Below, one piece after another: positions 1 through 64,000 of a stretch of DNA of 64,000 nt. The stretch is from Clostridiaceae bacterium. GTDB taxonomy: Bacteria > Bacillota > Clostridia > Lachnospirales > Lachnospiraceae. The stretch covers positions 1 to 64,000 of the forward strand of contig CABIXM010000015.1 in the NCBI GenBank assembly GCA_902362725.1, written 5' to 3'. A program made the position numbers and the translations under genes. Every line of letters starts with the position of its first letter. The first letter of the stretch is position 1. The notes under the pieces were generated by a model that did no database searches, had not been told where the DNA came from, and saw only the letters and a list, made by a program, of their open reading frames with translations.

Positions 1-7
1 TTTTTAC

Positions 8-170
8 TTATTCTGGAAGTCGTCCTTCGTACATGATACTCAACTCCCCGTAGACCTGGCCCCAGTCCCGGATGATAGTTGTCCATTTCTTAGTAGCCTC
101 GAAAGTGGCCAGATATAAGGCTTTTAACAGCGCTGTATCACTTGGAAATACGCTTCTCTGAGTTAACTTT
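8..170 (-). pseudogene. IS256-family transposase, C-terminal fragment
   Basis: About 53 residues matching the conserved end of IS256/mutator-type transposases (QRSVFPSDTALLKAL, then ATKKW, WGQVYGELSIMYEGRLPE) end at a stop at 8-10. The DDE catalytic core is absent: upstream, at about 165-175, the sequence turns into the first codons of an unrelated gene. This is an inactive remnant. The terminal inverted repeat that would follow the stop would lie outside the window. The match rests on memory of the family, with no search. Confidence 0.8.
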
Positions 171-200
171 GATTGGTTTAAATAAATCATTAAATTTCAT
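165..200 (-). pseudogene. NADH:flavin oxidoreductase, N-terminal stub
   Basis: An AAAGGAG ribosome binding site (211-217) precedes ATG at 198-200 by 10 nt. The first 12 codons read MKFNDLFKPIKV, which resembles the start of old-yellow-enzyme-type oxidoreductases (typically LFxPxKIGxxxLKNR). The frame then runs into the transposase remnant. It lies 40 nt downstream of the stop of another gene of the same family, so a tandem pair seems to have been broken here. Only a dozen residues support this. Confidence 0.5.
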
Positions 201-240
201 AGACTAGGTTCTCCTTTACTATTCAATCACAAAATATTCC

Positions 241-495
241 TTAAATATTCGAAGCCAAATAATAAGCATCTTCATTTGCGTCTCTTATGCGTCCAACGTT
301 TGTACAATCACCTATCATATGTACACTACATGGCAAATCATAAAATGCATATGCTTGATCACGATTTGGTCTTAACCCGGTTGCAATAATAATATCATCA
401 CAGGAAGAGATTACACAGTCCAACTTTTCGTCCGCATGCCCAAGTTTCCAGTTGAATTTACTTTTACACTTTCCCGTAAAAATCTGATATGATAT
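241..495 (-). pseudogene. FAD/NAD-dependent flavin oxidoreductase (2-enoate reductase type), C-terminal fragment
   Basis: The last ~80 residues match the pyridine-nucleotide/FAD domain end of NADH:flavin oxidoreductases: DDIIIATGLRPN, then VHMIGDCTNVGRIRDANEDA, the usual GDC-x-GRI-A signature near the C-terminus of 2-enoate reductase and BaiCD/BaiH-type enzymes. The N-terminal TIM barrel and most of the FAD domain are missing. Beyond about 495 the frame stays open but is only antisense to a leucine-rich-repeat fragment. An inverted repeat at 515-555 sits at the join. It is a degraded gene. Confidence 0.75.
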
Positions 496-514
496 TCTTG
501 TCGCAAATAAAAGA

Positions 515-555
515 AAGGAAAGACCCCATGCCCTGACAAAGCTTGGTCTTTCCTT
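515..555. repeat. 11-bp inverted repeat at a gene-fragment junction
   Basis: AAGGAAAGACC (515-525) and GGTCTTTCCTT (545-555) are perfect complements around a 19-nt loop. Read on the minus strand the stem is followed by TCTTTTATTTG, so it could act as a terminator. Its position exactly between two truncated genes of opposite strand could also mark the end of a lost mobile element. Confidence 0.6.
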
Positions 556-562
556 CACCAAA

Positions 563-916
563 TTGGTTGCATACCTTGGCCATGAGAAAGATATCCGAAT
601 TCCAGACGGTGTTGAATCAATAGGAGAAGATGCATTCTCATATACACCTATTAGAAACGTGGTTCTTCCTTCCACTGTGGTTGAAATAAAAAAACGTGCA
701 TTCTCACACACTTGTCTGAAATATATAGATTTATGTAATGTAGAATGCATTGGACAGGAAGCCTTTTGTATTTGCAAGCTAGAGACATTAACAATACCTA
801 AATCTGTAAAAGAAATACAGGCGGAAGCATTTGCCTACTCAGGGCTTGTATTGGAACAAATTGAGAATTATTCTAATGTGAAAATTGATGATCGTATATT
901 AATAACTTATAGATAA
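563..916 (+). pseudogene. BspA-like leucine-rich repeat (LRR_5) protein fragment
   Basis: Codes for up to 117 residues with four LRR_5-type units: IPDGVESIGEDAF, LPSTVVEIKKRAF, the NVECIGQEAF unit and IPKSVKEIQAEAF. Such repeats are typical of BspA-like surface or secreted proteins of gut anaerobes. There is no signal peptide, no good ribosome binding site, and the frame stays open upstream to a stop at 485. The TTG at 563 is therefore an arbitrary start and the N-terminus is probably lost. It ends in two terminators. Likely a remnant; an expressed small LRR protein cannot be excluded. Confidence 0.65.
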
Positions 917-917
917 A

Positions 918-968
918 CTGGACACGATCCGGAAACCTCTGATTAGAGACCGTCCAGCCTTTTATTAG
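918..968 (+). terminator. Intrinsic terminator after the LRR fragment
   Basis: CTGGAC (918-923) pairs with GTCCAG (952-957), with inner CTCT/AGAG pairing, and is followed by CCTTTTATTAG. It begins two bases after the LRR stop codon. Confidence 0.6.
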
Positions 969-991
969 ATTGTTCGAGGCTTTTCGCGGAG

Positions 992-1030
992 AACAAGGGT
1001 GAAAGCTTTTTCACCCTTGTTTTACTTTTC
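992..1030 (+). terminator. Second intrinsic terminator
   Basis: AACAAGGGTGAAA (992-1004) and TTTCACCCTTGTT (1009-1021) form a 13-bp stem with a 4-nt loop, followed by TTACTTTTC. The T-rich side is on the plus strand. It separates the degraded left edge from the intact minus-strand genes. Confidence 0.85.
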
Positions 1031-1052
1031 TGCATCTAAAGATTTCCTTCCC

Positions 1053-1568
1053 TCAACTCCACTCCTCCCCCAAAAACTCCCGCCAATCCAGTTCCTTTCC
1101 ATCCAGCACACACTCTTCCAGCGTATCACCGTCGTAGGCAAGCTTCAGCGAGAAAAACGGGACTTCCTGTTCCAGGAGCTTGAAAAAGACCTTATCGCCT
1201 ACCCAGAGCTCCAGATCGCGGATCTGCTCCTTCGGGACCCATTCCAGGTCGCCTTCCCTGCAGTTGTAGTCCAGGTCGCCTTCCCAGCCGGTGGCTGTGT
1301 AGAGGCACATGTACTGGGTCTCTACGCCCTTCAGGGCGAAGGTCACAAGTCCGCGGAAACGATAATCCGTCAGCGTCAGACCGGTTTCTTCGAAAGTCTC
1401 CCGCAGGAGGCAGTCCTCCGGGCTCTCATAGGCTTCCGCATGGCCGCCTACGCCGATCCATTTGTCCTGATTCACGTCATTTTTTTTCTTGACCCGGTGC
1501 ATCATCAGGAGCTTGTCGTCCTGTTCCAGATAACACAGCGTCGTCAAGGTGCCGACTGTTTTTTCCAT
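1053..1568 (-). CDS. NUDIX hydrolase (MutT-like, 8-oxo-dGTP diphosphatase type)
   Basis: A 171-residue protein of the family that hydrolyses nucleoside diphosphate-X compounds. The complete Nudix box GX5EX7REUXEEXGU spans about residues 42-64 (GHAEAYE, then RETFEETGL), so the Mg-binding glutamates are present. The N-terminus (TLCYLEQDDKLLMMHRVKKKND) resembles Firmicute MutT/YtkD-like sanitising enzymes, but the true substrate cannot be read from sequence. ATG 1566-1568 follows GGGGGAG. It is the last gene of the minus-strand series before the degraded region and has its own candidate promoter. Confidence 0.9.
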   Translation of the reverse strand: MEKTVGTLTTLCYLEQDDKLLMMHRVKKKNDVNQDKWIGVGGHAEAYESPEDCLLRETFEETGLTLTDYRFRGLVTFALKGVETQYMCLYTATGWEGDLDYNCREGDLEWVPKEQIRDLELWVGDKVFFKLLEQEVPFFSLKLAYDGDTLEECVLDGKELDWREFLGEEWS

Positions 1569-1600
1569 AAGAAAACTCCCCCTGTAATTAAATTAAATTC

Positions 1601-1611
1601 ATTGTATCACA
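1601..1611 (-). promoter_or_regulatory. Candidate extended -10 promoter of the NUDIX gene
   Basis: Minus-strand TGTGATACAAT contains TACAAT with an upstream TG, about 33 nt before the start codon. No convincing -35 hexamer is visible, so it is tentative. Confidence 0.4.
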
Positions 1612-1678
1612 GAGAGAGTTTTACTTCCAGAGCATTTCCGGAAAACCATATCAAATTTTGTAGTGCCGATTTCCGTCC

Positions 1679-2461
1679 TCAAAAGGAAAACAGCATGGCG
1701 GAAAGCCACGTCATGACGCCCGGGGGCAGTACGCCGGAGGCCGCGCGGACCAGCTTCATGCTGCCGCCGCAGACGGACACGGCCTTGCCTTTTTCCGCGT
1801 CAAATAGGGCCTTCCGTACCACACGCTCGGGCTTTATCAGGAACAGGCGCTTGACCGGGTTCAGCTTGATGCCGCCGGTAGCGAAGAAATCGGTCTTCAC
1901 CGGGCCCGGACACACGGCGGTCACGGAGATCTGGCGGCTGCGCAGCTCTTCCTTCAGCGCTCTCGACAAAGACAGCACGTAAGCCTTGCTGGCCGCGTAG
2001 GCCGCGAAGCCCGGCTGTGGCAGAAAGGCCGAACCGGAATCCAGCTGGATGATCCGGCTTCCCTTCCGGAAATACGGCAGGCAGGTCATGGTAACCGCGG
2101 TCAGCGCCCGGCAGTTGACATCGATCATATTTAAGATCTGATCCACATCCTGGGTCTCCAGCTTTCCGGCATGTCCCAGGCCTGCGGAATTCACCAGGAT
2201 CCGGATCACCGGCTTTTCCTTTTTAAGCAGAGCCGCAAGCTCTGTACAGGCGTCCTTTTCCGCCAGATCCATGGGCAGGGTCCGAATCATCGTTTTCTCC
2301 TTCAGCTCATCCTGCAGTTCCAGTAGAGCCTGCTCTCTTCTTGCGATCACCCAGATTTCCGATATGGAGCGGTAGCTTTCCGCTATCTGGCGGACGAACT
2401 CCCGGCCCATGCCGGAGGACGCTCCTGTTACGATCGCGATTGACGCTCTCTTTTTCTCCAT
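1679..2461 (-). CDS. Short-chain dehydrogenase/reductase (SDR)
   Basis: A 260-residue classical SDR. The TGASSGMG nucleotide-binding loop is at residues 12-19, NSAG at 91-94, the catalytic serine in LDSGSA (~142-144), Tyr155 and Lys159 in YAASK. PGPVKTDF follows, as in the DltE/YqjQ-like subgroup. The C-terminus is hydrophobic (GVMTWLSAMLFSF), which may place it at the membrane. The substrate is unknown. ATG at 2461 is preferred because GGGAGG lies 8 nt upstream; an in-frame GTG at 2470 would overlap that site. It follows a Cof-type phosphatase by 18 nt. Confidence 0.88.
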   Translation of the reverse strand: MEKKRASIAIVTGASSGMGREFVRQIAESYRSISEIWVIARREQALLELQDELKEKTMIRTLPMDLAEKDACTELAALLKKEKPVIRILVNSAGLGHAGKLETQDVDQILNMIDVNCRALTAVTMTCLPYFRKGSRIIQLDSGSAFLPQPGFAAYAASKAYVLSLSRALKEELRSRQISVTAVCPGPVKTDFFATGGIKLNPVKRLFLIKPERVVRKALFDAEKGKAVSVCGGSMKLVRAASGVLPPGVMTWLSAMLFSF

Positions 2462-2479
2462 CACTGCCACCTCCCGGTT

Positions 2480-3304
2480 TTATCCAAGCAGATATTTGTA
2501 AATGGCTTCTGCACAGCCATCGTGGTCACAGTCCGCCACGGTGACATCGGAGACCGCTTTCACAGAATCCAACGCATTTCCCATGGCCACGGCAAGGCCT
2601 GCCGTCCGAAGAACACTTAAATCATTGTCCGCATCCCCCACGGCGATGCTGGCGCTCACCGGAATGCCCAGGGCCTCGCAGAGCTTTGTAAGGCCCACGC
2701 CCTTATCGACGCCTGTGGCCGTCAGCTCCAGAGACGAGCTCTCCGCATGTACCATTTCCACGGGAAGTCCGGCTGCCAGGATACGCTCCTTGGTGCGATC
2801 CCGGGATTCCGGACTTTTGTGATACAGATTGATCTTTTCTATGGGCCATGGATTGGCCATATAGAAGCCGTATAAGTCATCGTGGGCTTCTACGGTTCTG
2901 GCATGCAGTTCCTTGTAGGGACCCATGCCATAAAGCTCAATGTGTGCCAGCTGGTTGGTCTGTTCGATGGATTTTTCATCCAGAATGTGCAGCATAGCTT
3001 CTTCCTTCCGTGCCAGGAGGAAAATTTCTTTGACAGTGGGGATATCCATGGTGTTGGAATAAATCACCCGCTGCTCCTGAAAATCGTAGACCATGGCTCC
3101 ACTGGTGCAGTTCACATAGCGTAGGCCCGGGATCAGTTCCCGGAATTCTGTCAGCTCCGGGCGACAGCGGCCGGTGGAAAGTACCACATCTTTCCCCGCG
3201 GCCAGAGCCTTTTCGATGGCCGCCTTGCAGCCAGGGCTGATTTCTTTTTTGCTGTTTAATAGGGTACCGTCCATATCCAGGGCGATCAGTTGATATTGGT
3301 TCAT
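2480..3304 (-). CDS. Cof-type HAD-IIB family phosphatase
   Basis: A 274-residue hydrolase with the HAD motif I DMDGT (nucleophile Asp10, acid/base Asp12), LSTGR motif II and the GDADND motif IV near the C-terminus. The size and the C2 cap insertion fit the Cof/YidA group, which dephosphorylates sugar phosphates, flavin precursors or pyridoxal phosphate. The specific substrate cannot be read. Start ATG follows GGAGGATCCATCT. It lies 15 nt after ygiQ and 18 nt before the SDR gene, so the three are probably cotranscribed. Confidence 0.92.
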   Translation of the reverse strand: MNQYQLIALDMDGTLLNSKKEISPGCKAAIEKALAAGKDVVLSTGRCRPELTEFRELIPGLRYVNCTSGAMVYDFQEQRVIYSNTMDIPTVKEIFLLARKEEAMLHILDEKSIEQTNQLAHIELYGMGPYKELHARTVEAHDDLYGFYMANPWPIEKINLYHKSPESRDRTKERILAAGLPVEMVHAESSSLELTATGVDKGVGLTKLCEALGIPVSASIAVGDADNDLSVLRTAGLAVAMGNALDSVKAVSDVTVADCDHDGCAEAIYKYLLG

Positions 3305-3319
3305 AGATGGATCCTCCTG

Positions 3320-5275
3320 TTATTTCTTCTTGTGTACGTTCCGAATCGTCTTCTTTTTCGCTCCGACGTTATTCCGGACATTTGTTTCCGCTTGTTTTGT
3401 ACGTCCGCCTGCTTTGTTCCCGGAACTGTTTTTTCGGAAATCGGTTTTCTGTCCGCTCCGCTCTCCGGGTCTTCCGCCCGCGGGGCGAAGCAGGCACTTG
3501 GGGCCGTAGCCGATAAGATCCCGGCGGCCGCAGCGCTCCAGGGCTTCCCGTACCAGATCCCGGTTCTTCGGATCCCGGTACTGGATCAGGGCCCGCTGCA
3601 TGGCCTTCTCATGGGGATTCTTCGGCACGTAGACCTGTTCCATGGTGCGGGGATCGAGGCCCGTGTAATACATGCAGGTGGACATGGTGGAGGGCGTCGG
3701 GTAAAAGTCCTGCACCTGCTCCGGCATGTAGCCCAGATCCCGGCAGTACTCGGCCAGCTCCACGGCCTCCTTCAGGGTCGATCCCGGATGGGAGGACATG
3801 AGGTAGGGCACCAGATACTGCTTTTTCTGTAAGGTTTCGTTCATTTTCCTATAGCGGCGGCAGAACTCCTCGTAGACACTGCGCTCCGGCTTGCCCATCT
3901 TCGACAGGACCGCGTCGGACACATGTTCGGGAGCCACTTTCAGCTGACCGCTCACATGGTACTCGCAGAGCTCCTTTAAAAAGGTCTGGTCCGGATCCGC
4001 CAGCACATAGTCAAAGCGGATACCTGAACGGATGAACACTTTTTTCACGCCGGGAACGGCCCGGAGCTTTCGAAGCAGGCTGATGTAGTCGCTGTGATCG
4101 GCCTTCAGGTTTGGACAGGGCTTCGGAAACAGGCACTGTCGTTCCGGGCAGGCTCCGGCCTTTAACTGCTTGTCGCAGGCAGGCCGCCGGAAATCCGCGG
4201 TGGGGCCGCCCACATCGTGGATATAGCCCTTGAAATCCTTATCTTTGGTCATGGCTTCCGCCTCCCGGAGCAGGGATTCATGGCTCCGGGCCTGGATGAT
4301 ACGCCCCTGATGGAAGGTCAGAGCGCAAAAACTGCAGGCTCCAAAGCAGCCCCGGCAGCTGGCCAGGCTGAATTTAATCTCTGAAAAAGCCGGGACGTCG
4401 CCTTCTGCCAGACAGGAGGGATGCACCGCCCGCTGAAAGGGCAGATCGTAGACCTCGTCCATTTCCTCCTGAGTGAGGGGCTTCGCCGGTGGATTCTGTA
4501 CGATAAACAGATGTTCGGAATACTGCTCCGCCATCCGTTTGCCGCGGATGGGATCGGCGTTCTTCTGCTGGATCCCGAAGCTTCTGGCATACAGGGTCTT
4601 ATCTGCCTTCATGCTCTCGTAATCCGGCAGGAAAATGGCGTCATAGATGTCTTCTTTATGGCTGGTCTTATAGACCGTCCCATTTACAAAGGTCAGATCC
4701 CGGACAGAGATCCCGGAATTCAACGCATCTGCTATCTCCACGATGGACCGCTCGCCCATTCCATAGGAAATGAGATCCGCGCCACTGTCCAGAAGCAGGG
4801 AGCGTTTGAAGCCGTCCGCCCAGTAGTCGTAATGGGCCATGCGTCTCAGGCTTGCCTCAATGCCTCCCAGGATGATCGGCACATGCTTATACACATGGCG
4901 GATCAGATTGCTGTAAACCATATCTGCCCGATCCGGGCGCTTTCCCATGACGCCGCCCGGTGTAAAGGCGTCGGTCTTCCGGCGCTTCTTCGACACGGAA
5001 TAGTGGTTTACCATAGAATCCATATTTCCGGAGGAGACGAGAAAGGCGAGTCTGGGTTCCCCGTAGATCTGAATGCTCTCCGGGTTCTTCCAGTCCGGCT
5101 GGGACAGAATCGCCACGCTGTAGCCGTGGCTCTCCAGCACCCGTCCGATGATGGCCGGGCCGAAGGAGGGATGATCCACGTAGGCGTCGCCGATGACGTA
5201 GACGAAATCCGGCTGCGCGATTCCCCGTTCTTCTAATTCTTCTTTTGTCGCGGGCAAAAATCCCTGCTGTCTCAT
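3320..5275 (-). CDS. ygiQ: YgiQ family radical SAM protein
   Basis: A 651-residue protein matching the YgiQ family over its length: N-terminal GDAYVDHPSFG, a radical SAM CxxxCxxC cluster site at Cys310, Cys314 and Cys317, an extra Cys-rich segment (CDKQLKAGACPERQC), and SSHPGST followed by QVQDFYPTP in the DUF3362-like C-terminal part. The tail is very basic (KKKTIRNVHKKK). The family is widespread in anaerobes, but its reaction is not established. The start follows CAGGAGTAATAC, 3 nt after the stop of the preceding HAD gene, which indicates an operon. Confidence 0.93.
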   Translation of the reverse strand: MRQQGFLPATKEELEERGIAQPDFVYVIGDAYVDHPSFGPAIIGRVLESHGYSVAILSQPDWKNPESIQIYGEPRLAFLVSSGNMDSMVNHYSVSKKRRKTDAFTPGGVMGKRPDRADMVYSNLIRHVYKHVPIILGGIEASLRRMAHYDYWADGFKRSLLLDSGADLISYGMGERSIVEIADALNSGISVRDLTFVNGTVYKTSHKEDIYDAIFLPDYESMKADKTLYARSFGIQQKNADPIRGKRMAEQYSEHLFIVQNPPAKPLTQEEMDEVYDLPFQRAVHPSCLAEGDVPAFSEIKFSLASCRGCFGACSFCALTFHQGRIIQARSHESLLREAEAMTKDKDFKGYIHDVGGPTADFRRPACDKQLKAGACPERQCLFPKPCPNLKADHSDYISLLRKLRAVPGVKKVFIRSGIRFDYVLADPDQTFLKELCEYHVSGQLKVAPEHVSDAVLSKMGKPERSVYEEFCRRYRKMNETLQKKQYLVPYLMSSHPGSTLKEAVELAEYCRDLGYMPEQVQDFYPTPSTMSTCMYYTGLDPRTMEQVYVPKNPHEKAMQRALIQYRDPKNRDLVREALERCGRRDLIGYGPKCLLRPAGGRPGERSGQKTDFRKNSSGNKAGGRTKQAETNVRNNVGAKKKTIRNVHKKK

Positions 5276-5278
5276 GTA

Positions 5279-5959
5279 TTACTCCTGTTCCTGTGCCAGC
5301 GTCTCGTAGGATCCGTCCAGCACCTGATAAAAATCGTGAATATAGTAATCGGCCAGTCTGCGGTTCTCCGCCTGCCGAGCTTTTGCATAATCATCGTAGA
5401 TCGAACATACTTTCGCTCCGGCTGCCTTTCCGGCCTGCGCGCCCGCGGGCGTGTCCTCAAAGACCAGACAGTCCTCTGGCGCTACGCCAAGCTCTGCCGC
5501 CACCTTAAGGTAGATATCCGGCGCGGGCTTTCCGGCCCCGGCCTCGCAGGAGGTCATCAGGCACTGGAAATACGGCGTCATCTTCTGTCCTTCTACCACG
5601 GCGTCCAGAAGCTCCCGGCCATTGCTGGTGGCAATTCCGGCTTTGATGCCGTGCGCCTTTAAGTATTCCAGGAACTCCCGCGCGCCTGGCTTTAAGGGAA
5701 CTTCGTGGGCGTACTTTTCCCTGGACATGGAGATCCACTCGGCTTTGATAACATCCAGGCTGTCCGGCAGACAAAAACGTTCTTTAAAATAGATGGCCGT
5801 CTCCGAAAAGCTCATGCCTTCGATGGCCTGCTGAAGTCCCGCCGGGACCTCCAGCCCATGACGGCCCAGGTATTCCACGTCGATGGCGCCCCACATCCAC
5901 ATGGAGTCCACCAGCGTTCCGTCCAGATCAAAAAGGACTGCTTTTATTCCATCCAGCAT
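5279..5959 (-). CDS. HAD-IA family phosphatase / beta-phosphoglucomutase-like
   Basis: A 226-residue HAD hydrolase: FDLDGT with Asp11 and Asp13, the GIATSNG motif II, GKPAPDIY motif III and VFEDTPAG motif IV. The helical C1 cap is of the phosphoglycolate phosphatase/beta-phosphoglucomutase type. The substrate is unknown. ATG at 5957-5959 is chosen because GGAGGAG lies just upstream; an ATG 60 nt earlier lacks one and would lie deep inside rsuA. The chosen start overlaps the end of rsuA by 16 nt, which suggests translational coupling. Confidence 0.88.
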   Translation of the reverse strand: MLDGIKAVLFDLDGTLVDSMWMWGAIDVEYLGRHGLEVPAGLQQAIEGMSFSETAIYFKERFCLPDSLDVIKAEWISMSREKYAHEVPLKPGAREFLEYLKAHGIKAGIATSNGRELLDAVVEGQKMTPYFQCLMTSCEAGAGKPAPDIYLKVAAELGVAPEDCLVFEDTPAGAQAGKAAGAKVCSIYDDYAKARQAENRRLADYYIHDFYQVLDGSYETLAQEQE

Positions 5960-6666
5960 CCTGTCTCCTCCTTCAAGTTTCGAATCTCTGTTTCCGTAAG
6001 TGGCCTGCACGCGCCACATTTCAGGCTCTCATCCAGCTTCAGGCTTCCCATGGAAAGACGTTTCAGATACGTAACCTCACAGCCGATGGCTTCGAACATC
6101 CGTTTTACCTGATGGTAGCGTCCTTCCCGGATGGTTACCTCGATCTCCGATTCCGGACCGGACTGTAAGATATGTAAATCCGCCGGAAGGGTCTTTTTCT
6201 CATCACCGATATCCAGGCCCTCGAAAAAAGCCTGCACATGCTCCGGCTCTACCTGACCGGCTATCCGGGCGTAATAAGTCTTGTCCACATGCCGCTTGGG
6301 CGACAACAGATAATGGGCCAGCTTGCCATCGTTGGTCAAAAGCAAAAGTCCTTCCGTATCCCGGTCGAGCCGTCCCACCGGGAACAGATCCGAACGGGCG
6401 TTCTCGGGTAAAAGCTCCAATACCGTATCAAGCTTTTTATCCTCGGTGGCGGAGATATACCCGGCCGGTTTATGCAGCATCCAGTATTCCACCTTGGAAA
6501 ATGTGGCCTCTTTTCCGGCTGCGCAGACCCGGTCGCCTTCCTGAATCTTCGTCTCCGGCTTTGTGATTTTCTTCCCGTTCACGGTAACTACGCCGCTTCG
6601 CAGCAGTTTTTTTACTTCGCTTCGGGTTCCGTATCCTGCCTCGCAGAGATATTTGTCCAGGCGCAT
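5944..6666 (-). CDS. rsuA: RsuA-type 16S rRNA pseudouridine synthase
   Basis: 240 residues with an N-terminal S4 RNA-binding domain (about 1-60, MRLDKYLCEAGYGTRSE) and the pseudouridine synthase catalytic motif GRLDRDTEGLLLLTND, with catalytic Asp101. KTYYARIAG and EGRYHQVKRMFEAIG are also family-typical. RsuA modifies U516 of 16S rRNA; the RluE/RluF relatives modify 23S rRNA, and the exact target here is inferred. The ribosome binding site lies inside the last codons of rsmF, two nt upstream. Confidence 0.9.
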   Translation of the reverse strand: MRLDKYLCEAGYGTRSEVKKLLRSGVVTVNGKKITKPETKIQEGDRVCAAGKEATFSKVEYWMLHKPAGYISATEDKKLDTVLELLPENARSDLFPVGRLDRDTEGLLLLTNDGKLAHYLLSPKRHVDKTYYARIAGQVEPEHVQAFFEGLDIGDEKKTLPADLHILQSGPESEIEVTIREGRYHQVKRMFEAIGCEVTYLKRLSMGSLKLDESLKCGACRPLTETEIRNLKEETGCWME

Positions 6667-6667
6667 G

Positions 6668-8077
6668 CTACCACCTCCATCCGGGATAATATTTATTCTT
6701 CAGGGTGCCGTTCGAAAGCTTGCCCCAGCCTAAGGGGTAACCGTCTACGCAGACCAGGCACCAGCCCTTCGCTTTGGGAGAAACCAGGTCTTCCAGCTCC
6801 AGTGTCTCGCCCTTCAGATACCGGACCACACGTTCGTCGTCCGCTTTCAGATCTGCCGTCAGGGCAAAGTCCTCTTTTCGGAGCGCCATGGCCAGAGCCT
6901 GGCTGGGCTCAAAGCGCTTCTGCTTCACTTCGCCCAGATAGAGACCAGTGCGCAGGAAACGCAGAGAACGGATGTTCTTGCCTGCCAGGGCCTCCGGCAG
7001 CAGGTACAGACGGCTGTCGTAGAGGCGGAACAGACGGGAATCCCACGCCACATGCAGATCCTTTGCAAAATCCAGCCATTCCTCCGGAAGCTTTTTCAGT
7101 ATCCCTCTGGCGTCGGCTTTTTCTTTCCGCTTGGGGAAACCCGCGCCGGAAGCATCTGGACAGTCAGGCAAACATTCGTTCTTTTGCAGTAATGCCACAA
7201 AATGGCCTTCGCCGTTCAGCCTGTGCGGAAACAGCCGCGCCGCCTCCGCGCAAGTATCAAGCCCCGGCGCAAAGCCAAGATCCGCCCTGTCTTTCGGAAG
7301 CGGCAGAGGAAGCAGGGTAAAGCCCTCCTCCTGCATGAGCCGTTCGATGGTTTCCTCATTTTCATGTCGGGAAAAGGTGCAGGTAGAATACAGGAGCAGG
7401 CCGCCCGGACGCAGCAGCTTTGCCGCCGCAGTCACCACAGTCCGCTGAATCCCGGCATAATAATCCGGCCCTTTTTCCAGCCAGTCTTTTACCATAGACG
7501 GCTCTTTTCGGAACATACCCTCGCCGGAGCAGGGAGCGTCCACGAGAATTTTATCGAACCAGCCTTCAAAATAGTCCAAAAGCCGCTCCGGAGTTTCACT
7601 GGTCACAAGAATGTTGCCAGCGCCAAAGAGCTCCAGATTCTTAAGCAGGGCTTTTGCCCGGGAATTGCTGATGTCGTTGGCTACCAGAACGCCCGTTCCG
7701 TGAAGCCTCGCCGCCAGCTCCGTGGCCTTGCCGCCGGGAGCCGCGCAGAGATCCAGCACCCGGTCGCCCTCTTCAATAGGCAGACAGGCCGCCGGCGTCA
7801 TGGCGCTGGGCTCCTGGAGATAATAAAGACCCGCCGCGTAGTACGGATGCTTTGAAGCCTGCTCCTGTCCCTCCAGGTAAAAGCCGTTCCTGGTCCAGGG
7901 CACCGGACGCAAAGAAAAGGCCGAAAGAGCCTGAAACTCCTCCGGACGCAGCTTCCCTGTATTGACACGAAGGCCGCGAAAGCCTTCGTTCCCTTCATAG
8001 CTTTTCTCCCAGGCGTCGTATTCACCGCCCAGGAGCTCTCTCATTTCCTCTAAAAAGGATTCCGGTAACTGTAACAT
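6668..8077 (-). CDS. rsmF: RsmF/NOL1-NOP2-Sun family rRNA m5C methyltransferase
   Basis: 469 residues. The SAM site is LDLCAAPGGKATELAA (~108-122). The two family cysteines are Cys183 in DAPCSGEGMF (release) and Cys233 in YSTCTFSRHENE (nucleophile). The N-terminal lobe precedes the Rossmann fold, and a C-terminal ~170-residue RNA-binding part (ending YPGWRW) matches the RsmF type found in Firmicutes. It methylates cytosines in 16S rRNA; the exact position is inferred. The ATG immediately follows the stop of the alarmone synthetase gene. Confidence 0.92.
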   Translation of the reverse strand: MLQLPESFLEEMRELLGGEYDAWEKSYEGNEGFRGLRVNTGKLRPEEFQALSAFSLRPVPWTRNGFYLEGQEQASKHPYYAAGLYYLQEPSAMTPAACLPIEEGDRVLDLCAAPGGKATELAARLHGTGVLVANDISNSRAKALLKNLELFGAGNILVTSETPERLLDYFEGWFDKILVDAPCSGEGMFRKEPSMVKDWLEKGPDYYAGIQRTVVTAAAKLLRPGGLLLYSTCTFSRHENEETIERLMQEEGFTLLPLPLPKDRADLGFAPGLDTCAEAARLFPHRLNGEGHFVALLQKNECLPDCPDASGAGFPKRKEKADARGILKKLPEEWLDFAKDLHVAWDSRLFRLYDSRLYLLPEALAGKNIRSLRFLRTGLYLGEVKQKRFEPSQALAMALRKEDFALTADLKADDERVVRYLKGETLELEDLVSPKAKGWCLVCVDGYPLGWGKLSNGTLKNKYYPGWRW

Positions 8078-8890
8078 CTATTCCTCCGTAGGTAAGGACT
8101 GGGCCCGATAGCCCTCCGCAATCAGGTCAAGCTGCCGGTCAAAGCGCTCCAGCTGATCGATGTCATTCATGGCGTAAATCCGATAAAATTCATCCTGAAT
8201 CTTCAGGATCTCCCGCTTATTGGCCACCCGGTACAGGTTCTGAATGTTGTTCAGAATATCTGCCACGATATTGGCCTGAATCCGGAACGATATCTGGGCG
8301 TCCATGATCTCGCTGCGAACGGTAGACATCTCATTGTCCAGGGTAATAATCGCGTCCGCGGCGCCCAAAAGCCGCTCTTTGATGTGATCCGGGATGTTCC
8401 GTTTATATTTATACTGGAGGGAATGCTCCACCGTGGCCCAGAAATTCATGGCCATGGTGCGGATCTGCACCTCCATCTGCAGGCGCTTGGGGCCATCCAG
8501 GGTATCGACGGTATAGTAAAGGATGATGTGATAGCTGCGGTAACCACTGCTCTTCATTTCCCGTATGTAATCCCGCTCCTGCTTGATCTCCATATCCTTG
8601 CGGCCCCGGATAATCTCCACGACCTTATCGATGTCCTCCACGAACTGGCAGATGATGCGGATACCGGCCAGATCGTAGATCTTTTCCTCGATATCCTCCA
8701 GATCGATTTTTTTCTTCTGGCACTTATCCAGAATACTGGAAATGGTCTTGACCCGGCCCTCCACCTGCTCGATGGGGCAATAGAGTCCCCGATCCTGATG
8801 CTCCTTGATCAGGTGGTTGAATTTGGTCATAACCTCCTTGACCGCCAGCTCATAGGGGTTTAAAATCTCCCGCCACAATTGTATCTCCAT
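8078..8890 (-). CDS. Small alarmone synthetase, (p)ppGpp synthetase RelQ/YjbM-like
   Basis: A 270-residue RelA/SpoT synthetase-domain protein without HD hydrolase, TGS or ACT domains. Family motifs are visible: DLAGIRIICQFVEDI, EMKSSGYRSYHI and EVQIRTMAMNFWATVEHSL. Small alarmone synthetases pyrophosphorylate GDP/GTP in stress. It is longer than the ~210-residue RelQ. ATG at 8888-8890 follows AAGGAGAGC; the 85 upstream in-frame codons lack family similarity and run into the M23 gene. The leader carries an inverted repeat GTTACTG/CAGTAAC (8909-8935). Confidence 0.9.
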   Translation of the reverse strand: MEIQLWREILNPYELAVKEVMTKFNHLIKEHQDRGLYCPIEQVEGRVKTISSILDKCQKKKIDLEDIEEKIYDLAGIRIICQFVEDIDKVVEIIRGRKDMEIKQERDYIREMKSSGYRSYHIILYYTVDTLDGPKRLQMEVQIRTMAMNFWATVEHSLQYKYKRNIPDHIKERLLGAADAIITLDNEMSTVRSEIMDAQISFRIQANIVADILNNIQNLYRVANKREILKIQDEFYRIYAMNDIDQLERFDRQLDLIAEGYRAQSLPTEE

Positions 8891-8987
8891 AAAAAAGCTC
8901 TCCTTCTTGTTACTGTTCACTTTGTCCACAGTAACACACGCTTCGCGATGCACAGGAATCATGCTGACGCATAATTTTGCGCCTGCA

Positions 8988-9674
8988 TCAGGGATCTTCC
9001 TGGGACACGGTAAGCCGTTCCTGCTCCAGGTAGCGCAGAAACCAGTAGGGATTGACCGCCAGTTCCTGGAATTCCTCACTCCGAAGATAAATTCCCAGAT
9101 GTAGATGCACCGGAAACTGGCCGGAGGTACCCTCCTGCTTTCCATAGCCCGTATCGCCCATATATCCCAGAAGCTGCCCCGCCTTTACCACGTCGCCTTT
9201 CTGAAACTCCTCCGCGTAGGAAGCGAGATGGGCATAATAAAAATACACGTCATGGACACTCCGGATGCCGATCCGCCAGCCGCCTTTTTCCAGCCAGCCC
9301 ACGTTCTCCACCGTGCCGTCCGAGATGCTGACCACCGGATACACCCCACTTTTGTTCTCCGGCGGCATCAGATCCGTCCCTTCATGGCCGCGGGTTCCGC
9401 CGTAGGTTCGCTCAATGAGCCAGCTGTTCTCGAAGGTCACCGGAAGCTCCCTCTCCTTCCATTGGGGGATTGGGAAATATTCCAGATCTTTCCAGATATT
9501 CTCGTACAGCTCATAGTACCTTCGCGCTGTCTCTTCCGTCCGTTCCTGCTTCTTCTCTGCCCCGGCAAGCCCGGCCCGCTCCCGGATCCGCTGTTCGCTT
9601 CCCAGAATCACAAGGCCCAGACTCACCAGCAGTAAAAGCTGTCCCGCCGCTGAAAGCTTCCGCATCTGCCTCAT
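8988..9674 (-). CDS. M23 family metallopeptidase (LytM-type), membrane-anchored
   Basis: 228 residues: an N-terminal membrane segment (about 11-26, LLLLVSLGLVILG), a charged helical stretch, then a LytM/M23 domain. Zinc ligands are His97 and Asp101 in HEGTD and His192 in HLHLG, with His190 catalytic; GYMGDTG also fits. The motif set is complete, so it is likely an active peptidoglycan endopeptidase facing outward. A sporulation role (SpoIIQ-like) is possible given the other sporulation genes but not shown. The start is uncertain between 9674 and the ATG at 9665. Confidence 0.88.
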   Translation of the reverse strand: MRQMRKLSAAGQLLLLVSLGLVILGSEQRIRERAGLAGAEKKQERTEETARRYYELYENIWKDLEYFPIPQWKERELPVTFENSWLIERTYGGTRGHEGTDLMPPENKSGVYPVVSISDGTVENVGWLEKGGWRIGIRSVHDVYFYYAHLASYAEEFQKGDVVKAGQLLGYMGDTGYGKQEGTSGQFPVHLHLGIYLRSEEFQELAVNPYWFLRYLEQERLTVSQEDP

Positions 9675-9712
9675 CCACTCCGCATCAAAAATGCCTACTG
9701 GATACTATATGC

Positions 9713-11161
9713 TTAACGCAGCTCTTTTAGAACCTCTACTACAAATTCATAGATCCGTTTTGTGGAGGAAATGCTTAAGCGCTCCTTTGGAGTATGGATG
9801 TCATACAGATTCGGTCCGATGGAGACGCAGTCCAGACCTTCCATTTTACCGCTGAACAGGCCGCACTCCAGACCTGCATGAATGGCCATGACTCTCGGAT
9901 TCCGGTCGTACATTTTCTTGTATACAGACACACAGGTATCCCGCAGCTCCGACTCATGACGGTACTCCCAGCCCGGATAGGAGCCCTTCTCCTCGTAGGT
10001 TCCGCCCAGGAACTCTACGCAGTGACGGAGACGGTCGCCCAGCTCCTGCTTCTCGGATTCGATGGAGCTGCGGATGCTGAAGGTAGCGGTCGCCTCTTCC
10101 TCGGTAAGGCGTAAGATACCAAGGTTCAGGGAAGTCTGTACGAGTCCCGGGATATCCATGCTGTCCTTGATGACGCCGTTGGGCACCATATGAAGCACAT
10201 ACATCAGAATGGACGCGCATTTGGGCGTCAGAGCCTGGCCGACAGCCTTTCCTTCCGATACGAAGCCCACAGTCACGCCTGCGTCGCTGGCCGCGTATTC
10301 AGTCTTGTAAATAGCGTCGAGGGCGGTCAGGCGTTCCTCAAAGGCCTGGCACTCTTCCTCCGGCACGTACAGAACCGCTCTGGTGCTGCGGGGAATCGCA
10401 TTGTCCATGAGGCCGCCGGAGAGCCCGGCGATACGGAAGTTCACCACCTCGTCCAGCCAGCACAGGGCTCTGCCCATCAGAATGTTGGAATTGCCATGCT
10501 CCTTATGGATCTCCGCGCCGGAATGTCCGCCCTGCAGACCGTCCACGGTCACGGTGTAACGTACGCCCCCAGTCTCCTGATAGACTGCCGGGATATGCAG
10601 AATACCATCCATGCCGCCTGCACAGCTTACGGTAAAGATACCCTCCTCCTCAGAGTCGATGTTGATAAGTCTGCGGCCCTTCATATGGGAAGCGTCGAAA
10701 TCCTTGGCTCCTAAGAGTCCCACTTCCTCGCCGGTAGTGAACAGGCACTCCAGACGGGGGTGGGACAGGCTGTCGTCATCCAGAATCGCCAGGGCGATAG
10801 CCACCGCGATGCCGTCATCTCCGCCGAGGGTGGTTCCTTTTGCGTATACGAAATCACCGTCTACAGCCACGTCCAGGGGATCCTTTGCAAAATCAATGGC
10901 GCAGTCCGCCTCTTTCTCACACACCATATCCAGATGGCCCTGGATAATGACAGTGGGCGCATCCTCGTAGCCTGCGGAAGCCTCTTTTACGATGACCACG
11001 TTGTTGAATTCATCCCGGGACGCAGAAAGGCCGCGCTTCTTCGCAAACTCCATACAATACTCTGCTGCGCCTGCCTCATTTCCTGATCCTCTCGGAATCT
11101 GTGTCAGATCCTCAAAAAATTCAAATACCTTCTTCGGCTCTAATCCTTCCAATACTCGCAT
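9713..11161 (-). CDS. pepD: Aminoacyl-histidine dipeptidase (Xaa-His dipeptidase, M20)
   Basis: 482 residues of the PepD branch of M20 metallopeptidases, which cleave dipeptides such as carnosine-type Xaa-His. Seen motifs: IQGHLDMVCEK (zinc-ligand His and Asp), GTTLGGDDGIA, TTGEEVGLLGA (catalytic Glu pair) and GLECGLFSGK near the C-terminus. ATG at 11161 is chosen because GGAGGA lies just upstream. It is divergent from ylbJ with only 31 nt between starts, so promoters must overlap one of the coding regions. Confidence 0.93.
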   Translation of the reverse strand: MRVLEGLEPKKVFEFFEDLTQIPRGSGNEAGAAEYCMEFAKKRGLSASRDEFNNVVIVKEASAGYEDAPTVIIQGHLDMVCEKEADCAIDFAKDPLDVAVDGDFVYAKGTTLGGDDGIAVAIALAILDDDSLSHPRLECLFTTGEEVGLLGAKDFDASHMKGRRLINIDSEEEGIFTVSCAGGMDGILHIPAVYQETGGVRYTVTVDGLQGGHSGAEIHKEHGNSNILMGRALCWLDEVVNFRIAGLSGGLMDNAIPRSTRAVLYVPEEECQAFEERLTALDAIYKTEYAASDAGVTVGFVSEGKAVGQALTPKCASILMYVLHMVPNGVIKDSMDIPGLVQTSLNLGILRLTEEEATATFSIRSSIESEKQELGDRLRHCVEFLGGTYEEKGSYPGWEYRHESELRDTCVSVYKKMYDRNPRVMAIHAGLECGLFSGKMEGLDCVSIGPNLYDIHTPKERLSISSTKRIYEFVVEVLKELR

Positions 11162-11192
11162 ATTCGTCCTCCTTGCTCTCATATAGATTTCT

Positions 11193-12155
11193 ATGAGAAA
11201 AAAAATTATTTATATGACGGTCTGTCTTTTATTGCTTGGTTTTTTACTTCTGAACCCGGTGCAGGCCAGGGTGGCGTCCGCAGACGGACTGCTGCTCTGG
11301 TTCCACACCCTGCTTCCGGTGCTGCTGCCCTTTTTTATTCTCTCCCGCCTGCTGATCGCCCTGGACGGGGTCTCAGGCGTTACACAGTTCATCGCTCCCC
11401 TGGCCCGGGGACTCTTTGGTCTGTCCCCGAACGGGGCTTTTTGCCTGCTGGCTGGTTTTCTCTGCGGCTATCCCGTAGGTGCGAAGCTCTCCGCCGATTT
11501 GGTGCGGGAGGGACGCATTTCCCAGGAAGAGGGCGCGTACCTTCTCACCTTTACAAATAATGCCAGTCCCGCCTTCCTGACCGGCTACTGCCTGATCGAA
11601 GCCCTCGGAATGCCGGAGCTGATCCCAGTCTCCCTCTTCCTGGTCTACGGCTCCCCACTGCTCTACGCACGTCTGACCCGCCGGGGTCGGATTTTTCCAG
11701 ATCTCTCCATAGAAAAAAAGACATCCGGATCTCAAATCAGCTTCAAAATCGTGGATGCCTGTATCATGGACGGCCTGGAAAATATCCTGAAGCTCGGCGG
11801 CTATCTCATCCTGTTCTCCATGTTGGCAAAGCTGCTGCTTCTCCTTATCGGCTCTCTGCCGCTGTGCTCCTGCGTGGCGGTCGGACTTCTGGAAATCACC
11901 AACGGGCTCTCCATTATTGCTCACACTTCGTTCCTTACGAAGCGCGCCGCCTGGGTGCTGTCACTCTTTTTCGTTTCCTTCGGAGGTCTGTCCGGCGCTG
12001 CCCAGACCGAAAGCATGCTGCTTGGAACCCCGCTTTCTGTTCCGGACTATCTGAAAGCCAAAGCCTGTACCGCCCTGCTCACCGCCTGTCTCGCCCTCCT
12101 GTACCTGGGACTTACTGATCTTCTTCCGGCGCTTCCTCTTCCGGCTGCTCCGTGA
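11193..12155 (+). CDS. ylbJ: Sporulation integral membrane protein YlbJ
   Basis: 320 residues, strongly hydrophobic with about eight membrane segments, and the nucleoside-recognition (Gate) type motif GFLCGYPVGAKL plus NNASPAFLTGY. YlbJ is needed for spore cortex formation/dipicolinate handling in Bacillus, where it sits beside coaD and rsmD as here. No Shine-Dalgarno is visible before ATG 11193, so the start is uncertain (ATG 11214 is an alternative). Its 3' end overlaps the oppositely oriented downstream gene by 44 nt. Confidence 0.9.
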   Translation: MRKKIIYMTVCLLLLGFLLLNPVQARVASADGLLLWFHTLLPVLLPFFILSRLLIALDGVSGVTQFIAPLARGLFGLSPNGAFCLLAGFLCGYPVGAKLSADLVREGRISQEEGAYLLTFTNNASPAFLTGYCLIEALGMPELIPVSLFLVYGSPLLYARLTRRGRIFPDLSIEKKTSGSQISFKIVDACIMDGLENILKLGGYLILFSMLAKLLLLLIGSLPLCSCVAVGLLEITNGLSIIAHTSFLTKRAAWVLSLFFVSFGGLSGAAQTESMLLGTPLSVPDYLKAKACTALLTACLALLYLGLTDLLPALPLPAAP

Positions 12156-12693
12156 TAGCCGGTCCAAGTTCTGCCCGGTTGCTTGCCAGAATTTCATTAA
12201 AGTTGTTCAGAGAATTCATCATAGATTCATAACGGGCTGCATGTCCCTCCATAGTCTGACGAACCAGATTCTGCAGGTTCCCCAGCATATCGTCGGTGTA
12301 GCGCATAGCCTGCATCCGGAAGTTATTGGCCTCAATGGTGGCTGCATCCAGACGCTTCTGAGCCTCCGCCTCGGCGGCTGCCATAATCTCATTGGCCTGT
12401 ACATACGCCTGCTGCATGATCTCATGCTCGTTGATCAATTCGGTCGTATGTATATTGGCCTCCTTGATGATCGCGTCTGCCTTTGCCTGAGCGTCCGCCA
12501 GAATGGCGTCCCGGTTCGCCAGCACTTTCTGATAGCGCTTGATCTCCTCCGGGGTCTTCATACGAAGCTCCCGCAGCAGCTCCTCGATTTCCTCTTTATT
12601 GACGATGATATTCGTCTTTGATAATGTCTGCGGCTTGCAGCCGTCTATATACTCCTCGATCTCCTCGATGATCTGTTCGATCTTGCTGCTCAT
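12112..12693 (-). CDS. Coiled-coil protein of the ATP synthase F0 subunit B-like type
   Basis: 193 residues, highly charged and almost wholly helical, with alanine-rich heptads (DAQAKADAIIKEA; AAAEAEAQKRLDAA) like the stalk of F/V-ATPase subunits B/H or DivIVA-like proteins. Relatives beside coaD in Clostridia are often named ATPase, but there is no nucleotide-binding motif and no membrane segment. The function is unknown; a structural scaffold is plausible. The C-terminus is acidic (EQPEEEAPEEDQ). GGAGAGGAG precedes the start. It lies 27 nt after coaD. Confidence 0.75.
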   Translation of the reverse strand: MSSKIEQIIEEIEEYIDGCKPQTLSKTNIIVNKEEIEELLRELRMKTPEEIKRYQKVLANRDAILADAQAKADAIIKEANIHTTELINEHEIMQQAYVQANEIMAAAEAEAQKRLDAATIEANNFRMQAMRYTDDMLGNLQNLVRQTMEGHAARYESMMNSLNNFNEILASNRAELGPAITEQPEEEAPEEDQ

Positions 12694-12720
12694 AAAACCG
12701 TTCTCCTCTCCATTTCCTAT

Positions 12721-13212
12721 TTAGATTCCATAACGCTCATGCATCCGCTCCCGGATCTTTTCTTCCACGTAGGGCGGTACAAAGGCGGAAATATCACCAC
12801 CGAAGGCCGCCACCTCCTTAACCGTGGTGGAACTGAGATAAGCGTACTCCAGACTGGTTGTGAGAAACAGCGTATCCAGATCCGGACTCATGATCCGGTT
12901 GGTCTGGGCCATCTGAAGCTCATAGTCGAAGTCTGTAATAGCGCGCAGGCCCCTCACAATAATGTGGGCCTCGCACTCCTTGGCGAAATCCACCAGAAGT
13001 CCCGTAAAGGAACGAATCTTGATATTCGGGTATTCCTTTGTGACCTCCTCTAACATCTTAACACGTTCTTCCACAGAAAACAACGGAGTTTTGGCGCGGT
13101 TGTTCAAGACGCCCACCACCAGCTCGTCCACGATCCGGGACGCGCGGATGATCACATCCAGATGTCCCTTGGTCACCGGGTCAAAGCTTCCCGCATAAAT
13201 TGCTCTAATCAT
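12721..13212 (-). CDS. coaD: Phosphopantetheine adenylyltransferase
   Basis: 163 residues, full length. Makes dephospho-CoA from 4'-phosphopantetheine and ATP. Motifs: [11 protein letters not shown] (nucleotidyltransferase HxGH type), [11 protein letters not shown], and [14 protein letters not shown] with the ISSTxxR/K-like signature. Overlaps rsmD by 4 nt (ATGA), so the two are translationally coupled. The rsmD-coaD pair is conserved across Firmicutes. Confidence 0.97.
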
Positions 13213-13772
13213 TCGTCTTCCTCATCCATCTCAATAAAGAGATGCTTATTCGTCTTGTATTTTTTCACCTTACGGATATGGTATCCCAGATTTTCGATCC
13301 AGTCGGTCTCCTCATTTAAGGCCGCCTCCAGAATGATGGTCGTATCTTCTGTCAGGAGGCTGGAATCCAGAAGATAACCGAGTACCTCCCGCTCCAGTCC
13401 CTTTCCATAGGGCGGATCCAGGAAAATGATATCAAAGGGCTCCTCGCCCTCCAGCACACGAAGGGCACCCAGGGCGTCCATAAAGAATACCCGCGCCCTG
13501 TCCGCAAGTTTTGTAAAGGCCAGGTTGTCGCCGATGCAGTCATAGGCCTTCCGGTTATTTTCCGCAAAGGCCGCATAGTCCGCGCCCCGGCTTAAGGCCT
13601 CGATGCCGATGGCCCCGCTTCCGCCGAAGAGATCGAGAAACCGACAGCCCGGGATCTCCGGCTGAAGCATATTAAATAAGGTCTCTTTGATTCGGTCGGT
13701 GGTGGGTCTGGTGTCCAGTCCCTCGATGCATTTGAGCGGCATGCTTCTGGCCGTTCCTGCTATGACTCTCAT
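13209..13772 (-). CDS. rsmD: 16S rRNA (guanine966-N2)-methyltransferase
   Basis: 187 residues. The SAM-binding [20 protein letters not shown] and the catalytic DPPYGKG (N6/N2-amino methylase motif IV) are intact, and the N-terminal [12 protein letters not shown] with [14 protein letters not shown] is characteristic of RsmD. It methylates G966 of 16S rRNA. It follows proA by 3 nt and overlaps coaD by 4 nt. Confidence 0.96.
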
Positions 13773-13775
13773 TGG

Positions 13776-15017
13776 TTACCCCCTTACCTGGCCACTGCCG
13801 GTAATCTCGTATTTATAAGAAGTAAGCGCTACCAGTCCCATGGGGCCTCTGGCGTGCAGCTTCTGGGTGCTGATGCCGATCTCCGCGCCGAAGCCGAACT
13901 CAAAGCCGTCGGTAAAGCGGGTCGAAGCGTTCACATAGACCGCCGCCGCGTCCACTTCCTTTAAAAATTTCTCTGCATGTTCTTTATTTTCTGTGATAAT
14001 CGCCTCAGAGTGGCCTGTATTATAGCGGTTGATATGGGCAATGGCCTCCTCCACCGTATCCACAGTCTTCACCGAGAGAATGTAGTCCAGATACTCGGTT
14101 CCCCAGTCCTCCTCGGTAGCCGGCGTCATCGCTACCGCTTCCCGGGCCGCCTCGTCGCCCCGCAGCTCCACGTTTTTCTCCTGCAGGCGCTTCGCCAAAA
14201 GCGGCAGAAAGGCGTCTTTCACCTTCCGGTTTACCACCAGAGATTCGCAGGCGTTGCAGACGCCGATGCGCTGGGTCTTGGCATTGTATACAATATTCAC
14301 AGCCATTTCGAGATCCGCGGCCTCGTCTACATAGATGTGGCAGTTGCCGGAACCAGTCTCGATGACCGGGATCGTACTGTTATTTACAACCGTAGCGATA
14401 AGTCCCGCGCTTCCTCTTGGGATCAACACATCTATGTACCTGTTCAGCTTCATAAAAACTGCCGCCGTCTCACGGCTGGTATCAGTCAGGAGCTGTATAG
14501 AGCTCTCCGGGCAGCCGTTCGCTGCAAGGGCTTTCTGAAGCACCTCAGTAATGGCCTGATTGGAATGAATCGCGTCGCTTCCGCCCCGTAGCACCACCGG
14601 ATTACCGGTCTTAAAGCAGAGTCCGAAGGCGTCCGCCGTCACATTGGGCCGGGCCTCGTAAATGATACCGATGACGCCAAGGGGCACCCGCACCTGGCGG
14701 ATATGGAGGCCGTTCTCCGGCACCCAGTCCTTCATGACCTCGCCCACCGGATCCGGCAGATCCGCGATCTGGCGAAGTCCTTCCGCCATGCCCGCGATGC
14801 GCTCCTTTGTAAGCTTCAATCGATCCAGAAGTCCCGGCTTCATCCCCCGCTCCTGTCCCGCCTGCATGTCCTTTTCATTGGCCACAAGGATCTTTTCCTG
14901 TTCGCTCACAAGAAGCTCCGCCGCCTTCAAAAGCACCCGGTCTTTCTCTTCCCGGGTCATCACACGTAAAATCGGCTCCGCCTCTTTTGCTCTCTGTCCA
15001 ATGCACTCTAATGTCAT
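13776..15017 (-). CDS. proA: Glutamate-5-semialdehyde dehydrogenase (gamma-glutamyl phosphate reductase)
   Basis: 413 residues, full length. Second step of proline synthesis, reducing gamma-glutamyl phosphate with NADPH. The catalytic cysteine lies in [26 protein letters not shown] and [21 protein letters not shown] are ProA hallmarks. GGGAGG precedes the ATG. It is separated from proB by fau, a DUF896 gene and ylbK, all tightly packed, so the operon is proB-ylbK-DUF896-fau-proA and continues into rsmD-coaD. Confidence 0.96.
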
Positions 15018-15614
15018 CTATACCCTCCCAATTACCCGTTTCTCTGTCACGATTTTCTCCGGACAGATGTCAAACGTTTCATAAGGAACCTCTTTTTTTA
15101 CCTGGAATTCAAAAGCCAGCGCCACTCTGGAAAGCTTCGGATGCGCCTCCAGGAAACGGTCGTAAAAGCCTCCGCCGTAGCCAATCCGATGACGCTCTTC
15201 GTCAAAGGCCACGCCCGGCATCAGCATCAGAGCCTTTTCCTCATCGCCGGTTTCATCCGCCGCGTGCTTTTCAAACGGCTCCCGGATACCGAAATAGCCC
15301 TCCTCCAGATCATTTTCCAGAGAAGTGATGTAGAAGAACTTCATATCCTGCCCCAGCACCTTCGGCACGGCCACTCTTTTTCCGTCAGCCCAGGCCGCCC
15401 GGATGATATCGGAGGTCTCCACCTCATGCTTGCAGTCCACATAGGCATAGATCACCTCAGCCTCCCGGTACTCCGGCAGAGTCAGCACCTGATCCCGCAC
15501 GCCCAGACTCAGCTCATGGATCTGCTCGTCCGTATGGGCCGCCCGCAGCGCCTTGATTTCCTTTCGCAGCGCTTTCTTTAAATCCTTTTTAGTTTCCTTT
15601 CCTGTCTGCATCAT
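15018..15614 (-). CDS. 5-formyltetrahydrofolate cyclo-ligase
   Basis: 198 residues. Converts 5-formyl-THF to 5,10-methenyl-THF using ATP. Signature: MPGVAFDEERHRIGYGGGFYDRFL region (about 148-171), with the lysine/arginine-rich N-terminal helix. ATG 15614 has GGGTGA 5 nt upstream and is preferred to GTG 15623. Either start lies inside the end of the DUF896 gene. It directly precedes proA. Confidence 0.93.
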   Translation of the reverse strand: MMQTGKETKKDLKKALRKEIKALRAAHTDEQIHELSLGVRDQVLTLPEYREAEVIYAYVDCKHEVETSDIIRAAWADGKRVAVPKVLGQDMKFFYITSLENDLEEGYFGIREPFEKHAADETGDEEKALMLMPGVAFDEERHRIGYGGGFYDRFLEAHPKLSRVALAFEFQVKKEVPYETFDICPEKIVTEKRVIGRV

Positions 15615-15813
15615 ACTTTTCACCCAGATTTACGACGCTTCCGTCTTTTTCCTTGATATCAATGTTGTTGAGCTGTCCGCGCAGGTTCATGCGGACGGCC
15701 TCGATATATTCCAGGCGCAGCAGCTTCTGCTCTTTCTTCTCCGCATCGGTCAGCCCCTCCGCCTTGGAACGGCGGTACAGCTCGTTGATGCGCGCAATCT
15801 TCTGTGGATCCAT
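15589..15813 (-). CDS. DUF896 (YnzC/UPF0291) small protein
   Basis: 74 residues, soluble, predicted helical hairpin: MDPQKIARINELYRRSKAEGLT, then EQKLLRLEYIEAVRMNLRGQL and NIDI. This is the full DUF896 signature, known from Bacillus YnzC and relatives; its role is not settled. GGAAGGAG precedes the ATG. It sits between ylbK and the folate gene and overlaps the latter by 26 nt. Confidence 0.93.
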   Translation of the reverse strand: MDPQKIARINELYRRSKAEGLTDAEKKEQKLLRLEYIEAVRMNLRGQLNNIDIKEKDGSVVNLGEKYDADRKGN

Positions 15814-16677
15814 TTACTTTTCTCCTTCCCATCCCGCAAAGGACGCCGCTTTTTCAAAAATGTCCTGTGCGTATTCATATCCGTGATTGTAAAAATCTGT
15901 TAAAATTTCTACGTGATTCTCCGTATTCTTGACCACCGGAACCTGCGGACGGATCACAAAGACATGGCCCCGGTGTTCCAGATCCTCAATGAGCTCCATG
16001 GTGCGGTTGTAATAATAGGCCCGGTACTTGATGGCACGAATCAGATTCGGGTACTTCTGGTACATAATCTGCGCCATTTTCAATGTCTTCTTCGCGGGCG
16101 CTTTCCGGTAGCCCTCCTGTCTCGTCAGGATGATAATGGGCTTCTTCACGCCGTCATGCAGAGCTTTTCGAATCGGCACGGAATCCGCCACGCCGCCGTC
16201 CACCATGGGCGTGCCATCTACATCTACGATGGGCGATACCACCGGGAGACTGGACGAAGCCCGGCAGATGGTCATCAGCCGCTGACGGTCGCTTTTCTCC
16301 GACAGGTACTCGGCCTTGCCGGTCAGGGCGTTGGTGGCCGTCAGAATGCACTCCATGCCAGAGGAAAAGAATGTGTCGTAGTCAAAGGGAATGATCTTAT
16401 TTGGAAAAATATCAAAGATCAAATCCATATTGAAGAGGCTGTGAGTCTTCACCAGGGATTTAAGTCCCACATAGCTTCCGGCCTCCAGAAAATCAATGGT
16501 ACACAGCTTCATCCGCCCCGGCTGGTGGGACGCATAGTCCACCGCGTTGCAGGCTCCCGCCGACACGCCGATTACATAGGGCAGATACATGCCCTGTTCC
16601 ATAAAATAGTCCAGTACGCCGGCTGTAAATACGCCTCTGGTGCCGCCGCCCTCCAGTACCATTCCTGCTTTTTTCAT
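15814..16677 (-). CDS. ylbK: Patatin-like phospholipase YlbK/RssA family
   Basis: 287 residues. The oxyanion loop GGGTRG (10-15), nucleophile Ser39 in GVSAG, and Asp160 in DGG complete the Ser-Asp dyad. Patatins hydrolyse acyl lipids. The link to YlbK is supported by nearby rsmD, coaD and ylbJ, the same neighbours as in Bacillus. ATGA overlap (4 nt) with the end of proB couples the two. No signal peptide is visible, so it acts in the cytoplasm. Confidence 0.9.
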   Translation of the reverse strand: MKKAGMVLEGGGTRGVFTAGVLDYFMEQGMYLPYVIGVSAGACNAVDYASHQPGRMKLCTIDFLEAGSYVGLKSLVKTHSLFNMDLIFDIFPNKIIPFDYDTFFSSGMECILTATNALTGKAEYLSEKSDRQRLMTICRASSSLPVVSPIVDVDGTPMVDGGVADSVPIRKALHDGVKKPIIILTRQEGYRKAPAKKTLKMAQIMYQKYPNLIRAIKYRAYYYNRTMELIEDLEHRGHVFVIRPQVPVVKNTENHVEILTDFYNHGYEYAQDIFEKAASFAGWEGEK

Positions 16678-17525
16678 GAGAAATGCGCCTCCAGAAATGT
16701 TTTTAAATCAAAATGTTCATCCTTATGTGCCTGGAAAAAGGTTCCATACTGCCCGCCACCCACGATCTTGTGAATGACGCTCATATCGCCGCCGTTGGCA
16801 ATCAGCATATCCGCGCCTGCCGCGGTGGCAAGCTCCGCCGCGATAAGCTTGGTGGCCATGCCGCCGGTTCCCACGCTGCTCACTGCATCCTTTCCCATCC
16901 CCATCAGATCCTCGTTCAGATATTCCACGAAGGGGACAAACTCCGCGTCCGGGTTCGTGTTCGGGTTATCTGTGTAAAGGCCGTTGATGTCCGAGAGCAG
17001 GATCAACAGATCTGCGTCCACCAGGGAAGCCACGATGGCCGACAGGGTGTCATTGTCGCCATGGAGAATCTCAAAGGTGGAGATACTGTCGTTGGCATTG
17101 ACTACCGGGATGGCTCCTAAGTTCAACAGCTCTCCGAAGGTATCCTGGGCATGTCTGCGGTTCTTCGGATTGATCATGGTGTTGCGGGTCATCAGAATCT
17201 GTGCCGCCACCTGATTATACTCGGCGAAGAACTTCTGATAGATCATCATCAGTCTCGCCTGACCGATAGCCGCGCAGGCCTGCTTCATGGGAATGCTGTC
17301 CGGCTTTTCTGTAAGGCCCGCGGCTTTTCTTCCCACACCGATGGCGCCGGAGGTGACCAGAATCACGTCCTTGCCCTGATTGTGCAGATCCGAAAGCTCC
17401 CGCACCAGATGTTCCACCTTGATGAGATCCAGGCCGCCAGTCTCCTTATGAATCAGCGAGGAGGTTCCCACCTTTACCACAATGCGTTTTTTATCTTTTA
17501 TTTTCTCTCTATACTCTGTATCCAT
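16674..17525 (-). CDS. proB: Glutamate 5-kinase, short form without PUA domain
   Basis: 283 residues. Phosphorylates glutamate in the first proline step. The amino-acid-kinase fold is complete: VVKVGTSSL, VTSGAIGVG, VVNANDSIS, LLSDINGLY and GTGGMATK. Most ProB proteins are ~365 residues with a C-terminal PUA domain; here the protein stops after the kinase domain. Start after AAAGGACAAAAGAC. First gene of the proline operon with a candidate promoter upstream. Confidence 0.94.
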   Translation of the reverse strand: MDTEYREKIKDKKRIVVKVGTSSLIHKETGGLDLIKVEHLVRELSDLHNQGKDVILVTSGAIGVGRKAAGLTEKPDSIPMKQACAAIGQARLMMIYQKFFAEYNQVAAQILMTRNTMINPKNRRHAQDTFGELLNLGAIPVVNANDSISTFEILHGDNDTLSAIVASLVDADLLILLSDINGLYTDNPNTNPDAEFVPFVEYLNEDLMGMGKDAVSSVGTGGMATKLIAAELATAAGADMLIANGGDMSVIHKIVGGGQYGTFFQAHKDEHFDLKTFLEAHFS

Positions 17526-17555
17526 GTCTTTTGTCCTTTACTTGTAGTCCATTTA

Positions 17556-17584
17556 ACTTTACACCATAATGACCGGAATAGCAA
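17556..17584 (-). promoter_or_regulatory. Candidate promoter of the proB operon
   Basis: Minus strand TTGCTA (17579-17584), 17-nt spacer, TAAAGT (17556-17561): 4 of 6 matches to each sigma-A hexamer. It lies between the BofC-like gene and proB, about 30 nt before the start codon. Confidence 0.4.
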
Positions 17585-17586
17585 GT

Positions 17587-18051
17587 TTAACTGGAGTAAT
17601 TCTCCAAGAAATCATAGAGCGCCTGTTCGCTCTCCACGCTCTTTCCGGCACGGATTTCCTGCTGTAAGGCTTCCGGAAGCAATGATAATGGTATGTCTGT
17701 GGTCTCGTACAGGGTCGTGCCGTCTTCCCGGTAAATGGCAAGATACCCGTCCCTTTCTTTCAGATAAAACAGCGCCGTATCCGAAGTTTCCGTATCCAAA
17801 GCTTCTTCGTCCGGTTCCCGCGTCTCCCGGCCCTCCGGCTGTTTCTCCGTAGAGTCTGTGGTCTCCGCCCGCACCGTATCCCGCCCCGCAGCCGCCTGCT
17901 CTCTGGTCAGAAGCTCCAGGCTCTCAATCTGCGCCAGAAGTCTGGCCCGCTCCTGTTCCAGGGCCCGCTCCGAGGTCAGACTGCCGGAATAATAGGCCAG
18001 GCCCATCAGAATCCCGATCCCTGCCATAGCCGCCAGAATTCGTTTTGCCAT
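17587..18051 (-). CDS. BofC C-terminal-domain-like membrane-anchored protein
   Basis: 153 residues: short basic N-terminus, one membrane segment (about 5-21), a Glu/Ala-rich helix and acidic linker, then a ~55-residue domain (FYLKERDGYLAIYREDGTTL, ending in ALYDFLENYSS) resembling the bypass-of-forespore-C C-terminal domain. BofC tunes sigma-K activation in Bacillus. The role here is inferred from that weak match and the neighbouring SpoVB-type flippase. ATG 18051 is chosen because AAGGAGGG lies 6 nt upstream. That site is buried in a strong hairpin. Confidence 0.75.
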   Translation of the reverse strand: MAKRILAAMAGIGILMGLAYYSGSLTSERALEQERARLLAQIESLELLTREQAAAGRDTVRAETTDSTEKQPEGRETREPDEEALDTETSDTALFYLKERDGYLAIYREDGTTLYETTDIPLSLLPEALQQEIRAGKSVESEQALYDFLENYSS

Positions 18052-18097
18052 AAAAAACCCTCCTTTTTTGAATAGTATGTCCAAAAAGAAGGGTTTT
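18052..18097 (-). promoter_or_regulatory. Terminator-like hairpin enclosing the BofC-like Shine-Dalgarno
   Basis: Arms 18054-18068 and 18083-18097 form a 15-bp stem with one mismatch and a 14-nt loop. On the minus strand the 3' arm contains AAGGAGGG and is followed by TTTTTT and then the ATG at 18051. It can serve as terminator of the flippase gene (ends 18110) and as a translational lid on the next gene. Confidence 0.7.
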
Positions 18098-18109
18098 CAT
18101 TTCGAAACT

Positions 18110-19768
18110 TTATAGAAGATGAATTTTCTTCAGGATCCGAACCAGCGTTCTTCCTTTGGGGAAGGCCCGCAGTTCGTCCTCGGTGATGCCGTGCAGCAGC
18201 AGGATAAAGAAGGCGTAAAGGATCACCGCCAGACCCAGGCAGAGAACCGTGGAAATCCGCACACCGATCACCTTATGGAGCGGCTGATACAGAAGCCAGA
18301 CGGCCAGCGCCATAATCAGGGAGGATACAGCCGGAATCACAAAAGTCCGTTTGATCTCCTGATGATAATCCAGATGCTTTCGAATGGCCGCGCCGTTCAG
18401 GATACACATGAGAACAGCGAAGAACATATAGGCAATGACCACACCATAGATATGGAGCCTGCCAAACTGTACCAGTCCAATCATCAGAAGCAGATGGGTC
18501 ACCAAGGCAATGACTGCATTCCGCACCGGAATCTGCATCTGGTCGATGCCCTGGAGGATACCGTTGGTCAGGGTGGACAGGCCGTAGAAAATGACGGAAG
18601 CCGAACCAATCAGAAAGAGCTTCGGCGCGATCTCATTGCTGTTCCAGGACAAAAGATCCAGGATCGGCTCACCCAGAGCCGTCAGGCCGAAGGCACTGGG
18701 GATACAGATCATCATAACCATACGGATAGCACCCTCTGTTTTCCTGCGCATCTCGTCCCAGTCGCCGGAAATCCGTGCTCTGGTGAGCGCCGGGATTGTA
18801 GACGCGGACAGGGCTGACGCTACGGCAATGGGCACATTGGTCAGAAGCTTATATTTGCCCACGTAGATGCCCCAGTAGATCTCCACCGTGCTCTTATCCG
18901 CTTTCTGCACATCCAGCATCAGATATTTGAACACGCCCTGATCCACGATGCCGCTGATATTATAGACTGCCGTGCTTAAGATAACGGGTACGATGGTCAT
19001 TATCAGAACCCGCAGGGTGCTTGCGTAGCTCTCCTGCCGACTCACATGATCCCGGCGCATACTTTTCTGGAGCACCCGGTTGTACATGAGCATAACCATA
19101 ATCAGGAACAGAAGGCCGGCCGCCGCGCCCAGGCTGGTACCCAGGGTACTTCCGGCCGCGCCGTAGATGGCTCCGCTCTTGCCGTTCGTGATGCCTGCCG
19201 CTGCATCCAGCTTCACGCCGTAAGAGAACAGATAACTGGCCGCCGCGATACTCACGATGGCGTTGACGATCTGCTCAATGATCTGGGAAATAGCCGTAGG
19301 CATCATGGTTCCCATGCCCTGGAAAAAGCCCCGGAGTACGCCCATCACCGCCATGACAAAGACCGCCAAAGCCAGCACCTTCAGGCATAGCTCACTTTCC
19401 GGCGTATTGAGAAGGGTTCCCGTAAAGAATCCTGCGCCGAAGAAGGTCAGAGCCGAACCGGCCGCGCCCACCACCAGGGCCATGTAGAGGGCTCCCTTAA
19501 AGGCCCGCCAGGAATTGCGGTATTCGCCCAGCGCCACCCTGGCCGATACCACCTTGGATACCGCCAGGGGCAGGCTGTAAGAGGATATCAATAAGATTAC
19601 ATTGTAGATCTCGTAGGCTGCGGAATAATAATCATTTCCATGGTCCGTGATGATATTGGTGACCGGCAGCCGGTAGAGAAGTCCGATGATCCGGCTCACG
19701 ATGGACGCGATAGCCAGAATGCTGCCCTGCATAATATAGTTGGATTTTGAGCTGTTTTTCTTTCCCAT
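18110..19768 (-). CDS. SpoVB/YtgP-type MOP-superfamily flippase
   Basis: 552 residues with about 14 membrane segments, starting with IMQGSILAIASIVSRIIGLLYRLP, the signature of SpoVB, YtgP and related polysaccharide or lipid II flippases. SpoVB moves cortex precursors during sporulation; YtgP/Amj/MurJ-like proteins act in vegetative growth. Which one this is cannot be told from sequence. It follows the YerB-like lipoprotein by 14 nt and is probably cotranscribed with it. Confidence 0.85.
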   Translation of the reverse strand: MGKKNSSKSNYIMQGSILAIASIVSRIIGLLYRLPVTNIITDHGNDYYSAAYEIYNVILLISSYSLPLAVSKVVSARVALGEYRNSWRAFKGALYMALVVGAAGSALTFFGAGFFTGTLLNTPESELCLKVLALAVFVMAVMGVLRGFFQGMGTMMPTAISQIIEQIVNAIVSIAAASYLFSYGVKLDAAAGITNGKSGAIYGAAGSTLGTSLGAAAGLLFLIMVMLMYNRVLQKSMRRDHVSRQESYASTLRVLIMTIVPVILSTAVYNISGIVDQGVFKYLMLDVQKADKSTVEIYWGIYVGKYKLLTNVPIAVASALSASTIPALTRARISGDWDEMRRKTEGAIRMVMMICIPSAFGLTALGEPILDLLSWNSNEIAPKLFLIGSASVIFYGLSTLTNGILQGIDQMQIPVRNAVIALVTHLLLMIGLVQFGRLHIYGVVIAYMFFAVLMCILNGAAIRKHLDYHQEIKRTFVIPAVSSLIMALAVWLLYQPLHKVIGVRISTVLCLGLAVILYAFFILLLHGITEDELRAFPKGRTLVRILKKIHLL

Positions 19769-19782
19769 GATTCCGCTTTTCC

Positions 19783-20964
19783 TTACTGAACGACCACGTC
19801 ATCCTTATAATCATTCCAGATGATACAGATAAAGGTCTTTCCGTTATTCAATACTATTTCCTGCTCGTTTTCATCGTAATAACGGGCCGGAGTGCCAAGT
19901 TCTCCCGGATTCTTCCAGTAGCCGTCGATCTCCTTGCCATTGGTGAACACTTTACATTCATTGCCGTTGGACTGAGTTGCGAAATGCAGATAGTCCTTGG
20001 CGTCCAGCACATTGCCGTCACAGTATTGGAAAATGACGTTAGTTACCGCCACCTGCTGTCCGTTCAGTTCGTCCGTGTGGGGATTGCCGTAGGTCCAGCG
20101 ATAGTACTTCCGATCAGAGGCATTGTACTTGAAGGTTGCCCTGACGCCGCCAAAGCCGTTTTTGCCGCCGTCTCCGCCAGGTTTCAGAACCGTAGCGTCC
20201 GGATAGCCCTGATACTCCGCGATCTCGCCCGTATCCGCAAACTTGAATTTGCCCGGGTAATCCTCTGGCATGGTCATATCATACCCTTTTTTCTCGATAT
20301 CCTTCAAAATGCCCTTGGGAAATGCGTAGAGCGTATGCTCCGTAGCCTTACCCGGACGGCTGATGCGGTCGTACATGGCCGTGGCCGGATGCTTGATGCC
20401 CTTGGTTCCGCCTGACAGCACGTCGAATTTACCGCTGTTCAGATCTGAAAGCGCGTACTGGGCCTGTCCGAAATGGGCGTACACCGGATGGAACTCCTGG
20501 GCAAAATGAAGATAATAGAGACGGCAGCTTCGCACGGAGCCGATTCTTCCCAGATTCTTCCAGTCCTCAAAAACGCCCATCCAGCGGGTGATACGCCCCT
20601 CCACCGGGCACTCGTAGATGACCGACGCGTTCGATACGCCGGACATGGGAAGCGCCGCCGAGGTATTATTTAACATGATGGCCAGCGGCCTGGTTTTCCC
20701 AAGCTCCTCGTCGATCCATTCACCGCTGAAATAGCTTCGAATCTTGCCGTCTACCACCTCGCGGGGAGCCGGTTTTTCTTTCTCTCCTGCAGTATCGTCT
20801 TCGTTATCCGTCTGCTCCTCTTTCTCCCAGGCGATGACCTCCGCCTCGGTGTTGAATGTATCTTCTTTGGCCTCCTGTGTCTCTGCCTTTCCGCAGCCCG
20901 CCGTTATCATAAGGCCTGCGGCCAGACACAGCATGCCCAGTTTCTTCAGGTACCCCTGCTTCAT
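19783..20964 (-). CDS. YerB-like DUF3048 lipoprotein
   Basis: 393 residues. Lipoprotein signal: KK, hydrophobic LGMLCLAAGLMITAGC with lipobox cysteine at about 24. An acidic linker is followed by the DUF3048 N- and C-terminal domains: RPLAIMLNNTSAALPMSGVS, IYECPVEGRITRWMGVF, GRIGSVRSCRLYYL, and at the end NNGKTFICIIW. The function of DUF3048 is unknown. It is likely exposed on the outer face of the membrane. GGGAGG precedes the start. Confidence 0.92.
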   Translation of the reverse strand: MKQGYLKKLGMLCLAAGLMITAGCGKAETQEAKEDTFNTEAEVIAWEKEEQTDNEDDTAGEKEKPAPREVVDGKIRSYFSGEWIDEELGKTRPLAIMLNNTSAALPMSGVSNASVIYECPVEGRITRWMGVFEDWKNLGRIGSVRSCRLYYLHFAQEFHPVYAHFGQAQYALSDLNSGKFDVLSGGTKGIKHPATAMYDRISRPGKATEHTLYAFPKGILKDIEKKGYDMTMPEDYPGKFKFADTGEIAEYQGYPDATVLKPGGDGGKNGFGGVRATFKYNASDRKYYRWTYGNPHTDELNGQQVAVTNVIFQYCDGNVLDAKDYLHFATQSNGNECKVFTNGKEIDGYWKNPGELGTPARYYDENEQEIVLNNGKTFICIIWNDYKDDVVVQ

Positions 20965-20977
20965 CCGGAAATCCTCC

Positions 20978-21478
20978 CTAACGTAAAATATTCAGGCTTT
21001 CCAGAATGGCAGCCTGCTTCGCCTCCATCACCTTTGCCTCCTCCGGTACCATGTGATCGTAGCCGAAAAGGTGCAGCATACTGTGGGCGATCAGGAACGC
21101 GTACTCCCGCGTCCGGCTGTGACCGTATTTCTCGGCCTGCTCCATGACCTTGTCCACGGAAATGACGATGTCGCCCAGCACCAGTTCGCCACTCTCTGGG
21201 TTAAAGCAGTCCTCCTCATCCTCCTCCACAAAAGAGAAATCCGCCGGGGTCTCATACTCCAGCATCGGGAAAGACAGGACGTCTGTGGGACGGTCAATCC
21301 CCCGGTGCTCCCGGTTCATCTCGTGAATGCCCGCGTCATCGGTCAGAAGCAGATTGACCTCCGCCTCGTAGGGACATTTCTCATAATCCAGCGCCGCCTC
21401 GATGACCTTCCTGGCGATGCCTTCCGTGTCCACGTCCGGCAGGGTCTTATTGCTTTCATCTTCTACGTTGATAGTCAT
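20978..21478 (-). CDS. ybeY: Endoribonuclease YbeY (rRNA maturation factor)
   Basis: 166 residues. Zinc site His132, His136 and His142 in HSMLHLFGYDH, preceded by RPTDVLSFP and LGDIVIS, all typical. YbeY acts in 16S rRNA 3' end maturation and ribosome quality control. ATG 21478 is chosen for the AGAAAGGA upstream and because the family starts here. It overlaps the end of phoH by 23 nt. The phoH-ybeY order is conserved. Confidence 0.95.
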   Translation of the reverse strand: MTINVEDESNKTLPDVDTEGIARKVIEAALDYEKCPYEAEVNLLLTDDAGIHEMNREHRGIDRPTDVLSFPMLEYETPADFSFVEEDEEDCFNPESGELVLGDIVISVDKVMEQAEKYGHSRTREYAFLIAHSMLHLFGYDHMVPEEAKVMEAKQAAILESLNILR

Positions 21479-22466
21479 GGCTGTCCTTTCTGGAGCTTCT
21501 GCGCTCCTGGGCTTTCTCATAAGTCTCGTATGCCTGAACGATCTTCTGTACCAGCGGATGACGCACCACATCCTTGCTGGTGAGCTCGCAAAAGCCGATG
21601 TCCTCCACCCTGGAGAGCACCTTCAGTGCCACCTCCAGGCCGGACTTGGTGCCGCTTGGCAGGTCCTTCTGGCTGGCGTCGCCGGTCACGATGACCTTGG
21701 ATCCGAAGCCGATACGGGTCAGAAACATCTTCATCTGGGCCGGGGTCGTATTCTGGGCCTCGTCCAGGATAATAAAGGCATTGTCCAGGGTACGGCCGCG
21801 CATATAAGCAAGGGGAGCTACCTCGATCAACCCCTTTTCCATATTTTTCAGAAAGCTCTCCGCGCCCATGATCTGATACAGGGCGTCGTAAAGAGGCCGC
21901 AGGTAGGGATCCACCTTACTCTGCAGATCGCCCGGCAGAAAGCCCAGCTTCTCACCGGCCTCGATGGCGGGACGGGTCAGGATAATCCGGCTCACCTCAT
22001 TATTTTTAAAGGCAGTAATTGCCATGGCCATGGCCAGATAGGTCTTGCCGGTTCCGGCCGGTCCGGTGCCAAATACGATCATATGATTCCGGATCAGATC
22101 CACATATTTCTTCTGACCCAGGGTCTTGGGCTTGATGGGCTTGCCTGCGATGGTATGGCAGATAAGCTCTTTGTCGATCTCCACGACTGCCTGCTCCTGT
22201 CCCTCCATAGAGAGTGCCAGGGCGTAGTCCACGTTCTGTTCCTGAATCACATTGCCGCGTCTCGAGAGCTCCAGAAGCTGCTCGATAACCCGGGCTGCCT
22301 GCCTGGTGTACTCAGACGGTCCCAGAATCTTCACCTCGCCGTCCCGGGCAATGACCGATACCTTCAGGGCCTGCTCTATTTTTTTGATATGGCTGTCGAA
22401 CTGTCCGAACACATTGCTCTGATGCTCGGCCGGTACGTCCAGCATCTTTTCCACGATATTACTCAA
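21456..22466 (-). CDS. phoH: PhoH family ATPase
   Basis: 336 residues if it starts at TTG 22464-22466, with AGAAGGAG about 10 nt upstream. Walker A is GPAGTGKTYLA and Walker B IILDEAQNTTP; an N-terminal KH-like segment precedes. PhoH proteins are ATPases linked to RNA metabolism. The TTG sits inside the last codons of yqfD (8-nt overlap), so translation is coupled. ATG at 22445 is the alternative start but has no clear ribosome binding site. Confidence 0.93.
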   Translation of the reverse strand: MSNIVEKMLDVPAEHQSNVFGQFDSHIKKIEQALKVSVIARDGEVKILGPSEYTRQAARVIEQLLELSRRGNVIQEQNVDYALALSMEGQEQAVVEIDKELICHTIAGKPIKPKTLGQKKYVDLIRNHMIVFGTGPAGTGKTYLAMAMAITAFKNNEVSRIILTRPAIEAGEKLGFLPGDLQSKVDPYLRPLYDALYQIMGAESFLKNMEKGLIEVAPLAYMRGRTLDNAFIILDEAQNTTPAQMKMFLTRIGFGSKVIVTGDASQKDLPSGTKSGLEVALKVLSRVEDIGFCELTSKDVVRHPLVQKIVQAYETYEKAQERRSSRKDSHDYQRRR

Positions 22467-23685
22467 GTACTGACTGCTCCTTCTGTCTGATCTTCGGAAC
22501 CGCAATCTCTTCCAGGACTTCGATCTTGCCCTTCGAGACGCAAAAATTCCTGCCAATATCTATTTTAACATCATTTCTGACAATTTGAACCCCTTTTTGC
22601 AGTAAATTATTTAAAAATTCATTAAGATCCGTTTCCGCCAGGGCTTTTGCCCCTTTTTTCGTATACTTTTCCGTGTAAAGCTCATATTCGGCCCGCTCCA
22701 GGGTCCCGAAGGACAGGGGCAGGTAAAAATTTCCGGTTAAATGCAGCGGATACTCTTTTTCCACAGTGGTATACAGGGGAAAGGTTCTGGGATCCGTAAG
22801 GGCAACGAGCCCGTTCCCGGCCTTCAGATAGATCCCGTAACGCTTCTTTCCGGTAAAATGCCTGGCCTCATGGGACATGGAAAACTGATTTTCATAGCGG
22901 TATACAGTTCTGGCCCAGACATCGCCGTCAGCCCGCACTTCCTGATAACCGGTCACCTCGCCGTTGTCGTCCCGGATTTCCACCGCGCCGTCGATGAGCA
23001 CGGTTCCGGCTTCCACCTCGTCCCCTGGCTGTACTCGGGCTGTGCCGCTTCGCACCAGAATACTGGTGATAACGCCCGGACGTTCTGCGCAGAGATCTGC
23101 AGCTTCTTCCTTCGTCTCCACCGGATTTTTCTGAACCTCCGCTTCCAGATCCTGATTTTCCCGGACGCGGATGATGAGCTGGGTTCCTCTGATCCGGGCC
23201 GACACCCAGGTCAGATCCGGGAAATGAATCCGCAGCAGCGACTGGATTTCCTTACAGTCCACCGCGCTCTTTTGCATGCCATGGACCACCTGTTCCTCCG
23301 CCAGATAATCCAGCAAAACATCCGTACTCCGGGCCCGGTTGCCCTCGATGCGGATGTCCCAGATAAACAGGGACAGCACGTAGAGCAGCAGACAGCAGGC
23401 CAGCATCCCGACGGGGAACATCTTCCGTCGCCGATTCCGGTACAGAAAAAAAGGAAGCCCATGGCGCTCGGTAATGACAAGATGCGCCCGGGCCTTTCTG
23501 CACAGGGGCCGGATTTTTCGAAAATCCCGGATACTGAGATTCATTTCATATTCATTTTCCATATTCTGTAAGTCCCACAGGACAATTCCCCGGGCTTTAC
23601 AGAGATTCAGGAAGCGTTCCGGCGAGTAGCCCCGGATGCGAATCCGCACGTAACCCTTCAGATAACGGAACAACCAAATCAGCAA
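22459..23685 (-). CDS. yqfD: Sporulation protein YqfD
   Basis: 408 residues. N-terminal basic segment (YLKGYVRIRIRGYSPERFLN) typical of YqfD, one membrane segment at about 92-110 (MLACCLLLYVLSLFIW), FtsQ/POTRA-like extracytoplasmic part with WVSARIRGTQLIIRVRE, then a C-terminal region. YqfD is a sigma-E-controlled sporulation protein in Bacillus. TTG start at 23685 follows GGAGGTGAAATA, and overlaps yqfC by 7 nt. Confidence 0.93.
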   Translation of the reverse strand: MLIWLFRYLKGYVRIRIRGYSPERFLNLCKARGIVLWDLQNMENEYEMNLSIRDFRKIRPLCRKARAHLVITERHGLPFFLYRNRRRKMFPVGMLACCLLLYVLSLFIWDIRIEGNRARSTDVLLDYLAEEQVVHGMQKSAVDCKEIQSLLRIHFPDLTWVSARIRGTQLIIRVRENQDLEAEVQKNPVETKEEAADLCAERPGVITSILVRSGTARVQPGDEVEAGTVLIDGAVEIRDDNGEVTGYQEVRADGDVWARTVYRYENQFSMSHEARHFTGKKRYGIYLKAGNGLVALTDPRTFPLYTTVEKEYPLHLTGNFYLPLSFGTLERAEYELYTEKYTKKGAKALAETDLNEFLNNLLQKGVQIVRNDVKIDIGRNFCVSKGKIEVLEEIAVPKIRQKEQSVLE

Positions 23686-23939
23686 TATTTCACCTCCAGA
23701 AGCTCTCCGGTGATTTTCATTTCCTCATTGGTATAATAGGCAATATCAAGCCCCGTCCCGTGAATCTCCAGCTTGCAGGTGCGGGTCTGGATCCGGATGA
23801 GCTCATCCGTATACTCAATGAGGCTCATGTAGTTCTCCACATAAGCCTCATGCTTTCCGGTAATGGTCAGAATCACTGCACCCAGCGTCAGATCCTTTGG
23901 CAGATTCAGAGCATCTGTCAGCCGCTCCTTTACGCTCAT
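23679..23939 (-). CDS. yqfC: YabP/YqfC-family sporulation protein
   Basis: 86 residues of the YabP/YqfC family: LNLPKDLTLGAVILTITGKHEAYVENY region followed by IEYTDELIRIQTR and the IHGTGLDIAYYTNEEMKITG stretch. Placed directly before yqfD as in Bacillus, where both belong to the sigma-E regulon. Probable first gene of a yqfC-yqfD-phoH-ybeY operon; a palindrome-rich spacer lies upstream. The ribosome binding site is weak. Confidence 0.92.
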   Translation of the reverse strand: MSVKERLTDALNLPKDLTLGAVILTITGKHEAYVENYMSLIEYTDELIRIQTRTCKLEIHGTGLDIAYYTNEEMKITGELLEVKYC

Positions 23940-24007
23940 GAATTCCGGACCTTTGTTTTCCTTACCTCACTATATGCAGTTTTCTTTCCGCCTATGCCCG
24001 TTTATAT

Positions 24008-24132
24008 AGAATCCTGCGTTGCAGGATTCTCCGCCTGCGGCAGGTCGCTTTAGCGACATAATTCCACTCTGCCGCAGTGCGATCCCCCGGAGGGTTGTAC
24101 AACAGGGAATTCTATCAGAATTTCCTGTTGTA
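24008..24132. repeat. Cluster of short palindromes between yqfC and the DUF2284 gene
   Basis: In order: AGAATCCTGC/GCAGGATTCT (24008-24017, 24021-24030), CCTGC/GCAGG (24034-24044), GTCGC/GCGAC (24044-24057), CTGC/GCAG (24069-24077) and a long stem TACAACAGGGAATTC / GAATTTCCTGTTGTA (about 24098-24112, 24118-24132). The last stem includes the stop codon of the DUF2284 gene. No T-tract follows, so it is not an ordinary terminator. It has the look of a dispersed REP-like element. Confidence 0.7.
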
Positions 24133-24663
24133 TAAAATGAGACTGAACCAGGTCACCAGTCCGCTTCCGCCCATAAAGGTGATGCCATTTTTCTCCGCCA
24201 GCTCCGTCACCAGGATGCCGTAGCTCTCAATGCAGGGGAACATCCGATCCGGATGACGACAGGGTGCGTCCGGGTAGGCGCATTTCTCACAGATGGCACA
24301 GGACTCCGTGGAAAGCACTTGCATGTTCCCGCAGAAATCCTGCATCTCATCCCGGATCTGCCTAGTAATCTCCTCATGCTCCCGGCGTGTGGCCAACATA
24401 GCGGACATATCCTCCGTATCCACGCCCTCGGCAATGGTGGTAAACATCAATACGTCCTCGTATCCGAGGCACCGTTTCCGGCACTCCTCCACTGTCCCCA
24501 CCGCAGGCGGACAGGACCAGGATGTGCCGTAGCGGGGACATTCAGTCTGGCAGATATAACGCACCTCCTCCCGGAAAGGAATCTCCTTCGGACTTACAAA
24601 GGCATATTCACAGACCGGGTAGGCGCTTAATTTAGCTTCGATTTTTCCACGCAGCATATCCAT
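24115..24663 (-). CDS. DUF2284 cysteine-rich predicted metal-binding protein
   Basis: 182 residues from ATG 24663 (GTG 24702 is an alternative; neither has a good ribosome binding site). Cysteine motifs CQTECPRYGTSWSCPP and CAICEKC-x6-C fit the DUF2284 family of predicted iron-sulfur or metal-binding proteins of anaerobes; the role is unknown. Its last codons form one arm of a long hairpin. It follows ddh closely and is probably cotranscribed. Confidence 0.8.
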   Translation of the reverse strand: MDMLRGKIEAKLSAYPVCEYAFVSPKEIPFREEVRYICQTECPRYGTSWSCPPAVGTVEECRKRCLGYEDVLMFTTIAEGVDTEDMSAMLATRREHEEITRQIRDEMQDFCGNMQVLSTESCAICEKCAYPDAPCRHPDRMFPCIESYGILVTELAEKNGITFMGGSGLVTWFSLILYNRKF

Positions 24664-24670
24664 TCTGTTC

Positions 24671-25657
24671 TTACAGCAGGGTTGCCCGCAGTTCTTCTCC
24701 ACTCTTGGCGCTTAAGTAAGCCGGAGCCACGTCAAATACGGTCTTGCAGCCGCTCAGGCCCTCCTGGCTCATGCGGTAAGCCGCTCTCGCGTAAGCCACC
24801 AGCACGCTGGAAGTAAACTCCGGGTTGGAATCCAGCTTCAGGGTATATTCGATCAGGTGATGATTCTCCTTTTCCCGTCCGGTCACGCCGCTTCGAAGCA
24901 CGAATCCGCCATGAGGCAGACGGCTGTGATACTGCTGCATCTCCTCTTCGGTAATGAAATGAACGGTGGTATCATAGTCTGCGAAATAATTGGGCATGGT
25001 CGTGATCTCTTCTTCTATTTTTGCGGGATCAGCGCCCTCCTCCAGAACGACAAAGCATTCTCTTGTATGCTTTTCCCGGGTAGTCAGCTCCGGATTCTTT
25101 CCGGCCCGCACAGCCTCCAGAGCGCTCTCCACAGGGATGGTGTACTGTCTTGCGTCCTTGACGCCCTTGATCCGACGGATCGCGTCAGAATGGCCCTGGC
25201 TTACGCCCTTGCCCCAGAAGGTGTAATCCTTGCCCTCCGGCAGAATTGCGCCTGCATACATACGGTTCAGGGAAAACAGGCCCGGATCCCAGCCTACGGA
25301 AATAATGGCTACCCTGCCGCTCTTCTTCGCCTCTGCGTCCACATCCGCGAAATGCTTCGGAATCTGTGCGTGGGTGTCGAAGCTGTCGATGACATTGAAA
25401 TATTTTGCGTACTCCGGCGTCTGCTTCGGCAGGTCGGTGGCACTTCCGCCGCAGAGAATCAGGACGTCCAGTTCGTCCTTCCAGTCCGCCAGCTTGGAGG
25501 CACTTACAACCTCTGCTGTCTCAGACCAGATGTGTAGATCCTCCGGATTTCTTCTGGTAAATACCGCCTTCAGCTCCATATCCGGATTCTGGGCCACCGC
25601 GCACTCTACGCCTCTTCCCAGATTGCCGTATCCCATAATTCCTACTCTGATACTCAT
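24671..25657 (-). CDS. ddh: meso-Diaminopimelate dehydrogenase
   Basis: 328 residues, full length. NADPH-dependent one-step amination of tetrahydrodipicolinate to meso-DAP, for lysine and peptidoglycan. Rossmann motif GIMGYGNLGRGVE (residues 7-19), VISVGWDPGLFSLNR-type region, WGKGVSQGHSDAIRRIKGV and PHGGFVLRSG match the family. GAGGAG precedes the ATG. Follows the C39-like gene by 4 nt. Confidence 0.96.
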   Translation of the reverse strand: MSIRVGIMGYGNLGRGVECAVAQNPDMELKAVFTRRNPEDLHIWSETAEVVSASKLADWKDELDVLILCGGSATDLPKQTPEYAKYFNVIDSFDTHAQIPKHFADVDAEAKKSGRVAIISVGWDPGLFSLNRMYAGAILPEGKDYTFWGKGVSQGHSDAIRRIKGVKDARQYTIPVESALEAVRAGKNPELTTREKHTRECFVVLEEGADPAKIEEEITTMPNYFADYDTTVHFITEEEMQQYHSRLPHGGFVLRSGVTGREKENHHLIEYTLKLDSNPEFTSSVLVAYARAAYRMSQEGLSGCKTVFDVAPAYLSAKSGEELRATLL

Positions 25658-25661
25658 TTTT

Positions 25662-26273
25662 CTACTCCTCTTTCTTTTCCTTATATAGAATCAGGCCGCC
25701 CTTCTTCTCATGGCCTGTGTTCCACAGATCATCCATATCCAGCCACTTGCTTCCGCCGTAGGTCACCGCTTTGACCATAGCGATATCTCCCGCCGTGTCG
25801 TAGCCGGTCAGCAGAAACCAGTGCCATACATAATCGGCAAACAGAGGGTTCTCATGCTTCAGAATCAGGCAGGGTACCGGGAAGCCTCTGTCAACGGAAG
25901 CTATGACTGCAGCCTTCGCCTTTTCCACATCCTCCGTACCGGGGAGCGGCTCCATATGAACGGTGTCGCAGCCATTATCTGCCAGATATTTTCCAAAACC
26001 GTCCATATAAATCTCCAGCGAGTCAATGCCTGTATGGCGTGGTTTCAGATAAGGCTTCATCTTCATACCGAACTTTACGTAATCCTTTTTCGTCAGTGCT
26101 GTCTTTTCATAGGGATAGAGCCCGGAGGTTCCCTTATAACAGTCGAAGTAAATGCTGCTGTCGCAGGCGGTCACCGCCGCGCAGCCTCCGATCTTCATCA
26201 TGGGATCCCAAAACCAGTCCTGATTTCCTCCATAAGAATGTTCAATCGTAAAATAGTCCAGTTCCTTCTGCAT
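25662..26273 (-). CDS. Conserved protein with a C39/papain-like Cys-His arrangement
   Basis: 203 residues. Not assigned to a named family. It holds a cysteine in KIGGCAAVTACDSS (about residue 30) and a histidine in YVWHWFLLTGYD (about 150), the spacing and context of a C39-type papain-like fold (GGCAA near the N-terminus, H near the C-terminus, then GYD). It could be a peptidase or transglutaminase-like enzyme; the reaction is unknown. ATG 26273 is preferred; a TTG 33 nt upstream is possible. A strong sigma-A promoter lies upstream and the gene leads into ddh. Confidence 0.6.
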   Translation of the reverse strand: MQKELDYFTIEHSYGGNQDWFWDPMMKIGGCAAVTACDSSIYFDCYKGTSGLYPYEKTALTKKDYVKFGMKMKPYLKPRHTGIDSLEIYMDGFGKYLADNGCDTVHMEPLPGTEDVEKAKAAVIASVDRGFPVPCLILKHENPLFADYVWHWFLLTGYDTAGDIAMVKAVTYGGSKWLDMDDLWNTGHEKKGGLILYKEKKEE

Positions 26274-26354
26274 ACTATGTAAGCCGCGTCCTTTCCTGTT
26301 GCTCAAGGAAATGAGAGCACATCTGTAAATTCCTGCGCTCCCATTTCTGTTCCT

Positions 26355-26383
26355 ATTATAATTTTTTGCGTTCGGATAGTCAA
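26355..26383 (-). promoter_or_regulatory. Sigma-A promoter of the C39-like gene and ddh
   Basis: Minus strand TTGACT (26378-26383), 17-nt spacer, TATAAT (26355-26360). The leader is about 75 nt and can form a hairpin GAGCGCA/TGTGCTC before the start. Confidence 0.85.
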
Positions 26384-26404
26384 TGTTTTCTTACACATCT
26401 TCGG

Positions 26405-27532
26405 CTACTCTGTGTAGTTTGCATAGACCGCTACATGGTCGTAGATGCACCTCCAGGCGCTGTGGGCGTCCGCTGTCACGCAGATATACTGGCGTCCGCT
26501 GTCCGACTTACTAGAGCTCACCGCGCAGTTGCCGGACTGTACCACGTAGCCGGTCTTCGCGCCGATAATTTCCCCATGGGTGTCCTTGTCTTCGATCCGC
26601 CGCAGGAACCAGTTGGAAATGGTGATGCCGTCCGGGTGCTGCTCGGTAGAAGAGGTCACATAAGTCCGGGTGTTCAGAATCTCCCGGCAAAGCTCGTTAT
26701 CCATAGCTGCTTCCATAATCACCGCCAGATCATACAGCGTACAGTAATGATTGTCGTCGTAGAGTCCCACACAGTTGGTGAAATGAGCACTGCCGGAGAG
26801 TCCCAGCTCCTGAAGCTTCTGATTCATCAGCTCCACAAAACCGTCCAGGGAACCGGAAACGTAACAGGCCAGGCCTGCCGCCGCGTCGCCTCCGGAGGGC
26901 AGGATGGTTCCATATAAGAGATCTTTTACGGTCACGGTCTCATTTTCATCGAAACCCACGGCGCTGCAATCGTGGGAATAGCTGTAGTCGGTGATCTCCC
27001 GGGTGATGGTAAAGGTGTCACTAAGATTCGACACGTGCTCCACCGCCACCAGAAGGGTCAGCACCTTGGTCATGGACGCCGGGCTGATCCGGTCGCCTGC
27101 GCCCCGCTGATACAGAACCGTACGGTTGTCCGCATCCACCAAAAGGGCCCGGGTACTGGTGACCTCGTCACTGCCCAGATAAGGAGCCGTGTCCAGACCG
27201 CTGATGGCATAATCGCCAGTTGACACATAGGGGAAACTGGTCTCTGTACCTGTATCTCCCGCAGCACCTGTGTCCGCCGGTACTGCGGCCTTCAGCTTTG
27301 TCTTCTGTGTCAGATAGATGCTCTCCACGGTTCCCTTCTCGGATTTATTGCTAATTCGCCGGACGGTCGTGACGCCAAGTACTACCACCAAAATCAGGAC
27401 CAGTCCCATACATGCAAGGACCATCGCCCGCCTGATTCTGGCCTGCCGCCGTCTTCTTCTGCGCCGCTCAGCCCGCCGTCTGGCACGCCCGCGCTCCCAT
27501 GCTTCGTCGTTCTCTTCTTCTATATTAATCAC
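26405..27532 (-). CDS. D-alanyl-D-alanine carboxypeptidase (S11, DacF-like)
   Basis: 375 residues: an extremely basic N-terminus (runs of Arg), one membrane anchor (about 36-55), a Thr/Gly-rich linker, then a penicillin-binding domain. SxxK is SMTK (Ser153, Lys156), the second motif is SGG within LPSGGDAA, and KTG is in IGAKTGY. It trims peptidoglycan pentapeptides outside the membrane. GTG 27532 is chosen since GGGAGG lies 6 nt upstream; the ATG 21 nt earlier is only 2 nt from a TATAAT and has no ribosome binding site. Confidence 0.9.
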   Translation of the reverse strand: MINIEEENDEAWERGRARRRAERRRRRRRQARIRRAMVLACMGLVLILVVVLGVTTVRRISNKSEKGTVESIYLTQKTKLKAAVPADTGAAGDTGTETSFPYVSTGDYAISGLDTAPYLGSDEVTSTRALLVDADNRTVLYQRGAGDRISPASMTKVLTLLVAVEHVSNLSDTFTITREITDYSYSHDCSAVGFDENETVTVKDLLYGTILPSGGDAAAGLACYVSGSLDGFVELMNQKLQELGLSGSAHFTNCVGLYDDNHYCTLYDLAVIMEAAMDNELCREILNTRTYVTSSTEQHPDGITISNWFLRRIEDKDTHGEIIGAKTGYVVQSGNCAVSSSKSDSGRQYICVTADAHSAWRCIYDHVAVYANYTE

Positions 27533-27555
27533 TGGGAACCTCCCATTTTCCATAT

Positions 27556-27561
27556 ATTATA
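27556..27561 (-). promoter_or_regulatory. Candidate -10 of the D,D-carboxypeptidase gene
   Basis: TATAAT on the minus strand 23 nt before the GTG start; the -35 region (27579-27584, CAAACA) is poor. Confidence 0.45.
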
Positions 27562-27687
27562 AATTTTTGTATTTATTATGTTTGTTTAATTTCTTTGCTA
27601 TTTTACCAGAAATTTTTCCCGGTTTCAATATACAAACCCGGGAATCTAAGGTATACTAAAAGAATAAAGAAAAAAGGGAGACGGCTT

Positions 27688-29097
27688 ATGACTTACTTTA
27701 TGAATCTGATTCACCTTGTATACAATTTCCTCTGGGGCGATCTGGTGACCCTTCCCCTGCCTGGAGGAAGCTCTCTGGGGCTTTCGCTGCTGGTGCTGCT
27801 TCTGGCCCCGGCGGGAATTTATTTTACGATCCGAACCCGGGGACTTCCCTTCCGACTATTTCCGGAAATGCTCCGGGTCTCCATCGAAAAGCGCAGTCCG
27901 GAGCACAAAGACGGGATCTCGGGGCTTCAGGCCCTGATCGTCTCCACGGCCACCCGGGTGGGCATGGGAAATCTCATCGGCGTGGTGGCGGCCATCTCTG
28001 CCGGAGGACCGGGTGCAGTCTTCTGGATGTGGGTGATGGCTCTTCTGGGCTCCTCCACCGCTTTCGCGGAGGCCACGCTGGCCCAGATCTACAAGCAGCG
28101 GGATCCCCTCTACGGCGGCTTCCGGGGCGGCCCGGCCTATTATATTCACGCCCTGTTCGTGAAGCCCGGAAGCAAAAAGAAGCGTTCCGTCATTGCGGTG
28201 CTCTTCGCCCTCTCCGGTCTCCTGTGCTGGTGCGGCATCAGCCAGGTTATCGGAAATTCCGTATCCTCAGCCTTTCAGAACGCCTTCCACATCCCGCCGC
28301 TGTACACCACTATTGTACTGGTTCTGGTGGCTGCTTTCATCGTACTTCGGAAAAACGCGACTGTGAAGGTGCTGGATGTGGTGGTTCCGATTATGGCGGG
28401 CCTGTATTTTGTCCTGACACTTTTCATCATTTTCAAAAATATCGGACAGGTTCCCGCCGTCTTCGCCCGCATTTTTGCAGAAGCCTTTGGCGTCCGTCAG
28501 GCTGTTGCCGGAGGCATGGGCGCAGTCGTTATGAACGGTATCAAGCGCGGCCTCTTCTCCAACGAAGCAGGAAGCGGTTCCGCCCCCTGCGCAGCAGCCG
28601 CAGCTGACATCAGCCATCCGGCTAAGGAGGGACTTCTGCAGGCCCTGGGCGTCTTCATAGACACCCTGCTCATCTGCAGCTGTTCAGCTCTGATTATGCT
28701 TCTGACGCCTGTCTCTCTGACCGACGGGCTCCAGGGCATGGATCTGTTACAGACCGCCATGCGCTACCACATCGGTGAAATCGGCGTGATCTTTATCGCT
28801 GTCATTCTATGGTTATTCAGCTTCTCCACCTTTATCGGGATCCTGTTTTACGCCCGTTCCAATGTGGCCTACCTCTTCGGCGATAACTGGATCTCCCAGA
28901 CTCTTTACAAGGTACTGGCCCTGGTGATGCTCTTTATCGGTGGACTGGCGGCCTACACCTTCGTCTGGGATCTGGGCGACATCGGTATCGGCCTGATGAC
29001 CATCTTCAATATGATAGCACTGATTCCCCTGTCTCCAAAGGTGATCGAAAGTCTGAAGGATTACGAGCAGAATCACCGGCATGATAAGACGCTGTAA
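27688..29097 (+). CDS. Sodium:alanine symporter (AGCS family)
   Basis: 469 residues, about 11 membrane segments. AGCS hallmarks are GDLVTLP, the STATRVGMGNLIGVVAAISAGGPGA stretch and the FSNEAGSGSAP motif, with RGGPAYYI. Imports alanine or glycine with sodium. ATG 27688 follows AAGGGAG. It is transcribed away from the carboxypeptidase gene; the 155-bp intergenic region has an imperfect palindrome TTCCCGGTTT/AAACCCGGGAA (27616-27644) that could bind a regulator. A strong terminator follows. Confidence 0.93.
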   Translation: MTYFMNLIHLVYNFLWGDLVTLPLPGGSSLGLSLLVLLLAPAGIYFTIRTRGLPFRLFPEMLRVSIEKRSPEHKDGISGLQALIVSTATRVGMGNLIGVVAAISAGGPGAVFWMWVMALLGSSTAFAEATLAQIYKQRDPLYGGFRGGPAYYIHALFVKPGSKKKRSVIAVLFALSGLLCWCGISQVIGNSVSSAFQNAFHIPPLYTTIVLVLVAAFIVLRKNATVKVLDVVVPIMAGLYFVLTLFIIFKNIGQVPAVFARIFAEAFGVRQAVAGGMGAVVMNGIKRGLFSNEAGSGSAPCAAAAADISHPAKEGLLQALGVFIDTLLICSCSALIMLLTPVSLTDGLQGMDLLQTAMRYHIGEIGVIFIAVILWLFSFSTFIGILFYARSNVAYLFGDNWISQTLYKVLALVMLFIGGLAAYTFVWDLGDIGIGLMTIFNMIALIPLSPKVIESLKDYEQNHRHDKTL

Positions 29098-29120
29098 ATT
29101 CATCGTTTTCCGAAACACAA

Positions 29121-29165
29121 GCAGCCAACAGATTTTCTATTCTTTCATCTGTTGGCTGCTTTTCT
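29121..29165. terminator. Terminator between the symporter and rlmH (convergent)
   Basis: GCAGCCAACAGAT (29121-29133) pairs perfectly with ATCTGTTGGCTGC (29147-29159), then TTTTCTG on the plus strand and TTGTGTTTC on the minus, so it can serve both converging genes. Confidence 0.9.
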
Positions 29166-29170
29166 GCCCC

Positions 29171-29650
29171 CTATTTATGATAGGGTTCGTTTTTCATAAT
29201 CCGATAGCTCCGGTACAGCTGCTCCAGCAGTACCACCCGCATCAGCTGATGGGGAAAGGTCATACGGGAAAAGCTTAAAGCGTAATCCGCCCGCTTCATG
29301 ACCGCCGGGGCCAGACCTAAGGAACCGCCAATCACAAAAGCAATGTGGCTGGTACCGCTAATACCCAGGCTCTCAATCTTTTTGGACAGCTCCACAGAAT
29401 CCAGCATCTTTCCCTCAATAGCCAGGGCGATCACATAGGCGTCGTCCTTCAGAGTCTTCAGAATCCGCTCCCCTTCCTTTTCCCGGATGGCCTGCTCCTC
29501 TGCCTCGCTGGCGCCGTCCGGCGTTTTTTCATCCGCCAGTTCCACAATTTCCAGCTTGCAGTAGCGGCTCAGGCGCTTGGAATATTCCTTGATGGCGTCC
29601 GTAAAATATTTCTCTTTTATTTTGCCCACTACGACACAGGTTATTTTCAT
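29171..29650 (-). CDS. rlmH: 23S rRNA (pseudouridine1915-N3)-methyltransferase
   Basis: 159 residues of the SPOUT methyltransferase RlmH: N-terminal KITCVVVGKIKEKYF, IALAIEGKMLDS, FVIGGSLGLAP and the C-terminal LSFSRMTFPHQLMRVVLLEQLYR with the knot. Full length. ATGA overlap of 4 nt with the upstream MBL gene. Confidence 0.97.
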   Translation of the reverse strand: MKITCVVVGKIKEKYFTDAIKEYSKRLSRYCKLEIVELADEKTPDGASEAEEQAIREKEGERILKTLKDDAYVIALAIEGKMLDSVELSKKIESLGISGTSHIAFVIGGSLGLAPAVMKRADYALSFSRMTFPHQLMRVVLLEQLYRSYRIMKNEPYHK

Positions 29651-30447
29651 AATTCAATCACATCCACATCCTCCGGAATCAGAAGGTTTCCGGTAAAATA
29701 TGTTTCTCCCTCCGCCCGGTACAGCTCCTGGCGACGGGCGATATTCTTATCCTCCGTATGGTACAACACCAGATTTTTCACATGCAGGCGCTCTGCCAGC
29801 TCGCAGGCGTCCTTTACTGTAGAATGATGCTTTTCATAGGGCCGGAAGATGTCAGCCTGCCCGTCCAGACAGAAGGCCTCGTGGAGAAGCCAGTCGCTTT
29901 CGGCGGCATACTGCTCCTCTTTCTCATTGTAGGGCTCGTCACCGCAGCAGGTCAGTTTTCGACCATCCCCCAGATCACACATGTAACCGTACTGCTTTGC
30001 CTTGGTGGAGCCGATATCAAAGAAGGTGTAGGTGTGCCCCAGAATCTTCTTCTGCTCACCGTCGGACACGGGAACCAGATGTACCCGGTCGCCGATGAGC
30101 TTCGTCTCTTTTTTGTTCAGCAGCATCTCCGCCAGGGTCCGAAGCATTTCCGTCAGTTCCTGATGGGCGTAGATATAAGCCTCTCCCTGATACTTTCCGG
30201 CGTTCATATTCTGGCAGATCACACGCAGCATCCAGATAATTCCCATCACATGATCGATATGCTTGTGGGTTACAAAAATATGGTGAATGTCGTTGACGTC
30301 AATCCCTGCCCGCTTCAGTCTTGCCAGGATTTCACTGCCGCCTCCTCCGTCCACCAGAAAATGACCTTCTTCACTGGTTAAAACATAACAGGTATTATAA
30401 CATTCCGTCACCAGCGCACTGCCGGTTCCCAGAATTGTAAGTTTCAT
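29647..30447 (-). CDS. MBL-fold metallohydrolase (RNase Z-like)
   Basis: 266 residues. Metallo-beta-lactamase metal site HKHIDH (His61, His63, Asp65, His66), CGDEP with the bridging Asp, HEAFC and a final LYHTEDKN histidine. The order and the TILGTGSA start resemble RNase Z/arylsulfatase-like MBL proteins, but the exosite of true RNase Z is not evident. The substrate is unknown. Coupled to rlmH by a 4-nt overlap. Confidence 0.85.
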   Translation of the reverse strand: MKLTILGTGSALVTECYNTCYVLTSEEGHFLVDGGGGSEILARLKRAGIDVNDIHHIFVTHKHIDHVMGIIWMLRVICQNMNAGKYQGEAYIYAHQELTEMLRTLAEMLLNKKETKLIGDRVHLVPVSDGEQKKILGHTYTFFDIGSTKAKQYGYMCDLGDGRKLTCCGDEPYNEKEEQYAAESDWLLHEAFCLDGQADIFRPYEKHHSTVKDACELAERLHVKNLVLYHTEDKNIARRQELYRAEGETYFTGNLLIPEDVDVIEL

Positions 30448-30533
30448 AGGGAATTCCTCTCTTTTCTGTAAAATATTCTTTCATAAAATCTTTTTTATCT
30501 TACCAGAGCTACCCGGGGTTGGCAAGAAGCTTC

Positions 30534-30578
30534 CCGAAAAAAAAGTCGTACCACAGAGATTTTCTGTGATACGACTTT
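30534..30578 (-). terminator. Intrinsic terminator after nfnB
   Basis: 16-bp stem with one G-T pair (30542-30557 and 30563-30578, AAAGTCGTA/TACGACTTT ends) with a 5-nt loop; the minus strand continues into eight T residues. Confidence 0.95.
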
Positions 30579-30598
30579 GGACTCACATGATGTGCGAT

Positions 30599-31987
30599 TT
30601 ATTTCTGGCTCAGGTATTCGTGGATACCCTTTGCAGCCTCTTTGCCTGCGCCCATTGCCAGGATAACGGTAGCAGCGCCTGTTACAGCGTCTCCGCCTGC
30701 GAATACGCCGGCCTTGGAGGTAGCTCCTGTATCCTCTGCAGCAACGATACATTTTCTCTTATTGATTTCCAGACCCTTGGTCGTAGAGGAAATCAGCGGG
30801 TTCGGGGAGGTTCCCAGAGACATGATAACGGTATCAACGTCGATATCGAATTCAGATCCCTCTACCTCTACCGGGCGTCTTCTTCCGGAAGCATCCGGCT
30901 CGCCAAGCTCCATGCGAACGCAGCGGATACCCTTTACCCAGTCATTCTCATCCTCGAGAATCTCTACCGGGTTGGTCAGCAGATCAAAGATGATGCCCTC
31001 TTCTTTTGCGTGATGTACTTCTTCCTTACGTGCCGGGAGCTCTTCCTCGGAACGACGGTAGATGATATGTACCTCAGCGCCCAGACGCAGTGCCGTACGG
31101 GCAGCGTCCATGGCCACGTTACCGCCGCCGACTACAGCAACCTTCTTGCCGTGGAAGATCGGGGTATCATACTTCTCATCAAAAGCCTTCATCAGGTTAT
31201 TTCTGGTCAGGAACTCGTTTGCGGAGAATACGCCGCAGGCTGTCTCGCCCGGGATACCCATAAACTTCGGAAGTCCTGCACCGGATCCGATAAATACAGC
31301 GTCAAAGCCTTCATTCTCCATCAGCTCGTCGATGGTTACAGACTTTCCGATGATAACGTCAGTCTCGATCTTCACGCCGAGAGATTTTACATTTTCTACC
31401 TCCGGAAGGACTACGCCGTCCTTCGGAAGACGGAACTCCGGAATACCGTATACCAGAACGCCGCCTGCTTTATGCAGTGCCTCGAAAATGGTTACATCAT
31501 AACCAAGCTTAGCCAGGTCTCCTGCACAGGTCAGGCCTGCAGGGCCGGAACCGATCACAGCAACCTTCTTGCCATTCTTCTCTGCGGGAGCTGCCGGCTT
31601 AATGCCCTGCTCTCTTGCCCAGTCAGCTACAAAACGCTCCAGCTTGCCGATGGAAACAGCTTCGCCCTTGATACCGCGGATACAACGACCCTCACACTGG
31701 CTCTCCTGGGGACATACACGTCCGCAGATAGCCGGAAGCGCGGAAGACTCGCTGATAACGCTGTATGCCTTTGCAAAATCGCCTTCCTTTACTGCGCCGA
31801 TGAAATCCGGAATATGAATCTGTACCGGGCAGCCTTCCATACATTTTGCTTTCTTACATCCGAGACATCTCTGTGCCTCTTCTACTGCCTCGTCCTTATT
31901 GTAGCCAAGGCAGACCTCATCGAAATTCGTAGCACGAACCTTCGGATCCTGCTCTCTTACCGGAACCTTCTTTAATACGTCAGCCAT
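30599..31987 (-). CDS. nfnB: NADH-dependent reduced ferredoxin:NADP+ oxidoreductase subunit B (GltD-like)
   Basis: 462 residues. Two four-cysteine [4Fe-4S] sites at Cys41/44/49/53 and Cys88/92/98/102, an FAD-binding VIGSGPAGLTCAGDLAKLGY and a NADPH-binding VVGGGNVAMDAARTALRLGA. Similar to the glutamate synthase small subunit, but the partner gene directly upstream is an NfnA-type flavoprotein, so the pair is best read as the electron-bifurcating NfnAB transhydrogenase of anaerobes, which balances NADH, NADPH and ferredoxin. ATG overlaps the nfnA stop by one nt (TAATG). Confidence 0.92.
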   Translation of the reverse strand: MADVLKKVPVREQDPKVRATNFDEVCLGYNKDEAVEEAQRCLGCKKAKCMEGCPVQIHIPDFIGAVKEGDFAKAYSVISESSALPAICGRVCPQESQCEGRCIRGIKGEAVSIGKLERFVADWAREQGIKPAAPAEKNGKKVAVIGSGPAGLTCAGDLAKLGYDVTIFEALHKAGGVLVYGIPEFRLPKDGVVLPEVENVKSLGVKIETDVIIGKSVTIDELMENEGFDAVFIGSGAGLPKFMGIPGETACGVFSANEFLTRNNLMKAFDEKYDTPIFHGKKVAVVGGGNVAMDAARTALRLGAEVHIIYRRSEEELPARKEEVHHAKEEGIIFDLLTNPVEILEDENDWVKGIRCVRMELGEPDASGRRRPVEVEGSEFDIDVDTVIMSLGTSPNPLISSTTKGLEINKRKCIVAAEDTGATSKAGVFAGGDAVTGAATVILAMGAGKEAAKGIHEYLSQK

Positions 31988-32871
31988 TACTTGTCACCTC
32001 CGCAATTTCCACATCCGCCGTGATGTGTTTTTCCTTCCTTGTATGCAAGCATGCGGCGGCCTTCTTCTGTCTTGTACATAGCTGCACGCTTCATAGCCTG
32101 ATCGAAATCGATCTTGTGGCCGTCAAACTCCGGTCCGTCTACACATGCAAACTTAACCTCATCGCCTACAACCACACGACAGGCTCCGCACATACCGGTT
32201 CCGTCTACCATGATCGGGTTCATGCTGACAATGGTCGGAATTCCAAGCTTCTTGGTGGTCAGGCAGGCGAACTTCATCATGATCATCGGTCCGATGGCTA
32301 CGCACAGATCGTAGTGATGACCCTCGCTTACCAGCTTCTCCAGCATAGCAGTACCTACGCCCTTGAAGCCGTAGCTTCCGTCATCGGTACACAGATACAG
32401 ATTACCAACCTTGCTCATTTCCTCTTCCATGATCAGGATGTCCTTGGAACGGGCGCCGATGATGATATCGCACTCTACGCCATGATCATGAAGCCATTTT
32501 GCCTGGGGATATACCGGAGCGGTTCCTACGCCGCCGGCGATGAAGATAACCTTCTTCTTCTTTACCTCTTCGAAATCGTCTGTTACCAGCTCGGACGGAC
32601 GTCCCAGCGGTCCCACGAAGTCAAGGAAATAATCTCCCTCTTTCAGATCTACCATCTTGCTGGTAGATACACCGATGGGCTGGAATACGATCGTAACGGT
32701 TCCTGCTTCTCTGTCATAATCACAGATAGTCAGCGGAATACGCTCCCCTGTCTCATCCAGTCTTACGATAATAAACTGTCCCGGCTGACAAGATGCTGCC
32801 ACTCTCGGAGCGAGGACAACTTTCTTGTAAACATTTGCAGAGAGCTGCTCTGCTTTTACAATCTTGAACAT
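31987..32871 (-). CDS. nfnA: NADH-dependent reduced ferredoxin:NADP+ oxidoreductase subunit A
   Basis: 294 residues like the sulfide/dihydroorotate dehydrogenase FAD/NAD-binding subunit: an FAD beta-barrel (IPLTICDYD), the NAD site FIAGGVGTAPVYPQ, and a [2Fe-2S] site DGTGMCGACR with a later Cys in FACVDGPEFDG. It carries the bifurcating or partner flavin in Nfn. The tail is Cys/Gly/His-rich (HHGGCGNCGGDK), possibly a further metal site. AGGAGGGAACGT precedes the ATG. Confidence 0.92.
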   Translation of the reverse strand: MFKIVKAEQLSANVYKKVVLAPRVAASCQPGQFIIVRLDETGERIPLTICDYDREAGTVTIVFQPIGVSTSKMVDLKEGDYFLDFVGPLGRPSELVTDDFEEVKKKKVIFIAGGVGTAPVYPQAKWLHDHGVECDIIIGARSKDILIMEEEMSKVGNLYLCTDDGSYGFKGVGTAMLEKLVSEGHHYDLCVAIGPMIMMKFACLTTKKLGIPTIVSMNPIMVDGTGMCGACRVVVGDEVKFACVDGPEFDGHKIDFDQAMKRAAMYKTEEGRRMLAYKEGKTHHGGCGNCGGDK

Positions 32872-32966
32872 ACGTTCCCTCCTGGAGTATAGTCTTGCGG
32901 ATCCTTGAATACCCGCTTAAGGGCCGTCGGAACATATCCCACGGCCAAATTTAACTCATCTTTAAT

Positions 32967-32995
32967 ATAATAATGCAATTCCCCGCAGATTTCAA
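32967..32995 (-). promoter_or_regulatory. Sigma-A promoter of nfnAB with a hairpin leader
   Basis: Minus strand TTGAAA (32990-32995), 17-nt spacer, TATTAT (32967-32972). The ~90-nt leader contains the stem GGCCGT/ACGGCC (32922-32927, 32941-32946). No Rex-type palindrome was found although rex is in the window. Confidence 0.8.
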
Positions 32996-33059
32996 CCGTT
33001 AGATTGATTTTCTGCGCAAATAATCCCATAAAATCCATAATTCCAACAATCTTAATTTT

Positions 33060-33362
33060 TTACACCTCATAATCGAAGCAGGCGCGATCGCAGGTGGCAG
33101 GCTTAATGATCTCAGTCGCTACCGCCACATGAAGCGGGTGTACCTGATAGGCCGCCAAATCCTCCGCGGTCTCCACGTCAGACACCAGCAGCAGCTCCCG
33201 GTTGCTTCCCGGAAGCCTGTTCAGCTTCATTTCCGCGAAGGTCAGGCCCTTAATCTGACCTACCAGGGCCTTCAGACGGGCGTCCGCCTCTTTTGCAAGC
33301 GCTTCCTTTTTCTCCTCCGGGAAATCCTCTTTGAAGTTCCACATAACCAGATGCTTTACCAT
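33060..33362 (-). CDS. Dabb (stress-responsive A/B barrel) family protein
   Basis: 100 residues: MVKHLVMWNFKED start, LNRLPGSNRELLLVSDVET, LAAYQVHPLHVAV. This is the full Dabb pattern: ferredoxin-like dimeric alpha/beta barrels known from stress proteins and some lyases. The function here is unknown. GAGGAGG precedes the start; it lies 16 nt after the zinc-ribbon gene. Confidence 0.93.
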   Translation of the reverse strand: MVKHLVMWNFKEDFPEEKKEALAKEADARLKALVGQIKGLTFAEMKLNRLPGSNRELLLVSDVETAEDLAAYQVHPLHVAVATEIIKPATCDRACFDYEV

Positions 33363-33378
33363 AATTACTTCCTCCTCT

Positions 33379-34335
33379 TTATTCTTCGCCGGCTGTGTCG
33401 GTATTCGCAGCCGGAAAATCCAGTTTATAGGCCAGTACCAGCGGTTCGCTGACCATACCCTTTTTATTGATAGCTACAGCACAGAGGTGCACGTCCCCCT
33501 CCTCAGTCAGCTCCACCGGCTCCTCGTAACGGGTACTCTCCTTTGTCGGTTCGGTCCCGTCCAGTGTATAATAGATGGAGCCATACTCTGCCGTCAGGTT
33601 CAGTCTCAAATAATAATTATAGATGCCCTCCGGTGTATCGCAGACCGGCTTCTCAATGCGATAGGCGGCAAGAGTCTCCCGGATATCCTCATAGGGGCAG
33701 TCCTCTATGACAATGCTGACCATCTCCGTCTGTCCCGTCTCATTCAGCAGATTCATCATATCCAGATACAGCTCCTTCAATCCTCTGCCATCACCCCGGG
33801 CCTTCGTTTCTGCCTCGATGGCCTGTTCCATATAAGTTACAGCAGCATCTCTGTCTCCGACTTTCGCATAAGCGTCCGCCAGCAGGCGGAATACTTCTGT
33901 ATCGTCGGACTTTTTCCCACCCTGCAGCTTCTGTGCCCGGAGCAGATACGGGATAGCCTGTTCGTACTCCTCTTTTTCCGCATACCGTCTTCCCTTCCGA
34001 AGCTGGTAGGAATAATTATGATCGCTGGTTATCGCGGAATAGGAGAACCAGGATACGCAGCCACATACAAGGACCGCAGCCAGAAAAAGAAGACACTTAT
34101 AACGAAAACGCAGGACCATCGGTTTCTTCTTTTCCCGAAACGGCTTCTTCTCTCCATTCTCCACGGGCGTTTCCGGATTCGGCGTCGTTCCGATCCCAGG
34201 TTCTTCCGGCTCCTCGCGGCCTATCAGAAGCTCATCCAGGGGATCGTAATCCGGAACAATCTGTATTTCATGACCACAGTGATCACAGTATATTTTTCCG
34301 GGCTCCAGTTCGTTCCCGCAATTCGGACACTTCAT
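33379..34335 (-). CDS. Zinc-ribbon, single-pass membrane, TPR and chitobiase-like domain protein
   Basis: 318 residues. Cys3, Cys6, Cys17 and Cys20 form an N-terminal zinc ribbon; a linker follows, then one membrane helix (about 78-94, CLLFLAAVLVCGCVSW). The outside part has TPR-like helices (RYAEKEEYEQAIPYLLRAQ; VGDRDAAVTYMEQAIE) and ends with a CHB_HEX_C-type module (IYYTLDGTEPT). The function is unknown; the layout suggests a link from cytoplasm to the wall. ATG 34335 follows AGAGGAAG. It directly follows spoIIIE. Confidence 0.75.
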   Translation of the reverse strand: MKCPNCGNELEPGKIYCDHCGHEIQIVPDYDPLDELLIGREEPEEPGIGTTPNPETPVENGEKKPFREKKKPMVLRFRYKCLLFLAAVLVCGCVSWFSYSAITSDHNYSYQLRKGRRYAEKEEYEQAIPYLLRAQKLQGGKKSDDTEVFRLLADAYAKVGDRDAAVTYMEQAIEAETKARGDGRGLKELYLDMMNLLNETGQTEMVSIVIEDCPYEDIRETLAAYRIEKPVCDTPEGIYNYYLRLNLTAEYGSIYYTLDGTEPTKESTRYEEPVELTEEGDVHLCAVAINKKGMVSEPLVLAYKLDFPAANTDTAGEE

Positions 34336-34356
34336 AAGGCTTCCTCTCTTTTGCAA

Positions 34357-37128
34357 TCAGACATATTCATCCAGATATCGTTCAAATTCTTCCAGGGTCA
34401 TCTGGATTTCCCGGGGTTTGGTTCCGGCTTCCTCGCCGACCACACCGGCCTCTGCCAGCTGATCCATGATCCGTGCCGCCCGGTTGAAGCCCACCTTGAA
34501 CCACCGCTGCAGCATGCCAATGGACGCTTTGTCCTTCTCAATGATAAATCTTCCGGCCTCCGCGAACAGGGCGTCTCTCTCCGGGCCGTCGTTCTGGGTT
34601 CCGGCTGCGCCCTCACTTTCCGCTGTCTGAACTGTATTGATATGTTCCTCCACAGCTTCACTGTATCCGCTGCCACTGTTATGTTCCTTTAAGAATTCCA
34701 CCACCGCGCCGACTTCTTCATCCGACACGAAAGCACCCTGTACGCGGACTGGCTTCGGATAACCGTAAGGGTAGAACAGCATGTCGCCTTTGCCCAGCAG
34801 CTTCTCCGCGCCGTTCATATCGAGAATGGTTCTCGAATCCACACCCGAGGATACCGCAAAGGCGATACGGGACGGCATATTGGCCTTGATAAGGCCCGTG
34901 ATAACATTGACAGAAGGCCGCTGGGTCGCGATAATCAGATGAATCCCCGCTGCACGGGCCAGCTGAGCCAGACGGCAGATGGCATCCTCCACCTCGCCCG
35001 GGGCTACCATCATCAAATCGGCCAGCTCGTCCACCACGATGACAATCTGGGGCAGCTTCTGAGGCTTGGTGTCATCCTCAATATGTTCGATATTCTTGAT
35101 TTTCTCATTATATCCGGCAAGATTCCGGACATTGTAATCGGCAAACAACTTATAACGGTGAGTCATCTCCGCCACTGCCCAGTTCAGGGCTCCCGCTGCC
35201 TTCTTCGGATCCGTCACTACCGGAATCAACAGATGGGGAATGCCATTGTATGTACTCAGCTCGACCACCTTCGGGTCGATCATAATCAGTTTGACCTCAT
35301 CCGGAGACGACTTATAAAGCAGGCTCATAATCAGGGTATTAATGCAGACGGATTTACCGGAACCGGTCGCTCCCGCGATCAGCAGATGGGGCATCTTGGC
35401 GATATCAGTCACCATAATTTTGCCCGCGATATCCTTGCCCACCGCAAAGGCCAGTTTGGATTTATGGTTCTTAAACTCCTGGGAGGATACCAGTTCCCGG
35501 AAGGATACGATGGAATTCTCCGCGTTGGGGACCTCGATACCCACCGCCGCTTTTCCGGGGATCGGCGCTTCAATTCGCACATCGGTCACAGCCAGATTCA
35601 GCTTGATATCATCGGCCAGGCTCACGATTTTATTGACCTTGACGCCCTGATCCGGCTGCAATTCATAGCGGGTCACGGCCGGTCCCTGGCTCACGTCGGT
35701 CACGGTTACGCCCACGCCGAAGTCCCGGAGAATCTGCTGCAGATGCAGGGCCGTCTCATGGAGAATCCGGTCGGTGTCTTTATTCTCTGTATGCTTCACC
35801 TGATTTAAAAGGCGAAGTGGCGGATAGACATATTCCGGTTTCGCAGCCATCGGTGTCTCAGGTGCTGAAACAGGCAGCGCAGTCTGTGACGTTGTCTGAA
35901 CCTGGTGCGCAGGCTCTGGGGTATGTACCGCAGATATCGGTTCGACGTTTCGGATTGGAGTGACCGCCCGCGTGGTCTGCGCCGGGGTTTCCTCCCGCAC
36001 AAACTCCGGCGATTCCATCTGAATCACCGACTCTGATTCTGTTTCGTGCTCTTCCGGCTCTGCGCTCTTGCGCTCCCGGTGAATCGGGATCCGGAACATT
36101 TCGTCCAGATCCTTCAGATTGGGGCCCTCCATATCGCGAAAGCTTTCCTGACCGTCTTCCGGATCCTCCGGATCGGACGCTGCATCGGCTTCCATATCCA
36201 TACCCGGCAGCGTAATCTCCCGCATTTCATCCGTATAAACTTCTTTTTTCACGGCAGCTTCCTGCTCTGCCTGTTCAGCTTCCACGCTCTCCAGGCTTTC
36301 CTTTGCCGCTGCCTCTTTGAGTGCAGTCTCCTCCAGCGCAATACCGGACACCTTATGATCCATACGGGGGCGCTTAGGTTCTCGGGGCTTCTTCACTGGT
36401 TGTTCCAGCGCCTCTGCCTCTTCACCCTCCCGCTCTTCCTCTTCCAGAGCCGCCCGTTCTTCCATGGCCTTTCTTCTGGCCTCCCGGCGTTCCTCCGCCT
36501 GAATCCGGTATCGACGTGCGTCCTCCTTCGCTGAATCGTAGACCTTCCTGCTTCCGGTCTTTACGCCGCCGATAAAAGAGCGCTCCGTGATGACCACTGC
36601 GCAGATGATGAACAGCGCCGCCACAATAATCCAGGCACCCACCACGCCAAAGGCTCCGGTCAGCACCTTGCAGATAAGGCCGCCCAGGGCTCCGCCTCCG
36701 CTTTTATGCTGCGACGCATAGGTGTAAAAAGCCGTCACCGTTCCCGCTCCGTCCTTTTCCCCGAACACTAACTCAAATACCGCGCACAGAAGCATGCCGG
36801 CGATGATCATGGCCGCCGCTTTCACAGCGGCAATGGTATTGTCCCGGTTGGAAATGGAAAAGGCTGTAACCAGAAACAGAACGATGGGCAGAATATATGC
36901 AAAAATTCCAAAGATACCAAACATCACTCTGCTGACGAACCCGCCCGCAGCCCCTCCGACCCCGAAATTGCTGATGAGAAGCAGAACCGAAACCGCAAAC
37001 AGAATCAGGACCGTCACCTCGTCCCGGATAAACGCGTTTTCTTCCTTCCGCTTTACTGTTGTCTTTCTGGAGGCCGTTGTCTTTTTTCGTGTGGTTGTCC
37101 GGCGTCTGCCGGAGTTCCCTGCTGCCAT
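34357..37128 (-). CDS. spoIIIE: DNA translocase FtsK/SpoIIIE
   Basis: 923 residues: basic N-terminus, four membrane segments (about 35-190), a long charged, Glu/Pro-rich linker (~200-440), then the motor. Walker A is GATGSGKSV, Walker [13 protein letters not shown], with [22 protein letters not shown]. The C-terminal gamma winged-helix domain (~850-915, [20 protein letters not shown]) reads KOPS/SRS-type sites. Moves the chromosome into the forespore or clears the septum. Two extended -10 promoters lie upstream. Confidence 0.95.
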
Positions 37129-37167
37129 CTCTTTTGTCCTCCCCTTTTTATTCGCATAATTATTTTA

Positions 37168-37176
37168 ATTATACCA
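37168..37176 (-). promoter_or_regulatory. Extended -10 promoter proximal to spoIIIE
   Basis: Minus strand TGGTATAAT (37168-37176), 39 nt before the start codon. No -35 match. A CATATCC/GGATATG palindrome (37175-37191) overlaps its upstream edge. Confidence 0.55.
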
Positions 37177-37219
37177 TATCCTCCGGATATGCCGCTCCGC
37201 TTTGGATGCCATCCGGCAG

Positions 37220-37266
37220 GGTATAATATCTTGCGATATTATACCATTTTTTAACCGTGCTGTCCA
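37220..37266 (-). promoter_or_regulatory. Distal spoIIIE promoter inside a perfect palindrome
   Basis: TGGACA (37261-37266), 17-nt spacer, TATAAT (37238-37243) with TG extension. The -10 lies in an 11-bp perfect inverted repeat GGTATAATATC/GATATTATACC (37220-37230, 37235-37245), which could be an operator or a cruciform. Confidence 0.75.
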
Positions 37267-37270
37267 CGCA

Positions 37271-37948
37271 TCATTTTTCCCGGATCAGCTCCCGCAACTT
37301 CGCAAAGGCCCGGGCGATTCCGCCCACCTCGTTGATGAGTCCTTCCTTCACTGCCTGGCTGCCCACCAGGACGGATCCCACATCCTTGGTTAGTTCCCCG
37401 GTCTCCAGCATAAGCCTCGACAATCGTTCTCTGGAAATACTGCTGTGCGTGGTAATAAAGCCCGAAATCCGATCCTGAATCTTCTGGAAATAATCAAAAG
37501 TCTGGGGCACGCCGATAATAAGGCCGGTCATCCGTACCGGATGAATCATCATGGTCCCGGTGGGAACGATAAAGGAATAATCTGCAGATACTGCCAGAGG
37601 TACGCCGATGGAATGACTACCGCCCAACACCAGCGATACCGTAGGCTTACTTAAGGACGCAATCATTTCCGCAATGGCCAGTCCTGACTCCACATCGCCG
37701 CCCACCGTGTTAATAAGCACCAGAAGCCCCTCCACGCTTTTGCTGTCCTCCAGAGCCGCCAACTGTGGAATCACGTGCTCGTACTTGGTGGTTTTCGCGC
37801 TGGAGGCCAGGCACTCATGCCCCTCGATCTCGCCTATGATATTCAGCAAATGAATCCGATGCTCCCCTTCCTCCAGCGTCACCTGTCCGAAGTCCTCGAT
37901 TTCCTGATTCTGCTCTTTCTGTTTTTCCTCGCTTTTCTCTTTTTCCAT
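37271..37948 (-). CDS. tepA: ClpP-class protease TepA/YmfB
   Basis: 225 residues, close along its length to Bacillus Tep[65 protein letters not shown] (catalytic Ser region) and [19 protein letters not shown] (catalytic His). TepA is tied to protein export and spore-protein degradation. Gene order with spoIIIE is conserved. The start codon directly follows a hairpin plus T-run. Confidence 0.94.
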
Positions 37949-38006
37949 AAAAATACCCTGACCTTTCTCACATACTTTTTCTTTAGTATGCTTTCCGGTC
38001 AGGGTA
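37949..38006 (-). promoter_or_regulatory. Terminator-like hairpin covering the tepA Shine-Dalgarno
   Basis: Outer stem TACCCTGACC (37954-37963) with GGTCAGGGTA (37997-38006), inner stem CATACT/AGTATG (37971-37976, 37985-37990). On the minus strand the 3' arm carries AGGG, the only Shine-Dalgarno candidate, followed by TTTTT and the ATG. It may end the CFI-box transcript and gate tepA translation. Confidence 0.7.
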
Positions 38007-38025
38007 ATTATACCTGTTTGAAAGC

Positions 38026-38808
38026 TTAAGACATGTAGCGACTCTTCAGGTCATAAACCATCTCCGCGTAACGTTCCCTGCAGGCTTCGTTTTCGCCGTT
38101 CTCGATCTTGTGAACGCAATCCATCAGATAAGAATTCCACAGCTCATCATATACGGCGCCCGCATTTTCCTGGCGGGCAATCCGGTTCACAATGGTCGGC
38201 GCGATATTATAGTATTCTTTGACCATCGCCCCGCCCTCTTCGCTCTGCAGCAGATAATTGTCCCGGTAAGAGCGCAAAAGCTCCAGCTCGTAGCAATTGT
38301 CCGCCTTTCCCTGGCTCTCACAGGCTGCCGTGGTGATATAACAGAATTTCCGGTGGAAACCCTGCTCGATCTTCTCATAGTCTGCCTTGCCCACGGAAGT
38401 CTTGAAGGTCTCGTTCCAGCGGGTCATCAGCACATCCGCCAGCGGCTCCGCAGACTGATTGTTCTTCTGCTCCAGCAGTGCCGGAAATACATAGACAGCC
38501 AGAATCATATTGTAATTGATCTGCTGCTCGCTTTTCTTTCCCTTTTTCGTGATTCCGTCAAGCTCTGACTGTACGCAGTCGATCAGATGATCGGACAGCC
38601 TGGTAAGCCAGGCCTCCGGATTCTCTTCCTGCTGGTACACCCGCTCAATGGCATTGATGGTATCCAGATTTCTTCTCAAATACGCCTGAAAAGCCTCCGG
38701 ATATACGTCCCGCTTAAAGGTTTTCATGGGATTATCCTCTTTTAAGAGCATATCCTCGATCCCCTGCATGGCCTGATTATAACTCTCCCCGTATGCTACC
38801 AGATCCAT
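38026..38808 (-). CDS. CFI-box C-terminal motif protein
   Basis: 260 residues, soluble, mostly helical. Residues about 156-186 ([12 protein letters not shown], then [15 protein letters not shown]) match the CFI-box (CFIATAAYGS...LRxFRDxxL), a short motif of unknown role found on many bacterial proteins. The rest has no recognised domain. GGGAGG precedes the start; it follows yebC by 15 nt and is likely cotranscribed with it. Confidence 0.7.
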
Positions 38809-38823
38809 ATGTAGTCCTCCCGA

Positions 38824-39552
38824 TTACTCGTCCCAGTTATGGTATACGTTCTGTACGTCGTCGTCCTCATCCAGCAGATCCAGTGTTCTCTGCAGGTTCT
38901 TGATGGCGTCCTCATCCGTCAGTGTCACATAGGTCTGCGGGATCATGGTCACCTCAGCCTCCGCCATTGGGATGCCCTTCTCTTCCAGAGCCGCACGTAC
39001 CTCGCTGAAGGAATCCGGATCGGTCAGGATCTCGAAGCTGTCCTCCTCTTCGGAGAAGTCCTCTGCCCCTGCGTCCAGCGCCAGCATCATCAGATCGTCC
39101 GGATCCATATCACACTCATCCCGATCCACGATGATCTGTCCCTTCTTATCAAACATATAAGATACGCAGCCCTGGTTACCGATGGAGCCGTTGCCCTTGG
39201 TAAATGCGCTTCTTACATTTGCCGCGGTACGATTCTTATTGTCGGTCAGCGCGTCCACGATAATAGCAATACCATTGGGGCCATATCCTTCATAAGATAC
39301 ATACTCGTAGTTTACTGCGTTGGCATTGCCTGCCGCCTTCTTGATGCCGCGGTCTATGGTATCGTTGGGCATGTTCGCTGCCTTGGCTTTGGCAATGATA
39401 TCACGCAGCTTGCTGTTGTTGTTCGGGTCAGCGCCGCCTTCCTTTACGGCTACGGCCAGCTCACGGCCGATGATGGTGAAAATCTTTCCCTTTGCTGCGT
39501 CATTCTTCTCTTTTTTATGCTTAATGTTCGCAAATTTTGAATGTCCTGACAT
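38824..39552 (-). CDS. yebC: YebC/PmpR family protein (translation/transcription factor)
   Basis: 242 residues, full length: MSGHSKFANIKHKKEKNDA start, FTIIGRELAVAVKEGG, GYGPNGIAIIVDALTDNKNRT and TMIPQTYVTL. Family members were described as DNA-binding regulators (PmpR) and, more recently, as ribosome-associated factors easing stalling. Which applies here is not visible. Own promoter upstream. Confidence 0.95.
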   Translation of the reverse strand: MSGHSKFANIKHKKEKNDAAKGKIFTIIGRELAVAVKEGGADPNNNSKLRDIIAKAKAANMPNDTIDRGIKKAAGNANAVNYEYVSYEGYGPNGIAIIVDALTDNKNRTAANVRSAFTKGNGSIGNQGCVSYMFDKKGQIIVDRDECDMDPDDLMMLALDAGAEDFSEEEDSFEILTDPDSFSEVRAALEEKGIPMAEAEVTMIPQTYVTLTDEDAIKNLQRTLDLLDEDDDVQNVYHNWDE

Positions 39553-39628
39553 ATCTAAACACTCCTATTCTTCCTGATCTGTACTTTTCGCCGCCGCTTC
39601 TGTCAGTTCCCGGCAGACGGTTCTCTCT

Positions 39629-39657
39629 ATTGTAACACTATTTTTTTCAGATGGCAA
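39629..39657 (-). promoter_or_regulatory. Sigma-A promoter of yebC
   Basis: Minus strand TTGCCA (39652-39657), 17-nt spacer ending TGT, TACAAT (39629-39634). It begins 9 nt upstream of... i.e. immediately after the mazF stop region, with no terminator between. Confidence 0.75.
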
Positions 39658-39660
39658 GTC

Positions 39661-40008
39661 TTATGTATCCAGCTCCAGACTCACCCGCAAAGCCTCGTTG
39701 ACCCGCTGCAGGGATCGCTCATCCAGATGACAGATTTTATCCCGCAGGCGCTGCTTGTCGATGGTCCGCAGCTGCTCCAGCAAAATCACCGAATCCCGGA
39801 CAATCTGGCACTGCCTGGTGTTCAGTTCCACATGGGTGGGAAGCTTTGCCTTATTCATCTTCGAGGTAATTGCCGCCACGATGACGGTGGGACTGTGCCG
39901 GTTGCCGGTATCATTTTGAATCACGAGTACCGGACGGACGCCGCCCTGCTCAGAACCAATCACCGGCCGTAAGTCCGCGTAGTATACATCGCCCCGTCTG
40001 ATTATCAC
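39661..40008 (-). CDS. ndoA: MazF/EndoA-type mRNA endoribonuclease toxin
   Basis: 115 residues, close to Bacillus EndoA throughout: [67 protein letters not shown]. It cleaves mRNA at short sequence-specific sites. GTG 40008 aligns with the EndoA start; GGAG lies 10 nt upstream. As in Bacillus it follows alr, but the ndoAI antitoxin gene that normally lies between is missing: only 88 nt separate them. Confidence 0.92.
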
Positions 40009-40096
40009 ATTTTTCACACTCCAATTTTCAAAATACGTTGTTACTTCTTTCTCAAGTATTTCCAAAATTACAGTGTGTATACACATTCAGGCCTTC

Positions 40097-41263
40097 TCAG
40101 GCATAAAAATCGTGAACCTCCGAGACCTTACCGTGGCGCAGGTAAATCCGCGGAACCCGCTGGGACAGGTCGCAGACAAATTCATAATTAAAGCGTCCGG
40201 ACAGCTCCGCCAGCTCATCCACAGACAAATAGGCGTCCCCGTCCCTTCCGAACATGGTGACTTCCAGCCCCGGTACTGCCTCCGGAATCTCCGTCACATC
40301 CACCATCATCTGATCCATACAGACTCTGCCGCAGATGGGTGCCCGTTTTCCGGCCACCAGAATGCAGCCCTTATTGGACAGACTTCTGGGATAACCGTCC
40401 GCGTAGCCCACCGGGACGGTGGCGATCCGGCGCACGGAGTCTGCCGTATAGATGCCGCCGTAGCTGATCTCCGTACCAGGCGTGATCTCTTTTACATGCA
40501 CGATATGGCTCTTCATTTCCATGGCGGGTTTCAGTGGAACCAATTCTTTCTTTACTTCCTCCGAAGGGTACAGGCCATACACCGTGATGCCCGCCCGCAC
40601 CATATCCAGGTTCGCTTCCGGCAGATCGATGATACCGGCACTGTTAGAGCAATGATGAATTTGGAAACGCACGCCTGCCGCCTCACAGGCCCTGTTAAAA
40701 GCCTGATACCGCATAAGCTGCTTTTCAGTGGCCGCCTTATCCGCCTCGTCGGATTTGGCAAAATGGGTAAACAGGCCTTCCAGCGTGATCCCGGGAAGCT
40801 CCCCAATTTCACAGACTGTTTTTACACTTTCCTCCGTATCCGCAAAACCAATGCGGCTCATCCCTGTATCCACTTTAATATGCACGTTCACGTTTTTTCC
40901 CTGACGCACGGCCTCTGCAGAAAGCTCCTGTGCCATGTCCAGCCGGAACACGGTGGGACAGATATCCAGGCGCACCAGTTCCGGGTAATCCTCCGGAAAT
41001 ACGTAGCCCAGAATTAATATCGGCTTTCGGATTCCGTTTTTCCGAAGCTCTACCGCCTCCTCGATGGTGGCTGCCGCAAACCCCCACAGATAATCCTTTT
41101 CCTCTATCATCTGCGCGATGGGTACCGCGCCGTGGCCGTAGCCGTTGGCCTTTACCACCGCCGCAATCTGCGTCCCGGCCTGCAGATTCGCCTTCATGGC
41201 CTCAAAATTCTCTTCTATGGCATCCAAATTCACATAAGCCGCTACGCGCTTATATTTTTTCAC
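40097..41263 (-). CDS. alr: Alanine racemase
   Basis: 388 residues. PLP lysine in VVKANGYGHGA, catalytic tyrosine in ISYGGIYTA, and VGYADGYPRSLSNKG, CGRVCMDQMMVDVT all present. Makes D-alanine for peptidoglycan. GTG 41263 is chosen because GAGGAG lies 8 nt upstream; the GTG three codons earlier overlaps that site. It follows rex after a terminator. Confidence 0.95.
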   Translation of the reverse strand: MKKYKRVAAYVNLDAIEENFEAMKANLQAGTQIAAVVKANGYGHGAVPIAQMIEEKDYLWGFAAATIEEAVELRKNGIRKPILILGYVFPEDYPELVRLDICPTVFRLDMAQELSAEAVRQGKNVNVHIKVDTGMSRIGFADTEESVKTVCEIGELPGITLEGLFTHFAKSDEADKAATEKQLMRYQAFNRACEAAGVRFQIHHCSNSAGIIDLPEANLDMVRAGITVYGLYPSEEVKKELVPLKPAMEMKSHIVHVKEITPGTEISYGGIYTADSVRRIATVPVGYADGYPRSLSNKGCILVAGKRAPICGRVCMDQMMVDVTEIPEAVPGLEVTMFGRDGDAYLSVDELAELSGRFNYEFVCDLSQRVPRIYLRHGKVSEVHDFYA

Positions 41264-41305
41264 GTCTGACACTCCTCACTATCCTTAATATATGCGTCTG
41301 CACGC

Positions 41306-41331
41306 AAAAGGGAGCCCATAAGCTCCCTTTT
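41306..41331. terminator. Terminator between rex and alr
   Basis: AAAAGGGAGC (41306-41315) and GCTCCCTTTT (41322-41331), 6-nt loop; the stem ends in a T-run on the minus strand. Confidence 0.85.
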
Positions 41332-41356
41332 ATGACTCGTCACTTCCGGTACTCCA

Positions 41357-42004
41357 TCAGGAACGGGGATGCTCTTTCTCATACCGTGTGATATTGTAAG
41401 AAAGCTGCATCAGGCTCTCTGACAGATGTACGTTCTCCACCAGAACGTCCGACGGAACATCCAGATCGATGTGGGCGAAATTCCAGATGGCTTTGATTCC
41501 GTACCGAACCAGAAGCCGCGTCATTTCCTCCGCCTTGGACTTCGGCAATGTCAAGGCCGCAATCTGAATCTCCTCGTCCTTAATAAAGCTCTCCAGATCC
41601 TCCAGCATATGAATCTGGATACCGCGGACGCTTAAGCCCTTTAAGACAGGATTTACATCGAAGATACCTTTTATGTAGAAGCCTCGTTTTTCAAAATCCA
41701 CATAATTGGCCAGTGCCTGTCCCAGGTTGCCTCCGCCGATGATGATCATGTTGTGCTTTTTGTCAAGGCCCAGAATCTTGCCGATTTCTTCATACAGATA
41801 CTTCACATTGTATCCGTATCCCTGCTGTCCGAAGCCTCCGAAATTGTTCAGATCCTGCCGGATCTGTGACGCCGTGACGCTCATTCGTTTACTCAGCTCA
41901 CCGGAAGAGATACGTTCTACTCCGTTCTCCATCAGTTCGCCAAGATAACGATAATAACGCGGTAGCCGCTTAATTACTGCTTTTGAGATCTCTCTCTCTT
42001 CCAT
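41357..42004 (-). CDS. rex: Redox-sensing transcriptional repressor Rex
   Basis: 215 residues: winged helix N-terminal domain (LPRYYRYLGELMENG, VTASQIRQDLNNFGGFGQQGYGY) and a Rossmann domain (IIIGGGNLGQAL) that senses NADH/NAD+, with a final domain-swapped helix. Represses fermentation and electron-transfer genes. Its own promoter has an inverted repeat that is not a classic Rex box. Divergent from the ABC-F gene, as rex and ydiF are neighbours in Bacillus. Confidence 0.96.
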   Translation of the reverse strand: MEEREISKAVIKRLPRYYRYLGELMENGVERISSGELSKRMSVTASQIRQDLNNFGGFGQQGYGYNVKYLYEEIGKILGLDKKHNMIIIGGGNLGQALANYVDFEKRGFYIKGIFDVNPVLKGLSVRGIQIHMLEDLESFIKDEEIQIAALTLPKSKAEEMTRLLVRYGIKAIWNFAHIDLDVPSDVLVENVHLSESLMQLSYNITRYEKEHPRS

Positions 42005-42047
42005 AATCCTTACACATCCCTCAACCAGACTTTTCGAAACTGTTTTT

Positions 42048-42077
42048 ATTATAATCGAAAAGCAAATTTTTTGTCAA
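42048..42077 (-). promoter_or_regulatory. Sigma-A promoter of rex with flanking inverted repeat
   Basis: TTGACA (42072-42077), 18-nt spacer, TATAAT (42048-42053). CTTTTCGA and TCGAAAAG (42030-42037 and 42055-42062 on the plus strand) flank the -10 and could be an operator. Confidence 0.8.
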
Positions 42078-42106
42078 TCTTTTTGCCGCATTCTTCTAAA
42101 AGAATC

Positions 42107-42135
42107 TTGTTCAATCCCGCATTTTTCGCTATAAT
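42107..42135 (+). promoter_or_regulatory. Sigma-A promoter of the ABC-F gene
   Basis: TTGTTC (42107-42112), 17-nt spacer, TATAAT (42130-42135), about 44 nt before the ATG. Confidence 0.8.
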
Positions 42136-42178
42136 AAATTTCGTGTGGCATTCAACAACGGAAAAAAGAGGTATTTTT

Positions 42179-44092
42179 ATGATATTAGCATGTCAAAATA
42201 TAAACAAAGCTTTCGGAACGGATGTGATTCTGAAAAACGCGTCCTTCCACATCGAGGATCGGGAAAAGGCCGCCGTGGTCGGGATCAACGGCGCCGGAAA
42301 ATCCACCCTCTTAAAAATCATCATCGGGGAAATGGAGGCGGACTCCGGTGAAGTGATCCTGTCCAAGGGCAGAACCATCGGCTATCTGGCCCAGCATCAG
42401 GATCTGAACAGCGATCACACCATTTATCAGGAGCTGCTGACCGTAAAGCAGGACGTTATTGATCTGGAAGCTCGCATCCGGGACATCGAAGCACGGATGA
42501 AGGAGCTCTCCGGGGAGAACCTGGATACGGCTCTGGAACAATATACCCGTATGAATCATGAATTCGAACTAAAAAACGGATACGCCTACAAAAGCGAGGT
42601 AGTGGGCGTTCTGAAAGGTCTCGGTTTTGAAGAGGAAGAATTTGACAAACACGTCAACAAGCTCTCCGGAGGTCAGAAGACCCGCGTCTCTTTAGGCAAG
42701 CTTCTTCTCTCCCACCCGGATCTCATCATGCTGGACGAGCCCACCAACCATTTGGACATGAATTCCATCGCCTGGCTGGAAACCTTCCTTCTGAATTACG
42801 ACGGCGCGGTTCTGGTGGTAGCCCATGACCGGTATTTTCTGAACCGGATTGCCACGAAAATCATCGAGATCGACGCGGGCGAGGTGACCACTTTCCAGGG
42901 AAATTATTCCGACTATGCCGCGAAAAAATCCAAACTAAGGGAGGCCCGCATGCACGCCTGGCTGAACCAGCAGCGGGAAATCAAGCACCAGGAAGAGGTC
43001 ATCCAGAAGCTCAAATCCTTCAACCGGGAGAAATCTATCAAGCGCGCCGAGAGCCGCGAGAAAATGCTGGATAAAATGGAGGTTCTGGAGAAACCCAGCG
43101 AGATCCGCTCCGAGATGCACATCACCCTGGAGCCCAAGGTGGTCAGCGGAAATGACGTACTGACCGTGGAAGGCCTTGCAAAATCCTTTGGACCCCAGAC
43201 TCTGTTCACCGATCTGAATTTCGAAGTCAAACGCGGTGAGCGTGTGGCACTCATCGGCAATAACGGCACCGGCAAGACTACGATTTTAAAAATCCTGAAC
43301 GGCCTTCTCCCGGCAGACAGCGGTTCCTTTACACTTGGTTCGAAAGTCCATATCGGTTACTACGATCAGGAGCACCATGTGCTGCACCCGGAGAAAACCC
43401 TGTTCGAGGAGATTTCGGACGCCTACCCGGATCTGGACAATACTACAATTCGAAGCACCCTGGCTGCCTTTCTCTTTACCGGCGACGATGTCTTTAAGCG
43501 CATCTCGGAGCTCTCCGGCGGCGAGCGGGGCCGCGTCTCCCTGGCCAAGCTGATGCTCTCCGAAGCCAATTTTTTGATCCTGGACGAGCCCACCAACCAT
43601 CTGGATATCGTCTCCAAGGAAATTCTGGAGCAGGCCCTGAACTGCTATACCGGCACGGTGCTCTACGTCTCTCATGACCGTTATTTCATCAACACCACCG
43701 CCACCCGGATTCTCGATCTGACCGGCGGCCAGTTAGTCAATTATATCGGCAATTATGATTATTATTTGGAAAAGCATGAGATTCTGACACCGAAGGCCGT
43801 ACCCGCAGAAGCGGCAGAGACAAAGGCGGCGGAACCGGAATCTGCCGGAAAGCTGGACTGGAAGCAGCAGAAAGAGGAACAGGCCCGCCAGAGAAAACGG
43901 GAAAATGATTTCAAAAAAACCGAAGCGGAAATCTTCGAACTGGAGACCCGGGACGGTGAGATCGATCAGCTTCTGACCCAGGAATCTGTCTACACGAACG
44001 TGGCGGAATGTATGAAGCTCCACAAAGAAAAAGAGGCCATCGCGGCCCGTCTTGAAATACTCTATGAACAATGGGAAGCGCTGGCTCAATGA
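42179..44092 (+). CDS. ABC-F family ribosome-associated ATPase (YdiF-like)
   Basis: 637 residues with two nucleotide-binding domains and no membrane part. Walker A: GINGAGKSTLL and GNNGTGKTTIL; signatures LSGGQKTRVS and LSGGERGRVS; Walker B LIMLDEPTNHLD and LILDEPTNHLD. The arm/linker is basic and helical (~240-320). A coiled-coil ABC_tran_CTD ends the protein. ABC-F proteins act on the ribosome in translation or antibiotic protection; the rex neighbour favours housekeeping YdiF. ATG 42179 follows AAGAGG. Confidence 0.93.
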   Translation: MILACQNINKAFGTDVILKNASFHIEDREKAAVVGINGAGKSTLLKIIIGEMEADSGEVILSKGRTIGYLAQHQDLNSDHTIYQELLTVKQDVIDLEARIRDIEARMKELSGENLDTALEQYTRMNHEFELKNGYAYKSEVVGVLKGLGFEEEEFDKHVNKLSGGQKTRVSLGKLLLSHPDLIMLDEPTNHLDMNSIAWLETFLLNYDGAVLVVAHDRYFLNRIATKIIEIDAGEVTTFQGNYSDYAAKKSKLREARMHAWLNQQREIKHQEEVIQKLKSFNREKSIKRAESREKMLDKMEVLEKPSEIRSEMHITLEPKVVSGNDVLTVEGLAKSFGPQTLFTDLNFEVKRGERVALIGNNGTGKTTILKILNGLLPADSGSFTLGSKVHIGYYDQEHHVLHPEKTLFEEISDAYPDLDNTTIRSTLAAFLFTGDDVFKRISELSGGERGRVSLAKLMLSEANFLILDEPTNHLDIVSKEILEQALNCYTGTVLYVSHDRYFINTTATRILDLTGGQLVNYIGNYDYYLEKHEILTPKAVPAEAAETKAAEPESAGKLDWKQQKEEQARQRKRENDFKKTEAEIFELETRDGEIDQLLTQESVYTNVAECMKLHKEKEAIAARLEILYEQWEALAQ

Positions 44093-44109
44093 TTGGCCAG
44101 CGCTTTTTC
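44076..44109 (+). terminator. ABC-F terminator lying within the ends of two convergent genes
   Basis: AAGCGCTGGC (44076-44085) and GCCAGCGCTT (44096-44105) with a 10-nt loop that contains both stop codons, then TTTCT. The stem is coding sequence for both genes. Confidence 0.85.
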
Positions 44110-45081
44110 TAATTCATCCAGATTGTCATAGGTGACATACAGTCCGAAGCCCTGGCTTTCCAGGGTACCGTCCCGCTTCCCATTAAAGATGCGATCAATG
44201 ATCATATCGCCCACCACTTCAGTATAGTGGCTTCCCTCGTAGTAATAATTCTTATTTCTGGTAACGTCATTTTCCCCGCTGAAATTATAATAACCGCCCG
44301 TGGCGCCTCCCAGCCAGTTCAGGTAATTGGCGTAACCATAATACTCAGACTGCTGATAGGTCTTATAATAGATCGGATTGGAAAATACAATCAGATTGAT
44401 ACCGTACTCCTTACAGAGATCCCGGATGTCCTCCACCGCAAAGATGGAGTCGCTCAGGAAATCCTTATAGTAATCGTCCCAGTAGGGCGCGTCGTTTTTA
44501 AATGTACCTCCCAGGGACGGATCCCGTACGGTGCAGCCACTCTCATAATACCGGGTCACATAATCCGGATCCTCCGTCGTGTAATTCAGGATCACGTCCA
44601 GAGACAGCAGCACTCCCTTGATACTGAAATAATTTGCATAAAAACTCAGTTTATTCGTTCTTGGGTAAGGAATCCGGTAAAACTGCTGTTCATGAAGCGC
44701 CGGATCCACAAAGCAGGAAATATTGTCCACGCCGATCATCACATTTTTCGGAATGATTCCATTGGCAATCAGCTCCCGCAGATTCTCCAGATGCTCTGCA
44801 GGAAGTCCCTCTGAGTAGGACATATTATACCATTTTCCCTCCGGAATTTTCTCCACGTCGATGAAGCCGGTCCGGGACGAGCCAAACAGGAAGGAATCAA
44901 ATTTATCCGGATTGTGCAGAATATACTGCATTTTTATATAATTACTGTTGGGCTCTACTCCGTTATCCCGTATCTTCTGCCAATGGAACACATTGTAGGG
45001 ATCCACCGCCATGGGAATGGCGATTTCCAGAATCAGGATAAAGAGCAGGAAAGGCGCAATTTTACGCAAAAATCTTTTCAT
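44086..45081 (-). CDS. SGNH-like accessory protein paired with an MBOAT acyltransferase
   Basis: 331 residues with one N-terminal membrane segment (about 8-25). The rest is extracytoplasmic: FLFGSSRTGF gives a likely nucleophile Ser, NGIIPKNVMIGVDNISCF follows, and GSHYTEVVGDMI near the end supplies the histidine. The layout is that of the DltD/AlgX/AlgJ-like partners of MBOAT acyltransferases. It follows the MBOAT gene by 39 nt. Probably completes transfer of an acyl group to a surface glycan; the substrate is unknown. It overlaps the convergent ABC-F end by 7 nt. Confidence 0.75.
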   Translation of the reverse strand: MKRFLRKIAPFLLFILILEIAIPMAVDPYNVFHWQKIRDNGVEPNSNYIKMQYILHNPDKFDSFLFGSSRTGFIDVEKIPEGKWYNMSYSEGLPAEHLENLRELIANGIIPKNVMIGVDNISCFVDPALHEQQFYRIPYPRTNKLSFYANYFSIKGVLLSLDVILNYTTEDPDYVTRYYESGCTVRDPSLGGTFKNDAPYWDDYYKDFLSDSIFAVEDIRDLCKEYGINLIVFSNPIYYKTYQQSEYYGYANYLNWLGGATGGYYNFSGENDVTRNKNYYYEGSHYTEVVGDMIIDRIFNGKRDGTLESQGFGLYVTYDNLDELEKALANH

Positions 45082-45120
45082 CTATGTTCTCTCACTTTCC
45101 TTTGATGGCCGCCCTCATTT

Positions 45121-46563
45121 TTAAAACTGAAAATACACAAAATCATACTGCCCAAGCTGTCTGCTGTAAAGCACGATAAACAACAGGGCAAAATAGAACG
45201 CATAGCGCACCGGCTTCCGAAACCTTCCCAGCCACTGGGCCACATCCGTCTTCAAGGCAATGAAATCATGAGCCACGAGCAGGAAAATCCAGAAAAATAC
45301 CAGCTTCAGTTCCGTACTCTGAATCAGCCCTGCGCCCTTGAAAGCCAGATAGCAGTTCTTCGCATATTCCACCGGCCGGGTGACGCCGTCAAACATGTGC
45401 GCCAGCACATACAACGCATCCCCCATATCGTTGGCCCGGAAAAAGAGCCAGGCGAAGGTCACAAAGGCAAAGGTCACCAGAACCCGGATAACGCCCCTCT
45501 CTTTCTTCGGTGGGAAATATCGGTTCCAGACCCGCTCCGCAATCTGTCCCAGGCCGTGCAGGCCGCCCCAGACCACAAAGGTCCAGTTGGCTCCATGCCA
45601 GAGCCCGCTGATCAGGAAGGTAATAATCAGATTGCGGTAGGTTTTCCATGTTCCGGCACGGCTGCCGCCCAGCGGAATATAGACATAGTCCCGGAACCAG
45701 GTGGACAGGGAAATGTGCCATCTGCCCCAAAATTCCTTAATGGATGCCGCAAAATAGGGACTTTTAAAGTTATTGACTAAATCAATATCGAACAGGCAGG
45801 CTACACCTCTGGCGATATCCGAATAACCAGAAAAATCGCAATACACCTGAAAGGCATAGAAAAAGGTCGCCACGCCAAGCGCCAGGCCTGTAAAGTTTGT
45901 CACTTGATTGTATACAATATCCACGCTGGAAGAAAGCACATCCGCAATGGCAATCTTTTTAAAATAGCCCCAGGCGATCAGCTTGGCACCCCGAATCGCC
46001 TTATCGCAGTCAAAAGAATGCTCCTTCTCCATCTGCGGCATCAGATGCTCCGCACGCTCGATGGGTCCTGCCAGAAGCAGGGGGAAAAAGGACACGAACG
46101 CCGCATATTTTCCAAAATGACGGCAGGCCTTCGTCCTTCCCTTATAGACATCAATCACGTATCCCAGCGTCTGAAAGGTATAAAAGGAAATGCCCACCGG
46201 CAGCACCAGATTCAACGTCACGGGACTCATGGAAATCGACACGCTCTTCAAAAGCGACACCAGGGATTTGCTCAGGAAATTGAAATATTTAAAAAAGAAT
46301 AAAAGCCCGAGACACACCACCAGGGCTGTCCAGATACAGAGCTTTCGCTTCTTCGGATTTTCTGTTTTCTCAAGAATCAGCGCCGTGGTATAAGAGACTG
46401 CCGTTGTCAGCAGGATCAGGAAAATATAGGACGCATTGGCGCTCATGTAAAAATAATAGCTGGACACCAGTAGGACGCCCCACCGATGCTTGGGGGGCGT
46501 CAGCCAGTAAATTGCAAATACAATGGGTAAAAATACATAAAACGCATTGGAATTAAACAGCAT
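45121..46563 (-). CDS. MBOAT family O-acyltransferase (AlgI/DltB-like)
   Basis: 480 residues, about 11 membrane segments. MBOAT motifs: [69 protein letters not shown] region and the active histidine in [18 protein letters not shown]. Passes acyl groups across the membrane to an extracellular acceptor such as a polysaccharide. Its ATG overlaps the 3' end of icd by 11 nt, an odd but clear translational coupling. Confidence 0.93.
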
Positions 46564-47770
46564 TTAAAAATTCCTCTAAGGTCTTTCGGATTTCTTTGAT
46601 AAAATCACTGCTGGAAAGTACCGTCGGATTCGGAAGGGTGGTAATCAGTGCCAGATCCTTGGTCATTTTTCCGTTCTCAATGGTTGCGATGGAGGCCTCT
46701 TCCAATTTGTTCGCGAAATTCATCAGAGCCGGGATCTGATCCAGCTCACCGCGCTTCCGCAGGGCTCCAGACCAGGCAAAGATGGTCGCCATGGAGTTCG
46801 TGGAGGTCTCCTCTCCCTTCAGATGCTTGTAGTAATGGCGCTGCACCGTTCCGTGAGCCGCCTCATACTCGAAGTATCCGTGAGGAGATACCAGGACAGA
46901 TGTCATCATGGCCAGAGAACCGAAGGCTGTGGCGATCAGATCGCTCATCACGTCGCCGTCGTAATTCTTGCAGGCCCAGATATAGCCGCCCTCAGACTTG
47001 ATGACACGGGCCACCGCGTCGTCAATCAGGGTATAGAAATAGGTGATACCCAGCTCCTCAAACTTCTCCTTATATTCTTTCTCATAAATCTCCTGAAATA
47101 CATCCTTGAAGAAATGATCATATTTTTTGGAAATGGTGTCCTTGGTGGCAAACCACAGATCCTGCTTCTGGGAAACCGCATAGGAGAAGCAGCTCCGCGC
47201 AAAGCTTTCGATGGAGCTCTCCAGATTGTGCATACCCTGTACCACGCCGCCCTCTTTGAAGTCGTGGATGGTCTCCCGCATCTCGGTGCCGTCCTCGCCG
47301 GTAAATACCAGCTCACACTTTCCAGGACCCGGAATCCGCATTTCAGAGGCCTTGTATACATCGCCGTAGGCATGACGGGCTACGGTAATTGGTTTCTTCC
47401 AGTTTTTTACATAAGGCTCGATGCCTTTTACAATAATCGGGACACGGAATACAGTGCCATCAAGCAATGCACGGATGGTCCCGTTGGGGCTCTTCCACAT
47501 CTGCTTTAAGTCATATTCCTCCATACGGGCCGCGTTCGGCGTAATGGTCGCGCACTTAACCGCCACGCCGTATTTCTTCGTGGCTTCTGCCGCGTCTACG
47601 GTCACCTGATCGTCCGTCGCATTCCGATGCTCTAGACCCAGGTCATAATATTCAGTCTTCAAATCAATAAACGGAAGAAGAAGTTCATCCTTGATCATCT
47701 TCCAGAGAATCCGGGTCATCTCGTCTCCGTCCATCTCTACCAGCGGAGTTGTCATCTTAATCTTATCCAT
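46553..47770 (-). CDS. icd: NADP-dependent isocitrate dehydrogenase (eukaryote-like type II)
   Basis: 405 residues. Starts [19 protein letters not shown]; substrate motif [31 protein letters not shown] region, [10 protein letters not shown] for the metal aspartates, and [24 protein letters not shown]. It resembles the cytosolic/mitochondrial type rather than E. coli Icd. Supplies 2-oxoglutarate and NADPH for glutamate and hence proline. ATG 47770 follows GAGGAGG. Own promoter and a leader hairpin. Confidence 0.94.
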
Positions 47771-47790
47771 CGTAGGTCCTCCTCGAGTCC

Positions 47791-47845
47791 CGCGGTTTTT
47801 CCGCGCTTTGAAATTTATTATAGACGATTTCCCGGGGGACTGCAA
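47791..47845 (-). promoter_or_regulatory. icd promoter and leader hairpin
   Basis: TTGCAG (47840-47845), 17-nt spacer, TATAAT (47817-47822). The leader forms CGCGG-AAAAA-CCGCG (47791-47805) shortly before the ribosome binding site. The promoter overlaps the last bases and stop of the Csp-like gene. Confidence 0.85.
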
Positions 47846-47846
47846 G

Positions 47847-49559
47847 TTAAAATCGCCCGAGAGCCGTAAATGCCTGATAAAGATTCAGGGTTCCATAGCC
47901 CCAGGAACGGTTGGGATAAAGCAGGGAAGGACTTCGATCCGCACCGCGGATCAATAACTGTTTGATTTCCAGGGTGCCCATGGTCAGCCGGTTGCCACGT
48001 CCGACGCCCCATTCCAGCAAAAGGGCCGCCCCTCCGGCTGTCAGGGCTGCAGCCGCGCTGGTTCCGGTCACCGCCGTTTCCCGGTTATCCGGGCCGTATG
48101 CCGTGACGTTTACGCCGGGAGCCGCCAAATCCGGCTTGATTCTTCCGTTTCGCGTAAAGCCTCTTCCAGAATCCATATAGAGACTGCCATTTTCTGCCCG
48201 ATATGCACCCACGGTGATGGGCGTCTCTGTGTTGGACGGCTCCGTCAAGGTGATATCCGGGTTGGAATTCAGAAATTCCGTCTGAGCGCTGATAAAGCCG
48301 GTGACCGGCAGCCACAGATTGTAGACGCCGTCCACCACCCGTTCGCCGTAGACCCGGATACGCCAGATCCCCGGGGAGGGATCCGCCATGCGGATCGCAA
48401 TGAGCTGTTCCCCGCTGAAAGGATCCAGCGACTGCACATTCACATAAATTACCGTCTTTTCGAACAGGAAATCAAACATCCAGTTCTTCTGCGCCGAGGT
48501 CACCCGGGGAACCTCCTCCCCTGAAGGCGATGTGACCGATACAGAAAACACATCCGGCGTGTTGCTCCAGAGCTCCATCATCAGCCCAGTCTCCCGCTCA
48601 TCCACCCGCAGTTCCACATCCTGGTAGGGTTCCTGTTCCCGCATAACGCCATAGTAATGATGGCCCTGATTGGCCTCGTTGCCTCCTGCAATCACGATAC
48701 AGCGGCCAGCCCGGGCGCCGATGGCGTTCAGATAAGAAGATAAGGGCGAGGTGCCGGTGTGGCCGCCCATATTACTGCCGATAGCCAGACAGATGACCAG
48801 TGGAAGGCCTTCCCGCTGGGCCAGCTCCTCCAGAAAACGCACGCCCAGCATCACATCATTTTCCTGATAGGCCTCGGCTTCCGGGCTTACCAGAAAATAC
48901 TCCTTCAGATAGGACTTGGCCGGTTTCAGTTTCACCATGGCGATGGACGCCAGCGGCGCGGCTCCCACAAAGCTGTTCTCAAGGTTCTCGCTTCCACCCG
49001 CTATCGATGCCAGCCTCGTGCCGTGGCCAGAGCTGTCCAGGGAGGGCACGATTTCGTAGGGCAGCGCACTTGCCAGCGCTTCATTGATCTGTTCCCGTGT
49101 ATACACGCTCCCGTAGCCGATCCCCTCCGGTGGGGTACCGCTCTGGTCTATCTGATCCCAGATGGTCAGAATCCGGCTTTTCCCGGCGGCATCCAGAAAG
49201 CATCGGTTCCGGTAATCGATGCCCGTGTCCACAAAGCCAAGCAGAACGCCCTGTCCCCGCAGATTCAGAACCGGCTGATTCTGCAGTGCCAGAATTCCCG
49301 AAGCTTCCAGACTCTCGCTCTGCAGTGGTGTATACAAAGTAGGAAATAGCTCATACCCATATTCGTACAGCCGCTCCCTATCGGCAGTCCACTTGTTCCG
49401 GTCCGCATAAAAGACTGTATAATAATCATTGATGCGCTGCACACACACATCCGGATAAATCTCCCGGATGTCCTCCTCCCGCACGTTGGTCTGCCAGATA
49501 AAATCAGCGTAATCCTCTGATACGATTTTTTCCCGGCACTGCTCCTCTCTTTCTTCCAT
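47847..49559 (-). CDS. S8 subtilase, Csp-like (spore germination protease type)
   Basis: 570 residues, no signal peptide. The catalytic triad is intact: Asp111 in FVDTGID, His179 in [10 protein letters not shown], Ser501 in GTSAAAA, with oxyanion Asn294 in [11 protein letters not shown] ~170-residue insertion between Asn and Ser, including a beta-rich part, matches the jelly-roll domain of clostridial Csp proteases, which process the cortex hydrolase SleC in germination. The first ~100 residues fit a Csp propeptide. The role is inferred. A smaller subtilase lies directly downstream in sequence coordinates (upstream in transcription). Confidence 0.85.
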
Positions 49560-49608
49560 TTCAGACTCCGTTTTTCTTCTTTTTAAAAGCTATGCCTCGC
49601 CCACTCAA

Positions 49609-50520
49609 TCATGTCTGTTTCAGTAGTCCCGGCAGCCAGATTTCACCCCATCCCTGATGGTTCGGAGCCAAACCCAGACTGCGGCACCCTGTCCGCAGGC
49701 GGGTTTTTACCTGCTCGTTCGTAAGATGCGGTTCGCCGGATAAAAGAAGAGCCAGACTTCCGGCTGCCACTGAGGTGGCCATGGAGGTACCGGATTTCAC
49801 ACGGTAAAATCTGTTTCCCGCCCGTTCAAAATCCGCCCGGCAGGATCGGATCTCCGCCCCCGGCGCCACCGTTTCCGGCTTTCGTACCTGGGCGGACACA
49901 GGACCCCGCCCGGAATAATGGGACCTTCGGACACCCTGCACCGGAATCGCCAGTTCATCGTCGGAGGAACCCACCGTAATCACCTTCGCGCAGGTTCCCG
50001 GCACGGTAATGCTCGCCCGGGCCGGCCCCTGATTCCCAGCGGCTGCACAGATCACAAAACCCGCGTCCCAGGCCTCCTCCACTGCCTGAATAAGCTCTGT
50101 GCGCATCCTTTCCTGTGGCACTCTCCCGCCCACGGAAATATTGATAATCCGCACGTCATACTCTTTTCCATGCTCCATCAGCCAGTACAGGGCGCGAATC
50201 AAGCTTACGCTGTCCCCATTTCCCCGGCTGTCCAATATCTTCAGGGAAACAAAATGGCACCGCGGCGCAAGTCCCTGGTACCTGCCGCCGGATGCCTCTC
50301 CCGTTCCTCCGATAATTCCGCTGATGTGAGTCCCGTGACCGCAGTCATCCGCCGCGTCACTGGAATTCGTAAGGTAATTATAAGAATAAACCACCCGTCC
50401 CTTTAAGTCCGGGTGTCTGTCATTGATGCCGGAATCCACAACCGCCACGCCCACGCCCTCCCCGTAGAGGGACAGCCGATATGCCGCCTGCGCTTCGATC
50501 AGTCTTCTCACGCGATCCAT
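49609..50520 (-). CDS. S8 subtilase, compact intracellular type
   Basis: 303 residues with no signal peptide and practically no propeptide. Triad Asp29 (VVDSGIND), His62 (CGHGTHISGI) and Ser246 (SGTSMATS); oxyanion Asn163 (AAAGNQGP). It resembles intracellular subtilisins. It lies 49 nt before the Csp-like gene on the same strand, so the two are likely cotranscribed. It may act in sporulation or germination along with it; this is inference from position. GGGAG precedes the ATG. Confidence 0.88.
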   Translation of the reverse strand: MDRVRRLIEAQAAYRLSLYGEGVGVAVVDSGINDRHPDLKGRVVYSYNYLTNSSDAADDCGHGTHISGIIGGTGEASGGRYQGLAPRCHFVSLKILDSRGNGDSVSLIRALYWLMEHGKEYDVRIINISVGGRVPQERMRTELIQAVEEAWDAGFVICAAAGNQGPARASITVPGTCAKVITVGSSDDELAIPVQGVRRSHYSGRGPVSAQVRKPETVAPGAEIRSCRADFERAGNRFYRVKSGTSMATSVAAGSLALLLSGEPHLTNEQVKTRLRTGCRSLGLAPNHQGWGEIWLPGLLKQT

Positions 50521-50549
50521 AAGAAAAGACTCCCTGTCTTTTTCTTATT

Positions 50550-51785
50550 TTATGCATCCCCGGCCCGGACTGCCAATTGAAACAGCACAAAGCCCGCTGC
50601 AAACATCACGGCCAGCATGGCCACACCAGCCCGCGAGGTGTGAAAGAGCTGCGTAGAGATGCCCATCAGCATGGTTCCCACAAAAGCAGCTCCCTTGCCG
50701 AAGATATCGAAGAAGCCAAAGAACTCTGTGGCCTTCTCCTTCGGGATAATCCTTGCGAAATAGGAGCGGGACATGGACTGAATCGCACCCTGGAATAGCG
50801 CCACCCAGACCGCCAGGAACCAGAATTCCCAAGCCTTGTCAAGTTGCAGCGCAAAAAGCACCACACCAAAATAACTGATGATGGAAGCTTGAATCAGTGT
50901 GGTATTGCGCACCGTTCGGGACAGTCTTCCGAACAGAATTGAGCAGGGAAACGCCACCACCTGGGTCAGCAGAAGCGCCAGCAAAAGATTCGTATCGCTG
51001 ATGCCCACATCCTTGCCGTAGGAAGTAGCCATATCAATGATCGTGTATACACCATCGATATAGCAGAAAAACGCCAGAAGGAAATACCAGATCTTCGGCG
51101 TCTTCCGGATCTCCACGAAGCTCTGTCCCAGACGGCGGAAGCTGTCCCGCACCAGATTCGCGGTCCGCTCCACATAATGAATCTGCTGATAGCTCTTAAG
51201 GAGCGGCAGGGTCACCAGGAACCACCAGGCTGCGTTGACCAGAAAGGCCAGAGCCATCGCCAGGGTGCCGGAGATGCCGAACGCGTCTGCCTTCAGCACG
51301 AAAATCAGACTGAATACAAAGGGAATGCAGCTTCCGATATAGCCCCAGGCATAGCCCCGGGCCGATACCTCATCCATACGATCGTCTGTGGTCACATCGC
51401 CCAGCATGGCGTCGTAAAAGACCAGGCTGGCATTGAGTCCCACCTTGGCAATCACATAGACCACCAGAAAGGCCAGCCAGGTCTTCGGAACCGCCAGGCC
51501 TGCACAGCCCAACACGCCCATCATCATGAAAAAGGTAAAGACCGGCTTTTTGAAGCCTTTGGTATCCGCGAAGCTTCCCAGCACCGGGCCGAGAACCGCT
51601 ACAATAATCGTCACCAGCGACGTGGCATAGCTGAAATACGCGGTAGAATCCGCCGCTGAGATACCACTGGCTGCCGCAATGTTCTTATAATAGATCGGTA
51701 TGATCGTGGACGCCAGCATGACAAAGGCGGAATTGCCAACGTCATAAAGGATCCAGTTTTTCTCCAGTTTTGTCATTTTTTTCAT
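50550..51785 (-). CDS. MFS transporter of the UMF1/Atg22-like family
   Basis: 411 residues with about 12 membrane segments. N-terminal KLEKNWILYDVGNSAFVML and FYDAMLGDVT, RGYAWGYIGS are typical of UMF1 (Atg22-like) permeases, whose substrates are unknown. ATG 51785 is chosen because GGGGGAGAG lies 5 nt upstream. The ATG at 51809, which overlaps the upstream stop (TAATG), is an alternative. Follows the zinc phospholipase C-like gene. Confidence 0.88.
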   Translation of the reverse strand: MKKMTKLEKNWILYDVGNSAFVMLASTIIPIYYKNIAAASGISAADSTAYFSYATSLVTIIVAVLGPVLGSFADTKGFKKPVFTFFMMMGVLGCAGLAVPKTWLAFLVVYVIAKVGLNASLVFYDAMLGDVTTDDRMDEVSARGYAWGYIGSCIPFVFSLIFVLKADAFGISGTLAMALAFLVNAAWWFLVTLPLLKSYQQIHYVERTANLVRDSFRRLGQSFVEIRKTPKIWYFLLAFFCYIDGVYTIIDMATSYGKDVGISDTNLLLALLLTQVVAFPCSILFGRLSRTVRNTTLIQASIISYFGVVLFALQLDKAWEFWFLAVWVALFQGAIQSMSRSYFARIIPKEKATEFFGFFDIFGKGAAFVGTMLMGISTQLFHTSRAGVAMLAVMFAAGFVLFQLAVRAGDA

Positions 51786-51808
51786 TCCATCTCTCCCCCG
51801 CTGCGCCA

Positions 51809-52597
51809 TTACTCAAAATCCCGGTTTAGCCGCTCATCAAGCTCTTTATCGCTTCCAATCACCCGGACATATTTTACAATTTCTTCTGCCGTCGGCTCCA
51901 CAGCCTGGTTCAGCAGACGCTCCAGCGACATGCTGCTCTCCACGCATTCCAGATTGACCTGGCCGTCCATGACAAGACCGCCCAGGCCTTTTCTCTGGCC
52001 GATGGCTGTTAAGAAGCCCTTCAGGAATTTCGCCTTGGCTTTCGCCGGGCACTGGAACAGCCGGATAGTCTTTTTAAAGCCGAGAATGCAGGCATCGATC
52101 TGGTCCGCTGTCACACCGTCCAGCACGGACGCGATGGCTTCTTCTGTGTCCAGATCCCGGACCAGATGACGGGTGCAGTTATGGGTCAGCGGATTCTTTC
52201 CATCTTCAATCATCAGCTCCCGGTCGAAATCGGTCTCGATTTCCAGATGCCCCAGTCCCCGCTCCTCCATGTAGCGTCCGATATAGGGATGACACTCGCT
52301 ATCCAGCATAAAATGACACATGAAACCGCACAGATAGGAAATCAGCACATAATTGGGCCGCTTCTGATACTGCTTTCTGGCATTTTCAAAAAAGGACAGC
52401 GCGGTCTGTCCGTGCATTTTCACGCCCAGCTGATTGATACGGTTTTTGCTGTAAGGCTTATAATAGAATAAGAGGTCCGGTCCGTGAAGGCCCAGCAGAT
52501 AGGCCGCCTTGTTTTCTTTTATCATTTCCCGTAATTCTCCGGGCAGCGCCCGATAGACTTTCTTTCCGAATATATAATGTGCGTAGGTTGCAGGCAT
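51809..52597 (-). CDS. Zinc-dependent phospholipase C family protein
   Basis: 262 residues. MPATYAHYIFGKKV start, LLGLHGPDLLFYYKPY, and CGFMCHFMLDSECHPYIG, matching the Zn_dep_PLPC domain with its His/Asp metal ligands. No signal peptide is visible, unlike secreted toxins of the broader family, so it is probably an intracellular hydrolase. The substrate is unknown. ATG 52597 follows GGAAGGG. Confidence 0.88.
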   Translation of the reverse strand: MPATYAHYIFGKKVYRALPGELREMIKENKAAYLLGLHGPDLLFYYKPYSKNRINQLGVKMHGQTALSFFENARKQYQKRPNYVLISYLCGFMCHFMLDSECHPYIGRYMEERGLGHLEIETDFDRELMIEDGKNPLTHNCTRHLVRDLDTEEAIASVLDGVTADQIDACILGFKKTIRLFQCPAKAKAKFLKGFLTAIGQRKGLGGLVMDGQVNLECVESSMSLERLLNQAVEPTAEEIVKYVRVIGSDKELDERLNRDFE

Positions 52598-52783
52598 AAG
52601 TACCCTTCCTTTCTTCTGTATCTGTATTTTGTGCCGCATACGGCACTCTTAGCTATTGTCTCACAGAATCTTCTTTCTTACAAGCGTTATCCGGGTAAAA
52701 TTTCTGTTATCTTTTCTCACACTTTTCCCCCGGCGCACATACTATGGCAATATAAAATATTTCATTTTCCTGGAGGATTTCTT
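52598..52783. promoter_or_regulatory. Divergent intergenic region before the Cys/Gly-rich gene
   Basis: 186 nt between the PLC-like gene and the Cys-rich gene. AC at 52719-52720, 17 nt, CATACTATG (52738-52746) resembles a sigma-K promoter (AC, then CATANNNTA) with one mismatch. This is the only candidate for the plus-strand gene and is tentative. TGGAGG (52771-52776) is a good ribosome binding site. Confidence 0.3.
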
Positions 52784-53047
52784 ATGAGTGATTTAACTGC
52801 TACGAACTGCGGGTGTGGTTGTGACAATGGGAACAACAGCTGCTGCAATACTCTGATTTGGCTGCTTCTTCTGACCTCCTGCTGTGGCAACGGCAATGGT
52901 TTTTTGGGCGGCAATGGCTGTGGCAATGGCTGTGGCAATGACAGCAGCTGGCTGTGGCTGATCCTGATTCTGTGCTGCTGCGGCGGCTGTGGAAACGGAC
53001 TTTTTGGTAACAACGGGTGTGGCTGCGGGAATGGATGCGGCTGTTAA
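52784..53047 (+). CDS. Cysteine/glycine/asparagine-rich small protein with two hydrophobic segments
   Basis: 87 residues, 17 of them cysteine. It is an internal duplication: each half has a hydrophobic run (TLIWLLLLTSCC; SSWLWLILILCCC) followed by a Gly/Asn/Cys tail (GNGNGFLGGNGCGNGCGN; GGCGNGLFGNNGCGCGNGCG). Similar Clostridium proteins have been labelled chorion-class high-cysteine, and it also recalls YjcZ-type spore proteins. Function unknown; a cross-linked coat or membrane role is a guess. ATG follows TGGAGG. Confidence 0.75.
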   Translation: MSDLTATNCGCGCDNGNNSCCNTLIWLLLLTSCCGNGNGFLGGNGCGNGCGNDSSWLWLILILCCCGGCGNGLFGNNGCGCGNGCGC

Positions 53048-53059
53048 TCAGCTTTTCCA

Positions 53060-53094
53060 GCGGGGAGAAACAAAGGTTTCCCCCCGCCCTTTTT
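53060..53094 (+). terminator. Terminator of the Cys-rich gene
   Basis: GCGGGGAGAAAC (53060-53071) with GTTTCCCCCCGC (53076-53087), one mismatch, 4-nt loop, then CCTTTTTG. Confidence 0.85.
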
Positions 53095-53175
53095 GTATCT
53101 GCTTTTTCTTATATTTTCGCCTGTTTCCCGCTCGTTTTTCTCAAATTCTTTCAAAAATTTGTGCAATCTGTACGC

Positions 53176-53204
53176 TTGTTTTTGGAATTCCCATATGCTA
53201 TGCT
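53176..53204 (+). promoter_or_regulatory. Candidate promoter of the 15-residue-repeat protein
   Basis: TTGTTT (53176-53181), 17-nt spacer, TATGCT (53199-53204). The transcript would begin inside the left copy of the flanking direct repeat. Confidence 0.5.
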
Positions 53205-53224
53205 CTCTATACAAAAGCGAAAGG
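53202..53224 (+). repeat. Direct repeat, left copy
   Basis: The core TCTATACAAAAG then GAAAGG recurs at 53897-53919; 21 of 23 positions agree. The left copy lies between the promoter and ribosome binding site of the repeat-protein gene. Confidence 0.85.
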
Positions 53225-53236
53225 AGGATATGCGCG

Positions 53237-53890
53237 GTGCTGGACGAAAAGGATTTGCAAATCCTGCAGTCAATGTTCCATCAAAACGAAGAACGATTCA
53301 AGACAGCTCTTGTTGAGACTGAGACCAATCTCCGTGGTGAATTCAAGACGGCTCTTGCTGAGACTGAGACCAATCTCCGTGGTGAATTCAAGACAGCTCT
53401 TGCTGAGACTGAGACCAATCTCCGTAGTGAATTCAAGACGGCTCTTGCTGAGACTGAGACCAATCTCCGTGGCGAATTCAAGACGGCTCTTGCTGAGACC
53501 GAGACCAATCTCCGTGGTGAATTCAAGACGGCTCTTGCTGAGACCGAGACCAATCTCCGTGGCGAATTCAAGACGGCTCTTGCTGAGACCGAGACCAATC
53601 TCCGTGGCGAATTCAAGACGGCTCTTGCTGAGACCGAGACTAGTCTCCGTGGCGAATTTGGCCGCATGTTAGACGAAAGAATTTCTCAGTCTGAAAATTC
53701 TGTTCTGAGTTACGTTGACTGGACTAGAGAAGAGCTGGAAAAGAAGCTTTCGGTTCTGGATGCCAAAGTAGATCAGTTATGGCAATATGGGAATCTCGTA
53801 AAACTGGAGTATCAGAATTCCGAAACATTTTTGAACATTGCCCTTGATTTGCAAAAAAGAGTTACTACTTTAGAAGCAAAAATTGCCTGA
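53237..53890 (+). CDS. Coiled-coil protein with eight tandem 15-residue repeats
   Basis: 217 residues from GTG 53237, with GGAGG 9 nt upstream. After ~20 residues (LDEKDLQILQSMFHQNEER) come eight copies of FKTALAETETNLRGE (residues 21-140). A C-terminal helical part follows (SYVDWTREELEKKLSVLDAK; LDLQKRVTTLEAKIA). Apolar residues 1, 5, 8/12 and 16 give 4-3-4-4 spacing, i.e. 15 residues per four turns, which predicts an almost straight or right-handed coiled coil. No signal, membrane segment or known domain is seen. Function unknown; a filament or scaffold is likely. Confidence 0.8.
   Translation: MLDEKDLQILQSMFHQNEERFKTALVETETNLRGEFKTALAETETNLRGEFKTALAETETNLRSEFKTALAETETNLRGEFKTALAETETNLRGEFKTALAETETNLRGEFKTALAETETNLRGEFKTALAETETSLRGEFGRMLDERISQSENSVLSYVDWTREELEKKLSVLDAKVDQLWQYGNLVKLEYQNSETFLNIALDLQKRVTTLEAKIA
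53297..53656 (+). repeat. 45-bp coding minisatellite, eight copies
   Basis: Eight in-frame 45-bp units, each beginning TTCAAGAC and joined at GAATTC. Units 6 and 7 are identical. Copies 1-4 have ACT and copies 5-8 ACC at codon 7, and copies 4 and 6-8 share GGC at codon 14. These shared differences show growth by unit duplication. Confidence 0.98.
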
Positions 53891-53896
53891 TAGCAG

Positions 53897-53919
53897 GCTA
53901 TCTATACAAAAGAGAAAGG
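53897..53919 (+). repeat. Direct repeat, right copy
   Basis: Matches 53202-53224 at 21 of 23 bases; it starts 7 nt after the stop codon of the repeat protein and runs into its terminator. Confidence 0.85.
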
Positions 53920-53950
53920 GCAGCCTGGTTGGCTGCCATAATTTTTTTAT
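53919..53950 (+). terminator. Terminator of the repeat-protein gene
   Basis: GGCAGCC (53919-53925), TGGTT, GGCTGCC (53931-53937), then ATAATTTTTTTA. Confidence 0.9.
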
Positions 53951-54004
53951 TCATACTTCTCCCCTTTTTCCATATATTTATTACAAAAAACCGGAGGCAC
54001 TCAG

Positions 54005-54409
54005 ATGAAGCCTGGTGATGAGCGCTATCGGATCCTATATGAGCTTCAGCACAAATGCAATGAACTGAATCGGAAAATTGACTCATTGATTCGTATGATG
54101 GAAATGCTGACAACTTATATGAAGTATTCCAGCATAATGACTGAAATGGCGGCTGTGCAGCCGTCTAAATCTGATTCTGATAGTGATTCTGATGACGGGC
54201 AGGTTCATTTTGATGACGCACCGGAAAGGAGTAATCATATGGAACCCAGGGAGTTTCAGAAAATTATGAATATGGCGAAGAATTCGGATCATCCGATGTC
54301 GGAGGGAGAATTTCAGGAGATTTTCAATACGCTTAAACAGGGGAAGTCAGAAGAGGAAGTGGCCCGGATGGAACAGATGGTGAAGCTGGCAAAAAGCTTC
54401 ATGAAATAA
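54005..54409 (+). CDS. Hypothetical helical protein with a Ser-Asp repeat
   Basis: 134 residues. N-terminal helix (ERYRILYELQHKCNELNRKIDSLIRMMEML), a run SKSDSDSDSDD at about 54-64, then a Met/Glu-rich helical part (EFQKIMNMAKNSDHPMSEGEFQEIF; ARMEQMVKLAKSFMK). It resembles short phage- or plasmid-like hypothetical proteins but no family was recognised. ATG follows GGAGGCACTCAG. Third gene of the plus-strand island. Confidence 0.7.
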   Translation: MKPGDERYRILYELQHKCNELNRKIDSLIRMMEMLTTYMKYSSIMTEMAAVQPSKSDSDSDSDDGQVHFDDAPERSNHMEPREFQKIMNMAKNSDHPMSEGEFQEIFNTLKQGKSEEEVARMEQMVKLAKSFMK

Positions 54410-54435
54410 GGGGCTGTAACAGCCCCTACTCTTTT
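54410..54435. terminator. Shared terminator of the island and the CLC gene
   Basis: GGGGCTG (54410-54416), TAA, CAGCCCC (54420-54426), with TACTCTTTT on the plus strand and TTATTT on the minus. Confidence 0.75.
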
Positions 54436-55754
54436 GCGTTGCGATTGATAAATTTGGTTTTCACCTTGGAATACATAATCTTCTGACTGCGGTACAGCCC
54501 ATAATATCCGGACTGCATATAGCTGATAGCGATTGCGATAAAGTAAAAGGGGGCTCCTTCGAAGCCGAACATCTCCAGACTGATAAGCAGAGAAGAAATG
54601 GGGCTGTTGGTAACGCCGCAAAATACGGCCGCCATACCGCAGGCGCCTGCCAGAGATGGGGAAATATGTAAAATCTGTCCCATCAGACAGCCGAAGGTGG
54701 CTCCCACAAAGAAGGTAGGAACAATCTCGCCGCCTTTAAAGCCGCCGGACAGCGTAATTGCCGTGAACAGGATCTTCAGTAAAAATGCCGCCCAGAATAC
54801 CTGCTGCTCTACCACGGCGCGCTCCACCACTTGCATACCGGTTCCCAGATAATCCGTGGTTCCTAAAGCAAGGGTCAGAAGGATAATCAGAGCGCCGGAC
54901 ACCAGCGGACGCACAAAGGCATTCTGAATCTTTTCCGCGAACAGTTCCTCTGTCTTATGCAGCACCACGCAGAACAGAATACTGACTGCCGCGCAGCACA
55001 GACCCAGAACCATAATCTTGAACCCGTTGACCGGATTCAGTTCCGGCAAAACGCCTAACGCGAAGCGCTCTCCGGTCAGTCCGAAATGACAGGCAACCCC
55101 ATAGGCAATATAGGACGCCACCACGCAGGGCACCAGGGCTGCGTAATGCATGATTCCCACACTGACAACCTCCATGGAGAACACCGTGGCCGCCATGGGC
55201 GTGCCAAACAGGGCGGAAAAGGCTGCGCTCATTCCGGCCATAATCATAACGCGCCGGTCATTTTCATCAATCCGCAGAATTCTGCCCAAAAAGTTTCCGA
55301 TGCTGCCTCCCAGCTGCAGAGCCGCGCCCTCGCGTCCTGCGGAGCCGCCGAACAGATGGGTCAGAATGGTGGAAATGAAGATCAGCGGCGCTGTCTTCAG
55401 TGGAATCTCACGCTCTGCGTGGATCGCGTCCAGCACCATATTGGTGCTGCTCCGCTCCTGCTTCCGCTCCCATTGATACATCCAGACAATCAGGACTCCC
55501 GCGAAGGGCAGTCCGTAGAGAATCCAGGGGTGCTCCATTCGGAAGGCAGTTGCCATAGATACGCCCTTTCCAAAGGCCGTTCCCACCAATCCCAGGGCTA
55601 TTCCAGTCAGAGCCGCGAATACCAGCCACTTAATCAGAACGACTAATCGGTTCCAGATCGTAATCCGGAACCGATTCTCAAGCTGCGGGAGAACACCCTC
55701 CCGCAGCTCTTCTGTGTTTTCAGTTTTTATCTCGTTTTGCTTCTGTTCATCCAT
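54426..55754 (-). CDS. CLC family anion transporter
   Basis: 442 residues, CLC fold. The gating-glutamate motif is GGSAGREGAALQLGG and the later filter GGFKGGEIVPTF. The first filter loop reads SSTNMVLDAI where chloride CLCs have GSGIP. A GREGA motif and a changed first loop are reported for fluoride-exporting CLC-F proteins, so fluoride export is possible; no fluoride riboswitch is seen. There is no C-terminal CBS domain. ATG overlaps the leuS stop by one nt. Confidence 0.9.
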   Translation of the reverse strand: MDEQKQNEIKTENTEELREGVLPQLENRFRITIWNRLVVLIKWLVFAALTGIALGLVGTAFGKGVSMATAFRMEHPWILYGLPFAGVLIVWMYQWERKQERSSTNMVLDAIHAEREIPLKTAPLIFISTILTHLFGGSAGREGAALQLGGSIGNFLGRILRIDENDRRVMIMAGMSAAFSALFGTPMAATVFSMEVVSVGIMHYAALVPCVVASYIAYGVACHFGLTGERFALGVLPELNPVNGFKIMVLGLCCAAVSILFCVVLHKTEELFAEKIQNAFVRPLVSGALIILLTLALGTTDYLGTGMQVVERAVVEQQVFWAAFLLKILFTAITLSGGFKGGEIVPTFFVGATFGCLMGQILHISPSLAGACGMAAVFCGVTNSPISSLLISLEMFGFEGAPFYFIAIAISYMQSGYYGLYRSQKIMYSKVKTKFINRNAKE

Positions 55755-58171
55755 TAGGGCTTTACCACAATATTAATGATTCTTCCGGGCACATAAATCT
55801 CTTTTACAATTGTACCCTTCAGCCAGTCTGCTACGATTTCTTTTCCTGCCGCAATGGCCTCGTCCTTGGATACGCTGGTGGACAGGGTTACCGTTCCGCG
55901 GGTCTTGCCGTTGACCTGAACCGCGATCTCGATCTCGTCGTCCTTCATGGCTTCCTCATCAGCATCCGGCCAGCCGTGTCCGAAGACGGTCTCGCTGTGA
56001 CCGAGCTGCTCCCAGAGCTCCTCTGCGATATGGGGCGCGAACGGAGCAATCAGCGTAACGGCTGTCTCCAGGGTCTCCTTATCCAGACCATCCTGACGCT
56101 TTGCCAGATCGATCAGCTTATTGTTGTACTCCATGAAGCCGGAAATAACCGTATTCAGGCTGAAGCTGTTCAGACGGGTGGTGATGTCATAAACCATCTT
56201 GTGACGGAGCTTCACACTCTCCGGAGTCTCCTTTGTTTCCTTGTCCTTATTGTCCAGAACCAGGTTCCAGAAACGCTTCAAGAAACGGGATACACCGTCG
56301 ATGCCTCTGTCGTCCCACTCTGCGTCCAGCTCGGGCGGTCCGACGAACATCTCATACATCCGGAGCGCGTCACAGCCATAATCGCGGATCAAATCATCCG
56401 GGGAAACCACATTTCCCTTGGACTTACTCATCTTGATACCGTTCTTACCGGTAATCATACCCTGATTGAACAGCTTGGTAAACGGCTCGTCAAAGTCTAC
56501 CACTCCGATATCATGCAGGAACTTGGTATAGAAACGGGAGTACAGCAGATGAAGTACCGCGTGCTCCACACCGCCGATGTACATATCAACCGGCAGATAC
56601 TTGTCAGCCTTTTCACGGCTTACCAGCTCTTCATCGTTATGGTTGTCCACGTAACGCAGGAAATACCAGGAGGAACCTGCCCACTGGGGCATGGTGTTGG
56701 TCTCTCTCTTTGCAGGCGCGCCGCAGCAGGGACAGGTGGTATTCACCCACTCGTCAATGGCAGCCAGCGGAGACTCTCCGGTGCCGGTGGGCTGATAGCT
56801 GTCAACCTCCGGTAGCTCCAGGGGAAGCTGATCCTCCGGAACCGGAACATTACCGCACTTGGGGCAGTGGATAATCGGGATCGGCTCGCCCCAGTAGCGC
56901 TGACGGGAGAATACCCAGTCACGCAGCTTGTAGTTGACCGTCTTTTTACCTACGCCCATTTTCTCGATGATAAGCGGAGCTTCCTTCTTCAGCACTGCGG
57001 ATTCCATACCATTCCAGTCGCCGGAATTGATCATGGTTCCACTTGCCTCTGTGTAAGCCTCTGTCATATTCTCGATTTCCTTGCCATCCTTTGCGATAAC
57101 CTGGATGATCGGAATATTGAATTTCTTCGCGAATTCAAAGTCACGGTCGTCATGGGCCGGTACACACATGATCGCGCCGGTACCATAATCAGCCAGTACG
57201 TAATCGGAAAGCCAGATGGGAACTTTTGCTCCGTTGATGGGATTGATGGCATAGCTTCCAGTGAATACGCCGGTCTTCTCCTTGTCCTGTACACGGTCCA
57301 CGTTAGAACGCATGGAGGACTTGAATATATAATCCTCTACAGCGGCTCTGGTCTCATCGGTCGCCAGCTTGGAAGCCAGCGCGTGCTCCGGAGCCAGCAC
57401 CATGAAGGTAGCGCCGTGCAGGGTATCCGGACGGGTAGTGTATACAGTAATGGTCTCATCGCTGTTCTCCACCTTGAAATCTACCTCAGCACCGTAAGAC
57501 TTACCAATCCAGTCAGTCTGCATCTTCTTAACCTTCTCCGGCCAGTCCAGCTTATCCAGATCGTCCAGAAGTCTGTCTGCGTATGCGGTAATCTTCAGCA
57601 TCCACTGACGCAGGTTTTTCTTGGTAACCGGGGTGCCGCAACGCTCGCAGCAGCCGTTGACTACTTCCTCATTGGCCAGACCGGTCTTACAGGACGGGCA
57701 CCAGTTGATGGGGAACTCCTTCTCGTATGCCAGACCCTTCTTGAACATCTGTACAAAGATCCACTGGGTCCACTTGTAGAACTTCGGATCCGTCGTATTT
57801 ACTTCCATATCCCAGTCGTAAAGAGCAGCGATATCGTTGATCTGTCTCTTGATATTGGCCACATTCTCTGCAGTAGACTTTGCCGGATGTACGCCCATCT
57901 TGATGGCGTAGTTCTCAGCCGGAAGTCCGAATGCGTCCCATCCCATGGGATGAATGATGTAATGTCCCTGCATCAGCTTGTAACGGCTCCATACATCACT
58001 GATCACATAACCTCTCCAGTGACCTACATGAAGTCCGTTGCCTGACGGATACGGGAACATATCCAGACAATAGTATTTCGGTTTTTTTCCGTCGTTGACG
58101 TTCACCGGATGCTCTTCCCAGTGTTTCCGCCATTTCTCTTCCACCGCGTGGTGGTTAAATGGTACTGCCAT
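55754..58171 (-). CDS. leuS: Leucyl-tRNA synthetase
   Basis: 805 residues, full length bacterial LeuRS. HIGH-type motif PYPSGNGLHVGH, zinc-like CPSCKTGLANEEVVNGCCERCG, a CP1 editing domain (about 220-420; TTRPDTLHGATF) and KMSKSKGNVVSPDD. C-terminal anticodon-binding domain present. AAGAGGAG precedes ATG. The upstream region is too short for a T-box leader. Confidence 0.98.
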   Translation of the reverse strand: MAVPFNHHAVEEKWRKHWEEHPVNVNDGKKPKYYCLDMFPYPSGNGLHVGHWRGYVISDVWSRYKLMQGHYIIHPMGWDAFGLPAENYAIKMGVHPAKSTAENVANIKRQINDIAALYDWDMEVNTTDPKFYKWTQWIFVQMFKKGLAYEKEFPINWCPSCKTGLANEEVVNGCCERCGTPVTKKNLRQWMLKITAYADRLLDDLDKLDWPEKVKKMQTDWIGKSYGAEVDFKVENSDETITVYTTRPDTLHGATFMVLAPEHALASKLATDETRAAVEDYIFKSSMRSNVDRVQDKEKTGVFTGSYAINPINGAKVPIWLSDYVLADYGTGAIMCVPAHDDRDFEFAKKFNIPIIQVIAKDGKEIENMTEAYTEASGTMINSGDWNGMESAVLKKEAPLIIEKMGVGKKTVNYKLRDWVFSRQRYWGEPIPIIHCPKCGNVPVPEDQLPLELPEVDSYQPTGTGESPLAAIDEWVNTTCPCCGAPAKRETNTMPQWAGSSWYFLRYVDNHNDEELVSREKADKYLPVDMYIGGVEHAVLHLLYSRFYTKFLHDIGVVDFDEPFTKLFNQGMITGKNGIKMSKSKGNVVSPDDLIRDYGCDALRMYEMFVGPPELDAEWDDRGIDGVSRFLKRFWNLVLDNKDKETKETPESVKLRHKMVYDITTRLNSFSLNTVISGFMEYNNKLIDLAKRQDGLDKETLETAVTLIAPFAPHIAEELWEQLGHSETVFGHGWPDADEEAMKDDEIEIAVQVNGKTRGTVTLSTSVSKDEAIAAGKEIVADWLKGTIVKEIYVPGRIINIVVKP

Positions 58172-58228
58172 TTTTTTCCACTCCTCTTATCTTAATTGCT
58201 TCGTAAAAATAAATTTCCACTGCATTTT

Positions 58229-58256
58229 ATCATATCACACCAGACCGCTTTGTCAA
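58229..58256 (-). promoter_or_regulatory. Sigma-A promoter of leuS
   Basis: TTGACA (58251-58256), 16-nt spacer, TATGAT (58229-58234), about 55 nt before the ATG. Confidence 0.8.
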
Positions 58257-58269
58257 GCAAAATCCGAGT

Positions 58270-60006
58270 TTACACAGCCCACTGGCTGTTGTACAGCTCT
58301 GTGTAAAAGCCCCCTGCCGCAAGCAGACTCTCATGGGTACCCTGCTCGATAATCTGTCCGTCCCGCATAACGAGAATCACATCTGCCTCCCGGATGGTAG
58401 ACAGCCGGTGGGCTACGATGAAGCTGGTACGCCCCTCCATCATTTTCGCAAAGGCGTTCTGAATCCGAAGCTCCGTGCGGGTGTCAATGCTGGAGGTGGC
58501 CTCGTCCAGAATCAGCATGGGCGGCAGACACAGCATAACCCGGGCAATACACAGCAGCTGCTTCTGGCCCTGGGAAAGACTTCCGCCGTCCTCCGAAAGC
58601 ACCGTGTCATAGCCCTTCGGCAGACGCCGGATAAAGCTGTGGGCGTGGGAGGCCTTCGCCGCCTCGATAATCTCTTCCTCCGTGGCGTCCGGCTTTCCAT
58701 AGGAAATGTTGTCGCGAACCGTCGCGGATTTCAGCCAGGTCTCCTGCAATACCATACCGTACTGCTGCCGCAGATTTTCCCGGGTCAGCTCCTGAATGGG
58801 CGTTCCGTCCACGGAAATGCAGCCTGCATCCACGTCGTAGAACCGCATCAGCAGATTGATGAGTGTGCTTTTTCCACAGCCGGTGGGACCCACGATGGCG
58901 ATTCTCTGGCCGGGCTTTACATGCAGATTCAGGTTCTTTATCAGTTCTCTGTCCTTCGTATAGGAGAACTCTACATGTTCCAGATCCACACTGCCCTCTG
59001 CCTTCTCGATACAGGGGCCGTCCGCAGGATCCGCGCTCATGGGCTCCTGGTCGATAAAATCAAAGACACGCTCCGCGCAGGCCAGGGCATTCTGAAGCTC
59101 GGTGACTACACCGGAGATCTCATTAAAGGGCTTAGTGTACTGATTGGCATAGCTTAAGAAGCAGGAAAGCTGACCCACGCTCAATCCTCCCCGGATAGCC
59201 GCGAAAGCGCCTGCCACGCCCACACCTGCGTAAACCATGCTGTTGACAAACCGGGTAGCCGGGTTGGTAATGGAAGAATAGAAAATCGCACGCAGGCTGT
59301 GCTTCTGCAGCTGCCGGTTGATCGCATCAAACTGCGCAATGGCTTCTTCTTCATGCCCAAAAGCTTTGACTACCTTCTGATTTCCCACCATCTCATCGAT
59401 GAGTCCGGTGAGCTCGCCCCGGGTCTCGGACTGGAGCTTGAACATGCTGTGGGTCCGCCGGGCGATAAAGCTGGCCACCAGAAGGGACAGCGGCGTAATG
59501 CAGACCACCACCAGCGTAATGCCCACATTGACCGAGAGCATGAACAGCAGAGTTCCCAGAATCGTCATCACGCCTGTAAATAACTGGGTGAATCCCATCA
59601 GCAGGCCGTCGGAAAACTGGTCGATATCCGCAATCAGACGGCTGACGATGTCGCCCTGTGGATGGCTATCGATATAGCTCAGGGGCAGATCCTGCATATG
59701 GTCAAAGGCCTCGGTCCGCACGTCCATCACGACCTTATAAGTGATATGGTTGTTGCAGAGGTTCATGAGCCACTGGAATACAGAGGTGGATCCGATGATG
59801 ACGCCCAGCTTTGTCAGAAGCTTTAACAGGGCCGCAAAGTCTACCGCTCCCTTTCCCATCATATAGTCGATGGCGTCTCCGGTGAGAATCGGCGCATACA
59901 GGGTCAGGGCCACGGTCAGAACCGCCAGCAGGATGGACGCCAGCAGATACAATCGATACCCTTCGATATAGCAAAGGACTCTTTTTAATGTGGATTTACG
60001 CTTCAT
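58270..60006 (-). CDS. ABC exporter half-transporter, subunit B (canonical catalytic Glu)
   Basis: 578 residues: six membrane segments (about 20-310) and an NBD. Walker A GPTGCGKSTL, Walker B MLILDEATSSID with the catalytic Glu, H-loop AHRLSTI. The signature is LSQGQKQ instead of LSGGQ. Paired with the gene upstream (11-nt overlap), it makes a heterodimer like BmrCD/TM287-288. The substrate is unknown; multidrug export is common. ATG 60006 follows GAGGAGG, located within the last codons of the partner. Confidence 0.92.
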   Translation of the reverse strand: MKRKSTLKRVLCYIEGYRLYLLASILLAVLTVALTLYAPILTGDAIDYMMGKGAVDFAALLKLLTKLGVIIGSTSVFQWLMNLCNNHITYKVVMDVRTEAFDHMQDLPLSYIDSHPQGDIVSRLIADIDQFSDGLLMGFTQLFTGVMTILGTLLFMLSVNVGITLVVVCITPLSLLVASFIARRTHSMFKLQSETRGELTGLIDEMVGNQKVVKAFGHEEEAIAQFDAINRQLQKHSLRAIFYSSITNPATRFVNSMVYAGVGVAGAFAAIRGGLSVGQLSCFLSYANQYTKPFNEISGVVTELQNALACAERVFDFIDQEPMSADPADGPCIEKAEGSVDLEHVEFSYTKDRELIKNLNLHVKPGQRIAIVGPTGCGKSTLINLLMRFYDVDAGCISVDGTPIQELTRENLRQQYGMVLQETWLKSATVRDNISYGKPDATEEEIIEAAKASHAHSFIRRLPKGYDTVLSEDGGSLSQGQKQLLCIARVMLCLPPMLILDEATSSIDTRTELRIQNAFAKMMEGRTSFIVAHRLSTIREADVILVMRDGQIIEQGTHESLLAAGGFYTELYNSQWAV

Positions 60007-61738
60007 GTGCCTTTTCCTCCTCTGCCGAAACCTGGGAATTACAGATCTCCCGATATACCTCACAATTCTGATACAACTCCTCGTGCTTTCCGATGCCGGC
60101 TACCGCGCCGTCGTCCAGCACAATAATCTGATCGGCCTGCCGGATGGTCGCCGCACGCTGGGATACCAGGAAGACCGTAGCCTTTTCTTTATGCTCCCGC
60201 AGAGCCTTCCGAAGCTTCGCGTCCGTAGCGAAATCCAGAGCCGAAGCACTGTCATCCAGAATCAGGATCTCCGGATCCCGCACCAGCGCTCTTGCAATGG
60301 TCAGACGCTGTCTCTGTCCGCCGGACAGGTTGCGTCCGCCCTGCAGGACTTCGGTATCCAGACCCTTTTCTTTCTTTTCCACGATCTCACGGCCCTGGGC
60401 GGTCTCAAGAGCTGCGTACAGTTCTTCGTCTGTGGCATCCTCTTTTCCCCACCGGAGGTTCTCCCGGATCGTACCGGAGAACAGTACCGCCTTCTGGGGA
60501 ACGACGCCTATCTTTCCGCGCAGGCCCTCGTAGGTATATTCCTGTACGTTCCGGCCGTCCACCAGCACTTCTCCCTCTGTCACGTCGTAAAAACGGGGAA
60601 TCAGGTTCACCAGGGTGGATTTTCCGGAACCGGTGCCACCGATAATACCTATGGTCTCGCCTGGATAGGCCCGGAAGCTCACATGGGACAGGGCCGCGTC
60701 TGCACCCTCCTCATAGGTAATGCTGACATCCTTGAATTCCACACAGAGAACTCCATTCTCCTGCTTCTGTTCTCTGACCGTTCCTTCCGCCATACCCGTT
60801 TCCTGATCCAGAATCTTATTGATACGGGACAGACAGGCCAGAGACTTGGTTACATTGATGATCAGATTGGCCAGCTTAATCAGTTCCACGAGAATCTGAG
60901 ACATATAGTTGACCAGCGCCACCACCTGGCCCTGGCTTAAGATGCCCGCATCTACCTGGCGGCCGCCGGTCCATACCAGCAGAATCACCGCTACATTGAT
61001 AATCGCGTAAGTCAGGGGATTCAAAAGCCCGGAAATCCGGCCTACGAAAAGCTGGGTGTTCATAAGGGCAGTGCTGTCCCGATGAAAGGTCTTCATCTCC
61101 TCCTGCTGCCGGTTGAATGCCCGTACCACACGGACACCGGACAGATTTTCCCGCACATGCAGAAGCACCCGATCCAGCTCATTCTGTACCCTCCGGTACC
61201 AGGGAATCGTAACGCCCATGATAGCAAAAACCACCACAAAAAGAACCGGAATCACTGCGGCAAAGATCGTCGCGCACCTTACGTCAATGGTAAAGGCCAT
61301 GATCATGGCGCCAAATACGATAAAGGGAGAGCGCAGAAATAAACGCAGCACCAGATTCACACCGGTCTGTACCTGATTGATATCACTGGTAATCCGGGTA
61401 ATCAGCGTGGAGGTTCCAATGGTATCCAACTCCTTATAGGAGAAGCTGTTCAGATGCTCAAATAAAGCCTTCCGCATGGCCGTGCTGGTTCCCACCGCCG
61501 CCTTCGCCGCGAAATACTGGGCCGTAATAGAACTGGCCAGTCCCACGAAGCCCAGCAGAATCAGGACACCGCCCATTTTTAGCACATAGCTGCCGTCCCG
61601 GCTCGCGATACCCGTATCAATGATATTCGCCACCACCAGCGGCACCAGAAGCTCAAAGCTGGCTTCCAGAAGCTTAAAGAGAGGACCTAAGATACTCTCC
61701 TTTTTGTAATGCTTCATATAACTCCATAATCGTTTCAT
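59996..61738 (-). CDS. ABC exporter half-transporter, subunit A (degenerate Walker B)
   Basis: 580 residues: six membrane segments and an NBD with Walker A GGTGSGKSTL, canonical signature LSGGQRQR, and Walker B ILILDDSASALD in which Asp replaces the catalytic Glu; the H-loop reads SQRAATI, so the switch histidine is Gln. This subunit's own site is thus degenerate and pairs with the partner's LSQGQ. First gene of the pair, with GAGGAG before the ATG. Confidence 0.93.
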   Translation of the reverse strand: MKRLWSYMKHYKKESILGPLFKLLEASFELLVPLVVANIIDTGIASRDGSYVLKMGGVLILLGFVGLASSITAQYFAAKAAVGTSTAMRKALFEHLNSFSYKELDTIGTSTLITRITSDINQVQTGVNLVLRLFLRSPFIVFGAMIMAFTIDVRCATIFAAVIPVLFVVVFAIMGVTIPWYRRVQNELDRVLLHVRENLSGVRVVRAFNRQQEEMKTFHRDSTALMNTQLFVGRISGLLNPLTYAIINVAVILLVWTGGRQVDAGILSQGQVVALVNYMSQILVELIKLANLIINVTKSLACLSRINKILDQETGMAEGTVREQKQENGVLCVEFKDVSITYEEGADAALSHVSFRAYPGETIGIIGGTGSGKSTLVNLIPRFYDVTEGEVLVDGRNVQEYTYEGLRGKIGVVPQKAVLFSGTIRENLRWGKEDATDEELYAALETAQGREIVEKKEKGLDTEVLQGGRNLSGGQRQRLTIARALVRDPEILILDDSASALDFATDAKLRKALREHKEKATVFLVSQRAATIRQADQIIVLDDGAVAGIGKHEELYQNCEVYREICNSQVSAEEEKAHEA

Positions 61739-61809
61739 AACATAACTCCTCTGAAAGATGAATTCTTTTTTTATTTTACCCTCCGAAGATTTATTTTACA
61801 AGAACTTTT

Positions 61810-61850
61810 AAACGCAAAAGGACGCCCGGTTTACACCGCCGGGCATCCTT
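61810..61850 (-). terminator. Terminator after the EF-G-like gene
   Basis: AAGGACGCCCGG (61818-61829) and CCGGGCATCCTT (61839-61850), one G-T pair, 9-nt loop; TTTTGCGTTT follows on the minus strand. Confidence 0.9.
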
Positions 61851-61884
61851 CTCTTTTATCTCCCCTTATCTCATAAAACCCTGT

Positions 61885-63966
61885 TTATTCTGCAGTCTCG
61901 GACGCTCTCGCTGCCACTTCCTTGGCCTGTACGTCTGCCGGAGCCTGCTCGTAGCGGGCGAACTCGTAGGAGAACTCACCGCTTCCACCTGTCATGGAGC
62001 GCAGATCTGTGGAATAACCGAAGATCTCAGTCATCGGAACGTCTGCTACGACCTCTTGCTTGCCGCCTGCGATGGGATTCATGCCCAGCACACGACCGCG
62101 GCGCTTGTTCAGATCACCCATAACATCACCGGTATACTTATCCGGAACAGTCACGGTCATGGTTACAATCGGCTCCAGAAGAACCGGACCTGCGTCCATA
62201 AAGCCCTTCTTGAAGGCCTGGCTTGCCGCGGTCTTGAACGCCATCTCAGAGGAATCTACCGGATGGTAGGATCCGTCATAGAGAACCGCCTTCACGCCGA
62301 CTACCGGATATCCCGCCAGCGGTCCCTTTAAGACGGATTCCTGGATACCCTTTTCCACTGCCGGGAAGTAGTTCTTCGGAACCGCGCCGCCGACTACGAT
62401 CTGCTCAAATACATACGGAGTTTCCAGATCGCCGGAGGGCTCGAAAGTCATCTTAACATGGCCGTACTGTCCGTGTCCGCCGGACTGTTTCTTATACTTG
62501 GAGTCCACATCCGCTTTCTTCTTCAGAGTCTCACGGAAAGCTACCTTCGGCTTGGACAGCTCTACCGATACCTTAAACTTCTCTTCCAGCTTGCTCACAA
62601 CCACGTCCAGATGCTGGTCACCCATGCCGTACAGCAGAGTCTGGCGGTTCTCGGAATCATTGACGTTCTTTAAGGTCAGATCCTCTTCCATCATCTTCGC
62701 CAGCGCCTGGGAAATCTTATCCTCGTCGCCTTTATTCTTTGCCTTATATCTCATATAGGTATAGGGCTTGGAAATCTCGGTTCTGCCGAACACAATCGGG
62801 GCCGCCTTGGTGGACAGGGTATCGCCGGTCTTGGTATTAGCCAGCTTGCCGATGGCTCCGATATCGCCTGCGTGCAGCTCTGTGGTCTCGATGGGCTTGT
62901 TGCCCTGCATGATGTACAGCTTGTTCAGCTTTTCTTCCGCATCCTTATCCTGATTATACAAGGTATCGTCGGACTTAATAACACCGGAGGATACCTTGAT
63001 CAGAGAATACTTTCCGATAAACGGATCCACGATGGTCTTAAATACATAAGCGGATTTTGCCTTGGAGAAATCGTAATTCGCTTCGAAAATCTCGTTGGTC
63101 TTCATATTGATACCGTTACAAGACTTCTTATCCGGGCTCGGGAACAGCTCTACGATATCGTTCATCAGGTTATGGATGTTACGGAGCTCGGTGCTGGATC
63201 CCATGGATACCGGAATCACGGTGCCGTCACATACATTGAACTTCATAGCCGCGCGGATCTCACTGAAGGTAAACTCCTCGCCGTTGAAATAGCGCTCCAT
63301 AAATTCATCGGAGGTTTCCGCTACTGCGTCCAGAAGCGCCTCCCGGCAGATAGCCAGGTTTTCCCTGGAGTACTCGGGAATCTCGCACTCCTCGCGCTTG
63401 CCGATATCGGTGAAACGGCGGCCTGCCATCTTGCATACATTGATATAACCCACAAACTTCTCATTTTCACGGATGGGCTGATAGAATGGCGCAATCTTCT
63501 TGCCGTACAGATCGGTCAGATCCTGTACCACCTGACGGAAGGACGCGTGGTCCACATCCATCTCGGATACAAAGAACATTCTCGGCAGCTTATACTTCTC
63601 GCAGAGATCCCATGCCTTCTGGGTGCCTACCTCTACTCCGGCCTTACCGGATACCACGATAATCGCCGCGTCAGCCGCTGACACTGCCTCTTCCGCCTCG
63701 CCCACGAAATCGAAATATCCAGGAGCGTCCAGAAGATTGATCTTACAATCCTGCCAAATCAGAGGAACTACCGATGTGGTAATGGAGAACTTTCTCTTAA
63801 TCTCTTCCTTATCATAATCACTGATGGTATTGCCGTCAGTGATTTTACCGATACGGGTGGTCAGGCCGGATACATATGCCATCGCCTCTACGAGACTGGT
63901 CTTGCCGCAGCCGCCGTGGCCAAGAAGAACTACGTTACGAATTTTGTCAGTTGTGTAAATATTCAT
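61885..63966 (-). CDS. EF-G-like translational GTPase, divergent paralog
   Basis: 693 residues with all five EF-G domains. P-loop GHGGCGKT (16-23), DAPG (80-83). The G4 motif, normally NKxD, is SEMD (134-137), and the switch I RGIT element reads RKFSITTS. Domain IV and V are present (GGHGQYGHVKMTFEP; NKRRGRVLGM). It belongs to the EF-G-2/FusA2-like group of anaerobes; its role beside the main EF-G is not established. It carries no tet-type context. GGAGGAATAGGC precedes the ATG near the window end. Confidence 0.92.
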   Translation of the reverse strand: MNIYTTDKIRNVVLLGHGGCGKTSLVEAMAYVSGLTTRIGKITDGNTISDYDKEEIKRKFSITTSVVPLIWQDCKINLLDAPGYFDFVGEAEEAVSAADAAIIVVSGKAGVEVGTQKAWDLCEKYKLPRMFFVSEMDVDHASFRQVVQDLTDLYGKKIAPFYQPIRENEKFVGYINVCKMAGRRFTDIGKREECEIPEYSRENLAICREALLDAVAETSDEFMERYFNGEEFTFSEIRAAMKFNVCDGTVIPVSMGSSTELRNIHNLMNDIVELFPSPDKKSCNGINMKTNEIFEANYDFSKAKSAYVFKTIVDPFIGKYSLIKVSSGVIKSDDTLYNQDKDAEEKLNKLYIMQGNKPIETTELHAGDIGAIGKLANTKTGDTLSTKAAPIVFGRTEISKPYTYMRYKAKNKGDEDKISQALAKMMEEDLTLKNVNDSENRQTLLYGMGDQHLDVVVSKLEEKFKVSVELSKPKVAFRETLKKKADVDSKYKKQSGGHGQYGHVKMTFEPSGDLETPYVFEQIVVGGAVPKNYFPAVEKGIQESVLKGPLAGYPVVGVKAVLYDGSYHPVDSSEMAFKTAASQAFKKGFMDAGPVLLEPIVTMTVTVPDKYTGDVMGDLNKRRGRVLGMNPIAGGKQEVVADVPMTEIFGYSTDLRSMTGGSGEFSYEFARYEQAPADVQAKEVAARASETAE

Positions 63967-64000
63967 GCCTATTCCTCCGATTACAATAATTTTATAGTTC

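What the first reader, a model, noticed from the sequence alone, without database searches (positions are those of the whole stretch)
52784..54409. Plus-strand island of three low-complexity proteins
In a long minus-strand stretch, three plus-strand genes code for a 20% cysteine protein, a tandem-repeat coiled coil and a Ser-Asp-rich helical protein, each with its own terminator or leader. None has a recognised domain. Together they look like structural or coat-type material, or a recently gained cassette. This is the best candidate for an undescribed system in the window.
Basis: partly seen in the sequence, partly recalled or inferred. Interest (0 to 1): 0.7.

Follow-up and report, generated by a model that had tools for sequence, protein, structure and literature searches.

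The report
Undescribed Lachnospiraceae spore gene pair
Two of three odd plus-strand genes look like a little-studied pair of spore-building genes that tracks spore formation across a large family of gut bacteria, while the repeat-filled gene between them is a separate, lineage-specific addition.

Summary
The three plus-strand genes exist as described, but they are not one unit. Gene A (52784-53047; 87 aa, 19.5% Cys) and gene C (54005-54409; acidic, helical) are an old pair: the order PLC, A, C holds in 18 of 20 related loci, B in 0 of 20. In 200 genomes of the relatives' family, A (130 genomes) agrees with presence or absence of the spore-coat ATPase SpoIVA in 192 of 200; a widened C profile (124 genomes) agrees in 188 of 200. 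The neighbour's family, CLC, agrees in only 115 of 200. A carries a sigma-K-like box in 51 of 60 upstreams, C a sigma-E-like box in 18 of 21, matching the C. difficile rule of AC against ATA at -35 (PMC3789822, passages). Best reading: a mother-cell sporulation module. C (D plus C' in most relatives examined) is made early as an assembly factor; A is made late as a disulfide-linked Cys/Gly/Asn-rich spore-envelope protein. The sporulation link is strong; the envelope role is inferred. B (53237-53890; eight 15-aa repeats) is probably a lineage-specific insertion. No Pfam or NCBIfam model claims A or C.

The parts
52784..53047 (+). Gene A: 87-aa Cys/Gly/Asn-rich protein with conserved start MSDLTATNCGCGC and two hydrophobic segments; homologues are named 'chorion class high-cysteine HCB protein 13'
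   Evidence: in 130 of 200 family genomes
52718..52746 (+). sigma-K-like box of A: CAC (52718-52720), 17 nt, CATACTATG (52738-52746)
   Evidence: the pattern is in 51 of 60 A upstreams, 0.34 expected after shuffling
53237..53890 (+). Gene B: 217-aa coiled-coil protein, GTG start, eight 15-aa repeats; lineage-specific
53186..53919 (+). imperfect 39-nt direct repeat flanking B (53186-53224 and 53881-53919, 77% identical)
   Evidence: the core 18-mer occurs twice in the window, 0.09 expected
53919..53937 (+). terminator-like hairpin after B
53951..53979 (+). sigma-E-like box of C: TCATA (53951-53955), 15 nt, CATATATTT (53971-53979)
   Evidence: pattern in 18 of 21 C upstreams, 0.19 expected; the same stretch also scores 9 of 12 as sigma-70-like, 1 such site against 3.0 expected in the region
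54005..54409 (+). Gene C: 134 aa, long N-terminal helix, acidic linker, helical C-terminal domain shared with the C' proteins of relatives
54409..54427 (.). terminator-like hairpin between C and CLC, readable on both strands

Best explanation
A and C are mother-cell sporulation genes of the Lachnospiraceae. C (in most relatives examined an adjacent pair, D then C') is transcribed early by sigma-E and serves as a small helical assembly or scaffold factor. A is transcribed late by sigma-K and is laid down in an outer spore layer, where its high Cys content, Gly/Asn-rich spacers and two hydrophobic segments let it aggregate and become disulfide-crosslinked, doing the kind of work that CotY/CotZ/ExsY and CdeC do in other spore-formers. 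Shown here by computation: conservation of the pair, near-exact co-occurrence with SpoIVA, and two distinct promoter-box types. Inferred: use of these sigma factors in this organism, place in the spore envelope, crosslinking, and the scaffold role of C. B is a separate repeat protein inserted between them in this lineage.
For: PLC-A-C order in 18 of 20 loci, with CLC beyond C in 17 of those 18. A in 130 of 200 genomes, SpoIVA over cut-off in 132; both 127, A alone 3, SpoIVA alone 5, neither 65, P=1.5e-42. Widened C profile in 124 of 200: 122/2/10/66 with SpoIVA; without the 33 genomes whose loci gave rows, 89/2/10/66. Control family CLC: 117 of 200, concordant in 115, P=0.17. With the first C profile, 29 of 31 hits lie downstream of A on the same strand within 5 kb although 28 of the 31 have E-values of only 4e-7 to 8e-4. 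Boxes: A sigma-K-like 51 of 60, C sigma-E-like 18 of 21, D 20 of 36, SpoIVA 5 of 12; crossed: 3 of 60 for A, 0 for C, D and SpoIVA. Three DpaA-like genes of the family, a sigma-K gene in C. difficile, match the A-type pattern, 3 of 3. A family: median Cys 18.5%, Gly+Asn 37.5%, Lys+Arg 0 (59 sequences). Cys-rich proteins build exosporium or crust in other spore-formers (PMC6101409, passages).
Against: No expression, localisation or mutant data. Shared ancestry inflates the co-occurrence P values; I could not map losses on a tree. The box patterns were written after seeing upstreams, the shuffles keep base counts only, and the sequences are related (L017 and L114 are the same stretch). Only 5 of 12 SpoIVA controls match the sigma-E pattern. 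The DpaA-like controls score below the curated cut-off (174-195 bits against 319.65). In the window the C box also reads as a sigma-70-like site. Five SpoIVA genomes lack A and ten lack C. A in L004 and L005 was not found. A's model is too poor to use (pLDDT 45). Two hydrophobic segments also fit a membrane protein.
Confidence: 0.6

Rival explanations
1. A is a small two-helix membrane protein of the mother cell or outer forespore membrane, tied to germination or cortex proteases rather than to coat building.
For: Two hydrophobic runs in 58 of 59 family members; helices predicted there at low confidence. A subtilase like the window's S8a lies within 8 kb of A in 24 of 40 loci, and a CspC-like one directly beside A in five (counted by eye); Csp proteases act in C. 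difficile germination and their operon is sigma-E-dependent (PMC3789822, passages).
Against: Almost no Lys or Arg to orient a membrane helix (median 0); 13-24% Cys; subtilase upstreams show neither box (1 of 24 each); no random-locus control was run for the subtilase neighbourhood.
Confidence: 0.2
2. A is a metal-binding or redox-buffer protein (metallothionein-like) of sporulating cells.
For: 13-24% Cys.
Against: Long hydrophobic runs and Gly/Asn spacers; its Cys lie mostly as CC, CG and GCG around these runs, unlike the recalled spaced metallothionein motifs.
Confidence: 0.07
3. A is the precursor of a modified peptide (RiPP) cut by the nearby subtilase.
For: Short Cys-rich protein with an invariant start and a subtilase nearby in many loci.
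Against: Near-exact co-occurrence with SpoIVA; both halves are conserved, not just a leader. I did not search the 40 loci for modification enzymes.
Confidence: 0.04
4. The three genes are one recently gained cassette of low-complexity proteins.
For: They share a strand in a mostly minus-strand stretch; B is flanked by an imperfect direct repeat. One faecal record labelled Bacteriophage sp. (MT839318.1, 4383 bases, UNVERIFIED) carries a subtilase, A, D and C' together.
Against: A and C are old and conserved without B. No relative of B in viral contigs or phage records. The faecal record shows the same gene order as bacterial genomes and may be host DNA; I did not look for phage genes in it.
Confidence: 0.02

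Closest known systems
'Chorion class high-cysteine HCB protein 13' (database name of A's homologues)
   Same: A is homologous to bacterial proteins so named, e.g. P0108 52% and P0150 60% identity.
   Different: The name points to insect egg-shell proteins; 'chorion class high-cysteine' occurs in one held paper, on Bombyx. No NCBIfam model stands behind it.
CotY/CotZ (B. subtilis crust) and ExsY (B. anthracis exosporium)
   Same: Cys-rich spore-surface proteins that assemble with strong disulfide crosslinking (PMC6101409, passages).
   Different: No Pfam or NCBIfam model matched A; A is short with two hydrophobic runs.
CdeC and CdeM (C. difficile exosporium)
   Same: Very Cys-rich, no known domain (9% and 8.7% Cys); morphogenetic for the exosporium (PMC6101409, passages).
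   Different: 405 and 161 aa against 87; reported absent from the Lachnospiraceae examined there (same passages). Not aligned here.
YjcZ-type tiny sporulation proteins of Bacillus (recalled, no call)
   Same: Recalled as small, Gly-rich, with one hydrophobic segment.
   Different: No Pfam or NCBIfam match of A; A has two such segments and high Cys.

Membership tests
Bacterial 'HCB protein 13' group | Sequence homology with the invariant start MS-L-ATNCG and two W/I/L runs each followed by Cys/Gly/Asn | tested here: met
Sporulation gene of the Lachnospiraceae | Present where sporulation genes are, absent where they are not | tested here: met
   A concordant with SpoIVA in 192 of 200, C in 188 of 200; CLC control 115 of 200
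Mother-cell (sigma-E/sigma-K) regulon | Promoter boxes of the two types | tested here: met
   rule from PMC3789822 passages; DpaA-like control 3 of 3, SpoIVA control only 5 of 12
Mother-cell (sigma-E/sigma-K) regulon | Transcription lost in sigE or sigK mutants | not testable with these tools
   needs expression data
CotY/CotZ/ExsY family | Match to a curated family model | tested here: not met
   0 Pfam and 0 NCBIfam families for A at E<=1; that the libraries hold a CotZ model is recalled
CdeC/CdeM | Sequence homology | not tested
   paper reports them absent from Lachnospiraceae examined (PMC6101409 passages)
Spore coat or exosporium protein | Found in the spore envelope | not testable with these tools
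   needs spore proteomics
Phage-borne or mobile gene (B) | Relatives in phage records or viral contigs | tested here: not met
   no relative of B in viral contigs or phages; short weak PHROG matches only

The most novel reading that the evidence does not exclude
The Lachnospiraceae, a large spore-forming family of the gut, build an outer spore layer from a family-specific system: a very Cys-rich, almost uncharged protein (A) polymerised late on a sigma-E-made helical scaffold (D-C', reduced or fused to C in the window's lineage). It would stand in for CotY/CotZ/ExsY and CdeC and would be a new spore-envelope system, not just a new coat protein.
Probability: 0.4. Interest if true: 0.75.

Novelty: new variant of a known kind. 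Interest (0 to 1): 0.6.

Why it matters
Spores carry strict gut anaerobes between hosts, yet my searches found little on the outer layers of Lachnospiraceae spores. The Cys-rich morphogenetic proteins CdeC and CdeM were reported absent from the Lachnospiraceae examined (PMC6101409, passages), so what plays their part is open. A and C give two concrete, testable candidates, and both could serve as sequence markers of spore formation in this family (agreement with SpoIVA 192 and 188 of 200).

Tried and rejected
Recent cassette: rejected for A and C. Phage origin of the region: the blastn search of 51500-55500 gave 6 faecal records labelled Bacteriophage sp.; by position four match the CLC gene, one the MFS gene and one, MT839318.1, gene A. 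That record (4383 bases, UNVERIFIED, no annotation) holds a subtilase, A, D and C'; I take it as likely host DNA but cannot exclude a phage carrying the module. MT836571.1 showed only CLC among the window's genes. B: no viral or phage relative; PHROG hits are short, E 4e-5 or weaker. Weak Pfam hits of B and C below curated cut-offs (Mitofilin, EFHB EF-hand and others) and one at its threshold for a C' protein (PF19937, 25.3 bits against 25) were set aside as coiled-coil or chance. C as a fusion of D's tail with C': profile comparison gave probability 3.5%, P=0.012, only suggestive. The first A-box search was mis-spaced; respaced, the box without mismatch occurs once in each of 3 genomes, at A, and the 2-mismatch hits are near the backward control. 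YabG as sigma-K control failed: 0 of 30 over the cut-off. Subtilase upstreams: 1 of 24 for each box (one search was a faulty first version that kept 1 sequence). Fold search with the C model: one match, E 7.6; PDB sequences: best E 0.35. Class-wide A hits: 9 of 196, eight of them at E 6e-7 to 8e-4; by eye several of these are shorter Cys/Gly/Asn proteins without the MSDLxATNC start. Papers: 'chorion class high-cysteine' 1, insect; 'Lachnospiraceae, spore coat, cysteine-rich' 1, the CdeC/CdeM paper; 'spore proteom' with 'Lachnospiraceae' 0; listings gave no study of A or C by title. C and D have no name to search by. PMC3789822, PMC6101409 and PMC8340488 were seen in passages only.

Full report
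What is there. Between a minus-strand PLC-like gene and a minus-strand CLC gene lie three plus-strand ORFs: A 52784-53047, B 53237-53890 (GTG start with AAAGGAGG ahead) and C 54005-54409. A has 87 residues with 19.5% Cys, 25.3% Gly and 16.1% Asn. B has eight 15-residue repeats in a 45-bp array with 96% matches. C has 134 residues. No Pfam or NCBIfam model reaches its curated cut-off on any of them.

Two histories, not one. The one genome-contig scan, with an alignment of C, found 20 loci whose titles include Merdimonas, Merdisoma, Lachnoclostridium, Lachnospiraceae bacterium and Clostridia bacterium. PLC, A and C follow each other in 18 of 20; CLC is present in 19 of 20, and all four in 17. 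In L004 and L005 neither A nor PLC was found; L004 starts only 1.5 kb before C. B was found in 0 of 20. B itself has three protein relatives at E<=0.001, two of them close (85% and 65% identity, shorter through fewer repeats). Its relatives recur in 6 of 200 family genomes, on other contigs than A or, in G039, about 1 Mb from it; two, L160 and L165, carry their own 15-residue repeats (by eye). B is flanked by an imperfect 39-nt direct repeat, 77% identical. So B looks like a member of a scattered repeat-coil family that sits between A and C in this lineage.

A and C track sporulation. The tool does not name the groups; from the record titles I take the family of G001 (the genome of L007, Lachnoclostridium sp. 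An131) to be the Lachnospiraceae. In 200 genomes drawn from it, A was found in 130 and SpoIVA (PF09547) over its cut-off in 132: both in 127, A alone in 3, SpoIVA alone in 5, neither in 65 (P=1.5e-42). A few rows of the A alignment come from these same genomes (at least G001) and were not left out. The first C profile found 31 of 200, of which 29 lie downstream of A on its strand within 5 kb; 28 of the 31 had E-values of only 4e-7 to 8e-4, so position shows that the weak matches are real. In 40 fetched A loci iterated profiles found a relative of the C tail in 36 and a further gene, D, in 35; one of the four without a C tail, L133, ends soon after A. With those rows added the C profile found 124 of 200: 122 with SpoIVA, 2 without, 10 SpoIVA genomes without C, 66 neither; leaving out the 33 genomes whose loci gave rows, 89/2/10/66. 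A and C lie on one strand within 6 kb in 93 of 121 genomes with both; 20 have them on different contigs, 2 on opposite strands, 6 further apart. As control, the CLC family (a broad family that includes C's neighbour in the window) is in 117 of 200 and agrees with SpoIVA in 115, P=0.17. A is nearly confined to this family: class-wide, 9 of 196 genomes matched, eight weakly, against 139 with SpoIVA. Shared ancestry inflates these P values; I did not map losses on a tree.

Promoters. Upstream of A two blocks are conserved while the bases between them vary. The pattern [AC]AC-N15-17-CATAnnnT[AG] is in 51 of 60 A upstreams (0.34 expected after shuffling of bases; one pair, L017 and L114, is the same sequence). 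The pattern [GTA]CATA-N13-17-CATA is in 18 of 21 C upstreams (0.19), 20 of 36 D upstreams (0.38) and 5 of 12 SpoIVA upstreams (0.13). Crossed, the counts are 3 of 60 for A and 0 for C, D and SpoIVA. In C. difficile, sigma-E and sigma-K promoters share the -10 and differ at -35, ATA against AC, and dpaA is sigma-K-dependent (PMC3789822, passages). Three DpaA-like genes of this family match the A-type pattern, 3 of 3, though they score below the curated DpaA cut-off. I wrote the patterns after seeing upstreams and with the B. subtilis consensus recalled; the paper was read afterwards. B shows neither pattern. The stretch holding the C box also scores as a weak sigma-70-like site.

How it probably works. 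C would be made early in the mother cell and A late. The A family (59 sequences) has a median of 18.5% Cys, 37.5% Gly+Asn and no Lys or Arg at the median (at most 6), with two hydrophobic runs in 58. That suits an insoluble, disulfide-crosslinked layer; a membrane protein is the main rival. The C model has a long helix (6-50), an acidic linker and a helical C-terminal domain (mean pLDDT 68, pTM 0.30), which suits an adaptor. In 34 or more of the 40 loci the C domain is a separate small protein with D on its upstream side. The window's C may have taken its N-terminal helix from D, but the test was only suggestive (P=0.012). Envelope location, crosslinking and scaffold role are inference.

Neighbours. 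A subtilase like the window's S8a (49609-50520) lies within 8 kb of A in 24 of 40 loci, and a CspC-like one like S8b directly beside A in L108, L112, L119, L134 and L141 (counted by eye; no random-locus control). This fits a spore neighbourhood, but the subtilase upstreams showed neither box (1 of 24 each). A 4.4-kb faecal scaffold deposited as Bacteriophage sp. (MT839318.1, UNVERIFIED) holds subtilase, A, D and C' in this order; it shows the module as a unit, and is probably host DNA.

Known or new. Homologues of A carry the name 'chorion class high-cysteine HCB protein 13', which points to insect egg shells. My paper searches listed no study of the bacterial family; the library is open-access only. 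CdeC and CdeM of C. difficile were reported absent from the Lachnospiraceae examined (PMC6101409, passages). I rate it a new variant of a known kind: probable Cys-rich spore-envelope material of an undescribed family with a conserved partner.

Noticed in passing
L103-L142 (40 loci of relatives): A further small gene D (conserved ...PFD..V...L..MK..LPY....QR.....KF.EL...) lies between A and the C' gene in 35 of 40 loci and is absent from the window; no curated Pfam or NCBIfam model matches the examples scanned.
   Followed up: partly
47847-50520: Two adjacent subtilases; the longer one (47847-49559) is CspC/CspBA-like (289.5 bits, below the 1250-bit cut-off), the shorter looks catalytically intact by eye.
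   Followed up: partly
L160, L162, L165: Relatives of B's C-terminal part elsewhere in the family carry their own, different tandem repeats, 15 residues long in L160 and L165: a repeat-coil family with lineage-specific arrays.
   Followed up: partly
53186-53224 and 53881-53919: Imperfect 39-nt direct repeat on both sides of B, a possible trace of its insertion.
   Followed up: partly
L153, L155, L156, L158: Outside the family, short Cys/Gly/Asn proteins with one or two W/I/L runs but no MSDLxATNC start occur; they may be distant analogues of A.
   Followed up: no
L167 (MT839318.1), 1596-4383: An unverified faecal 'Bacteriophage sp.' scaffold carries subtilase, A, D and C' together: host DNA in a virome, or less likely a phage carrying sporulation genes.
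   Followed up: partly
between PLC and A in L001-L003, L006: A palindrome-like element ACAAGTAAATTTCTTGTAA stands upstream of the A box, towards PLC, seen by eye; possible operator.
   Followed up: no
18110-19768 and 26405-27553: A SpoVB-like protein (173.8 bits, cut-off 372.3) and a D-Ala-D-Ala carboxypeptidase-like protein (103.9 bits, cut-off 625) lie in the window.
   Followed up: no
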